Shown: positions 1-64,000 of the stretch, piece after piece | Position numbering within the stretch: the stretch's first letter is position 1 | How the letters are laid out: every line of letters starts with the position of its first letter | Assembly: GCF_026151205.1 (NCBI RefSeq) | Contig: NC_087075.1 | Location: 6,094,858-6,158,857 of the forward strand | Direction of reading: 5' to 3' | Length of the DNA stretch: 64,000 nt | From: Bolinopsis microptera | Taxonomy: Eukaryota; Ctenophora; Tentaculata; Lobata; Bolinopsidae | Translations under genes and position numbers: made by a program | The notes under the pieces: model-generated | The model's database searches: none | Told to the model about the DNA's origin: nothing | Seen by the model: only the letters and a program-made list of their open reading frames with translations

Positions 1-2
1 GT

Positions 3-491
3 GTCCAGTTCTTTGAGAAAATCCTTCTTTCCCACATAGAATCAGTTCGAGCCTCCATCAACAACCCTGAGCAGAAAGCGCTACTGATATCAGATGTGTT
101 TCGGGCCCAACACACACAGACACTAAAAGATCTGATGACAGCCAACAATTGCTTCCTACAGAAAGTTCCAGCTAATATGACCCATCATCTACAGCCCCTG
201 GACATATCTATCAATGGACTGGCTAAGAAATTCATGCGCAATAAGTACGAAGATTGGTACGCGAAAAACATAGTGTGTCAGCTCAATGGAGGAGTTTCAT
301 CAGACAATGTGAAAATTGATACCCGCTTGACAGTGATCCGTGAAGTACACGCTCTTTGGATCAACGAACTTTTTGTATATTTAAAAGGGAGGCCAGATGA
401 CATAAGGAAAGGCTTTGAGAAGTCGGGTATAACTGATGCTTGTAGATCAGACTTTACGGTGGATGATAATCCATTTGCAGATCTTGTTTAA
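3..491 (+). CDS. pogo/Tigger-type DDE transposase, C-terminal part (5' end outside window)
   Basis: The frame is open from the left edge to a TAA at 489-491, so the protein is cut by the window. It carries the hallmarks of the DDE_1 (pogo/Tigger/jerky) endonuclease: a DVFRAQ motif at about 93-110, holding the presumed second catalytic Asp, then VPANMTHHLQPLDISING at about 163-216, whose LQPLD Asp is the usual third acidic residue. A Trp/Tyr-rich stretch (KYEDWYAKNI) and a charged C-terminus end the protein. In these elements the enzyme cuts DNA at TA targets in the nucleus. No in-frame stop is seen in the visible part, so the copy may be young, but the N-terminal DNA-binding region cannot be judged. 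Family recognition is from motif memory. Confidence 0.8.
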   Translation, partial: VQFFEKILLSHIESVRASINNPEQKALLISDVFRAQHTQTLKDLMTANNCFLQKVPANMTHHLQPLDISINGLAKKFMRNKYEDWYAKNIVCQLNGGVSSDNVKIDTRLTVIREVHALWINELFVYLKGRPDDIRKGFEKSGITDACRSDFTVDDNPFADLV

Positions 492-2605
492 ATCTCTAGC
501 TATCCGTACCTCTAGCCATTTGTTTTATTAGTAGCTGTTAGCTATTCCAGTTATTTCTATTCATTTAAAATATAAGCCTTTTTACTTGGTCAAGCCATGA
601 ATGAGAGATTAGAAAACTAAAATTTCAAATATTATTTCACTTGGATATGAAGAAAAAGCCATCTTTCTATAGATTTCAGGGCCACAGGCCAAATGCCAAA
701 AGTTTGGTTAACAAAAAATTTAGCAGACGGAAAAGATTTATGCAATTAATTTGGTCTGCAAAAAATTTGGGCGAGAGGCCCGCTCAAATTTTTTGTCGCC
801 CAAATTTTTGGGAATTAAGGTATTTTAATTTGAAAAAACTTAAGTCACAGAATAGTTGACCTCAAGTTTATCCTATCTTCGTAATTTGGTGAATGGTAGG
901 CAGGTAGTAACAAACGCAAGGATAAATTCAGGCTAAATTTGTTGTTTAAAAATATTTTTTATAAATAAGTAAATTTGAGAATGATAGTGATACACACTAC
1001 ATTTCATCATATCAATAGTCGATTTGTGCAATACAATATTACTATAACACTAATATCTTAATATCTGCTGTTTTGCAGCTGTTAAATTGGTCATTGTTCA
1101 ATCAGCAATCTCTCGTGTGGTGTTTATAATTAATGATAATCAATAACTGAAGAATAAGAGCATCATTTTTCAGCCACTTTTTAAGTTGTAGCACTGCATC
1201 ACACGCTTTATGTTTTGTTAGTCTGGTCTAGCCACCAGTTTTCCCATGAACCAGAGAGTACACCTGGAAGTGCTTGTCCGTATCTTGTTATCCCAGGTGC
1301 TTTTAGAGAAGATCGCTTATATTATAATTAACTTTGTCATTGTGGTGTTGTTATCACCGTGCTGACGGTCACCACGATTCCATTTGATAACGGTAATTAA
1401 CATTGATATCACTTTTTTTCGTTTGGAAAGAAGAGACATTGGTGACGGTTCAGTCTACCAAATTTAGGGTTTTAGAAAACAATTTATCATTTTAATTTAT
1501 CAGTTTCAAATTTTGAGATCAAGATGAGCTGCCTGCACAATTTTATGATGCTCAATTTTATGATGCTAATCATTTTCATTTTCTACGACGTCAGATTTGT
1601 AATATGCATCATACAATCACTCTCGAGCTATAATTATATATTTTCTAATACCCAATCTCCCGGTTAAAGTTATATAAATTCCATTCTCACATTTCTTGTG
1701 CTGTATCTAGTGTATCTAGTGTATCTAGTGTGGCCTGAATGTAAAATATACCATACCCTATAATCCGAATATATAAATCGCAGTACGCAGTGAGTGTCCG
1801 CATTATATCTTCAATTGTGTTGTTATATTATATTGTGTTATTATTATATAGTCTGAGTTAGCACTTAGCTGAGCACCATGAAATTTTCGGGGATTTAATT
1901 TTTGTGGATAGACGAGTGCATGATTTCTTGTTACTATGCTATCTCATATCAAACAGCTGTTTGTTCGACAACATCCCTGTCCGCTTTATGTGTGTTATAT
2001 GTTATTAAAAGTAACGCGTTAAAATTTGACGCATATAAACAAAAGTTAAATTCAAATTGTATAATGTTACAACTTTACTACTAGTTCTTTATTTAGGACG
2101 GTGTTTGGTTCCGCCCTCCTGTCATGTCCACTGTTCATGTTACTGTTGTGTCCACCCTTCTAGTATAGTACCACCCTCGTGTCTTCCGCTTTTGTGTCCA
2201 CTGCCCTCGTGTCCGGTTCCCTTATTTTCTCGATCAATTGTCTCAATCAGCCTGAAAACTTTGATGCATCGAGTACTGCCTCATATCATTTTACATTTAG
2301 AAGGTATAGATTGTACTTTGTAGACAAGTTATAAAACTTTTCACTTCGTTGCCTCATGGGAACGCAGAACCGTATGAAAGTTGTGCAGTTCTCTTACAAG
2401 TGTGCTTTTCTTGTTAACTTGTTCCAACTCCGCCTGGAGTATATTATTCCGTTTTGAGTGTCATTACGTCTGGTTTATAGTTCAAGCTTCTTGACCTTGT
2501 TGTAGCTTTTTGTGACTTTAATCTGCAAGACAATCGCCTATGTACGTCTTTCATGCTGAAAACTTTTAGGTGAAGTTTCAAGCCAGTAGCTTGATCCAAA
2601 TCTTC
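492..2605. other. non-coding, AT-rich; one dispersed ~100 bp repeat
   Basis: No convincing exon is visible. A segment at 1689-1796 (starting ACATTTCTTGTGCT and ending CGCAGT.AGCAGTGAGT-like) recurs in diverged form at 11476-11568 in the same orientation. A short TGTATCTAG triplication sits at about 1710-1730. The stretch just before 2570 (CTTTTAG) looks like a possible splice acceptor for the sulfotransferase 5' UTR. Confidence 0.4.
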
Positions 2606-3850
2606 ATGGCGCTGCAATTCCACTCTAGACGGAACAACGTCCGAGTCTATCTCCGTTATTCCTGCGGGGTATTCCTGATGATTTATGCTATTATAATGGT
2701 AACCAGCATAATACCCGAGGAACGGGATTCTTCAGACGAATCTGATGTTAAAATCAACATTAAAATTACAACTACAAGAGACCCGGCGTTCGATCTAATT
2801 CCAAATCCTCACCACAAGCTCATTGTCTTATTAACTTCATTCAGAGGGGGCTCAACATTTCTTGGGAATGTTTTTGATATAAACCCAAAACTTCAATACT
2901 TGTACGAACCATTTTCTGGTGGACATATCCAAAATATGTATGAGAAAGGATGGATCAACGGTGCTAGAGTCGACCATACTCCATCGGATCTGAAAATGTT
3001 ATATATCCAACAGATTTTACACAATTGTTCTGTTCATGGAACTCCTTTTCCAGAGAGGCACGAATTTTGTGGAACCCCCGAAGAGAATCTCCATCGGTTA
3101 AACTCCACCACATGCAACACTAAAAACTGGATAAACGGGGCTGGCCACCAGGAAATATGCAGGTACAGAAACGTAACGGTCATGAAAGTAATACGTCTCC
3201 CAGTCCTATCAGATATTCTCAAAATATCCCAGATAAGATCTGCTAACATTTATATAATCCATCTCCTCCGGCATCCCTCACCTGTACTAATGTCCCGCCG
3301 TACTGGCGGAATGTTTTACATGTGGCAACACGCATCACACAAATCAGTGGAAGTTGGTGATGATTCAGAGAGGCGAGTCAGGATAGCTTGGGAAGCTTTC
3401 AACTACGGTAAAGATAATCTAGAATCTTCTGAGTTCGCAGCAAGTCATCGCTGGTTGAGGGGAAGGTACTTTCAGGTTACTCACAGAGATATGAGTTTGC
3501 AGCCTCTTAAGACTGTTCAGAGAATGTATGATTTCGTTAGGGAGATTCTTACTGATGAGGTGAGAGATTATATTGTGAGCATTACAGATGGATCACATGT
3601 GGCTGATGATGCTCAGACTGTTAATAAAGATAATAGTGTTATGAGAATTAAAAAGGACGCATTAGAGGTCCGCAAGAATTCAAGTGAAGTTGTGGATGCT
3701 TGGAAAAGGTTTTATACCAGAGTGTATTATTGGGATGTTATTTCAATTGAGGCTCAATGTAGATCTTTGTTTAGATTGATAGGGGATGACCAGTTTTCGG
3801 TGGATGGGATGTCATTGAGCAAATTGAAAACGTTGTATTTTGTAAATTAA
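2606..3850 (+). CDS. carbohydrate sulfotransferase (GlcNAc/Gal 6-O-sulfotransferase-like family), single coding exon
   Basis: A 414-residue type II membrane protein read from the ATG at 2606; it is also open upstream, but no earlier in-frame ATG is seen. A hydrophobic anchor spans residues about 17-36 (YSCGVFLMIYAIIMVTSII), followed by a short stem. The 5'-phosphosulfate loop of PAPS-dependent sulfotransferases is clear at about 76-90 (LLTSFRGGSTFLG), with YLYEPF after it, and the 3'-phosphate-binding segment is at about 213-230 (IIHLLRHPSPVLMSRR). Together these match the Golgi CHST1-7 group, which transfers sulfate from PAPS to the 6-hydroxyl of sugars on glycoproteins or proteoglycans. Exact substrate cannot be told. 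Having no intron in the coding part is common in this family. TTTTAG at 2564-2569 suggests a 5' UTR intron. Confidence 0.88.
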   Translation: MALQFHSRRNNVRVYLRYSCGVFLMIYAIIMVTSIIPEERDSSDESDVKINIKITTTRDPAFDLIPNPHHKLIVLLTSFRGGSTFLGNVFDINPKLQYLYEPFSGGHIQNMYEKGWINGARVDHTPSDLKMLYIQQILHNCSVHGTPFPERHEFCGTPEENLHRLNSTTCNTKNWINGAGHQEICRYRNVTVMKVIRLPVLSDILKISQIRSANIYIIHLLRHPSPVLMSRRTGGMFYMWQHASHKSVEVGDDSERRVRIAWEAFNYGKDNLESSEFAASHRWLRGRYFQVTHRDMSLQPLKTVQRMYDFVREILTDEVRDYIVSITDGSHVADDAQTVNKDNSVMRIKKDALEVRKNSSEVVDAWKRFYTRVYYWDVISIEAQCRSLFRLIGDDQFSVDGMSLSKLKTLYFVN

Positions 3851-5548
3851 ACTGACTGGTACATATTTAACTTTAATGATGTACTAACTAATTTATTGAT
3901 TGAGTTATTGTTTTATTTTTTCAACTTTGTACAACTCTTTCTCAATCACTGGCGACAGAAAACTGTAATGACAGCTCGCGTAAATATATATTCAAATTAT
4001 CCACGAGTAAGATAACATTTAATTTGATAAATATCGTATATGGACACGTTCATTGAAGTTTGAGGATATTGGTAAATATTAGTGACCCTACTAAATGGCA
4101 CGATGATGTAAAATTTGTCACACTATAAAACTATATAAACCCTCAATGGTTAGGATAATCGTTTCATCCTCTAGATAAACTTTGTCGCATAACGATATCT
4201 TTATCAGACGATAAGTTGCCGTGTTTGACCAAATTTTCGAATTTCCATTCTATAGGATAGTTGCATATGACTATTATCTACATATTTAGCGACTTTTTTC
4301 GTTAAATGGTTGCACCATGTAAACTCCGTCACACATTTAAGAAATTTATATGAGGGATGTTTATGACATCCTGACAAGAAATGCAGAATAGTCTAGCATT
4401 ATTTTGTGAGCTGATTGTGTTTGGAATTGTTCACATATTTCATTGTTATAGGCAAATACAAATACAGAAGGCAGAAATGGGTAAACTTTGTCACATACAT
4501 TTGTATGATATCTCAACATATGTGAAATTGAGTAAATATTAGTATACCAACTTAAACACCCTATATTACGTACTATGGATCAATTAACAATATTTGAACC
4601 ACACACCGGTCATATAAATTATTATATGGCAGTGATATGTTAACATTGGCAAAATTTCAACACCTGAACATGGTAAAAATTTGTAAATTTCGTCACAAAA
4701 AAAATATGATAACTTTATTTGCTATTTGTTGGCAAAATAACTATTTTATCGACATAGGTATGGTGATAAAGTAAAATTATATCCTATTCGAGGTATGATT
4801 CTTCAAAATTGGGTGCAAGAAATGTAAATTTCGTCACATCAGCCCTTGCATTAGTTAGATAGATTTTCTTTCATATCAACAGTCCTTATTATAGTTAGAA
4901 TGGATTTATACAGGAAATATAGAAACCCATGCCAATTTTTCATCACATTGAAATTATACTGTTGGGGCAGGAAAAGTAAATTTCGTCACATTTCAGTAAC
5001 TTAGTAAAATTAAACTCAGCATTGTTAAACTTGAGTTCTAGTTTGCTAAACAATAACCAACCAATAATTCCTGGAAGAACATTGAATTCTAACCGAGGTA
5101 TGGTTCTTCAAAATAGGGTCAAGAAACGTAAATTTCGTCACATACGAGTACGTCATTGTAAAATTTAGATACAATTTCTTTCACGTGAACAAGGCACAAA
5201 TACCTGATAACACCTGGAACTCAGATTACGATCTTATCATGTTTGCTTTGCAACTCATGGACACCCAGGTAGGAAACTAGTTACTAAGTAACGTGGTTAC
5301 CTGGCCTAGTAACCGAATTCTAACCGAGGTATGGTTCTTCAAAATAGGGTCAAGAAATGTAAATTTCGTCACATATACATACGAGTACGTCATTGTAAAA
5401 TTTAGATACAATTTCTTTCACGTGAACAGTCCTAATTACAGTCCGAAATGATTAATACAGAGATACAGGAAATATAAAAACCCCTGCCCATTTTATAATG
5501 TATGTAATAATATGTTAATCACAGACTATTTCATTCTATAATCATTGT

Positions 5549-5888
5549 TTCCAAATTTAACCTATTTACGATGTCATTTTGTGACGATGTTTACATCAAC
5601 TGCCCTATACTTGAATCAACTGTATCCGTGTATCGTCCTTATATAGAGTTTTCCCGCAAAATTTAACTTATTTACGATGTCGTATCATTTTGTGACGATG
5701 TTTACACCAACTGCCCTATACTTGAATCAACTGTATCCGCGTATCGTCCTTATATAGACTTATAGAGTTTTCCCGCAAAATGTAACCTATTTACGATGTC
5801 GTATCATTTTGTGACGATGCTTACAACAACTGCCCTATACTTGAATCAACTGTACCCGTGTATCGTCCTTATATAGAGTTTTCCCGCC
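5549..5888 (+). repeat. tandem repeat, three copies of ~106-119 bp
   Basis: Units begin at ATTTACGATGTC at 5564, 5670 and 5789. Each holds CATTTTGTGACGATG, ACTGCCCTATACTTGAATCA and a TCGTCCTTATATAGA..TTTTCCCGC tail. A diverged fourth copy is visible at about 8309-8400. TATATAGA followed by TTTTCCCGC resembles a core-promoter string, but nothing transcribed is seen next to it. Confidence 0.75.
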
Positions 5889-6233
5889 TTCCAAACCAAA
5901 ATCAGATATAAATGATTCACCCAGAATTTCAAATTCCATATAATGTGACAGAATTTACATCATTTCCCAATATAACCAAGTGCATGTATTTGCTAACTTT
6001 TCAAAACAACATATTTTAGGGCTATGATTAGTTATTATAAGAGTTAGGTAATCGTCATCAGATTAACAGATCTTTTTTTTGTAGTTTGGATCGATTAATA
6101 TAGGCAATTAAGCATCATATATCAATTTTAACACACTATCTTGATATTGTTGGGGCAGGGAAAGTTAATTTTGTTACATTTTCAGTGTCTTTGACAAATT
6201 AATCTAAAATTGTTAAACTTGAGCTCTGATGTT

Positions 6234-7525
6234 CTAAGATGAGAAGTATGTATCATACGTACTTTTCAAAGTATCGCACAAGTACGTACTTTTAAAATAC
6301 TGCGGAAAAGTACGCAGATACAATAATGTAGTGCACGTGTCAAATTTTCGCGCGGTTTTTAAAATTTCGCGCGATTTCAGAGTCTTATAAGTTGTAGATC
6401 ATCAAAGAAGAGTTGTAGCGAGAGTTTTACAGCTAGACTGATGAAGTTTGACAGCGGTATCGCCCTGAGAAAACTCGAGCATTACAGGCTAAATGTGGAC
6501 AGCGAGGGGCTCAATTTATACACCGAAGTGGATTCGTTGCAGAATCTACCAAATCCTATGTTGTATTGGAGATACTATAGCCCACAGAGTTATGAGGTTC
6601 TCCATTTGATCGCTAGAAAAGTTTTTAGTGTTCTGACTTCTTCCTCAGTCTGTGAACAAAATTTTAGAGACATGGAGTATATCTACTGCAGTAGAAGACT
6701 ACGCACTAAGCCTGAGAGATTCAACAAATTGATCTACATCTACTCTAATGCAAAACTGAAACGTTAAAGGCAAGACTATTATCGGCTCGAGAATTGAGCA
6801 TAAATAGTCGACTTCTATCCAGAAATGGGGGTCAAACACTAAATCTTTAGCGCACTCAAACAAATTCTTGTATGCATTACTTTTATTGCTAACAGACTCA
6901 GTAAGGGTTGGATCAATATAAGTCTAAATCAAAGTATCCTTGGAACCCTTCAGTCTCTCCAACATAATAAACTGGGTGGCAAACCGAGTTTCCCCTGAAG
7001 GCCTGGCAATGGAAACGCTAGTACTTTGCCGGATAATTGGGCTATGTCCGGCATTTTAATTTCATAATAGCAATTAACGTTCATTATGTTCCGAACGTTA
7101 AAATCTTTTAGCGAACGCGTTCACAAACTATTTTTAGTGAACGTTCCGTACGCGGTACGTTCACTACAACTAAGGTTAAAGCTGAAAATAAATTTGATCT
7201 GTTGAAATGATGATGCTAGAAAGTTCATTGTTTTTTGTTTTGATGAAATGATGAAGCTTATTAAACTTTCTTTGTTATCTGCGATTGAGTGTTTCTATTA
7301 TCTCCATGAATATGGCTTTCAAAACCATCATGACAATGAAATTTCAATCGTGGAAGTCGGGAGTTTCCAATAAATAAAACGTCGGATCTAAAAAAAGTTA
7401 CATCGCGCCTGTGAAAATAAGTTTGAAAATTTTTTGAATCGTACACTGAGGTATCATACGTACTTTTCAAAAGAAAGTACAAGTACGTACTTTTCGCCCG
7501 GTATCATACATACTTCTCATCTTAG
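6234..7525 (+). mobile_element. hAT-type DNA transposon, internally deleted, 8-bp target duplication
   Basis: Element ends are inverted: CTAAGATGAGAAGTATGTAT at 6234 and its complement ending at 7525, with a further GTACTTTTC block inside each end. It is flanked by CTGATGTT at 6226-6233 and 7526-7533, an 8-bp target duplication as made by hAT transposases. The neighbouring repeat copy at about 7830 shows the uninterrupted target, so the borders are firm. The 1,292 bp interior codes only for the C-terminal transposase segment at 6441-6767, so the copy is not autonomous. Repeated ATCATACGTACTTTTC-like strings near both ends (6250-6300 and 7450-7510) are probable subterminal transposase-binding repeats. 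Confidence 0.88.
6441..6767 (+). pseudogene. hAT transposase C-terminal (dimerisation) remnant
   Basis: A 108-codon open segment. Its middle reads WRYYSPQSYEVLHLIARKVF then VLTSSSVCEQNFRDMEYIY and SRRLRTKPERFNKLIYIYSN. That is the order of the hAT C-terminal dimerisation domain: a Trp, a hydrophobic helix, SS..CE..F, R.RL.P and a final helix ending in Asn. The catalytic RNase-H-like region is absent, so this is a fragment left after internal deletion, still intact as a frame. It lies inside the hAT element with perfect 8-bp flanks. Confidence 0.8.
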
Positions 7526-8648
7526 CTGATGTTCTAGACAATATTCTACCAATCGTTTCTGAAAGAATGCTGAATTCTAATAGAGTTATAGATCTTCAAA
7601 ATAGGGGCAAGACATGTTTACTTTGTCACATCAGTTATTATAAGAGTTAGGTAATCGTCATCAGATTAACAGATCTTTTTTTTGTAGTTTGGATCGATTA
7701 ATATAGGCAATTAAGCATCATATGTCAATTTTAACACACTATCTTGATATTGTTGGGGCAGGGAAAGTTAATTTTGTTACATTTTCAGTGTCTTTGACAA
7801 ATTAATCTAAAATTGTTAAACTTGAGCTCTGATGTTCTAGACAATATTCTACCAATCGTTTCTGAAAGAATGCTGAATTCTAATAGAGTTATAGATCTTC
7901 AAAATAGGGGCAAGAAATGTTTACTTTGTCACATCAGTTATTATTAGAGTTAGGTAATCGTCATCAGATTAGCAGATCTTTTTCGTAGTTTGCATTGATT
8001 TATATAGGCAATAAAGCAGCCTATGCTAATTTTTACACACTATCTTGAAATTGTTGGGGCAGGAAAAGTTAATTTTGTCACATTTTTAGTGACTTTGACA
8101 AATTTAACCTAAAATTGTTGAACTTGAGCTCGATGTTCTGGACAATATTCTACCGATTTTTTTCTGGAAGAATGTTGAATTCTAATAGAGTCATAGAATA
8201 TATAGATCTTCAAAATAGGGGCAAGACATGTTTACTTTGTCACATCAGTTATTATAAGAGTTATTATAAGAGACTATTTCATTCTATAATCATTGTTTTT
8301 AACATATTTACGATTTCGTATCATTTTTTGTGACAATGTAAACATCAACTGATCTGAACTTGAATCAACTACATTGTCATCATATGAAGTTTTCCCGCCT
8401 TCCAAACCAAAATCAGATATAAATGATTCACCCAGAATTTCAAATTCCATATAATGTGACAGAATTTACATCATTTCCCAATATAACCAAGTGCATGTAT
8501 TTGCTAACTTTTCAAAACAACATATTTTAGGGCTATGATTGGCAGAAGAACCATCAAATAATGAGTTGAAAGGGTTTTGAGGACACCTCACAGTAGAAAA
8601 GAGGTCTCGTATTCTGAGTGTGACAAAGTTTACGAAATATTGCCTTAA

Positions 8649-10679
8649 AGGACCAGTTAACTGAAAAATTTGTAGTCTCCAATTTGGCTAAGATTTAAAT
8701 CAGCTGTGACAAACTGGTAAAGAATCGTATCGCCGAAAGAACCAACTCTCTAGCGTACTTGTAACGCGTGTTATTGCAATAATAAGCTGTGGCCTCGTGA
8801 CGTCATAAAGTCCCTCAGTGCGCGCTTGCATAGCGTAATTTACATTACAAATGTTTATCATCGTCAATAAAACACATATAACTCACTCAAATTTTAGAAT
8901 TATGACTATTACCCTAGTTCTCCAAAATCCTTATAGTTTTGACTATCATTCTAACTAAAGGAATAGCTGATTGGATGTACAGTGCTCACGTCATGATTTT
9001 AAACAGTGATATAGGTTCTTGAACAGTGGCGGGTGAATGTACGGTTAGAAAGTTTCTGCTATTACAACTTATGTCATATGTGATAATTTTGGATTGTTTT
9101 CATTGCTTAATTAGCTGCTTAACACAAGTAGCTAGGGAGACTGTGCCGATTATTTTTCCCCAGTCCATGAAACTCTAACGAATTTAGAAAGGATCTAGAT
9201 AAGTAGGAGTTTGTTCAATTCCGAGAGCAATTATATTTATAGCATAGCGAAATTTATAACTTTAATCCGCATGTGTCAGCCAGCACAGGAGACAAGAAGT
9301 CTGGCTACTTTACGGCCGTTCCTCTGGGACCATTAGTAGAAGTAGCTTCTATCAGAACAGTGCCGTGGGAACAGAATTCCCGCCAAAATACCCGGTCTCG
9401 GGTCTACCAAATAGTAATACCGATTGGACTTGGAGTGTACGGTGTGCGGTGTGTCTTGAATTAGACTTACGGCTTACATAGTTGTTATCCTAATTGCATT
9501 ATCATCGGTACATAACATAAATAAACTACTGGTAAGTTTAAATACCAAGTGCAAACGTGTTCAGTCAATCGACCCACTGAACAACTATAGAATTTCCAAG
9601 ACCCTATTATTCTCTGGCCATATATTACGGCACGATCGATTGTTAGATGGCTAAACGACCAACGTTAATACTTAATCTATACAATTCTAAAACTATGAGC
9701 TAGCACTTTAATCTAAAAATACACTTTTTATATTACTCCTGATTTTTACATTTCACGTAAAACATTGTCGCCACAGGTTGATCATGGACACTAACAGCTT
9801 GATTTGAGATAAATGACTAATAAGTTTCTCTAAAGTTAACTCTAAAGTTGTGTAGTCCAGTCATTTATGGACATTTATGAAAAATGAACCTGCAAATATT
9901 CAAATACTCACGAAACTTTGCACAGACCTTCCCGAAGGTATGAATAAACGATTTTCGTTTGGAGACATTTTTTTACCGTGGAGAAAACCCAGGAGGGCCA
10001 CGCCCATATTGACCCAATAACGTAACCGACCCCTTGCTCCTGAAGGTCGTAGAGTAGAGACTTCAAAATAGGCTTAAACGAAGCCGCATATGCATGTTTA
10101 TATAGTGTTTACTTTTCGAAAAATTCGCCAAAAACCATTTTGGGCGTGGTGCTGAGCCCATTTTCGATAGGATCGTGATAGAGTCTTTAGACAGGGTGCA
10201 AAAGAACCGCAATTAGCATATTAATATATGACTTACGAACAAACATATGCCTTAAAGTGCTTACTTTTTCATTTATTGGGGAAAAACTGATTTTCGGTTC
10301 CAGAAATCATGCAAAACTATGGATATCTGGTAAATTGGGCTATGAAGGCCCTAAAGGTTTTTGAATGTGTGCAAATTGTGCAGAATGGCCATGTTTATAT
10401 ACAACTTATGAAGCAACATGTACCCTAAATTACTTACTTTTCGAGTTATTCGGGGAAAAACATTGTATTATGTCCATTTTCTACCTGTAAAATACAGTCT
10501 CACGAGCTCTTCTGCGCGCGCAAGGGACTTTATGACGTCATCGCCAAAATAATACAAATGCTATTTACACGCGTTAGAGAGCAGTTAGAGATTTAGGAAT
10601 TTCAACACGTTGATTAGTTTGCTATTTGTCACAATCTGTCAAAATATGAGGATAACTTTTTTTTCAGTTAACTGGTCCT
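8649..10679 (+). mobile_element. non-autonomous TTAA-type DNA transposon, copy A (Kolobok-like ends)
   Basis: The element begins AGGACCAGTTAACTGAAAAA at 8649 and ends with the inverse at 10679, flanked by TTAA at 8645-8648 and 10680-10683. A second, more diverged inverted block (GACGTCATAAAGTCCCT at about 8799, inverse at about 10525) extends the terminal repeats to roughly 190 bp. No transposase is encoded; the only longish frame (9273-9464) lacks family features. TTAA duplication fits the Kolobok or piggyBac superfamilies, and the AAAGG-type end favours Kolobok. Copy B at 12648-14678 has exactly the same length in the opposite orientation. Confidence 0.85.
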
Positions 10680-11186
10680 TTAAAGCCGTTCGATCCGTGC
10701 CCTTTAACCAATGTTGTATCATAATTGTTAGATTGACCTAATCTACTATATTTCCGACCAAGGAATGATAATTGGGCAGCTATGGTAAACAATGTCACAA
10801 AAATGTGACATTTTTTACATTATAGTGCCTAAAAGCAATACATTTTCTTTCTGAGCAGTGCATATGGGAGTATGGGTCACGTGGCTAATGTTCACAATAT
10901 CTCGTGACGAACGTCGTCCGCAGCTGTAGTTGAAATTTAATACTTTAATATGTTTGTTGAGGGACAGTTAACAATGGACACGTGACTGCCATCATGACGA
11001 AGTGGGTTTATAGCCACACCTTGAGTTTGATCTGAAGGTCAAGGTTTACTGATCAGTGAGTGATCTGAGGGTTTTCTCCGCGAAGCTTGCGCATTCCCAG
11101 TGAAAACCTTTTATGTTAGGCCATCTAAATTCCAAAAGCAAAGCTTAATACTTTTTGCTTTACTAACCAAGTAAATTTATGTTCAG

Positions 11187-14100
11187 AAAAGATAAAAAAG
11201 TTGGAGGGGGAAATTAAAGACCGGGAGAATATGATGGAGGAAAAAGAAATGGTGATCGCTCATTTAGTGAACGTTGTTAACAGATATGCGTTCAATGACA
11301 GGTAGATTATAAAACTTTTTTAATTGTGTGTGATATATTGACTATTGGGTATTTCATGATTGATATCGAATATCTAAAGAGCTGGAATTAATTTCTTAGA
11401 ATGGATTTAATTAAACTTCATTTACTATAATTTTATACTATATAGCAGAGTGGTTAAAATAAAGTGTACAATATTACATTTCTTGTGCTTAATCCAATGT
11501 GGTAATGGTATAATAAAATACACCGTACTCTATAATCCAAATTTATAAAATGCAGTAAGCAGTGAGTAACTGGGGCTCCATGTTAGCAGCTCTACAAGCT
11601 TATTAAAATCTAATCTAAAAGCTAATTAAATTGAACAATTATACGAATAAACTAATAATTTATCTCCAGAGACGACGGTAGAAATGGGAACCCAAAAAAG
11701 AAGATTTCGTCTCCAGACGGGTTGCTCTCAGTTTCCATATCGTCTGACGGTTAGTACTTTTTAAACTGGAAAAGTGCTTAAATCAAATTGGATTACCTTA
11801 AAATATTGCAGGGCACTGACCATGCTCAGATGTCAGGAGGATTCTCGAGGATTGTGAGGGATCTTGGTTAATATTCATCGTTATAGTTCAGCATAAACCT
11901 TGACGGATGATACTCGTCTAAATTTCTTTAAAAATGTACCCTAAGAACTTTACATCGAAGAAACTAGTCTTTGGTAACACGTTAGTGACTTAGAAATAGC
12001 TAGTTGCAATCCTGAACCCCTCTAAAAATGAATATTCAGACTGCAGGTACTATCAAAAATTTGAATTTTCGGTGTCACATTAAATGGAACGAAGCATTTT
12101 AATTTACAGGCAATTATATTAAAGTGTTCGATGTCTGCGGTTAATAGCCCAGATATGTTGTGCAAAGTTCCAAAAATGTCCATTTTTGGCATCATGGCTT
12201 ATAGTTTATACTACAGTTTCATAAATCACTTCTAAAAACGGTCGTCTGTGAGTAGGTATGATTGATCGGTGGTATTATTTCTTCGAATTAAAAGCAATTT
12301 GTCCATCCAGTTGAATTGAAATCGAACAAAAACAGTTTCAAGTTTCTGTGCCGCTAATCCAAATTGGTGATGTCAGCGGCTAACTATAAATACACGACTA
12401 CCTAATCATTTAAATTGCAAAGGTAATATAATCATATAACAATATGATTATATAACTTAATGACATAGGTTTTAATACAACTGGGACTTTTACGTTTGTT
12501 GATAGAATGGTAAAATTCTGGAGTTCCTTTCATTAAATGATGCAATTATGAAACGATCGAATTTAGAATTAACACGTCATATTCTGTAAATGGCAAGCAC
12601 CATATTTCAGGAACAACTAGACGGTAACCATTGATTGACTTCATTAAAGGACCAGTTAACTGAAAAAAAAGTTATCCTCATATTTTGACAGATTGTGACA
12701 AATAGCAAACTAATCAACGTGTTGAAATTCCTAAATCTCTAACTGCTCTCTAACGCGTGTAAATAGCATTTGTATTATTTTGGCGATGACGTCATAAAGT
12801 CCCTTGCGCGCGCAGAAGAGCTCGTGAGACTGTATTTTACAGGTAGAAAATGGACATAATACAATGTTTTTCCCCGAATAACTCGAAAAGTAAGTAATTT
12901 AGGGTACATGTTGCTTCATAAGTTGTATATAAACATGGCCATTCTGCACAATTTGCACACATTCAAAAACCTTTAGGGCCTTCATAGCCCAATTTACCAG
13001 ATATCCATAGTTTTGCATGATTTCTGGAACCGAAAATCAGTTTTTCCCCAATAAATGAAAAAGTAAGCACTTTAAGGCATATGTTTGTTCGTAAGTCATA
13101 TATTAATATGCTAATTGCGGTTCTTTTGCACCCTGTCTAAAGACTCTATCACGATCCTATCGAAAATGGGCTCAGCACCACGCCCAAAATGGTTTTTGGC
13201 GAATTTTTCGAAAAGTAAACACTATATAAACATGCATATGCGGCTTCGTTTAAGCCTATTTTGAAGTCTCTACTCTACGACCTTCAGGAGCAAGGGGTCG
13301 GTTACGTTATTGGGTCAATATGGGCGTGGCCCTCCTGGGTTTTCTCCACGGTAAAAAAATGTCTCCAAACGAAAATCGTTTATTCATACCTTCGGGAAGG
13401 TCTGTGCAAAGTTTCGTGAGTATTTGAATATTTGCAGGTTCATTTTTCATAAATGTCCATAAATGACTGGACTACACAACTTTAGAGTTAACTTTAGAGA
13501 AACTTATTAGTCATTTATCTCAAATCAAGCTGTTAGTGTCCATGATCAACCTGTGGCGACAATGTTTTACGTGAAATGTAAAAATCAGGAGTAATATAAA
13601 AAGTGTATTTTTAGATTAAAGTGCTAGCTCATAGTTTTAGAATTGTATAGATTAAGTATTAACGTTGGTCGTTTAGCCATCTAACAATCGATCGTGCCGT
13701 AATATATGGCCAGAGAATAATAGGGTCTTGGAAATTCTATAGTTGTTCAGTGGGTCGATTGACTGAACACGTTTGCACTTGGTATTTAAACTTACCAGTA
13801 GTTTATTTATGTTATGTACCGATGATAATGCAATTAGGATAACAACTATGTAAGCCGTAAGTCTAATTCAAGACACACCGCACACCGTACACTCCAAGTC
13901 CAATCGGTATTACTATTTGGTAGACCCGAGACCGGGTATTTTGGCGGGAATTCTGTTCCCACGGCACTGTTCTGATAGAAGCTACTTCTACTAATGGTCC
14001 CAGAGGAACGGCCGTAAAGTAGCCAGACTTCTTGTCTCCTGTGCTGGCTGACACATGCGGATTAAAGTTATAAATTTCGCTATGCTATAAATATAATTGC

Positions 14101-15000
14101 TCTCGGAATTGAACAAACTCCTACTTATCTAGATCCTTTCTAAATTCGTTAGAGTTTCATGGACTGGGGAAAAATAATCGGCACAGTCTCCCTAGCTACT
14201 TGTGTTAAGCAGCTAATTAAGCAATGAAAACAATCCAAAATTATCACATATGACATAAGTTGTAATAGCAGAAACTTTCTAACCGTACATTCACCCGCCA
14301 CTGTTCAAGAACCTATATCACTGTTTAAAATCATGACGTGAGCACTGTACATCCAATCAGCTATTCCTTTAGTTAGAATGATAGTCAAAACTATAAGGAT
14401 TTTGGAGAACTAGGGTAATAGTCATAATTCTAAAATTTGAGTGAGTTATATGTGTTTTATTGACGATGATAAACATTTGTAATGTAAATTACGCTATGCA
14501 AGCGCGCACTGAGGGACTTTATGACGTCACGAGGCCACAGCTTATTATTGCAATAACACGCGTTACAAGTACGCTAGAGAGTTGGTTCTTTCGGCGATAC
14601 GATTCTTTACCAGTTTGTCACAGCTGATTTAAATCTTAGCCAAATTGGAGACTACAAATTTTTCAGTTAACTGGTCCTTTAACATAAGATATAACCAACT
14701 TGATTTTATTGTAAGTATTAAAATTTGACTTAAGAAAATAAACAAACAGTTTGTGCTAAATTATACGAAAAGTGTTAAATAACAAGCTCTAAAGACTCTG
14801 CTTGTTTGAAGGGTCTCTAATCTGTACTTATGATTATGATTAAATAATTAATTAATTAATTTTCTTTTGTAACGCGTTTTTTAACTTCAGTGACGGACAG
14901 ACAGAGCAAGAACAAAAAAGTTCAGAAAGGAGCATCACTTCCGGCTAACAGTAGAGGTGGTTTCCTGCGCAGGAGCTTTGTTTCTAAATTTGTTGCTTGA
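11187..15000 (+). CDS. 3'-terminal exons of an unidentified coiled-coil protein gene
   Basis: Three exons join in phase: 11187-11301 (after TTATGTTCAG, donor GTAGAT), 11670-11749 (after ATCTCCAG, donor GTTAGT) and 14891-15000 (after TTAACTTCAG, stop TGA at 14998-15000). The first encodes a heptad-like charged helix (KIKKLEGEIKDRENMMEEKE then MVIAHLVNVVNRYAF). The second gives a basic/Ser-rich linker (GNPKKKISSPDGLLSVSISS). The third gives a basic tail ending FLRRSFVSKFVA. Phases are 2-2, 1-1 and 2-0 and fit exactly, which is unlikely by chance. Upstream exons were not found; the first one needed must end one base into a codon. The 3.1 kb second intron holds transposon copy B. The protein family is not recognised. 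Confidence 0.6.
12648..14678 (-). mobile_element. non-autonomous TTAA-type DNA transposon, copy B (inverse of copy A)
   Basis: This is the mirror image of copy A: every compared position p in A matches 23327-p here, including both ends, and the length is again 2,031 bp. It is flanked by TTAA at 12644-12647 and 14679-14682. Stretches read at both ends and in the centre look identical to copy A. It lies inside the intron between the second and third coiled-coil exons. Confidence 0.85.
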
Positions 15001-15386
15001 ACTTATTATTGTTATTCAAACACTACATTACTGAAGAGAATGACATTTTTGATGATGTTTCTCACATTCAAAGGTTCGGTCTATCAGAGAAAAAGTGTAT
15101 TTTAATTGAAATTGTGACTTGATCAATTGTTGACTGATAAAATGGTAGACTATGATTTAGCTAAAAACTAAAAGTATTTATATACAGCCACAGTCCCATC
15201 TGAATTATCACGAATTACAGCTTGAGCTATTTAGCATATTTCGTGTAATTTTGTATATGTCATATGGATTGTATTCGTTTAAATATTGCGCATTATAAGC
15301 GATAGAACAGTGACCAATTAGTTTGTTAACTATGGATAATATGAGGAACTGCCACTGAAGGTTTAATTCCGGCCGGAGACAGCTTA

Positions 15387-16838
15387 CTGGGCCGCGCTCA
15401 GCCTGTCATTCCGCCAAATCTATATTATGTTAATGAACATAATAGCCTGGGGTCCTCAGGTAAGAGACAGCATTCCAGAGAAAGTATAACTATAATAATA
15501 TAATTTGGATAATCATATATAAGCCTATTTCTTGTTTCTGTCCCTTTTTCAAATATGGTATTTCTTGAACCAAATTTTGCAGATTTGACGGAATTCTAAA
15601 TGTTTCAGAAAAGTAGGGCTATGTTCCACATGACACAGTCGTACTATTATTTCTAAAGTGCTATGACTCTAAACACTAAAGTCACGTACAGGACAAACTC
15701 TTAATTGACGATGTCAATTCATGGCAGCTCGGCGCGGCACAGTAGCGCATCTCGCCGATCTAGCCAGTAACGCATCGCGCGCGCTACAAGACAGACTCCG
15801 TTACACTTACATTGTTACACTTACACTGTTGACCATTGTTAATGATCTGGCCCGGCGCGCGCACCTTCGTAGCACTTGCCATCGAGAAGAAAGCGGCGCG
15901 CGCTACTTCGAAGAAATTTAGACGAGTATCATCCGTCAATTACACTGTTACTCCCTTTTTTTAAATTTAAACATCCTGGTAGGTTATAAACCTACACGGA
16001 AAGACAGGTGATAGAAAATGAAGCGGTCTGTCATGTGAGTGATGTCCAGGGCTTTAGTGTTTAGTGTTTAGAGGGAGGGTGGATGTGGAAGAGGATATAC
16101 AATATATGTTTGTAGGTTTACAACCTACCAAGACGCGCGCCGAGGTTGGACTCGTCCAATATATGGAACAGATATTTCACGAGTATCACCCGTTAAATAT
16201 ATGTATGTGGAAGAGGATATTATTTGTAGGTTTACAACCTACCAGGACGCGCGCCGAGTTGGACTCGTCGAGTTGGACTCGTCGACGGTCCTATATATAT
16301 ATATATATCAATATGGAACAGATATTTTACGAGTATCACCCGTTAAGATATTATATTCACCTGTGTCTACGCGTACTGCGTGACGCGCTTGTTTCACAAG
16401 TAGTACTGTCTTTGCCGACTTCGTTGTCATACGTTGTATGACCCGCCGCGCACGAAGTGCGCGGCTCCCCCTGTATCGTCACCATAGTGAAACAACCGTG
16501 GGGGTCGCAACGTGATACAAGTCGCGCGCTACTGCAAGCGAGAGGGCTCTGGTTAGAGCAAGATTTAACGGATGATACTCGTAAAATATTTGTTCCATAT
16601 ATTGGACCGTCGACGCGGGCGAGTCCAACTCGGCGCGCGTCCTGGTAGGTTGTAAACCTTTGATACATGTTTCGTATCCAAATATCAGCTACAAAGTAGC
16701 GCGCGCCGGGCCAGATAATTAACAATGGTCAAGGTTGTACTTGTATATTATATTGTGTTAACTTTATTTACCTGGGGACGAATCTTTATGTTCATAAACA
16801 TAAAGATTCGGCGGAATGACAGGCTGAGCGCCGCCCAG
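15387..16838. mobile_element. TIR element with TA flanks carrying GC-rich hairpin modules
   Basis: The left end CTGGGCCGCGCTCAGCCTG at 15387 and the right end (its inverse, GCGCTC..CCCAG ending 16838) share about 32 bp, through CATTCCGCC and an AATCT tail, with two or three mismatches. TA flanks each end (15385-15386 and 16839-16840). The right end also folds on itself (CGAATCTTTATGTT, CATA loop, AACATAAAGATTCG). The inside is unusually GC-rich for this window and holds other repeat families, so it may be a nest of insertions. No transposase was seen. Confidence 0.65.
15829..15939 (+). repeat. TTGAC...GTCAA short TIR repeat (MITE-like), copy 1
   Basis: It begins TTGACCATTGTTAATG and ends ACGAGTATCATCCGTCAA; the two ends are imperfect inverse copies. 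The body has CGCGCGC and two TACTTCG.AG hairpin-like strings. The same unit occurs at 29297-29402 and 29826-29948, and partly near 46250-46468. Confidence 0.7.
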
Positions 16839-17120
16839 TAAAATTTTTTCAGATCTACAATTTCATTTATTAATATCTTCAAAATTTTTTGTAACTTTAT
16901 ACTTATAACAACAAACAATGGAAAAATCACCCAAAATATTGAATATGTGCCGTGAGTATGAAAATATCATACCTATGAAATTCTGAGAAACAGAGACAGT
17001 GTTAATAATTGCGGCGTCAGAAATTTAACGGGTGATACTCGTAAAATATCTGTTCCATATATTGGACCGTCGACGAGTCCAACTCGGCGCGCGTCCTGGT
17101 AGGTTGTAAACCTACAATCA
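16110..17120. repeat. four copies of a palindrome-bearing module in opposed orientations
   Basis: The module joins GTAGGTTTACAACCTAC (a 7-bp stem hairpin), ACGCGCGCCGAG.TTGGACTC, ATATATGGAACAGATATTT and ACGAGTATCACCCGTTAAAT. Copies read forward at about 16110-16198 and 16228-16350, and inverted at about 16566-16661 and 17025-17117. The second has an internal duplication (GAGTTGGACTCGTC twice) and a TA microsatellite. A 41 bp piece at 16521-16561 recurs inverted at 46733-46773. No coding function is evident. Confidence 0.65.
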
Positions 17121-17830
17121 GAAATCCTTGTCATACTTTGTATGAACCGCCGCGCACGAGTGCGCGGCTCCGCCTGTATCGTCAGGACAGTGGGGGTCAC
17201 AACGTGATACAAGTAATTGGCAGAGAATAAATTTAAAGTTAATTCAAAAAGTGATGCCGCGCACGTTTTTATATTTTTCATCGTAAGTATAAAAATCGAG
17301 CGCTACTAGAAAGAAAAGCGAGAATTCTGTCGAAATATTGTCTTAATGGTACGTATTTCCCTAATGTCTCTCCAACGATTTATGAGGCCTCTTAAATTTT
17401 GTTTATGTAAATATTATAGATTACTTATTGTAGTTTTTATATTGTATACAATTTTACAGACAAAATGATCCTAGGGGAGACTCCCAACCCACCGCTTCGG
17501 CGGGTAGCCGATACACTTTTCACAAGCAAGAGCTACTTTGATCTACTTGCTGTGAGGTGTTTCAGCTACATGGGTCGGGGTTCCCCCTTGTTTCTTTTCT
17601 TTTTACGATTTATATGTCTTCGCACGGTGTTACCCAAATATCTATGTGGCCATTTTGCCTACTATTCAATGTCTCCATCATCATTTTTTACACTATTTAA
17701 TAGTGAATAATTTACACCGGCGACTCTCTCGCTTGTACAACTACTCAGTACTCAGTACTAAAGATTTATTAGTCTGCAAATTATTAAGTTTGTTTACAAT
17801 GTCGTAAGAATTTGATATGAATTAATTTAA

Positions 17831-18082
17831 GTTGAAGTCAACAACTATCTTGAAAATAATGTTAATAATCTCACCGAAAATGAGAAAAAGCGATGTTACA
17901 ACGCAAGGGTTCTTGAAGTGGAGAAAGGAAGCTTCACACCTTTAGTTTTCTCGACTTCTGGTGGAATGGGTGGTGAAGCTGAAAGACTGGTTAAGAAGCT
18001 GGCCAGTAAGATGGAGTACCACACTGGCCAGAGGTACTCGGATGCTGTAGGATACATTGTAGAAAAAACATTGTTGATATAA
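17831..18082 (+). pseudogene. retroelement polyprotein C-terminal fragment
   Basis: An open segment of 83 codons. It contains ENEKKRCYNARVLEVEKGSF followed by TPLVFSTSGGMGGEAE and AVGYIV, then TAA. I recall the pattern RVLEVE.GSF.PLVFS..GGMG from the end of many reverse-transcriptase-bearing element proteins of marine invertebrates, just before the element end. The rest of the element is missing. Two more decayed copies of the same string follow at about 19557-19660 and 20440-20565. Confidence 0.55.
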
Positions 18083-18454
18083 ACAGTCTAGATCTTAACT
18101 TGGAGCCACAAGGCCAAGGGTAATTTTTGATTTTTTAGGAAACTTTTTTTAAATTCTTAAAGGGTAGATTTTATATAGGGTCATTGCTATATTATGTGTA
18201 TATTATTTGAATAATTTTATAAAAAAATAATCTCACCGAAAGGTTTTCAGAAGTGGTGAGTTTAAATTTTAGTTGAGATTGAGTCCTGTAGAGAATCTAG
18301 TTATTGTGAGAGTGGGGCTTTTTGCATCTGGCTTAAACAGGGTGGTTTCAATGATAATGGTTGGAGTCCTTTAACTTGGGTGTTGCTTGAGACCATGTCC
18401 ATTCAAAATTAAAATGTTCATATCGTCCATTACTAACACATCAGACACTCTTCT

Positions 18455-19363
18455 CACAGTGGGCCACCAGGCTATATTAGGTCCAAAAATGAGTTTGTCA
18501 GTTTAAGATGTATTTTAAATAATCTGATGGGAAAACTGTTCCCCTACAGAATGCAAAAAACCGAAATTAAAAATTCCATATAGTTTAACCGCTACGCGGC
18601 CGCGAAATTTGCGATTTTTCAAAAATTGATTTTGTTTCTTTTTGGCAGTGAAAAATAGCTCTTACTCTATGTCTGTTCCTTAAATAAGATTATATAAAGT
18701 AAATTGTCTCCTTTTACATCTCAAAACAACTCTCAAATCTTAATTTATTGAAAAAAACCTTAATAGGCTATCTAATTTAGCTGATTTTTGACATGACCCT
18801 GAGTTTTTGTCCCATTTTTAGGCAAATTTTTGGTCTTCCAGACCAAAAATAGTTGTTAGGCCGCAATAGGCCGCCATATTCCATAGTACCATCTGAAAGC
18901 TTAGAGGATTCCCTACAATATAGTAGAAAAATCTACTTGGGGAAACTTGGGGATTATTTTAAAATGCCGATTTGTTACCAATTTATTGGCTTAAACTATG
19001 TTATTTAGGGCTTATGCCCAAATATGGGCATACATATTTTTGTTATAACTCGGCCATCTTTTGTTCAATCTTGATGAAATTTTAAATACTAGTTCTGAAA
19101 GCCTTTAGCTACAAGTAAAGCATTTCAAAACTGATTTTGTGGCTTGTGTAAGGAATTTTGAATTTTTGGGCATTTTGGGGCTAAAAATTCAAGGAGCATA
19201 ATTCAAAAATCCCCAATTTTCTCAGTTTTTGTGTATAGTAGGGTCTTGAAATTGGTTTTGATCGTTTTTTTGGGTCAAAGCAGTCTACAGAACACCTTTC
19301 AGACATATTTGGATGGTACTAACATGTCTAATATAGCCTGCCCCCCTATTCTGGCCCACTGTG
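18455..19363. mobile_element. non-autonomous TIR element with Transib/RSS-like ends and 5-bp target duplication
   Basis: Both ends start CACAGTGGGCCA; a second shared block CAGGCTATATTAG follows after 6 bases beyond the heptamer on the left and 16 bases on the right. CTTCT flanks the element on both sides (18450-18454 and 19364-19368). A 5-bp duplication and a CACAGTG start are the features of Transib transposons, the relatives of RAG recombinase. The 909 bp interior is AT-rich and shows no gene. A hAT element was considered because CAGTGG is also a hAT-type start, but no 8-bp flanking repeat fits. Confidence 0.65.
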
Positions 19364-19556
19364 CTTCTTTTACATGAAATCTTTTTATTAACTGCTGCAC
19401 CAGATTTGATGAAATGATGATAAAATAGACTCTCTATATTTAGGTATATTGCTTTAGGCTGGACTTCAGTCCGCATTTGAGCGCACTTTCTTTAAAGTGT
19501 CTTGTCCGCATGCCGCTCTAAATCTTACTGTCAGTCCTCCTGCACTACATGTAAGA

Positions 19557-19660
19557 AACGTGAGAGAGAAGAGAGACCTTGAGGAAGATCGGGTCTTGGA
19601 AACCGAGAAAGGATCATTTGAACTTAACCTGTTGTGTTCTTAACTTCAGGAGGCAGGACC
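19557..19660 (+). pseudogene. decayed copy of the RVLEVEKGSF retroelement fragment
   Basis: Translation around 19557-19625 gives EERDLEEDRVLETEKGSFEL and then breaks with a stop and lost similarity to the PLVFS string. It matches the better-preserved segment at 17831-18082 in order and strand. Confidence 0.4.
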
Positions 19661-20439
19661 AAGCTGCACTAAGGTCATGAATCGGGCAAAAGTATCAGAC
19701 AAAGGAGACTAGTAACATGCCCATTGATGGGCTTTGTAAGAGCAAGACCTGGCTTTTCTCTACTTCAGAGTGTCCTCATAGCCGTTCGAAGTCATCTTGT
19801 CGGGGGAAAAGCAGTTAAGGAAGGACATGTTGGTTTGATCCAATTAACCTTACTCCATCATTACATGTGAATCTTGTGATTGTTGACAATACAAGGGTTA
19901 GCGGACGAGGTTTTTTTTCGTATATTGTAGCTTATGACTGTCCTGAATTAATCTGAATAAAATAATTTTTGGCGCTCGTTTCTGAACTGACCCAAGTACA
20001 TTGTTAATTTCACCATGTATGTATCCCACTGCACTAGGCACAAATTGATAGCATATTATTATTACTACTAGTGTAATAGTCGATAGTTCAAATTGCAAGG
20101 TGTCCTGGACAAGCAAATCATATAGATTACCTGTAGTGGGATGCGCTTGATGTGCTTTGTACCGTTTACAATCAACTGTGTTAAACCTGCGCGGCTTAGT
20201 CGTCCAAACGTAGGATTGGACGACCAACAACACCAAATTTCACAAAGATCATGCATGCGCTTTCTTTTGGACGCCCTCAATAGCCGCCTCTGCATCTTGA
20301 AAGGTTACCCTTTGGTTCATCTTCATTGTATCGCATTTTAAAGTTTAACCCACAGCACTTCCTACTACTACATTCCTGCTTTCATGATGGATGTTCAATG
20401 TTCATTGTTTTTCTTAACGACATGCAAGCTCTCGGTTTA

Positions 20440-20565
20440 GACATTGGTCCTGAGAAAGAAAAAAGTGAGATATGTTTGAAGATTGTAGGCTGGAAACTCA
20501 GAAAGGGTCATTCAAACCTCTGGCCTTCTCTCACTCAGGCAGCAAATATCATTAACTTCATATCC
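20440..20565 (+). pseudogene. third decayed copy of the same retroelement fragment
   Basis: The frame reads EKEKSEICLKIVGWKLRKGH then SNLWPSLTQAANIINF. Shifting between frames recovers a GSF.PL.FS..G-like order (AAAGGGTCATTCAAACCTCT is close to the DNA at 17925-17945). It lies 230 bases upstream of the RPS10 start. Confidence 0.35.
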
Positions 20566-20797
20566 TGAAGCTTACATGTGTATTTAAGTGTTATCGTATT
20601 CAGAGTTGTACGAGATAGATATTCTTCATAGAAATTGTGCGTATCTTTTGGCGAATCAATTGAAAAATTGTGTGGTGTGTCCTACATCCGATTTAACAAA
20701 GTTAAATAAACACTTTTGTATCCCTCAATTTTTTTGAACAGTTGTAACATTGAACTGTGCTCCTAAAATTGTTTCTGATTCTTAACATTGTACAGCC

Positions 20798-21877
20798 ATG
20801 CTCATACCCAAGAAGAACAGGAAGGCAGTGTTTGAACACCTCTTTAAAGAGGGAGTTGTCGTAGCTAAGAAGGACTTTAACGCCCCCACACATCCTAATG
20901 TTAAGTCAGTGCCCAACCTTCAAGTAATCAAGGCCATGCAGGTTTGTCAACAGAGTTCAAGTTTATGATTTCCTGTGAATTCTTTCAATTTTTCTCTTGA
21001 TGAATATAGGCCACTCTAGCTCTCGTCGTTAAAGAATGAAGTATTCAGGGTAAATCATTAAAACTAACAAATAACATTTCAGTCGCTCAGATCTAAGGGA
21101 TACGTCAAGGAACAGTTCGCATGGCAACATTTTTACTGGTATTTGGAAAATGATGGAATCACTTTCTTGAGAGACTATCTCCATTTACCACAAGAAATCG
21201 TTCCTTCTACCTTGAAGCGACCCACAGCTCGAACAACGACTGCCCCTCCTAAACCAAAGCCACAAGGTTAGTTTTGTTAAGTATCGTTTGTATGGTTCGC
21301 TGATGAAGATTCTAATTGCTTAATTAAAACTTCGCATGTCTTAACTGGTTTATTCTTTATCTAATAATTATTTACTCTTTTAACCTTCAGGAGCTCCTGC
21401 CGGACCTAAATCAGATGATCGTGATGCCTACAGAAGCGCAGAAGGCAAGAATGTCGGTCCCGGACAAGGATTCCAACCTGAATTCGTAAGTCAGCTTATT
21501 TTTGAAACCTCGTTCGTTTGCTTCCATTTTACATGATGATCAATAAAGGCTTAAAAATCTGAGTGAATTCCCGTTTTCAGTACTGAAACAAGTGTTATCT
21601 TAGTTGGCAGTTAGAGTTAAATTGCTGATTGTAAAGGCCGCTTGACAATAAACTTTTGGGAGCGTATTTAGATCAAGGCATTAACTTGACTTAGCGCTGC
21701 TCTCAAAGTACATAATTTTCACAACAGTATTTTAAACGGTGTCACATAACTGACGAGAGTCTTTGGTAATCTGATTCGAGCCCCAGTATTGTCTAAAATA
21801 TTTCCTTGTGTTTATCTGCTAATCAATTTATATTTCAGAGAGGAGGATACGGACGAGGTGCCCCACAAGGCCAATAA
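20798..21877 (+). CDS. RPS10: 40S ribosomal protein S10 (eS10)
   Basis: Four exons: 20798-20941, 21083-21266, 21391-21485 and 21839-21877, giving 153 residues. It opens [20 protein letters not shown], contains the winged-helix core with [15 protein letters not shown] and YLHLP, and ends in a Gly/Arg-rich tail ([12 protein letters not shown]). This matches metazoan eS10, usually about 160-165 residues, in order and length. It sits on the 40S beak near the mRNA entry and is a known site of ubiquitylation during ribosome stalling. All introns are GT-AG. A pyrimidine-rich start region, as in TOP mRNAs, is not obvious. The next gene, NAA50, begins 260 bases downstream on the same strand. Confidence 0.96.
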
Positions 21878-22137
21878 GATTCATTTTATTTATGAGTTTT
21901 TAATTATATAACAAACCTTGTTTCATTGCTTTCAATTGTACTTTTCTTTGAAATGTTCTCAAAATTATGTATTTTAAAATTTACTTTTTCTCGCAATTTG
22001 ATTTCTTCAGGATGCACCTGATGCCTGAGGCTAAGATGTGATTTTATTATTTGAATTCTGTAAGAGCACGCAATTATTCGAATTGTATTCATTTTAACGT
22101 TGCCCGACATAAGTGTTGGACATTTCTGGATGTATCC

Positions 22138-22710
22138 ATGCTGGCTGCTGATGTCAAAGATGCTGGATCAGGTTCAGAACTGGTAAAAATAGACAAGTCC
22201 AACATAATGCAACTAAAAATTCTGAACGCTTCCATCCTCCCGATCCACTACACTCCCAAATTCTATCAGTATGTGCTACAGAACCCTAGCTGCAGCCGAT
22301 TGGCCATGTGGTATGGAAAGTATGTGGGAATGGTATGCTGTAAGGTGGACTCAAATATCCTCTATATAATGACACTGGGGTGCTTGGTACTTTATCGTAG
22401 AAAGAAGATAGGAACAAAGTTGCTGAACTTTGTGTTGGAGCTTTCAAAAGCTGAGAAATGTAGTGCAGTTCAGTTACATGTTCAAAGTTCAAACAGTGAG
22501 GCTGTTGAGTTTTATGAGAAGTTTGGGTTTTGTGTGAAGGATAACATAGATAACTACTATCGATATTTAAAACCAACCAGTGCTCTGCTGCTAGAAAGAC
22601 TTATAGTCCCTTCAAATTCAGAGCAGCAAGTAATGCAAATGGTTCCTTCTGGAGAAGATGAAATGGATCATACAGAAGAGAAACTAGTAGAATTATCATC
22701 AGATAAATGA
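22138..22710 (+). CDS. NAA50: N-alpha-acetyltransferase 50 (NatE catalytic subunit), intronless
   Basis: A 190-residue GNAT-fold protein from the ATG at 22138, the first in-frame Met. Family landmarks in order are ASILPIHYTPKFYQYVL (substrate-side helix and loop), AMWYGKYVGMVCCKVD, LYIMTLGCLVLYRRKKIGTK (acetyl-CoA loop), and QLHVQSSNSEAVEFYEKFGF. The Tyr in LYIMTLG and the His in LHVQ correspond to the catalytic Tyr73 and His112 of human NAA50. In the acetyl-CoA motif RxxGxG the first Gly is Lys here (RRKKIG). The protein acetylates N-termini starting with Met in the cytosol, near the ribosome with NatA. An acidic C-terminal tail of about 25 residues extends beyond the human length. A continuous frame where most neighbours have introns could mean retroposition or simple intron loss. 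Confidence 0.92.
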   Translation: MLAADVKDAGSGSELVKIDKSNIMQLKILNASILPIHYTPKFYQYVLQNPSCSRLAMWYGKYVGMVCCKVDSNILYIMTLGCLVLYRRKKIGTKLLNFVLELSKAEKCSAVQLHVQSSNSEAVEFYEKFGFCVKDNIDNYYRYLKPTSALLLERLIVPSNSEQQVMQMVPSGEDEMDHTEEKLVELSSDK

Positions 22711-23000
22711 GATTGTCGTTGTAGCTACCCTGACTGGCCAAACAGTTTCATCCTTCTTTCTCGACGGAATAAATCGCCCAACTTTTAATCTTAATTTATG
22801 TTAATAAATGATAAGTAAATAACCTCTTTAGATTTATGATACGTAAATTTTGGTTCAACTGTTATTGGTATAGTTTGAATTCTATTCAATTTATACGTAT
22901 GACATCAATACACAATATCATAAAATTATGAACATTATACTTAACTGTTTCAATTTCTCAAGTATCACTCTTTAATCCACACATTCCTAAAGTAGCCAGA

Positions 23001-23515
23001 ATGACCAAGAAGAGACGTAATGGAGGACGTAACAAGAACGGTCGTGGACACGTTAAATTCCTGAGGTGCACCAACTGTGCCCGTTGCGTTCCCAAGGACA
23101 AGGCTATTAAGAAGTTCATAATAAGGAACATAGTAGAGGCTGCCGCACTGAGAGATATCGGGGAACAGAGTGTTTACAAGAGTTATATCCTGCCTAAGAT
23201 CTACGTCAAATTGCACTACTGTGTGTCTTGTGCTATTCACAGTAAAGTAGTAAGGAACAGGTACGTGGACTTTATAAACTGTTACTTGGATCTTTTCGTG
23301 AATATTGTCTTCCTAAACTAAAGTAACCTTGCCTTCAATTTTTGTTCAAAATCATAAAGTAAACCCTCACATAAAACTGTTATAATTAATTAAATATCTT
23401 GTTACTTAATTAAATGTCTTGTTACAGGTCCAGAGAAAACAGAAGAATAAGGACCCCACCTGTCCGAGGGCCACCCGGAAGACAGCCCCAGCAACAGCAG
23501 AAAACCAACAATTAA
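23001..23515 (+). CDS. RPS26: 40S ribosomal protein S26 (eS26)
   Basis: Two exons, 23001-23260 and 23428-23515, encode 115 residues. The start [20 protein letters not shown], the zinc-ribbon [17 protein letters not shown] with its second pair in [14 protein letters not shown], and the RNRSREN..R..PP tail match eS26 along its whole length (human 115 aa). The protein lies at the mRNA exit channel of the small subunit and contacts sequence upstream of the start codon. The intron splits the Arg codon AG|G in RNR, uses a GTACGT donor, and is 167 bases long. It starts 290 bases after the NAA50 stop. Confidence 0.97.
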
Positions 23516-23744
23516 TTCATGATGGCTTTTTAATTTTATTCTAAGTTGTTCATATCCCTTTTATTGCTTCGCCTCCTTATTGTTCAGCAATATATTTGAA
23601 AATGTGCTGTGATCTGCTGTAATAATTTTGAAGACTCGTGATTTTATGTACCGATTAGCTGATTCTACTACTAGTATGATAAGACTAAGTTGCTTAACAT
23701 TTAAACCTAAACGGAATATCACATGACCCTACCCCAACTAGCTG

Positions 23745-26700
23745 ATGAGCAGTTCTGACGACACTCTCCTACAACAAAACCCCACAACACGACACGTGCT
23801 CCCCAAACATCGCGCTTACTACTCATCATCAGACGACAGTGCAGCGCCTACCACCCCTACACGCAGATCATCTGACCGAGTTCAAGTCACCCGATCTCGA
23901 GTTAGTTCACCGTCTTCTTCAGAAGAGGAAGGAGCGTGTAAACGTCATGAAGAGGAGCACCGGGAAAGGAGAGTAAAGCGGAGTCAAGAGAAGAGTTCCA
24001 ATCGGAGAAAACATGCCCGGTCCTCTAGTTTCGTGTTCGATCACCCCTTGGTTCACCATGCCAGGACCAGCTCCTATGCCATGTACCAACAAAGTGTAGG
24101 TAGTGTGATGATTGTTGGTTTTGTGATATTTCGTGCCAATTTGGCGAACATAATTTTGTTTATTTGAGCACGGTTTAACTTTTCAATAAAAATACATTGA
24201 CTGATCCTCTAGAATCATGTTAAAGCTATCATGGACTATTTCTCTGAATGAAAAGTTCATTGTTCTTTCGAAAATTATGCACTTGATTGCCTATTGAATC
24301 CCTTGAGCACTGAGCACTGTGTGTATAATTTGTTCTAACTAATTAAATACTCAATTAATATAATGAATGCAGGTTGACATAGCTCGGAACACAATATCAG
24401 AACTAGACTTACCTGCAAGTAGTTGGTGCGGCTTCTTTGCAGCTGCCATGTTAGCAGTGACTTTGGGGGAAGTTGTTAAAATCAACAACGCTCAAACTAA
24501 CCCTTACATGGTAATTAGATTGGTTACTTTTATAAGTAAATAAACTTTTATAAATGAATAGATTGGTTAATTTTATAAGTAAATAAACTTTTATAAATGA
24601 ATAGATAGGTTACTTAGACATTTTAGCGTGTTTCTCGTTTGAATGTTGCTGAAAACTTACACATGGCAGATGTAGTTATGGAGCGTGTATGTTTCACTTT
24701 CTGATACAATAATATTGTCAGTCGAATGCTACCTCTACGCTCTAAGATAACTAATATATACTAACGAACTAACACCCTGCTGACGAACTAACACCCTGCT
24801 GTTTTCAGGACGAAGTATTCCACGTGCGCCAGGCGCAACACTTCTGCGCAGGAAACTGGACAGTATGGGACAGCAAGATAACTACGCTACCTGGCTTGTA
24901 TTTACTGAACGCAGTTATTGCACATTGTGCAGGGTTTATGACTGGTAAACCCAACATTGAGTATTGCTCTCTGGAAAAACTAAGGTTTGTCCACTTGTGG
25001 ATAGTTTTTGTCTTGAAAATGAAATTTAAGATTTCAATCTGATGTTGTGTATTAAACGGCAAACTTTCCATCTCCGTGATTAATTGTATGCAATTTCTTA
25101 GTTATGATAATTAATGTTATCTCTTTTTTCAGGTTTGTCAACATAGTGATGTCAGTATTGATATTTGTAGTTATGTACACGATATTCAGGAAGCTATCTC
25201 GTCGTTTAAAGGTAAGTTCGTGTACTTATTCACACTGCTATATTGAAGTGTACTGTTGACAGAAATTATCTCTCATTTCAAAAACTTCCAGTCAAATATT
25301 ACTCCTTTTTTAGATAAAATTATCTACTAGCGCGGTATCTTATGAATTTTTATTTTTCAGGATGATCCCGGTTTAGGTATTCAGCCGATACACCGAACAT
25401 GCTGCATGATGAACAGCCTAGTGCTGACTTGCTTTCCTTTACTCTACTTCTACAACCTTCTATATTATACTGATGTTGGAAGTGTGTTATTTGTATTAGC
25501 TAGTTACAGTTGTTCTATCAGAAACCATCATCTGAAATCTGCCATGGTAAGTGAAGACGAGGGCCGGTCACAGTCGCTAAATGTGTCACGTAAACGTAGC
25601 GCGCTGAGCAACTTTATCTGTGTAATGCACAGAATTCAAACATTTTCGAAGCATAAAATTTTGCGCGCACGCGCGTTTTAACATCCACCACTTGTTTTAG
25701 CCGTCTTATGTACATTTGACCTGCCTTTCCATACCATGATTATAAATCCATCCTCTGCTATTTTCAGCTGGGCGCCATATCAGTTTTATTTCGGCAAACA
25801 AACATTATATGGGTCGGCTTTACCGCTGGAACTGTAGTTATTAGGTCAGTGGTAAAGATAAAGCCTTCTTTGTCCATCTCTTCTCAATTACCGTTTCCTC
25901 CCAACTTTGACTAGAAATAAGCTCTCCTTTCTGAGCCTTAACATACTTTACTTTTAGGGACATCGAAAATCGAGGATTACTAGAGCATTGCGATGATTTC
26001 TTCTCTCAAATGGAAATAGCTGTTAAAGTAATATTGAGATATTTCTGGCAGTATCTGCTTTTACTCCTACCTTATCTGATGGTTCTCGCTGGATTCGGTG
26101 TTTTTATTGTCTTAAACGGTGGTATCGTTGTCGGTAAGTACTCATTCCTAACAACTTGACATATTTCTGGGATATTATTTCCTAATTGAAATTGTGTCAA
26201 AAGTTATAATTTCGAACGTGTTAGTTCATTGACATTTTTCAAGAATTACCCGCACTTAAAGTTAACCCTGTTCCTACCCTCAGGTGACAAGAGTGCCCAC
26301 ACAGCAGTTCTACATTTCCCTCAGTTTCTCTATTTCCTTCTCTTCCTTACTGCATTCTCCTTACCCCACATGATCCAACGGCTACGACACAGTCATCTCA
26401 CTGTACTTTACTACGTTTTTAAGTGAGACAGTTTCTAAATTCCCATGCATCTTGCTTAATAATTACATATTTTCTTGTTAATTTAATGTGCTCAAATTTG
26501 TAACTTCCATCCTAGTTCACCGTTTCACCAGTTAAATGATATTAACTGTTATCTCAGGCCTGTACACGTGTTACTTTTCTTCATGAGTGCAGTTTTGGCT
26601 CTTTACTTCTTCCGATATGAGCATCCCTATCTTCTGGCTGATAACAGACACTATACATTTTACATCTGGCGAAAAATCCTGAAGTAAGTTGGTTTGTAAA

Positions 26701-27546
26701 TGTACCTTCTAATTTAAGTTTTAATTATAACACAGGGGTTAATGGACTTATTAATTTTCATCTCTCACGGCATGTTGGATTGATAAAATTTGCCCAACCC
26801 CTCCCTTACATAACTTCTGTAATTTTTAACAAGTGAATTAAGTACTTCATATCTAGTTCAGTGTAAGTAGTGTATTAAGTCCCCAATCTATCTAACAAAT
26901 CACTTCAGTCGGACGTCCTACACAATGTACTACCTCCTCCCGGTATGTTTCTACACATTCCTAAACATTGTGGCCCTCCTTTCAACGGTCCACTCCAAGT
27001 TCTTCACTCTGCTCTATTTCCTCTGCGTGGCTAGTCAGATTGTACCGCAGGGCTTGCTGGAGTTCAGATACTTTATCTTACCTTATCTGCTGTACAGGTG
27101 ATTAGGGCTAATATTGGATAATTAATTACTTAATTATCGGTAAATTGATTAGTTTAAGTGTTTTTCGAGTTTTTTTTGTCGATTATTATTATTATTAATT
27201 ATTTTCTGACTTATTATTTTCTGACCTTTAAGAATAGCGATTGTTGAACCTCTTTAACAATCGCTATTCTTAGAAGTCAGAAAAAATATGCTCAGCTTCG
27301 ATACTAGGTACCTAGTCTCATTGAATATAAATATAAGATTATTTTCAATATTAGTCGAACGTATGTCTCTAAACAATAAATACTCCTAGGCTGCACGTGC
27401 CGCAACACTCGTGGGTGGTGTTATTCCTGGAACTCTGTCAGTACACCGTGATTAACCTGGTCACTGTCAAAATCTTCCTCAACAAAACTTTTGACTGGGA
27501 GATCACGGATTCTCTAACTCCTAACCCTCAGCGATTTATGTGGTGA
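23745..27546 (+). CDS. ALG10: ALG10, dolichyl-P-Glc alpha-1,2-glucosyltransferase
   Basis: Eleven exons: 23745-24095, 24373-24510, 24809-24984, 25133-25211, 25361-25546, 25768-25844, 25958-26133, 26284-26422, 26558-26683, 26909-27097 and 27390-27546. All phases agree, for 597 residues. Matches to the ER-membrane enzyme that adds the last glucose of the N-glycan precursor: PYMDEVFHVRQAQHFCAGNW, ITTLPGLYLL, FRQTNIIWVGF, VVNGG-like LNGGIVVGDKSAH, YLLADNRHYTFYIWRKIL, LLEFRYFILPYLLYR and the end NPQRFMW. About a dozen hydrophobic segments are present. Oddity: exon 1 adds about 115 Ser/Arg/Glu-rich residues absent from human ALG10 (473 aa). The join from exon 1 to exon 2 (donor GTAGGT) is the least certain part; exon 1 could belong to another transcript. 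Confidence 0.9.
27216..27286. repeat. long hairpin in the last ALG10 intron
   Basis: Left arm TAAGAATAGCGATTGTT and right arm AACAATCGCTATTCTTA are perfect inverse copies around a short GAACCTCTTT-type loop, and flanking TTCTGAC/GTCAGAA adds more pairs after small bulges. It could be an insertion scar or a structured intronic RNA. It is too short for a coding unit. Confidence 0.7.
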
Positions 27547-29296
27547 CGTCATTAATTACCATGGTTACGTCATTAATTACCATGGTGTCGTTATCTAACA
27601 CTGTTTTAGAATAATTTTGGGCAACTGCTAATTAAACGTTTGATGTCTGGCTGTAATTCATAAAATTGGACTAGTTGAATAATTTTGCGTCGTCATCAAA
27701 CACCCCTTGTAAGATGGTTTTGTATTAAATTTACTGTATATCATGTAGTGTTTAAATTCATTTTGTCAGATTTTTTTGGTTAGTTATGATATTTGATTGA
27801 TTTTGTGATTCCTATTTCCTCTTGATATTGCTAATGTATGTTCAGTCGTCCTTTAATTATCAAGCTCAGCCCAGAGTATGGTATCAGAAATACTTATTTT
27901 TGGTTTTCGATTTTGGCCGGAAAATGCCCATTTACTCAAATGGTCATGAGCACCGCATCCCTATTTTCATCAAGCACCTTGGGTACGTAGGTGTCATGCC
28001 AAGGCTCCCCCAACTTCACGCATTTATATTTGTCCAAATGATTCCTTGATCAAGGATTTTAAATTGTTAGTGATTAAATGAATAAACGTAAAACAAGCAA
28101 TTTTGATTCTTGTAATTAACAGTAACAACAATTTTATCTTGTCAAAAATTTGATATATTTTCACACCTTCCTGCCTTGTGCCTTCATTTTTTACATTCTG
28201 GGCCGTGAATCATTGTTTAGTTTGGTTTTAAGTTTAAATAATGTGTTTTCGTTGTAAATGAGTCATCGTGAGCGATGATGAAGCAAATTTATTGCTACTG
28301 TAACAAATTTACTTGACCAAGGTGTAGCCAATTTGTGCCGAAGTTGGGGACAAAGAGGCTAAAACATTATGTTATCCCAAAACTTAGTGCAGAATCAATA
28401 CAAGTTATAGACATATTTTGATTTAACGTTTCAAATTGGATACGCTTTCGGTGGAGATATATCGCACGGAGTACGGACCTCTAATTGTCTAAAAGCCGAC
28501 TCCGAGCTCGTGTTGCATAGCATAGGGGAGGCCTTCAGATCGCACTACTGATTACAAAGGGAGGCCTAGATTCCAAGTTCGTATATTATTATAATTAAGG
28601 ATCAGGTGCAGTGGCGTAACGTTCAGTTGCCTGTTGGTGCCCCCTTCTAAAATTGAACTGATACACGTTGCAACCCCTTTTCGCACTCCAGCCGTCCGTG
28701 AACGAGAGAGGTATACAACGTGTAGCAAAAATTGAACAAATCAGATGATCATATTTTAGAGGATACGCCTGCAAAATCTCTAACAATGACGAGATGCTCT
28801 GCTTCGCAGAGCAACGATCTGGAAGTAAAGTGTTTTGCGCCCCTACTAAGTCGCTCGCCCAAATTTTAAGAAAATTCTTGTGAAAAGGCCCTTTGGGCAT
28901 ACAAGTGATCTAAATCGGTGTATTTTTGGACGGTGATTCCGAATCACCCCATGACGTAGGGTTAAAATGCTTCCCTGGAGAGTTAGGGGCAAAAAACCGT
29001 TTTGGTCACGTGACAGGCTAGTAAAATCAAAAATACGAATTCGATTGTTTAGGGCTCGGGTTTGGGTTGTGGTAAGGGTTATGGTTAGCTTCGGGGTTAT
29101 GGTTAGGGTTAGCGTTGGGATTACCCAGCAGACCTTACTGGCTGGCGATATTACTACAGGTGATCGCGTCTTCACAGCTTGTTCGTGATGAACTCCGCGC
29201 GCGCTCGTTAGTTCATTGCATTTGCACGCTTCAAACATTCCAAGAATGCAATTGCACCACGTGATACGATTCAGCCAATCAGATTGGAGGACTTCG

Positions 29297-29402
29297 TTGA
29301 CCATTGTTAATGGTCTGACCCGGCGTGCGCTACTTCGTAGCACTTGCCATCGCATCACTTGCGCGCTACTTCGAAGAAATTTAGACGAGTAACATCCGTC
29401 AA
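29297..29402 (+). repeat. TTGAC...GTCAA short TIR repeat, copy 2
   Basis: Same ends as the unit at 15829-15939 (TTGACCATTGTTAATGGTCT and GACGAGTAACATCCGTCAA). The body is CGCGCTACTTCG-rich. Confidence 0.7.
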
Positions 29403-29825
29403 AGGACTTCGCCGCTTCGACGCGCCGCGCGAACTAGCATTCTTGCTTCGATCGTTGCTCTGCTTCGCAGAGCAACGATCTCGATGGGTTGACATCGTCA
29501 ACCAATCAATCAGAGAACAAGAATCCGCAAAGTTAAAGCTGCGCACTTTTATAAGTAAAGGCCCAAAATAAGACTTTTCGCGATAATTCAAAATCTAGGT
29601 TGTCCCAAATTGTGCTCCTGAGGAGCTAACTTTAGTTTTACGAGACGGACGTTTTGTTGAAAACCAGACGTTTCTATCTCTTTTATTTTCGAAGTTAGGC
29701 CCCTACCAGTAAGGTTTCCTGGGTAGTGTTTATGTAAAACCGTTTTGTACGGCTGCAAAACCATAAAAACCAAAGTCACGTGAAATTTTCGGGCGAGCGA
29801 ATTAATATTAGTAAAAGCCAGGGTT

Positions 29826-29948
29826 TTGACCATTGTTAATGGTCTGGCCCGGCGGGCGCTACTTCGTAGCACTTGCCAATATTTCGAGAAGAAATGAGAA
29901 AGCGGCGCGCGCAACTTCGAAGAAATTCAGACGAGTAACATCCGTCAA
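29826..29948 (+). repeat. TTGAC...GTCAA short TIR repeat, copy 3
   Basis: Same ends and internal order as copies 1 and 2, with a 17-base longer centre (AATATTTCGAGAAGAAATGA). Confidence 0.7.
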
Positions 29949-30434
29949 TCAAGTTCGACACTAAATGTATTAATATTATTAAACACCTAGACAGGGGGTG
30001 TGGTCTGAAAATCTGCGATTTTGGCGGACGTCCTGAGTAGTTAGTAATGGCCCCTTAAATGTTCAATTCAAGTTACATCAAAGCTTTTGGTGAGAAAGGT
30101 GCATCTAACTCCAGTAACTTTCAATATGAATGAGTACGGAGTAGGGTATAGTGGTAGATGGATAGATTAGCCAAAAAATGGCTTACTTCGTACCCAATCT
30201 ACAATTTTTGTAGGTTCTTGTTTCCTTTTGTTCAACAAAAAAAAACAAACACTTAAAATAGAGAACAATTAAATAATCTTAAAATAAAATTACATTTGGA
30301 CTCGGCCAAACTGAAACGCGGGGTCGAATCATGAGAAAACCTGTTTTTTGTTACCGGAAGCTAATTGAAAGTAGCTGTAGCTAATTATATAGGTAAGATT
30401 CAGCTCATTAAAGTAGCAAATTATTAAAAGTTCA

Positions 30435-37674
<7,240 letters not shown>

Positions 37675-38109
37675 TTCAGCAAGTGTTAACTACAATGCAA
37701 CTGGTTAAAACAAGAACACTACTTTGGCAAGACACAAATTGGGGATTTGCTTACATTAAGACACGACGAAATTGGTCAATTTAAATGTATATCTGCGAAG
37801 TTACAAAATAAAGTACTCTACAGACACAGTATAAATGTTATTTGAAAATTCTCCAATCAATCAGTGAGTGTAATCTATGTACAAAAAGGGTAATAAGTTA
37901 CAAAGCTTACTAAAGTCTCTCCGCAAAATAAGAAGACTTATCAAGCTTCAAAAGATAATAGTCATTGATGGTTCTCATTATTTCTCATTAAATTAGGCGA
38001 TTATCCATAACGATAAATTGTCTGTTTACCCCTGTTTACCAAGAGTCTCTGAGATCGTTATAAGACGATTAACACTTTCATTTTATCAGAATCCTAACTT
38101 GTGAGAGGC

Positions 38110-41100
38110 TCACACTTCAGAACCGAGGAACCTTTTCTGCTTGAATAGCTCTGGTTTGGAGTGTTCAGGATAATGTTTAGGATCTCCGAGCATTTTCCCT
38201 TTCAGTGGATCGTATGTTGACATAATAAGTGCGCCTCCAAAGGTAGCAACAAAGAGGTATGCAACGTTAGCTTGCCTGAAAAAACCAATCATTAGTATTT
38301 ATACATTTTAAATGATTATAAATAACTAATAAGTATTGATGATGATGAAAATCTTTTAAAAATAACTGGCTACAATGAGCATTTTAATAACAATAAATAG
38401 TAGAGATCAAAAACCTTAATTTCCAATAGAGAAATTTATAGAAACACACCTAACAAATTTTACCCTGCTAACAGCTATTAAAAAACATTAATAGTTTCGT
38501 ATAAAAATTATGATCTAAACAATTACTACCCTTCAAAAATTAATAAAAATGTTTATGTAACAAAATATTTGACTTTACCAGTCTCTTGACGTTTCAAAAT
38601 GAAACTGAGGTTGAAGATGCAGTTACAAAAGGCCACTGGTTCTTAATGGTTACTGAAACAAACTTTATCCAAAATAAAAGTTTTAAAGCAGTCCATATCT
38701 GCTTTCCTGTGAACTGAACAGCTCAAATAGAAAAACTCATTCCCTTGTTATTAATATAACAATATTTAGTTTAAAGGTGATTGTTTTCAGATAAACATAG
38801 TCCAATAACACTATACTACACTTCAATATGCTTGGTATTTAATCCTTTATCATAATAGTAGCAAAATTAGCAAAATTAGATGCTATAATAAAGCCTTATC
38901 TTTTCGAAAGATTTATCTTCCGCTTAAGATTTAACCCCTCGCTTTCTACAATTTTAACACACACACTTATAAATATATCGTCCCTTGAGCAGTTTAGTAT
39001 GATGGAGCCCTGCTCAGTTGCTAGATCGACTATGGGCCTACCACTGTTGCACAGGGTGATGATTCGTTCCGCTTGACATTGTAGATTTGTGTCCACAAGC
39101 TCACAACTTGATAGTAGGTGCAGTGCTGTTTGCTCATCCGAGCCACAGATGCACAGCGGAGAGGCCGCTGCTCTGTCAACTCTGAAGAGAAACGAGTTCA
39201 GTAGATTGTTCTTGTACATGAGACTCATAACCAATACTTCCACTTCGCGGCTCACTCCAAAGGGGATGGGAAGGGGGTTGCAGGAGACTCTTGGAATATC
39301 AGACCATCCTTCCATAAGTAGTAGGTTTTGTAGACTTTCTTGCCAAAGTAGCTCTGTGAACTGCTGTATCATTCCCTTGGTGTACTTGTAAGTCTTTGGG
39401 GATAGTAGCAGAATGTGGTCCAGGTTTCTGTGGCTGATTTCACCGAAGTCACAGGCCTGAACTTCTGTGTTAAAATGTTCTGCTTTCCATTGTAGGAACT
39501 TCTGCACCTCTCGGAGATGACAGAGCACTGTTGGGTTCTTTTCATTTAGCTGAGTTTTCACAAAGTCATAGTGAATGTCATTTGAGTCATGGAGAACCTT
39601 GAGGTAGTGTTTGATCGAGATTATTCTTCCCAAAGTTTGGAGTGGTAGCACACCCAGAATGACTTCCAGTATGGCCCCATGGACGTTGAAAACAGCTCCA
39701 ACTGCAGCTTTAGACACTCTGTACCATAGTTTGTTTATGTCTGACATATTTGAATTGTTCATCCATATGGTAGAACCATAAAACAAGGTCGAGAACAGAA
39801 TTGTTTTGGTCACTCTCACTATAACTGCTTGGTTCATGCCCCAGTTTCTGTTTGCATAACGGCTCATACAAACCCAGCGATATACTAGATTGTTGTGTAC
39901 ATGCTTGCTATGCTGTTTGAAGGTTAACTTACTGTCCAAAATGACACCAAGAACCCTTGTCTGATCCGTTAACTGAATTGTTTTCCCTCCAAGGTTGAAT
40001 GAAGTCGGGACTCCAGCATGATCATAGCAGTTGAAGCATATAATTTCAGTCTTATTTTTGTTGCAGTTAATAACCATGCGCCAACAAGAGGTCCAATATT
40101 CAATGCTGTCCATAGCCAGGTTGAGATAGAAAAGGCACTCTTCCAAGTCTCTACCAACCACTTTCACCGTACCATCATCAGCGAATTTTAACACACTTAT
40201 TTGTTGGTACACTGAACAGACTGCCTCAATATCCATAATGAAGAATTTGAACAAAATAGGAGACAGCACAGATCCTTGTGGTAACCCATAGTCCAAGCAG
40301 TCCCTAACAGGGCCAAGGAATCCATTTATTAATAGGCACACTGTGCGACCAGATAGAAAACTGTCTATAGTTTTTAGGTAACAGCCATGAACACCAGCTC
40401 TCCAGAGCTTAACAATTAGACCTTTTTTCCAGACGGAATCAAATGCCTTTTCGAAGTCGATAAACAAGCAAAGTACCGTAAGCTTCTTTATAATATCACC
40501 TTTAATACCAACAGTCAGTCGATTGAGGTATCTAATAGTATTCTTGCCTTTTGAGAATCCTTCCTGATTTACATCCGTAAGTCCCACTTTCATAAGATAT
40601 ATATCAAGTCGTCGTGCCAGGATTCGTTCAAACAGTTTCCCTACATATGAAGATATTGAAATGGGCCTGTATGCACCTGCTTGGGAGTATGATGACTTTC
40701 CGTCTTTTTTGAGAAACACAATCTTAGAATCGTTCCACAGCCAGAGCCCATTTCGCAGGCAGAGTGTAAAAAGCTTGCTTAGTGCATGAATTGCAATCGG
40801 ACCTAGTTTCTTTAGCATAGACTGATGCACTTCGTGGTTATCAAAACTGGCGGCTGTTGATTGAATGCCTTTCAGAGTAGCAGAGACCTCCCATGGTGTA
40901 ACAGGGCAATAAAGGGTGGAGCTGTTGGTAAACCTATCTGCCATTGCCTCAGTTGCACTGGGTTGAAAGTTTCTGTATTTTATGTCATCATACAGTTTGT
41001 TTATATCCTGAAAGAAAGCATTATCGAATTTATCGATATTATTTTCGATGTGTTTAGCCTGGAAAAATGTTTCAAACATTTCTTTCTCAATGTCAGCATT

Positions 41101-44100
41101 TCCTGTAAGAATAGTTCCATCCTCCGATATAAGAGCTTCAACCATCTGATCTGATGGGGGTTTGAAAAGCTTATTAAACTTCTTCCAGAACTTTTTTGCC
41201 TGAGAAGTGTTAAGGTCCTTTGTCTTTCGAAGAATAAACTGCTGACATGCCTGCTTTCTTGCTTCCTCAAATTCTTTCTTGGAAGCCTGCAGAGCTTCAA
41301 AGGCTGAGTCAGTATTTCTGGATAGATATGATTTGAGATCCAATCTGAGTCTTTCAGAGAGTAGTGATAGCTTGGGGGTCCAGTACGGTTTGCTGTGTTT
41401 GGAGACACATTTCATTTGGCAGTTTTCTTTTGTGGAAACATCAATAGCTGTGTTAATGGCCTCCAGCAGTTCCTTGATAGTCCCATCAGTAGCTAAGCTG
41501 TAAATTTTTTCAATTTCCAGGTCAAGCTCTATGTCTCTAGTCCAGTTGAACCAGTCCATTGATTTAAGGTTATACTTCTTAACATTCTCTGACCTGATTG
41601 CGACAGGTTGTACTTGGATATTGATTGAGATTGGGACATGACCTCTCAGGGGAGCCCCACTGTACAAATTAGCAAAATGATCTGCAATTGGATGATCTAG
41701 ATATTTATCAAGTTGAGTGGATGTGATAAAAAAGTCGATATGACTGCTACCATTCCTTGCCAAAAATGTACTTGAGGAAGATGCATGCACACAGAACTTA
41801 GACCAGTCTAGATGTTCTTCAATATATTTTCCGTACTTATTTACCACAGTATCATTCCAAATATAATGGCGAGCATTAAAATCCCCCATAGCAATCACAC
41901 CTGCACATTTGTAAAACCTACTCAGTTCATTTGCCTTATCAAGCATTACCAGCATCTCTTTGACACCTGATAGATAGTCTAGTTTCAGGTAAAGGTTCCC
42001 AATTATGTACCTCTTGCCGTTCCAAGATAATATTCCCCAAACCGAGTCAATATTGGATGAAATATGTGAGATAACAGGAAGCTGTGTGAACATGACTTCT
42101 TGTTTAACAATAATTGCACATCCTTTGTTGCTATTCTTATTTGTATCTTCAAAGGTTTTCATGTTGGTTAGTGATTTCCACTGGCTGCTACTACCAGTCT
42201 CCTGCACACCAAAAAGAAGAATGTTGTTATCAGACGCATACTTGCTTAGCATCATGTTGCTTCTTTGAGATAGACCACAGATGTTTATTGTGCAGAATTT
42301 TCCAAGCACAGTGTTATTTTCAGCATTTCCGATTGAGTTATGATTTTTGATCATAATGCATCATGGGAGAACTTAGCCAATTTCTCTTTGTACACTGCAC
42401 AGTCAAAAGAACCTGCTTGATGATCTTCCTTGCAATGTGCACATTTGAAGCCACTAGTTATTGGACAGCTATTGCTTTCATGGTTTTCTGCACATTTACC
42501 GCACTTAGCTGGTTTGGTACAATATCGGTGAATATGTCCCCAACCTTGGCACTTATTGCACTTGATTACCCTAGACTTTCTTTTGTACTCTTCAACTATG
42601 TAGCGTTGATGGCAAAACTTTATCTTGTCTGTTATAACTTTTGTCATTGCTTCTCGTGATGAAAATTCTAGTTTGATCATTCCATTGAATGATTTATCAG
42701 ACCTCTTCTGTTGAAATTCACACTTAGTGATTATACCAGGGTAATTCTGCATAATATCCTTCTTCATATCATCCTCGTTGTGATCATCATACACATGCTT
42801 AACCATGGCAACAGTGTTATAGTCACCTGGTATTTTCATACCTTTATTACCACCAAAATGACTGGTTTTCCAGTTAGACTGCACAGTTTTAGCTGTGTTT
42901 TCATCCTCAAATTCAAATGTGATGGAACCTGATGCCGTTAACCTACAATGTTTGATCACCATGCCTTGGTAATGCTGATTAAAAGCCTTACGAATATCAC
43001 GACTAGTCCTTATGGTAGTATCTTCTGGTCGGATAACAACTCTGGTACGTTTGAGTCGCTCAACATCGTCAGAGTCCTGTTTAGCTTTTGAAATCGATTT
43101 CAGACCCTCCATGACCTTTTGTGGGATAGGACTATGTTTGGAGATACCGTTTGAAACAGCTGCACTGTATAATGGTCCTTTATTTGCTGCCTGTTTTAAC
43201 TGTTTCTCGACAGTGGTAACTTTTACGGTAATAGCATCCACTTTACGCTCCATACGCTTCAACTTGGATAGAGCACTACCATAAACTGAGTTACACGGGG
43301 GGCACAGCACCTTAATGTATGTTGGAGAGTCACTAAGTGCTTTAAACAGGCTGAGACTAATGGGCTTTTCTGTGCAGTTGGTGTGAAAATACCAACCACA
43401 TCCACTGCATTCAATGCCAAGACCTGATGTATCCGAGTTATTTGTAACCTCTTTACAGCAAACAGAACATGGGTACATCACCTTACCCGATTCTGATTTA
43501 GCAAAAATTCCTTTTACCGTTCCATCTACTGATTCGAAATCAACAAATGTACCTTTTTTATCAAATACTGCCAAAGTGTTATCATTATCATGGTTACCAA
43601 TTCCTCTTGTGAAGACTTTGCTGCTGCGAAGAAGTTTGCGCTTTCCATCCTCGTCATAGCCCTCTGGAGCAGTCAGCTGGAATTTGGATAAGACACTATC
43701 AAGCTGAGGAGAGGTTAGTTCAGTTAAAATTAACTTTATAGGAGTAGCCATTCCGAACGCTGTCCAAAGTATGTGTTGATCCAAAGATGTCGAAACAAAA
43801 TTGAGAAAGATTTAACCCACCGGAGAGGTTCCGACTTGTGGGTCGGACTCCCTTTAAAGATTTAGATGAGAAGTGAAGAAAGGTCTTCAGTGACTGGTCT
43901 GGAGGCCTTGTCTGGTCAGAGCCACCGTTATAGCTTGTTTACGATTCCACTACTTGTACATTTCACATACCTCAAATTATTTGTTATATAGTAGTGTTGA
44001 AAGTATTAATAAGTAACAAACACGAATTAATCAATTTATTGATGTTACGTGATGATTCGAGTATCAAGAAGGTATCGTCTAAATTGACAAAAAGGAACAT

Positions 44101-44322
44101 ACAAGAGAGAGATAGGATGAAAAACAAACTACCTTACACTCAATTTGGGAGTAAAACATTGTAGAGGGTAAAACAGCAGATGGATGACATCATTATAACA
44201 TTAACTTAAAATATTACTCACGAGGTAGTCCAGGTTTTGTAGAGCCAGGTACTGTCCCATTGGAGCGGTCCGTAGATCTTCTTCATAGATTGAACAACTG
44301 CGTAGCGCAACAACATCTCTAT
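38110..44322 (-). CDS. last three exons of an unidentified gene, product with one membrane segment near its C-terminus
   Basis: Minus-strand exons 44222-44322, 38579-38604 (a 26-base microexon) and 38110-38275 join in phase. The first reads RDVVALRSCSIYEEDLRTAP then MGQYLALQNLDYL. The microexon gives FHFETSRDW across its junction. The last gives ANVAYLFVATFGGALIMSTY, a likely transmembrane span, then DPLKGKMLGDPKHYPEH and a basic tail ending KRFLGSEV. Acceptors are CGTTCATAG, TTCAACCTCAG and TTTTTTCAG; donors are GTGAGT and GTAAAG. The intron between exon 44222-44322 and the microexon contains the whole non-LTR retrotransposon. Exons further upstream, one of which must end at phase 1, were not found. 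The last exon alone could be misread as a 60-residue gene from ATG 38292, but that ATG lies in the splice acceptor. Family unknown. Confidence 0.55.
38896..42354 (-). CDS. retrotransposon ORF2: AP endonuclease and reverse transcriptase
   Basis: 1,152 residues. An APE-type endonuclease fills about residues 20-255: NICGLS, VQETG, the Asp-Asn pair in MGDFNARH, SHIDFFITS and the His in RGHVPISI. The reverse transcriptase core lies at about 540-800, with YRPISISSYVGKLFERIL, FIDFEKAFDSVW, YGLPQGSVLSPILF and the catalytic FADDGT box. The C-terminus has a Cys/His cluster (SPLCICGSDEQTALHLLSSC) as in jockey and CR1 elements, and no RNase H was recognised. The enzyme nicks target DNA and primes cDNA synthesis there. 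Start ATG (42352-42354) overlaps the ORF1 stop TGA as ATGA, so translation is probably by termination-reinitiation. Confidence 0.95.
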   Translation of the reverse strand: MIKNHNSIGNAENNTVLGKFCTINICGLSQRSNMMLSKYASDNNILLFGVQETGSSSQWKSLTNMKTFEDTNKNSNKGCAIIVKQEVMFTQLPVISHISSNIDSVWGILSWNGKRYIIGNLYLKLDYLSGVKEMLVMLDKANELSRFYKCAGVIAMGDFNARHYIWNDTVVNKYGKYIEEHLDWSKFCVHASSSSTFLARNGSSHIDFFITSTQLDKYLDHPIADHFANLYSGAPLRGHVPISINIQVQPVAIRSENVKKYNLKSMDWFNWTRDIELDLEIEKIYSLATDGTIKELLEAINTAIDVSTKENCQMKCVSKHSKPYWTPKLSLLSERLRLDLKSYLSRNTDSAFEALQASKKEFEEARKQACQQFILRKTKDLNTSQAKKFWKKFNKLFKPPSDQMVEALISEDGTILTGNADIEKEMFETFFQAKHIENNIDKFDNAFFQDINKLYDDIKYRNFQPSATEAMADRFTNSSTLYCPVTPWEVSATLKGIQSTAASFDNHEVHQSMLKKLGPIAIHALSKLFTLCLRNGLWLWNDSKIVFLKKDGKSSYSQAGAYRPISISSYVGKLFERILARRLDIYLMKVGLTDVNQEGFSKGKNTIRYLNRLTVGIKGDIIKKLTVLCLFIDFEKAFDSVWKKGLIVKLWRAGVHGCYLKTIDSFLSGRTVCLLINGFLGPVRDCLDYGLPQGSVLSPILFKFFIMDIEAVCSVYQQISVLKFADDGTVKVVGRDLEECLFYLNLAMDSIEYWTSCWRMVINCNKNKTEIICFNCYDHAGVPTSFNLGGKTIQLTDQTRVLGVILDSKLTFKQHSKHVHNNLVYRWVCMSRYANRNWGMNQAVIVRVTKTILFSTLFYGSTIWMNNSNMSDINKLWYRVSKAAVGAVFNVHGAILEVILGVLPLQTLGRIISIKHYLKVLHDSNDIHYDFVKTQLNEKNPTVLCHLREVQKFLQWKAEHFNTEVQACDFGEISHRNLDHILLLSPKTYKYTKGMIQQFTELLWQESLQNLLLMEGWSDIPRVSCNPLPIPFGVSREVEVLVMSLMYKNNLLNSFLFRVDRAAASPLCICGSDEQTALHLLSSCELVDTNLQCQAERIITLCNSGRPIVDLATEQGSIILNCSRDDIFISVCVKIVESEGLNLKRKINLSKR
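42351..43784 (-). CDS. retrotransposon ORF1: PHD-like finger and CCHC zinc knuckles
   Basis: 477 residues. At about 105-165 a Cys/His series (YPCSVCC, IECSGCGWYFHTNC, VLCPPC) has the spacing of a PHD finger. A short coiled-coil-like stretch (KLKRMERKVDAITVKVTTVE) follows at about 172-195. A central RRM-like region (VVIRPEDTT..., ITFEFEDE) spans about 245-400. Zinc knuckles close the protein (CNKCQGWGHIHRYC, CGKCAENHESNSC and CAHCKEDHQAGSFDC). This is the expected order of an RNA-binding ORF1 protein that packages element RNA. PHD fingers in ORF1 are known from CR1-like elements. The frame is intact, and its TGA overlaps the ORF2 ATG by two bases. Confidence 0.9.
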   Translation of the reverse strand: MDQHILWTAFGMATPIKLILTELTSPQLDSVLSKFQLTAPEGYDEDGKRKLLRSSKVFTRGIGNHDNDNTLAVFDKKGTFVDFESVDGTVKGIFAKSESGKVMYPCSVCCKEVTNNSDTSGLGIECSGCGWYFHTNCTEKPISLSLFKALSDSPTYIKVLCPPCNSVYGSALSKLKRMERKVDAITVKVTTVEKQLKQAANKGPLYSAAVSNGISKHSPIPQKVMEGLKSISKAKQDSDDVERLKRTRVVIRPEDTTIRTSRDIRKAFNQHYQGMVIKHCRLTASGSITFEFEDENTAKTVQSNWKTSHFGGNKGMKIPGDYNTVAMVKHVYDDHNEDDMKKDIMQNYPGIITKCEFQQKRSDKSFNGMIKLEFSSREAMTKVITDKIKFCHQRYIVEEYKRKSRVIKCNKCQGWGHIHRYCTKPAKCGKCAENHESNSCPITSGFKCAHCKEDHQAGSFDCAVYKEKLAKFSHDAL

Positions 44323-44324
44323 CT

Positions 44325-45119
44325 ATGAACGATTAATGATTAAGACTCGAATGGATAAGAGGTACAGGTATCATGGAATGTGGTTGAAATTCGACTGCAT
44401 GCACATGTAAATTTATCTCGACATGGTTTGGTCAACTCCGGGCCACATCACCAAATGAATTCCTCAGCTCATACCAGGGATCTGCAACAACCTGACCATT
44501 TATCACCAGAGCTAAGAAATTAATTCGCAACAAGACGGTTAACTCAGCCGGATGATCTAGACCATAATAACATGACCAAGACGAATTCAAATAGCATGTA
44601 TGAAGTACATGCACATAGTGGATTGGACGTATGGTTCAACTGGTTGTGTTCTGAAACAGTATGACATGGGAGCCCGACCAAGAGTTTGTCGGACGGGCAA
44701 GCAAACCCCTCACACTTCAATTCAATGACTCTTTGAGAGTGCCATGAACTGAGGAGTAGCTAGGATCCATTGGATATGTGCGAACTCCTCGGTCGACTCA
44801 GCCGAATGGTAGGAAACTTAAGAAACTTCCTAGGATACCCCTTCTGTACAAACTGAAGACATAGTACTATCAACTGTTAACTATTAACAATGTCAATTAC
44901 CGGTGTACTTCGCCACCAGAACGCAAGTGAGAGGACATTTGGCTATGAAGCTAGGTGACGAACGACATGACAATAGGAAAACAAGTTTTTTGCAAGCAAG
45001 ATGTTGAAGAACATCAGATGCGATGGGCGCTCGATTTTGAATAATTTCATAATAATGATAGCGCCCAAAATGCGCGGCACAAAATCAAAATATATTCTAT
45101 TTTATCATTAATCATCGTT
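44325..45119. other. non-coding stretch, nothing recognised
   Basis: No exon, repeat family or hairpin could be supported. It lies upstream of the exon at 44222-44322 and should contain intron sequence of that gene. Confidence 0.35.
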
Positions 45120-45121
45120 TA

Positions 45122-45978
45122 GTAGAGGCTCTTACGGGCATTGTCTGCTCGATACGTTAGGGACCCCAGATACACCTTACTAGACGTATTTTTGACCGTA
45201 GAATCGATTGAAAGTGGTTTCAAGATGATTGGACTGATTGTTCTGGGGTAAAATTGCAAAAAACCGATTTTTGGGCCAAAAATAGGCCAAAAAACCATGT
45301 TTTTTGATATTTTGAGCAAGTTAATTTTGTTGGCATGTCGGCAAAACTTGCATAAAGATAGCTAAAAGACAGCCGCATAAGATTGTATAAAAATAAAACA
45401 AATCCCTCTATTTGTTCTGAGGTAAAAATCCAAAAAAGTGGTAAAAATTTTGACTTTTTTGCTTTAAGTTTGAATAATTTTTTGCAGTTGTATTAAATCA
45501 ACCCAAAAATAGTCACATCGTGTTTGCCTAAATTTTTCCTTTCCGAGAAGTACCCACTTCATATACTTAATCGAAGTTTGAATATTGTCACTCCGCAAGC
45601 GTTTTTGCCAAATTTTCGACGCGCACTACGCGCAAAAGCATTTAGTTGTTATCAATTGGCACCCGCGCGTTCATCATAAATTTCAAACAGCTATAACTCA
45701 GCGAGATTATGTCCGTTCTAGCTCATATTTTCACACTAAATAGAAAATAATGTGATCTTATTGCTGACAAAATATGGATATAATTACTTTATTTGCCTTA
45801 GAGTAATAGACTGTCAAAGTTTAAAACGCGCATTGGTATAGCACGTGACTAATAAGGCCAAATTTATACTTCTTAACATATTATCGATCCTTAGACATCA
45901 TACTATTGTGTCCAATTAGCGGTTAGGTCTCTAAACTCGTAGCAGAAAACACGTCTTTTTGCCCGTAAGAGCCTCTAC
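45122..45978. mobile_element. 857-bp MITE with perfect TIRs and TA flanks
   Basis: The ends GTAGAGGCTCTTACGGGCA at 45122 and its exact inverse ending at 45978 are flanked by TA (45120-45121 and 45979-45980). TA duplication fits a Tc1/mariner-type parent. The interior is AT-rich without a transposase frame. Confidence 0.85.
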
Positions 45979-46099
45979 TAGTTACTAGCTGTCACATAGC
46001 TGTGTCATCAATATAATACTGTCTTCAAACATAAAAAGTACTATGGAGAACTCTAAATTGAAAATTTTGCACAATGTATAGCAATTTAAAATTGTATCT

Positions 46100-46780
46100 A
46101 GCTTGCTTACTGCTTTCACCTAACCATGTGCTTTCGCGCCGCTGCGGGCGCGCTTGTTTCACAAGTCAAGAGGCGGGCGCGCGCTACTGCAAGTATACTT
46201 TTATGCTTATCGAGCAGAATATTAAAAAACTTTTGTTTTTAAAAAAATCTATCAATGGTTTGGCCCTTCGCGCTACTTCGTAGCTTGATTGACGATGTCA
46301 ATCCGTCGAGATCGTTGCTCTGCGAAGCAGAGCAACGATCGATGCAAGAATGCAAAAATGCAAGCGGTGCGTCGAAGCGGCGAAGTCCTCCAACTTCTTA
46401 GCACTTGCAGTCGAGAAGAAAGCGGCGCGCGCTACTTCGAAGAAATTTAGACGAGTAACATCCGTCAAACATGTAGTCAAAAGATCACGAATCTTGAAAA
46501 TATATCCTTCAGTACACATAAATTGGTATAGTCTAGGACTCGCTTAAGGAATCCTGTAATCGGATCATTACCTAGCTTGTATTGCTTGTACTGCTATTTG
46601 CTTGGAGGACGTGACTTCGCCGCTTCGACGCGCCACGCAAATTATCATTATTACTTTGCATCGAAGATCGATGCTTTGTTGATTCACGATGTCAATCCTT
46701 CGCAGCTCGGTGAGGCATTGACCATTGTTAAGTTGCTCTAACCAGAGCCCTCTCGCTTGCAGTAGCGCGCGACCGCCGGA
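46100..46780. repeat. cluster of GC-rich hairpin/MITE fragments
   Basis: It contains GATCGTTGCTCTGC/GCAGAGCAACGATC (46309-46340, a perfect hairpin), TTGACGATGTCAA (46288-46300), the GACGAGTAACATCCGTCAA end of the TTGAC family (ending 46468) and CTTCG-rich strings. A 41 bp segment at 46733-46773 (TTGCTCTAACCAGAGCCCTC and on) is inverse to 16521-16561. These pieces are shared with the clusters at 15.7-17.2 kb and 28.8-29.95 kb. Confidence 0.65.
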
Positions 46781-46928
46781 GGCGGCAAAGAGGGCTCTAT
46801 CCATGGCCACAAACTGGCACCACAAATCGTGGTGCCAGATTTCCTCCCATATTTCTGATGCCGCGCGGGACGTGTCAGTCATTTTTAGTCATGTCCGTGG
46901 ATTGTGATTGTAATATCGGAAAACAATA

Positions 46929-49900
46929 TTTTCTCATTGGATTTGATTTTTGTAGAGAGCTAATATACCTTCTTTGATCACGCACTCCATTTAACAAATT
47001 TGAAATTTTGCTTGTTCCTTTGTTTGTTGCAATCATTCGGTTGATCATTCGGCGGATGCTCCAAAGGGCCGGGACATCCGGACATATTTTAATGTTAAAT
47101 TCTCAATAACCAGCAGACTTGTTACCAGTTACCTTACTACACTTTTGTCATTTGCAATTGGACTTTAGATTTATTTTCTCATTGGATTAGATTTTTGTAG
47201 GGAGCTAATATACCTTCTTTGATCATGCACTCCATTTAACAAATTTTGCTTGTTTCTTTGTCTGTTGCAATCATTCGGTTGATCATTCGGCGGATGATCC
47301 AAAGGGCCGGGACATATTTTAATGTTAAATTCTCAATAACCAGCAGACTTGTTACCAGTTACCTTGCTACACTTTTGTCATTTGCAATTGGACTTTAGAT
47401 TTATTTTCTCATTGGATTAGATTTTTGTAGGGAGCTAATATACCTTCTTTGATCATGCACTCCATTTAACAAATTTTGCTTGTTTCTTTGTCTGTTGCAA
47501 TCATTCGGTTGATCATTCGGCGGATGATTCAAAGGGCCGGGACATATTTTAATGTTAAATTCTCAATAACCAGCAGACTTGTTACCTGCAGTTACCTTAC
47601 TACACTTTTGTCATTTGCAATTGGACTTTAGATTTATTTTCTCATTGGATTAGATTTTTGTAGGGAGCTAATATACCTTCTTTGATCATGCACTCCATTT
47701 AACAAATTTTGCTTGTTCCTTTGTTTGTTGCAATCATTCAGTTGATCATTCGGCGGATGATTCAAAGGGCCGGGACATATTTTAATGTTAAATTCTCAAT
47801 AACCAGCAGACTTGTTACCTGCAGTTACCTTGCTACACTTTTGTCATTTGCAATTGGACTTTAGATTTATTTTCTCATTGGATTAGATTTTTGTAGGGAG
47901 CTAATATACCTTCTTTGATCATGCACTCCATTTAACAAATTTTGCTTGTTCCTTTGTTTGTTGCAATCATTCAGTTGATCATTCGGCGGATGATTCAAAG
48001 GGCCGGGACATATTTTAATGTTAAATTCTCAATAACCAGCAGACTTGTTACCAGTTACCTTGCTACACTTTTGTCATTTGCAATTGGACTTTAGATTTAT
48101 TTTCTCATTGGATTAGATTTTTGTAGGGAGCTAATATACCTTCTTTGATCATGCACTCCATTTAACAAATTTTGCTTGTTTCTTTGTCTGTTGCAATCAT
48201 TCGGTTGATCATTCGGCGGATGATTCAAAGGGCCGGGACATATTTTAATGTTAAATTCTCAATAACCAGCAGACTTGTTACCTGCAGTTACCTTACTACA
48301 CTTTTGTCATTTGCAATTGGACTTTAGATTTATTTTCTCATTGGATTAGATTTTTGTAGGGAGCTAATATACCTTCTTTGATCATGCACTCCATTTAACA
48401 AATTTTGCTTGTTCCTTTGTTTGTTGCAATCATTCAGTTGATCATTCGGCGGATGATTCAAAGGGCCGGGACATATTTTAATGTTAAATTCTCAATAACC
48501 AGCAGACTTGTTACCTGCAGTTACCTTGCTACACTTTTGTCATTTGCAATTGGACTTTAGATTTATTTTCTCATTGGATTAGATTTTTGTAGGGAGCTAA
48601 TATACCTTCTTTGATCATGCACTCCATTTAACAAATTTTGCTTGTTCCTTTGTTTGTTGCAATCATTCAGTTGATCATTCGGCGGATGATTCAAAGGGCC
48701 GGGACATATTTTAATGTTAAATTCTCAATAACCAGCAGACTTGTTACCTGCAGTTACCTTACTACACTTTTGTCATTTGCAATTGGACTTTAGATTTATT
48801 TTCTCATTGGATTAGATTTTTGTAGGGAGCTAATATACCTTCTTTGATCATGCACTCCATTTAACAAATTTTGCTTGTTTCTTTGTCTGTTGCAATCATT
48901 CAGTTGATCATTCGGCGGATGATTCAAAGGGCCGGGACATATTTTAATGTTAAATTCTCAATAACCAGCAGACTTGTTACCTGCAGTTACCTTACTACAC
49001 TTTTGTCATTTGCAATTGGACTTTAGATTTATTTTCTCATTGGATTAGATTTTTGTAGGGAGCTAATATACCTTCTTTGATCATGCACTCCATTTAACAA
49101 ATTTTGCTTGTTCCTTTGTTTGTTGCAATCATTCAGTTGATCATTCGGCGGATGATTCAAAGGGCCGGGACATATTTTAATGTTAAATTCTCAATAACCA
49201 GCAGACTTGTTACCTGCAGTTACCTTGCTACACTTTTGTCTTTTGCAATTGGACTTTAGATTTATTTTCTCATTGGATTAGATTTTTGTAGGGAGCTAAT
49301 ATACCTTCTTTGATCATGCACTCCATTTAACAAATTTTGCTTGTTCCTTTGTTTGTTGCAATCATTCAGTTGATCATTCGGCGGATGATTCAAAGGGCCG
49401 GGACATATTTTAATGTTAAATTCTCAATAACCAGCAGACTTGTTACCTGCAGTTACCTTGCTACACTTTTGTCTTTTGCAATTGGACTTTAGATTTATTT
49501 TCTCATTGGATTAGATTTTTGTAGGGAGCTAATATACCTTCTTTGATCATGCACTCCATTTAACAAATTTTGCTTGTTTCTTTGTCTGTTGCAATCATTC
49601 GGTTGATCATTCGGCGGATGATTCAAAGGGCCGGGACATATTTTAATGTTAAATTCTCAATAACCAGCAGACTTGTTACCAGTTACCTTACTACACTTTT
49701 GTCATTTGCAATTGGACTTTAGATTTATTTTCTCATTGGATTAGATTTTTGTAGGGAGCTAATATACCTTCTTTGATCATGCACTCCATTTAACAAATTT
49801 TGCTTGTTCCTTTGTTTGTTGCAATCATTCAGTTGATCATTCGGCGGATGATTCAAAGGGCCGGGACATATTTTAATGTTAAATTCTCAATAACCAGCAG

Positions 49901-50405
49901 ACTTGTTACCAGTTACCTTACTACACTTTTGTCATTTGCAATTGGACTTTAGATTTATTTTCTCATTGGATTAGATTTTTGTAGGGAGCTAATATACCTT
50001 CTTTGATCATGCACTCCATTTAACAAATTTTGCTTGTTCCTTTGTTTGTTTCAATCATTCAGTTGATCATTCGGCGGATGATTCAAAGGGCCGGGACATA
50101 TTTTAATGTTAAATTCTCAATAACCAGCAGACTTGTTACCTGCAGTTACCTTACTACACTTTTGTCATTTGCAATTGGACTTTAGATTTATTTTCTCATT
50201 GGATTAGATTTTTGTAGGGAGCTAATATACCTTCTTTGATCATGCACTCCATTTAACAAATTTTGCTTGTTTCTTTGTCTGTTGCAATCATTCAGTTGAT
50301 CATTCGGCGGATGATTCAAAGGGCCGGGACATATTTTAATGTTAAATTTTGAATAACCAGCAGACTTGTTACCAGTTACCTTATTACACTTTTGTCATTT
50401 GCAAT
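46929..50405 (+). repeat. satellite array, 15 units of ~230-234 bp with three-unit higher-order pattern
   Basis: Units start at ATTTTCTCATTGGATTAGAT near 46929, 47173, 47403, 47636, 47869, 48099, 48332, 48565, 48798, 49031, 49264, 49497, 49727, 49957 and 50190. Shared blocks are GGGAGCTAATATACCTTCTT, GATCATTCGGCGGATGAT and ACCAGCAGACTTGTTACC. Unit 1 is most diverged and carries a 12-base repeat (GGACATCCGGACAT). Units 3, 6, 9, 12 and 15 share the pair TTTCTTTGTCTG where the others have TTCCTTTGTTTG; unit 2 also has it. Smaller variants are CCTGCAG versus CCAG and TTACTAC versus TTGCTAC. No frame of note exists inside. Confidence 0.97.
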
Positions 50406-50724
50406 AGTACATTTGTTAAATGTACTATTGTATACTGTTCGATCTGTTGTTTTATACATTTGAGTTCACATTGCACTTTATCAGATCATAATTTCAGTCG
50501 ACTAATATTTTCTTGTCTTAAAACAGCTTATTGTTTAACATTTTACCAATTACTCTGTCTTATTGTGTTTCATTTTAAACTGTTCGATCCGAATTGTGAG
50601 TTTGTTTTATACATTTGAGTTCACAGCTGCACTTTATCAGATTATAATTTCAGTCCACTAATATTTGCTTCTCTTAAATCATCTCATTGTTTAACATTTG
50701 ACCATATTTATTTTTATATATTTA

Positions 50725-51009
50725 TTAGCATAATTTACAGCCATCTATATCTCTGAGAAACACTATCAGTGAACCTACCCCAGTATTGCTGTATTGGTTA
50801 GCAAAGTGAGTGATAACTAAATATGTGAATGACCCCTTACAAAGGATCCTGTACGTGCAGAAATAGTATACATCGAAGTACACACTCATCTGCACACTAA
50901 AGTTACACTCGCTACAGTTCATCTCTCGGATTATTCCAGAATTGCGCGCAAACACACGTGTTGTCTCAAACAGTGAAACAGTCTGTTTCATTGACATGTA
51001 GGTCGACAC
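50725..51009 (-). CDS. possible terminal exon of an unidentified protein
   Basis: An open minus-strand segment ending in TAA at 50725-50727. It reads RVFARNSGIIREMNCSECNF, then VYFDVYYFCTYRILCKGSFT, YLVITHFANQYSNTGVGSLI and VFLRDIDGCKLC. Composition and codon use look coding, with alternating beta-strand-like hydrophobics and several Cys. An acceptor (CTGTTTGAG) may precede it at about 50965, so the first residues may be intron. Upstream exons would lie at higher coordinates and were not found. No family recognised; chance is still possible. Confidence 0.3.
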   Translation of the reverse strand: MSTYMSMKQTVSLFETTRVFARNSGIIREMNCSECNFSVQMSVYFDVYYFCTYRILCKGSFTYLVITHFANQYSNTGVGSLIVFLRDIDGCKLC

Positions 51010-51051
51010 TCTCTCGTTGTGTACGTTTTGAGAACTTTTGTTTAGACTTTA

Positions 51052-51597
51052 GGGGCCATCTACTTGGGACGTCCGTCAAAATTGCAGATTTTCAGACCAC
51101 CCCCGGGGAGCACCCCCTCCCCCTGTCCGGGTGTGTCCGAATTTTCAAACCCCCTCCCCCGGACGTCCGGATTTCCAGCTACTTTAAAGAGTACAAATAA
51201 AACCAACTCAAATTCATTGTTAATAAAATGTGTAGTCACTTAGAATAGACAATAATACATTTAGTGTCGAACAAGTTTAGCACAGTTACATTAAGGTACT
51301 TAAGTAGGTAGCCATCCAATGGAATAAGTTTTAAGGCAGTAGCAGAATATGCGAGTTGTGTCTCGGCTCTCATGAGCTGCTCTGGGAAACGACTTCTCGT
51401 TCAAAATACAGGGATCTAAACTTACTGAGTAATTAGTGTCAAAGAGTTGAAATAAATGCGACTTTTTCGTTAATTCTGCCAAAATTTCCGGACGTCCGGA
51501 TTTTCAGAAACCACTCCCTATCACTGTCCGGATTTGTCCGAAATTCCAAAACCACCTCCCCCTCCCTTTTTGCTGGACGTCCTAAGTAGATGGCCCC
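51052..51597. mobile_element. short TIR element with TTTA/TTAA flanks
   Basis: Left end GGGGCCATCTACTTGGGACG at 51052 and right end inverse GGGGCCATCTACTTAGGACG ending 51597 differ at one of 20 bases. Flanks are TTTA (51048-51051) and TTAA (51598-51601), a TTAA site with one later change. The arms also share CGGACGTCCGGAT strings. A related right end lies at 30028-30058. Confidence 0.75.
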
Positions 51598-51716
51598 TTA
51601 ATATTTTATTTGATGCAGAATAGCTGACAGCAGCTACAATTGTACATTTGACTCAGTCTTTCTGTGCTTTCATATCTTAAGTCTGATATTTACTTTGCTC
51701 CTAAACCTTCTTTTAG

Positions 51717-53101
51717 TTCTGACAAAGCAAGATTTGCCATGATACAGCGACTTTTTATGTCGTCATCGCTGCATAATTTAGACTTTAGAGCCAAGGTACT
51801 AAGGCAGATAGCTGATATTCAGGGCTCTTTCCCCCTAGACGATTTTGGAGCCCGCTGTTTGACAATATTTACACTGACAAAAATTGGTCGACTCTTTTAT
51901 CTTATTCTCTCACATTAAACAACATTAACCAGGTTTTTTTTTTCTTCTAGAAATGACTATAATGTGACTATTGCATTGGATAGAGTTTTCCAATGGCATT
52001 GTTTTCTACCTATCTGACCTATGTTGAGTTTCGCCAAGACTTGACGGGACCATCACATCTTTTGACCACCCCAAAGTCTCACTCGTTGCGCCAACACAGC
52101 AGAGAGTTCGTGAGGAGGGGCCTATATCCCTGATCAGCGGCTTATCCTTTCGTCCACCACAACACTAACTCACACAGTAACTGATGACAATCCTTTCCAA
52201 CTAATGCTCACTGAATTTATCCTCAGCGCTTCTGTTGACACAGCATGGCACCAGGTACTCTCCCTTATTTTTCCCTATTTATTTTGTTATATTACACAAG
52301 CTGAACTGGCTCGAGGGATACCCTTGATTTTTACACGTACCTCATTATTACATCATATCAAGTTTAAGTATGTTAAATTCGATTCTAATCGAAATAAAAT
52401 GGTTAACATTTGCAAGATAGTAACATTTGTTTCACTTCAGGGACGGATCCAGTGATCCACTAACTTTTCCTATCAGAGATCTAGACGGACCTGAAAATAG
52501 CACCTCCTGTAGTTCCCGCCTAAACAGTATCGAAAGATTGATCTAGAAGCTTTGACAGAGTTTTAGCTCTTTATGTCTGCCACATTGACTTTCTGATGAA
52601 TAAAGGAAAAAATCGTAAGCCTTTTACAATATCTAGCGCCAGCCGGCCGCGCGTTATTGACATTGTGTAGACCCTTTGAAATTTTTTAAAGCTTTTAAAA
52701 ACGGCCATTTCTTAGGATCGATGTCCTTAAAGTTAGTTGTTCAGATCATTCAGAGGTTATCGTTTAAAGTTTAGTTCAGTCTAAAAAAGAAATCTGAAAG
52801 AAGGTAAATATCTTAAACCTCAGCTGCTTTTCCTAATATGCGAGATGAGTCTGTCCGACCAAATTTTATTTGGTTAGCCGTCAGGGCAGAAACTCAGAAT
52901 CTCAACGAATCTTTATTTAGTTGCTTATCTTAAAATCTGTTTCAGGTAGGTGATAAGGTGACGTTTGCAGAGCGGCGTCTATTAAATATCATACCTTTAT
53001 GTTTGAAGCTGAGACCGGCGATATTCCCAAGTAATACGGCAGATGAAGACACAAGTTTTAGTAAGGGAGGGCTCCTGCAGAGATCAATTCACGGACGCTA
53101 A
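51717..53101 (+). CDS. three 3' exons of an unidentified gene; last exon duplicated downstream
   Basis: Exons 51717-51795, 52138-52254 and 52946-53101 join in phase. The first reads SDKARFAMIQRLFMSSSLHN then LDFRAK. The second reads RLILSSTTTLTHTVTDDNPF then QLMLTEFILSASVDTAWHQ. The third reads VGDKVTFAERRLLNIIPLCL, then KLRPAIFPSNTADEDTSF and ends LLQRSIHGR, TAA. Acceptors are TTCTTTTAG, TGATCAG and TGTTTCAG; donors are GTACTA and GTACTC. The first exon's donor is uncertain because its frame stays open to about 51915. The helical, non-membrane make-up gives no family match. The third exon has a second copy at 53501-53643 with its own acceptor. Confidence 0.5.
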
Positions 53102-54048
53102 TGTTGCCTTGAATTATAGTATGATAACCGACAGAGTAAGTTTGTATTATATGATTAGTGTTTGTGAAGTTAAGTTGTAAATCAAGTCGGAGGTTTTGTG
53201 ATGTATAAGTATAATGTCTTGATAAATGATTCAAATTTCTGATTGTCTCTAAATAGACTTAGTGAAGACAGATTCTAATAGAAATAAATAGTTGAATAAC
53301 GTATCGACATAACTACGTCATACTCATATCCTCAATAAATGTAATGGATTTGTAGTGTTGTAATTAGTTTAAAACTAAGAATAAGTGTGCAGATGATAAT
53401 ATAGCAATATAATATTGTGCCCAGACCCTCCCAGATCTGCCTTCAGCTCCCTGTCGTAGTCAGGGATTATAAGGAGCTCTATCTACTTATCCCTTTTCAG
53501 GTGACGTTTGCAGAGCGGCGTCTATTGAATATCATACCTTTATGTTTGAAGCTGAGACCGGCGATATTCCCAAGTAATACGGCAGATGAAGACACAAGTT
53601 TTAGTAAGGGAGGGCTCCTGCAGAGATCAATTCACGGACGCTAATGTTGCCTTGAATTATAGTATGATAACCGACAGAGTAAGTTTGTATTATATGATTA
53701 GTGTTTGTGAAGTTAAGTTGTAAATCAAGTCGGAGGTTTTGTGATGTATAAGTATAATGTCTTGATAAATGATTCAAATTTCTGATTGTCTCTAAATAGA
53801 CTTAGTGAAGACAGATTCTAATAGAAATAAATAGTTGAATAACGTATCGACATAACTACGTCATACTCATATCCTCAATAAATGTAATGGATTTGTAGTG
53901 TTGTAATTAGTTTAAGCTAAGTTAAAGTATAAGTGTGCAGATGATAATATAATAGCAATATAATATTGTGCCCAGACCCTCCCAGATCTGCCTTCAGCTC
54001 CCTGTCGTAGTCAGGGATTATAAGGAACTCTATCTACGTATCCCTTTT
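52958..54048 (+). repeat. recent tandem duplication of ~543 bp containing a coding exon
   Basis: Copy 1 is 52958-53500 and copy 2 about 53501-54048. Both run from GTGACGTTTGCAGAGCGGCG to ATCCCTTTTCA. Differences are few: a TTA/TTG change in the coding part, small A/T-rich indels near 53375/53920 and 53400/53945, and GAGCTC versus GAACTC near 53474. Copy 2 begins right after CCCTTTTCAG, so the junction itself makes a good 3' splice site. Confidence 0.93.
53501..53643 (+). pseudogene. duplicated last exon (alternative terminal exon candidate)
   Basis: It encodes VTFAERRLLNIIPLCLKLRP and on to the same SIHGR stop as the exon at 52946-53101, lacking only the first four residues (VGDK). The single coding difference seen is silent (Leu TTA to TTG). 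Preceded by CCCTTTTCAG, it could be spliced as an alternative to the upstream copy, in the same phase. Confidence 0.5.
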
Positions 54049-54639
54049 CATTCCTGACCCTGATTGTTGTACGTAGCTGTGACTTGTAATCTTCTCGATT
54101 CTCCCAGTTCAATTTCATTTGAACAGCTTCAGGTAGCATTTAAACAACAATTGTTACATGTTTAAATCTGGAAATATTCTTCGATCGTACACTTCTCTAC
54201 ACTGTTTTACACCATACATAAAAAATCAAGAAAACAACAAATTTTGTTGTGCAGCTGGATTGAACGGGTCGGCTCGCTCCGCTCGCCAAGGGCCCCCCAA
54301 AGAAAAATCCTGGCTACGTGCCTGTAGTGGATACTAAGTAAAAAGGCTTCCATGAAAAAAATTGCACATATAATATCTCGGTTCGGGATACTAGCCAAAA
54401 TGACTTCTTTAAAATTGAAATAACTCCAGTTTTTAATATTCAGTTTTTTACTCTTTTTCTGAACTCTAGAATGTGACTGAGGAGTGATTATATTTGTCCT
54501 AGTATACTAATTAGCTAATATAGTAATCGGCTACAGACATATCTACGCCTATGTGGGACGCACACTAAAATTAATGGAAATAATTATCGGACTTTATTAT
54601 TCACGGACCTTAATACCACAGACATTATTTTCACGGACA

Positions 54640-54770
54640 TAATTATTCACGCTGAGGTCTTCAGTGTGAAAGTAATGTCCGTGATAATTATGACCAATAA
54701 GGTAGATAACATGCTTGTCCTTGCATTTTAGAGTTCCGTCTAGCACCAGTTCTATGTTGTTGACCATGAT

Positions 54771-54821
<51 letters not shown>

Positions 54822-56010
54822 AATGACTACTTTTGGGGACTTGGGGAATTACGTCAACGATTTTACCCCGAGTCCCCATGATTTTTAGTCCCCAAAAGTC
54901 TCCATTAGTCCCCATTTAGATGATTTTTAGTCCCCAAAAGTCTCCATTAGTCCCCATTTAGATTTATCCTACTCTTATCTTGGACAAAACATCTCGATCG
55001 TATCGTTATTAAACTAACTTGAAAACCATAAATAACTGTCAAAAATTCTGGGGACTTATGGGGACAAATGGTGAATTACGTCAACGAGTTGACCTCTAGT
55101 CCCCATGATTTTTAGTCCCCATTAGTCCCCAAAAGTCTCCATTGGTAGTCATTGGCCCCCCCCCCCCCCCCATGATCTTTTGAGTCCTTGTCAAAGAGGA
55201 CGGGGCAAATTTTGCAGCTAGGTCCATTACACCTCTGTAATTGTCCTACATCAAGGGTTTCCAGTTGTCCCAGTTGTCGATTCTTTTCTAGTGTATTACC
55301 GATTGAAGGGTGTTTCCTAGTGGCAAATACTATCCGTACATCCCCACATAACATTAACCTAGTAGCTTAATGACCAGATTAAGTTCTTAACCAACTTTGT
55401 AAGACTAATGTTATCAAGAGTGTTGTACGGAAAATACGAGGCTCTGTTGTGTCTTATCCTCAGTGTCTCTGGTTGGATTTCCTGGGTTCTCAATAGACCT
55501 CTGTATTGCTTTCGGCTCGATTTCTTCTAGTTTGTCACCGTTGTTGTTGTGTCCGCATCTGGCAAGATCCTCCTTTAGTTCGCCCAGGTCCTCTACACAT
55601 GGTGGGGTTGGAAACTACATATGTATCTGATCTCAAGTAGTTCCTAGCATCTGTTTCCTTTCTAAATAGCTTGTACCAGATCTGATTTTCTGAGTCCAAG
55701 CTCAAGGTAAGGTCTAAAAAGTTAACCTTGATTCTATATGGTTCTGCCAGTTTGATTTAGCCAGTTTGTTCAACAATTCGACAAACATTGTAAATTGTCC
55801 CGCTGTCCCCATCCACACTCCAAATATGTCGTCGATGAATCTCTCCCAAAAGTTTATCAGGGTCGCACTCTTTATCTTTTTGCTAACCTTTTTGAAGAGC
55901 AACCAATGCATAGTAACGTCTGACACTTGTCTGGAGATACAGTTTCCAGTAGTAGGCATGAGGCAGGGAAAATTAGTGTGTGACTGATTTAAGCAGTTGG
56001 TCACCAGAGT
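54640..56010 (-). mobile_element. Penelope-like element remnant: RT 3' half and start of a GIY-YIG domain, split by a MITE
   Basis: Read on the minus strand. At 55714-56004 the RT shows CISRQVSDVTMHWLLFKK and the catalytic FWERFIDDIFGVWMG. Next, at about 55630-55735, KVNFLDLTLSLDSENQIWYK and LFRKETDARNYLRSD match the Penelope RT fingers/thumb order. At 55190-55354 VFATRKHPSIGNTLEKNRQL and RCNGPSCKICPVLF form the Cys-bearing linker before the nuclease. Beyond the MITE, at about 54690-54765, LVLDGTLKCKDKHVIYLIG is the start of a GIY-YIG domain. Stops and frame changes between blocks show decay; the 5' part and the nuclease end are missing. Such elements copy RNA and cut the target with the GIY-YIG nuclease. 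Confidence 0.75.
54772..55170. mobile_element. 399-bp MITE with poly-G/poly-C ends inserted in the Penelope-like element
   Basis: It starts with 48 consecutive G (54772-54819) then CCAATGACTAC, and ends GTAGTCATTGG followed by 15 C (55156-55170). CATGATC flanks both sides (54765-54771 and 55171-55177), a 7-bp target duplication (8 bp if one boundary C is counted). It interrupts the Penelope frame between the Cys linker and the GIY-YIG start. The inside repeats TTTTTAGTCCCCAAAAGTCT-type strings and GAATTACGTCAACGA in inverse-symmetric order. Superfamily uncertain. Confidence 0.85.
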
Positions 56011-56270
56011 TCAGTTCGAGTACTAATTTTAAGGAAATTAGTGACGTTTTATTGCTAATAAAATTGATTTGAATTCACGTATTTTTGTTGACGTTAACAA
56101 GGCTCATACCTCCCCCTCCTGTCAGCAACCGTCAGCATTTCCAAATACCCTTTTCCCTCGGCTGCTGACGTCATACATGAACGCTCGCTTATGTTAGCTA
56201 TACATTTTGTAACAGCAACATTTACATTGTATTATGTATTATATTGTATTATGTAATTACATTAAATGAC

Positions 56271-56770
56271 GGGTGGGCGACAATTTACCCCCCGACAATT
56301 AACCCCCCGACAATATAATTTAATACAATTAACCCTGACCCTGACCCTGACCCTGACCCTGACCCTGACCCTGACCCTGACCCTGACCCTGATCCAGGAC
56401 CCTGACCTTGACCCTGACCCTGACCCTGACCCTGATCCTGACCCTGACCCTGACCCTGACCCTGACCCTGACCCTGACCCTGACCCTGACCCAGGACCCT
56501 AACCCTGACCACTGACTCTGACCCTGACCCTGACCCTAACCCGATCAATTGACCCAGTGTAATTACATGGGGGTCAATTGTCGTACTAAGTCCTAGATTT
56601 CGCGACAATTGACCCTAGTTTAATTACATAGGTAGGGGGTCAATTGTCGGTGGGTCAATTTTCGGGGGGCCAATTGTCGTACTAAACCCTAGATTTCGCG
56701 ACAATTGACCCCAGTGTAATTACATAGGGGGTCAATTGTCGGGGGGTCAATTCACAATTGTCGCGGTACC
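56271..56770. mobile_element. 500-bp MITE with 8-bp target duplication carrying a CCCTGA array
   Basis: TAAATGAC flanks it at 56263-56270 and 56771-56778. Ends GGGTGGGCGACAATT and (inverse) GGTACCGCGACAATT are imperfect TIRs. Inside, (G)GGGTCAATTGTCG and its inverse occur at least eight times in both orientations, with a 55-65 bp unit (GTACTAA.(T/C)CCTAGATTTCGCG) duplicated at about 56582 and 56677. An 8-bp duplication fits hAT or Mutator-type parents. No transposase. Confidence 0.8.
56331..56540 (+). repeat. CCCTGA hexamer microsatellite
   Basis: Some 30 hexamers of CCCTGA with sporadic variants (CCAGGA, CCTTGA, CCCTAA), within the MITE at 56271-56770. The reverse strand reads TCAGGG. It produces long Asp-Pro and Gly-Gln frames without meaning. 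Confidence 0.9.
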
Positions 56771-56801
56771 TAAATGACATGTACTTTTTCAGGATCAAGT
56801 C

Positions 56802-56826
56802 CACCCCGGCGAATGCCGCGGGCTTC
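56802..56826 (+). repeat. 25-bp GC-rich string, inverted partner at 63954-63978
   Basis: Starts CACCCCGGCGAATGCCGCGG and continues GCTTC. The exact inverse lies at 63954-63978, 7.1 kb away near the window edge. The match stops right after in both directions. Confidence 0.8.
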
Positions 56827-57649
56827 GTACGTCGCTCAAAACGCGTAAATTTTATTTTTAGAATTTCCCTAAAACTCATGTTTAGTCAAATTGCGAATGT
56901 TTAGGTTTAAAATTATTTTGTTTTGAAGAAAATTGTTTCATTTATCAAATACCGCAGAGTTTAATTCGATTCAACGTAAGTTGTTCAAGTTATGAGCAAT
57001 TATGAACAAAAAATGGATAATTTACACGCAAAATTTGGTTCAAAATTTTGCTTTAAAATTAACCATAACTTTGGCTATGATTTGAATTTTGAAAATCTAC
57101 AACCAATGTGCCGCGCATAAGGATGTTTTGATTTGCGCAAATTTGAAGATATAGGGATGCTTGGTATTTCGCGTTGGATAATAGAACTCTGTTGCTATGG
57201 ATTCGATTTCAGAGTCCATCTCTTTGCTTCTGCAGTCATTTTTCTTGAATGCGCGTCATTGTTCATTCATTGTAATTGCGCATTGGTCATTGGTAATAGG
57301 TTTACGCTATCTAATTTACTCTCGGCCGATCTTTCGTTTACTGTGGCTATTGATTGTTGCTGCTTACAGCAACTATACTGTGTATATCGAGATGATTGGA
57401 GATAATGCACCATGAAATTGTTTGATATATAAGCATTTATATCTTAAATTAGCTCGAATATGAGATCACAGCCGATATAATAACGATCGTCAGCCCGTCC
57501 GATATTGGAGACTTTGAACGATGGTATGCACTTTATTTTGAATAGCATGCTTTGATTAGATATCCCCATAGTATAAAAATAAAAATACCGTACTTTCAGA
57601 ACAAGTTATTATTATTATTATCATTAAATCTAAAATAGTTAATAATTTA

Positions 57650-59500
57650 ATTAATTATCAACAGGCCCCTTAACGTGGGCAATACGCTTTGAATTATATA
57701 AACAAATTTGAGTATATTTTTCCGAGTTTGCTAATTGTCTCTTTAGATCTGTTTTGGTCTTTTGTGGGAGTTCCCACATCTGCTGGCTGAGAATGCTCAT
57801 CCAAACATACATGATGCTTGACTGCTTTATTGACCCGGGCAGGCACCGGGGGCAGACATCCCAACACCAGTGCGTTGGGACATAGTGTTGGTCTGTTTCA
57901 GGATGTGTTAGATCCCAGAGAAGCCGCCATCTCCTCTTCTGCTTTAGCTCAGCGGCAGTATGAGCCCTGGTTTCCTCCCACATTGGTACCTCTGAAAGTA
58001 CAGAAAGGTGGTGGATTTCGGGGTCCAGGATCCTCCCTCTTTATTCTTTAAGGTGTTATTATTTCTTTGAGATGTTTGTAGAGTCTTTGTTTTCTAGTCT
58101 TTAGTTGGCTAAGTCCTGGAGAGATTCATTCTGTCCTCAAAGAAATTCGACTCTCCTAATGAATGCTTTTTGTGTGCTGCTTTTTGTTAACACTTCATCT
58201 AGATAGGAATGTGAGTCTGCCCCACCCAGCTCTTCTTTTAGTTGCAGGTAACTGGTGCATGGGAGAATCGATGAAGCTGTTACAGAAACGGCAGGCCTCA
58301 CCACTGCCACCACCCATGATCTTTTGGATATTTGCAAAAGTGGTGAGCTGCCGTGAATGTAGTCCATTATTCGGCTGTCCAGATTTTTACTTGTGTTGTG
58401 ACCGAATAAAAAGTTGTCTTTGCCTAGGATCAGCCCACTGTTTTTAATCTTTCTAATCACACCGAGTATCTTGATCTCCTTGTTGTTACTGACAGTTCTG
58501 CATTGCAGATTTGTTTTGATGCTGTCAATCCAGATCTTGTTTTTGTAGCTTATTAATTATTTTGTCTGCCTGGGTGTAATAGGCCAGATCCTTGAAATGT
58601 TGCTGCGTTAGGTCAATCAGTCTACTTCCGTGATACTTATTTTCTTTTCAAAGGAAGTACTTTTTCAGTGACATTGTTAAGACATGAAAGCTTGGTATTC
58701 TGCTTTCATCAACTTGGTAGAGGGTAGCTGAAAGATTGTCACCTTGTGTGAGTATTTTGCACATGAATTTAACCGAGAGAGCTTCGAGTTGCACATCCAG
58801 TGGTGGGAGGTGGAGAGCAAGTTTGGTTAATTCCCTTTGTGGGTTCAGGACTGATCCAGATATTTTTAGAATTACTTTATTTCAGAAGCTTTTAAATTGA
58901 TTGAGACACTTGTGAAGTTAAATAGGTGCTGCGTAGAACAGTTTAGTGAGGACCATTGTCTTAAGGAGGAGAGTGAGGCTGTAAACATTTAGACCGTAGT
59001 TGCGATTAGTTGATTTTGTTATAAGACCCCACTTTCTTTTGCATTCTTTAAGTTTTTGAGACGCATGTTTCTTGAAATTGAGGTCTTCATCTACTATTAC
59101 CCCAAGGAGGACCTTCGTGCTTTGAACGTATAAGTTGATGCTTTTCCCATTAATAAACAATTCTGCAGGTTTCTGTCCTTCATTATAGGCTGCAGTTTTC
59201 AAGATTATAGCCTCCGTTTTATTTGTATCACAGTTCACTACTAGCTTGTTCTTGATGCACCACTTGCTGAGGTGGTCAGATACCATCTGCATTTTTTCAT
59301 GGCATCCGGAGATGTTCTCGAAGGAAATCATAAGTGTACCGTCATCAGCAAATTTGTAGCAGCTTAGATATCTTTTTACCTCTTCTGGGGTGTTGTGCGT
59401 CATGTCTGCTATGTAAAGGATAAAGAGGAGACTGGAAAGGTGAGAGTACAGCCCCCTGAGGTAGTCCAAATATTGTACATTTTCTTTTTTCTCCTTTATA
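57650..59500 (-). pseudogene. decayed non-LTR retrotransposon (RT and downstream part)
   Basis: Minus-strand 58918-59469 keeps 183 codons of reverse transcriptase: SSLLFILYIADMTHN, then CYKFADDGTLMISF with the catalytic box, then KNKLVVNCDTNKTEAIILKT and VDEDLNFKKHASQKLKECKR. The pattern parallels ORF2 at 38896-42354 but is clearly a different family. The sequence toward lower coordinates (57650-58460) has broken frames, one with a Cys-rich string (CWDVCPRCLP) that may be the C-terminal zinc cluster. The 5' end (endonuclease, ORF1) is missing above 59500. So the copy is 5'-truncated and dead. Confidence 0.65.
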
Positions 59501-60185
59501 GTTGTTCAATTTTAGACATATCGGTTGAACAGAAAACTTCTCAGCAAATCCTGCCCTCGGTCGACCCTTGGTTTATCCTTCTGTATGGCTCTGAAACATG
59601 GACTGTCAGCCAGATCCTCGAGTCGAAAGCGACATCTTTTCGGATGATGATTAATCACTCTACATTCGACTGTCATGTGACTTTTTCAACCCGTTCTCTA
59701 GAGTCTAGCTGACCCTGAACAACTATCCGAAACATTAACCCTCTTATCTGATCCTAACCTTAACCCAATCCCTAACAAAACATATTCTCAGGTTGAAGAG
59801 ATAAAAACGGACGAAAACAGCAGATTTGGAACATTTGAAGCACTACCGTTCGCGTTCCCCTGATCAAGTAGGTCTGAAATTAGCATCGGAAAACACGTAG
59901 GCCGGTCACGTGATAAGAACAGATATCATCCAGATAGGGTACAACTAAACATGTCTGTAGAGTGTAGAGTAAACAAAATTAGAGGTGACAATTAAGCCTA
60001 ATTAAGGAAAAAAGAATTGTGTCAGAATTGTGTCCGATTTGGAAACATGCCTTTGTAGCCGCAATTTACAATTATGCCTGGACTGACTTGAAATCGATCT
60101 GGTATGGTCATGGTAGAGGGACATGTGTACTAACATTTCTTAAATGAAAATCTTACTATATTTTCTTGAGTCTTGACACCATTTT

Positions 60186-61690
60186 AGGGTTAGATTAGAC
60201 GGGTTCCTGCTAGTCACTATAATGTGTACACGCTGTCAAATGTGATTAGCTGTACAGTGTACAGTGAACACTGTACATTGTACATTGTACATTGTACATT
60301 GTACATTGTACACTGCACTGTACACTGTACACTTTAATACGAATTTCTCTGATTGCTTGAAAAGTAACAATGTAACAGTGAGAAACAACAGCTAAAATTG
60401 CAGTAGGTAATAGATAATCGCATATGAAAGGAGTTGGCAAGATGCTGCAGAATTATTTGGTATCAATACCAACCGATACCAATCGGTTTCAGCTCATTTT
60501 AGGCAATTCTAGGATAATGTTCATTTTTTGTTCATTTTGTTCATTCTATGAATCATAGAAATATTTCACAGGAAGCTTAAAATGTTAGTACTCTAGTTAC
60601 TGTATCATACCAGTGTAAATCCAACTCTGTTTACGGACATATACAGACAAAAACATGTTTCCAAATCGGACACAAATGTTTCCACGAACTCGGATTCATC
60701 TCCTGAGTTGAGGGTTAGATTATACGGGTTAGATTAGACGGGTTCCTGCTAGTCACTATAATGTGTACTCGCTGTCAAATGTGATTAGCTGTACAGTGTA
60801 CAGTGAACACTGTACATTGTACATTGTACACTGTACACTTTAATACGAATTTCTCTGATTGCTTGAAAAGTAACAATGTAACAGTGAGAAACAACAGCTA
60901 AAATTGCAGTAGGTAATAGATAATCGCATATGAAAGGAGTTGGCAAGATGCTGCAGAATTATTTGGTATCAATACCAACCGATACCAATCGGTTTCAGCT
61001 CATTTTAGGCAATTCTAGGATAATGTTCATTTTTTGTTCATTCTATGAATCATAGAAATATTTCACAGGAAGCTTAAAATGTTAGTACTCTAGTTACTGT
61101 ATCATACCAGTGTAAATCTAACTCTGTTTACGGACATATACAGCCAAAAACATGTTTCCAAATCGGACACAAATGTTTCCACGAACTCGGATTCATCTTC
61201 TGATTTGAGGGTTAGATTATACGGGTTAGATTAGACGGGTTCCTGCTAGTCACTATAATGTGTACTCGCTGTCAATTGTGATTAGCTGTACAGTGTACAG
61301 TGAACACTGTACATTGTACATTGTACATTGTACACTGCACTGTACACTGTACACTTTAATACGAATTTCTCTGATTGCTTGAAAAGTAACAATGTACCAG
61401 TGAGAGACAACAGCTAAAATTGCAGTAGGTAATAGATAATCGCATATGAAAGGAGTTGGCAAGATGCTGCAGAATTATTTGGTATCAATACCAACCGATA
61501 CCAATCGGTTTCAGCTCATTTTAGGCAATTCTAGGATAATGTTCATTTTTTGTTCATTTTGTTCATTCTATGAATCATAGAAATATTTCACAGGAAGCTT
61601 AAAATGTTAGTACTCTAGTTACTGTATCATACCAGTGTAAATCCAACTCTGTTTACGGACATACACAGCCAAAAACATGTTTCCAAAATC
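60186..61690 (+). repeat. three direct copies of a ~496-540 bp repeat with GTACA palindromes
   Basis: Copies start with GGTTAGATTAGACGGGTTCC near 60188, 60728 and 61224. All contain TGATTAGCTGTACAGTGTAC and a run of ATTGTAC heptamers that differs in number, then TTTAATACGAATTTCTCTGA, ATTGCAGTAGGTAATAGATA and ACCAACCGATACCAATCGGT. The palindromic run can fold into hairpins (GTACAGTG / CACTGTAC). Copies 2 and 3 are closest. Seven-residue-period frames on the reverse strand are artefacts. Confidence 0.9.
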
Positions 61691-61694
61691 GGAC

Positions 61695-62640
61695 ACACTT
61701 TCCGACCAATTTTAAACCGTTCTGAGCATTTTTAGGACAGTATTCATTTTTGTTCATTTTCGTTCATTCCATGAACCTGGATAATTTTAGACATGCAGTG
61801 ATTCCCAAACTTGGTTTGAGTGGTCCTAGGAGTAATATAAACACTTTCCGACCAATTTTAAACCGTTCTGAGCATTTTTAGGACAACATTAATTTTTGTT
61901 CATTTTCGTTCATTCCATGAACCTGGGTAATGTTATTTGAGTTTTGATGGCTCTTAGGCCTAGTTTTTACCTATATCCATCTTAGAAAACCGAATTGAGG
62001 CTTCCCAGCACTTAAATACATCCAATACTTCGATGTCCCAATGTTCCCAAAATGGTTACAAAAATCAAAATTGGAACCACCCTCACATCGGTTCTAGACA
62101 TGCAGTTATTCTCAAACTTGGTTTGAGTGGTCCTAGGACCAATGTAAACACTTTCCGACCCATTTTAAACCATTCTGAGCACTTTAAGAAGAATGTTCAT
62201 TTTCGTTCATTTCTGGTCATTCCATGGGTAATATTATACGACTTTTGATGTCTCCTAGGCCTAGCCTACAGCTATATCCATCTAAGAAAACCGAACTGAG
62301 CCTTCCCAGCACTTAAATACAACCAATACTTCGATGTGCCCATGTTCCAAAAATCTGGATTCTCAGGAGGATTGTTGTCCCAAAATTGGAACATTTTGGA
62401 ACATTGGTAACATCGGTTCTAGACATGCAGTGATTCCCAAACTTGGTTTGAGTTTTAAACCATTCTGAGCACTTTGAGAAGAATGTTCATTTTCGTTCAT
62501 TTCTGGTCATTCCATGGGTAATTTTATACGACTATTGATGGCTCCTAGGCCTAGCTTACGGCTATATCCATCTTAGAAAACCGAACTGAGCCTTCCCAGC
62601 ACTCAAATAGGCCAATACTGCGATGTGCCCATGTTCCAAA
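61695..62640 (+). repeat. diverged direct repeats of ~120-310 bp
   Basis: AACACTTTCCGACC(A/C)ATTTTAAACC recurs near 61698, 61840 and 62147, and GAGCA(C)TTTTAGGACA-type plus TTCATTTTCGTTCATT recur with it. GACATGCAGT.ATTC.CAAAC occurs near 61791, 62097 and 62424, and CTCCTAGGCCTAG near 62250 and 62546. Diverged copies suggest an older array than the one just upstream. Confidence 0.7.
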
Positions 62641-62649
62641 TTTATGGAT

Positions 62650-63290
62650 CCATCTACTGGCATCTTCTGGATTCTTCGAGAATTTGATATAATTACAAAC
62701 AAACAAATAGAGTTTTAGCGCAGCGCTGTATTTTTGAGCCGCGCCGCGCCATTTTTGGTGGTAACACGGCGTCTGCAGTACTCTTTTCTTGTGTTTGAAG
62801 TGATATCTCTAATTTGGCACATAGAAATTCACCCAAACTTACACAGATTATCCGTTCTATAACCACCTTACTTTATGGAAAGTTTCAAGAAAATCGTACG
62901 CTAAATCACTGACTATTATAGGAGTATAATTGTATTGTATCAGATTCCATCTTGGAGAAGGTGGTCTCCCGATTCAAAATGAACAACTAGGAGTTTGAGA
63001 TAAGATGTAAGAGGGTCTTTTAAATAATTACTCTATCATTATATTTTAACACAATAGCTATATAATTGTGATCTAAAATTAACTGAGATGGATATACTTA
63101 TTGTTACATTGATATTTCAGGACTCGATCGCTGATATTAAAATCGAAGAGTTAGAATTAATTGGGACACGGAACAACTATACTCTTTGAAGCCTGGAAAA
63201 TACGATAGATCTAGTTGAGACTCAACAGTCAATATAAGTTATGTGGGGAGAAAATGAGCTACTGGACCCTCTTAAACAGCGACTTTTTCA
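62650..63290. other. non-coding, nothing recognised
   Basis: One GC-rich hairpin-like string (GCGCAGCGCTG, then GCCGCGCCGCGCC) lies at 62718-62750. No exon or repeat family could be supported. Confidence 0.3.
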
Positions 63291-63299
63291 AAAAAATGT

Positions 63300-63375
63300 A
63301 GATGGTCAACGGCTGGCATCGAACCAGTCATCTCTGGTTTCGGCCTAGGAAATTAGGCGCTCAAGCTAGTCAGGC
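63300..63375 (-). tRNA. tRNA-like sequence (probably a pseudogene or SINE head)
   Basis: On the minus strand GGTTCGATGCC matches the B-box consensus exactly, and TAGCTTGAGCGCC about 35 bases before it resembles an A-box. TCAAC near the 5' end can pair with GTTGA near the 3' end, 76 bases apart, and GCCTA/TAGGC forms an anticodon-like stem. The loop is six bases rather than seven and the D stem does not pair, so a working tRNA is doubtful. Confidence 0.3.
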
Positions 63376-63379
63376 TGTT

Positions 63380-64000
63380 GAAGTGGGCGATCTTGTGTGG
63401 TATTTATATAGTCATAATATGTAATGACTAATAGTGTGAGATCTATTTTAAAGATTCGAATTACTGTTTGATGTATATAACTGTTCAATGTTTTTGTTGC
63501 ATTAAAAAAGAAGCTGCGGATTAGTTTCAAGATCCGCCAGTTTTAAATTTGCTAAGCTAGTCTTTATATTAACTGTGAGTAATAGTTAAATTTTGATATT
63601 ATACTTATATTTATTATTGTAAAGCTGTAATATTATGCTATCATGATGTTTTCTCCTAATTATAGCTTGCATACAACATTATATACTTTGCTGTGATCAG
63701 GAATCACAATTGACAATACTTCTTTAGTGTAAATGATTGTACGCGATTTGAAGTCTTGATTTGATTTCATTAGGACCTCCACTTATGTTCGGATGACAGA
63801 ATTTGATGTTTTATTTTTCATTGCCACTATTGCAAATCATTTAAGGAAAGGAACTGTAGTTCTCTTATATCCCCAAAAGGTTCGTAGCTGAAATGACAAC
63901 CAATCTTCTGACGAATTTCTGTCTAAAAATTTCTGCGACACGCGTAGCAACAAGAAGCCCGCGGCATTCGCCGGGGTGAAGTCAAAGTCAGGCCTGCAGC
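63380..64000. other. AT-rich non-coding end of the window
   Basis: No gene seen. The inverse partner of the 25-bp string at 56802-56826 is at 63954-63978. Confidence 0.35.

What the first reader, a model, noticed from the sequence alone, without database searches (positions are those of the whole stretch)
18450..19368. Non-autonomous element whose ends look like RAG signal sequences, with unequal spacing
Seen: CACAGTGGGCCA at both termini, a second shared block CAGGCTATATTAG set 6 bases after the CACAGTG heptamer on the left and 16 on the right, and CTTCT flanking both sides. Known: Transib and RAG-like transposons make 5-bp duplications and begin CACWGTG-type; vertebrate RSS pairs have spacers differing by about one helical turn (12 and 23). 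Inference: this may be a Transib-family derivative with an asymmetric 10-base spacer difference between its ends. The asymmetry could equally be a small indel in one copy.
Basis: partly seen in the sequence, partly recalled or inferred. Interest (0 to 1): 0.75.

Follow-up and report, generated by a model that had tools for sequence, protein, structure and literature searches.

The report
Transib transposon with unequal RAG-like ends
A small piece of mobile DNA, probably in a comb jelly genome, belongs to the transposon group from which our antibody-shuffling enzyme descends, and its two ends differ by one DNA turn, much as the antibody signals do.

Summary
Window 18455-19363 is a 909-bp element without a long reading frame, flanked by the 5-bp duplication CTTCT; a paralogous locus shows the empty site. 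The host genome (264.65 Mb; ctenophore-like by inference) holds five related short-element subfamilies. Of 58 complete copies examined, 57 have exact 5-bp duplications and 56 have the second block offset by exactly 10 bp between the ends (6 versus 16 bp after CACAGTG). In a census of 198 listed ends, all 80 inward-facing pairs join a short and a long end. The second block differs between subfamilies but changes largely in step at both ends. One 3927-bp relative with such ends encodes a RAG1-like transposase; a related protein matches HzTransib best in the PDB. A second, divergent Transib has a 9-bp end difference. So the asymmetry is a family trait, not an indel in one copy. It is not a new kind: asymmetric Transib ends are published (Tao et al. 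2022; earlier fly and mosquito cases). What is added is a large natural data set for a one-turn pairing rule in an element without a visible RAG2. Whether asymmetry is required is not shown.

The parts
18450..18454 (.). left target-site duplication CTTCT
   Evidence: a paralogous empty site has one copy
18455..18461 (+). short end: heptamer CACAGTG
18462..18467 (+). short-end 6-bp spacer GGCCAC
18468..18480 (+). short-end second block CAGGCTATATTAG
18455..19363 (+). 909-bp non-autonomous Transib-type element; longest stop-free stretch in any frame 67 codons
19328..19340 (-). long-end second block CAGGCTATATTAG (minus strand)
19341..19356 (-). long-end 16-bp spacer GGCCAGAATAGGGGGG (minus strand)
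19357..19363 (-). long end: heptamer CACAGTG (minus strand)
19364..19368 (.). right target-site duplication CTTCT

Best explanation
The element is a non-autonomous Transib transposon (MITE-like), moved in trans by a Transib transposase encoded elsewhere in the same genome. Shown: 5-bp target duplications, an element-free paralogue, many dispersed copies, one 3.9-kb relative with the same two end types and a RAG1-type transposase, and a constant pairing of one short end (second block 6 bp after the heptamer) with one long end (16 bp after). Inferred: the transposase dimer binds the CACAGTG tip and the second block at each end, cuts by the nick-and-hairpin route of this family, and inserts with a 5-bp stagger. 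Because the second block sits on the same face of the helix but one turn further in at the long end, the synaptic complex is asymmetric, and unlike end pairs are probably favoured, as with 12/23 signals. The confidence given is for the identity and the mode of movement; for a real preference for unlike ends it is about 0.6.
For: 57 of 58 copies have exact 5-bp duplications and the remaining one matches 4 of 5. The window copy has an element-free paralogue with a single CTTCT, and removing L056 with one duplication restores a perfect 8-bp tandem repeat. L029 201-4127 has the same two end types, the duplication TATCT and two open transposase frames (374 and 406 codons) separated by what reads, by eye, as a GT-AG intron. 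Transposase P0002: HzTransib 6pqn E=1.3e-18, amphioxus RAG1L 6b40 1.9e-16, mouse RAG1 5zdz 7.1e-10; Pfam RAG1 2.7e-13. A subfamily C copy is 98.4% identical to L029 over the first 499 bp. All 80 inward-facing end pairs within 8 kb, among 198 listed ends, are short plus long. The second block at the two ends changes in step across subfamilies: 6 mismatches of 112 in eight hand-picked representatives, reached by 1 of 40,320 re-pairings, the true one. A divergent Transib (31% identity over part of P0002, L065) has ends with a 9-bp difference and the duplication TGGTG.
Against: The main-family subfamilies share colinear sequence, so the 80 pairs descend from few founders and are not independent trials. 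L003 has a 9-bp and L004 a 4-bp offset, and in L014 the blocks match only 8 of 14. 38 of the 198 listed ends are unpaired, and three fetched short ends (L061, L062, L063) have no recognisable partner within about 2 kb. No binding, cleavage or pairing preference was measured. The second block does not resemble the RSS nonamer in the main family. The independent lineage L065 is one complete element, and its difference is 9, not 10.
Confidence: 0.93

Rival explanations
1. The asymmetry is a frozen accident: a founder element had about 10 extra bp at one end, all descendants inherited it, and the transposase tolerates either spacing.
For: All main-family subfamilies are related by colinear sequence, so one ancestral event could explain the pattern. 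L003, with a 9-bp offset, has a perfect 5-bp duplication. PMC7204232 proposes that invertebrate RAGL proteins are relatively insensitive to TIR asymmetry (passages).
Against: The extra segment differs in sequence between subfamilies (GAATAGGGGG, GTGAGTGGGGG, GCGAAGGGGGG and GCGCGGGGGGG types) while its length stays fixed, and the second blocks of the two ends stay close to each other (11 to 14 of 14 in 57 of 58 copies) although the block differs between subfamilies. An independent Transib in the same genome also has long and short ends, with the long end upstream of the transposase as in L029.
Confidence: 0.3
2. The two ends stay alike because of gene conversion between them, not because one protein must read both.
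For: The blocks match 11 to 14 of 14 within an element in 57 of 58 copies, as conversion would also give.
Against: Identity stops sharply: in the six elements measured, the 30 bp after the block match only 5 to 10 of 30, and the extra segment was not equalised in the 58 copies examined. Conversion would be expected to equalise the spacers as well.
Confidence: 0.12
3. The element belongs to another CAC-type DNA transposon superfamily (CACTA/EnSpm, Chapaev, hAT or another).
For: Termini that begin with CAC or CA occur in several superfamilies (recalled).
Against: The duplications are 5 bp in 57 of 58 copies, and the coding relatives match RAG1/HzTransib.
Confidence: 0.02

Closest known systems
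Subgroup I Transib transposons (Tao et al. 2022, PMC9435367)
   Same: Asymmetric bipartite TIRs, a RAG1-like transposase, and a CX2CX3GHX4C C-terminal motif (the CTT* motif of PMC7204232; Tao et al. call that domain CTT1 and report it in Subgroup I).
   Different: Here abundant short-element subfamilies show a constant 10-bp end difference. Tao et al. report Transib-like proteins in ctenophores and name Mnemiopsis and Pleurobrachia Transibs in the figure legend, but the text I could read does not say which subgroup they are in, and the ends in Fig. 1g could not be seen, so the same ends may already be drawn there.
Transibs with 12/23-like ends (Transib5 of Drosophila; Transib2, N1, N2, N3 of Anopheles; Kapitonov & Jurka 2005 as reported in PMC8355894)
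   Same: Heptamer plus a second element with spacers that differ by about one helical turn; the N names denote non-autonomous families (recalled).
   Different: Spacers here are 6 and 16 bp to the shared block, and the block is not RSS-nonamer-like.
HzTransib (PDB 6pqn and related entries)
   Same: Best PDB sequence match of transposase P0002 (1.3e-18).
   Different: Described as having symmetric TIRs (PMC8289069 passages). The phmmer match breaks over query residues 218-380, where the query has about 49 more residues.
RAGL transposons: ProtoRAG (27/31 bp) and AanRAGL (4/13 bp)
   Same: CAC ends, 5-bp duplications, asymmetric bipartite TIRs, RAG1-like transposase.
   Different: They carry RAG2L; the 3.9-kb element here has no other ORF of 120 aa or more.
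Vertebrate 12-RSS and 23-RSS
   Same: Heptamer CACAGTG is identical to the RSS consensus given in PMC8289069; spacer difference of about one turn (10 versus 11 bp).
   Different: 6/16 not 12/23, no ACAAAAACC nonamer in the main family, and part of a mobile element.

Membership tests
Transib superfamily | 5-bp target-site duplication | tested here: met
   57 of 58 exact, the other 4 of 5 positions; empty sites
Transib superfamily | CAC-type RSS-heptamer-like termini | tested here: met
   CACAGTG at both ends of 58 of 58 copies; the copies were found by end patterns that contain CACAGTG, so this row is largely by selection
Transib superfamily | RAG1-like DDE transposase in autonomous relatives | tested here: met
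   P0001 and P0002 over the Pfam RAG1 cut-off; HzTransib best in PDB for P0002; motifs GFDG, LDRK and SEGG.E in P0002. That these hold the catalytic D, D, E is recalled
Transib superfamily | single gene, no RAG2 | tested here: inconclusive
   No other ORF of 120 aa or more in L029 201-4127; the genome search with Pfam RAG2 found nothing, but its controls rang nowhere either
Subgroup I Transib (Tao et al. 2022) | asymmetric TIRs | tested here: met
   56 of 58 copies offset exactly 10 bp; 80 of 80 inward pairs short plus long among 198 listed ends. Asymmetric TIRs also occur in part of Subgroup II, so this alone does not place the element
Subgroup I Transib (Tao et al. 2022) | CTT1 domain, motif CX2CX3GHX4C | tested here: met
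   CKHCDMRGHSRRWC at residue 373 of P0001; motif from PMC7204232. P0002 lacks it (its 3' end is cut short)
Subgroup I Transib (Tao et al. 2022) | alpha11-alpha12 region of the zinc-binding domain present | tested here: inconclusive
   P0002 aligns in one stretch to amphioxus RAG1L over 112-554, but in two pieces to HzTransib; no structure made
Subgroup I Transib (Tao et al. 2022) | position in a transposase tree | not tested
   reference sequences not held here
RAGL (ProtoRAG-type) transposon | linked RAG1L and RAG2L genes | tested here: not met
   only transposase ORFs of 120 aa or more inside the 3927-bp element
V(D)J 12/23 signal pair | 12- and 23-bp spacers with a nonamer | tested here: not met
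   6 and 16 bp to the shared block; block CAGGCTATATTAG

The most novel reading that the evidence does not exclude
A strict one-helical-turn pairing rule, short end with long end only, is enforced by a Transib transposase working without RAG2 in a ctenophore-like animal. The core of the 12/23 restriction would then be an ancient property of the transposase that predates RAG2 and adaptive immunity, and the second block would be an evolving nonamer whose sequence has changed repeatedly while the spacing stayed fixed.
Probability: 0.3. Interest if true: 0.75.

Novelty: new member of a known kind. Interest (0 to 1): 0.5.

Why it matters
How the 12/23 rule arose is an open question in the origin of V(D)J recombination. 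PMC8355894 states that 12/23 asymmetry is recognised only when RAG1 is with RAG2 (passages). An element family without a visible RAG2, with 198 listed ends, a constant one-turn offset, several natural second-block variants and subfamily C copies only 0.6% from their consensus, gives ready substrates to test whether the pairing restriction is older than RAG2.

Tried and rejected
Two long copies with matching ends (L001 5976 bp, L002 7436 bp) were first taken for autonomous elements; Pfam shows LINE-type genes, not a transposase, between their ends. Other transposase fragments (L064, L066, L067, L070) showed no end pair in the fetched stretches with the patterns scanned. L028 has a long end upstream of a 571-codon transposase frame but no short end was found downstream; read by eye, its 3' part runs into a zinc-finger-like stretch in another frame, so it was not counted as a complete element. 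The back-to-back 12-mers at C8:17854639/17854666 lie among other local CACAGTG repeats and lack the second block. An attempt to name the host from a glutamate receptor was inconclusive. The original Transib paper (PMC1131882) is not held. No transposase tree was made, because reference sequences were not at hand.

Rows dropped before counts. Of the 14 stretches fetched, L061, L062 and L063 have a short end but no partner and are not among the 58; L028 and L065 are not among the 58 either. In the census six of the 100 short-end rows (C5:2964662, C4:12277073, C11:1431332, C11:1757317, C12:3018664, C131:16039) and one listed row (C3:17657679) were left out as not family-like. One search lists 100 of its 103 matches. 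Five long ends were added. In the block comparison L003, L004 and L014 were left out of the mean, and the eight representatives of the re-pairing test were picked by hand after seeing the ends. In the divergence estimate L001, L002, L030 and L031 were left out for their length.

Full report
What is in the window. Window 18455-19363 is a 909-bp element flanked by CTTCT at 18450-18454 and 19364-19368. Both ends begin CACAGTGGGCCA. A second block, CAGGCTATATTAG, begins 6 bp after the heptamer CACAGTG at the left end and 16 bp after it at the right end. The longest stop-free stretch in any frame is 67 codons. Beyond the block the two ends are not alike (5 of 30 matches), so the ends are bipartite: 12 bp at the tip, then the block, with 10 extra G-rich bases at the long end.

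It is a transposition product. The 240-base sequence made by joining the two flanks with one CTTCT aligns across the junction to a locus about 32 kb away (C4:6081140-6081344, 78% identity over query 1-202) that has one CTTCT and no element; a 10-bp gap in the left flank ends 11 bp short of the junction. Copy L056 sits in an 8-bp tandem repeat, and taking out the element with one duplication restores the perfect repeat.

Copies in the host genome. G000 has 264,652,675 bases in 232 contigs. The exact 12-mer has 78 matches against 17 for the reversed control. I fetched the 25 further copies that have this 12-mer facing inward at both ends, then representatives of related end types. They fall into subfamilies A (0.9 kb, the window's; 9 copies), B (1.1 kb; 17), C (1.1 kb; 20), D (1.26 kb; 6) and E (1.44 kb; 5); a few copies are longer because of inserts. 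Over 58 complete copies, which include the coding element L029, 57 have an exact 5-bp duplication and L004 matches 4 of 5 positions; 56 have the block offset by exactly 10 bp, with L003 at 9 and L004 at 4. The C copies were chosen because both end types had been listed nearby. The A and B copies were chosen by the 12-mer alone. The D and E copies were chosen by the short end alone, and all 11 had a long partner; three other short ends fetched with them (L061, L062, L063) had none.

Pairing census. From I entered 104 long and 94 short ends. Inward-facing neighbours within 8 kb number 80; all 80 are one long and one short, none long/long or short/short; five other close neighbours are in direct orientation, and 38 ends stay unpaired. 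The copies share ancestry, so this is consistent with, but does not prove, a pairing rule.

The second block changes largely in step at both ends. Representative blocks run CAGGCTATATTAG (A), CATACTATAATAG (B), CATGCTAGCATAG (C and L029), CAGGCTATAATTG short and CAGGCTATAATAG long (D) and CATGATAGTTTAG (E); A and B have further variants. Within a copy the two blocks match 11 to 14 of 14 positions in 57 of 58 copies and 8 of 14 in L014. With eight hand-picked representatives the short and long blocks of the same type differ at 6 of 112 positions; of 40,320 re-pairings only the true one does as well. The extra segment of the long end differs in sequence but keeps its length. The simplest reading is that one protein reads both blocks and both follow it as it changes; that reading is inference.

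Autonomous relatives. The search with Pfam RAG1 gave two candidates in the genome, both above the curated cut-off; it rang in none of 14 control genomes. One lies inside L029 201-4127, a 3927-bp element with duplication TATCT, a short end, a long end with 10-bp offset, and two open transposase frames separated by what reads as a GT-AG intron. A C copy is 98.4% identical to it over the first 499 bp, so C is probably a deletion derivative of such an element. The window element shares two colinear stretches with L029 on the short-end side, at 68 and 72% identity. The other match is in L028, whose 571-residue frame P0002 finds HzTransib (6pqn) at 1.3e-18, amphioxus RAG1L (6b40) at 1.9e-16 and mouse RAG1 (5zdz) at 7.1e-10 in the PDB. 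P0001, the larger frame of L029, carries CKHCDMRGHSRRWC, the CX2CX3GHX4C motif that PMC7204232 describes as defining CTT* of invertebrate RAG1L (passages). A search with P0002 found 43 matches in all, most of them short or broken by stops.

A second Transib lineage. One match to P0002 at 31% identity (C6:5382014) lies in L065 608-4955, flanked by TGGTG on both sides. Its ends are CACAGTG plus 18 bp plus CTGGAAAAAATCAAG upstream of the transposase, and CACAGTG plus 9 bp plus CTGGAAAGAATCAAG downstream: a 9-bp difference with an unrelated, A-rich second block, and again the long end upstream. One search finds both ends of this element and two further short-type ends elsewhere. This is the best sign here that a difference of about one turn is more than one inherited accident, but it is one complete element.

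Host. Twelve contig lengths of 16.3-26.2 Mb (C1-C11 and C13) appear, and C12 reaches at least 11.8 Mb. These 12 sum to about 243 of 265 Mb, which fits 13 large contigs. PMC11797021 Table 1 gives Bolinopsis microptera 265 Mb and 13 chromosomes, though with 346 scaffolds against 232 contigs here (passages). A ctenophore host is therefore likely but inferred; the glutamate-receptor check did not settle it.

Comparison with what is known. Tao et al. 2022 (PMC9435367, whole text read without figures or supplements) report Transib-like proteins in ctenophores, define Subgroup I, state that all its transposons have asymmetric TIRs and that it has the CTT1 domain, say that Subgroup II has both asymmetric and symmetric TIRs, and describe an algal RAGL with 4/13-bp spacers. 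The text does not say which subgroup the ctenophore proteins belong to. PMC8355894 (passages) reports 12/23-like ends for some fly and mosquito Transibs after Kapitonov & Jurka 2005, which I could not read; three of these (N1-N3) are non-autonomous by their names (recalled). PMC8289069 (passages) gives 27/31 for ProtoRAG and calls most Transib TIRs symmetric. PMC4411706 was seen in passages. So asymmetric Transib ends with a difference of about one turn are known, in non-autonomous families too, and this is a new, unusually rich member of that kind. In the listings of my searches I saw no title on ctenophore Transib ends or on second blocks that change in step; most of those papers I did not open, and the library is partial.

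Mechanism and doubt. Cut-and-paste movement by a Transib transposase in trans is well supported. That the two ends must be unlike is not shown. A frozen founder asymmetry remains the main rival (0.3), because all main-family copies are related. Mean divergence from the subfamily consensus is 0.6% for C (18 of 20 copies), 1.3% for B (16 of 17), 1.6% for E (5 of 5), 2.0% for D (6 of 6) and 6.1% for A (8 of 9; the window copy 2.0%), so at least C moved recently and its ends are likely functional.

Noticed in passing
L002 (G000:C10:17814767-17822402), ORFs 520-2112 and 2940-6599: Between the ends of an A-type copy lies a LINE-like unit that encodes an AlkB-like 2OG-Fe(II) oxygenase domain (Pfam 3e-19) with a weak GDSL-esterase match (below cut-off) in one ORF, and PHD, endonuclease and reverse transcriptase in the next. 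One literature search for AlkB in retrotransposons returned a single orchid Gypsy paper, so an AlkB-carrying animal LINE may be unusual.
   Followed up: partly
L001 (G000:C10:475382-481557), ORF 1984-5112: A LINE-like ORF between the ends of a B-type copy holds a very long lysine-aspartate (KD) repeat between its endonuclease and reverse transcriptase matches.
   Followed up: no
L028 (G000:C2:19696500-19704456): A transposase gene with a long end lacks a recognisable short end downstream and, by eye, runs into a C2H2 zinc-finger-like stretch in another frame; a short end in the same orientation lies 902 bp away.
   Followed up: partly
G000:C3:2278539, 2278602, 2278670: Three long ends lie in direct tandem 63 and 68 bp apart, an end-derived tandem array.
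   Followed up: no
window 33911-34601: A tandem repeat gives repetitive open frames on both strands ([10 protein letters not shown] and [10 protein letters not shown] repeats).
   Followed up: no
window 38896-43784: A two-ORF non-LTR retrotransposon on the minus strand, judged by eye (endonuclease/reverse-transcriptase-like ORF of 1152 aa and an ORF of 477 aa with Cys-rich motifs).
   Followed up: no
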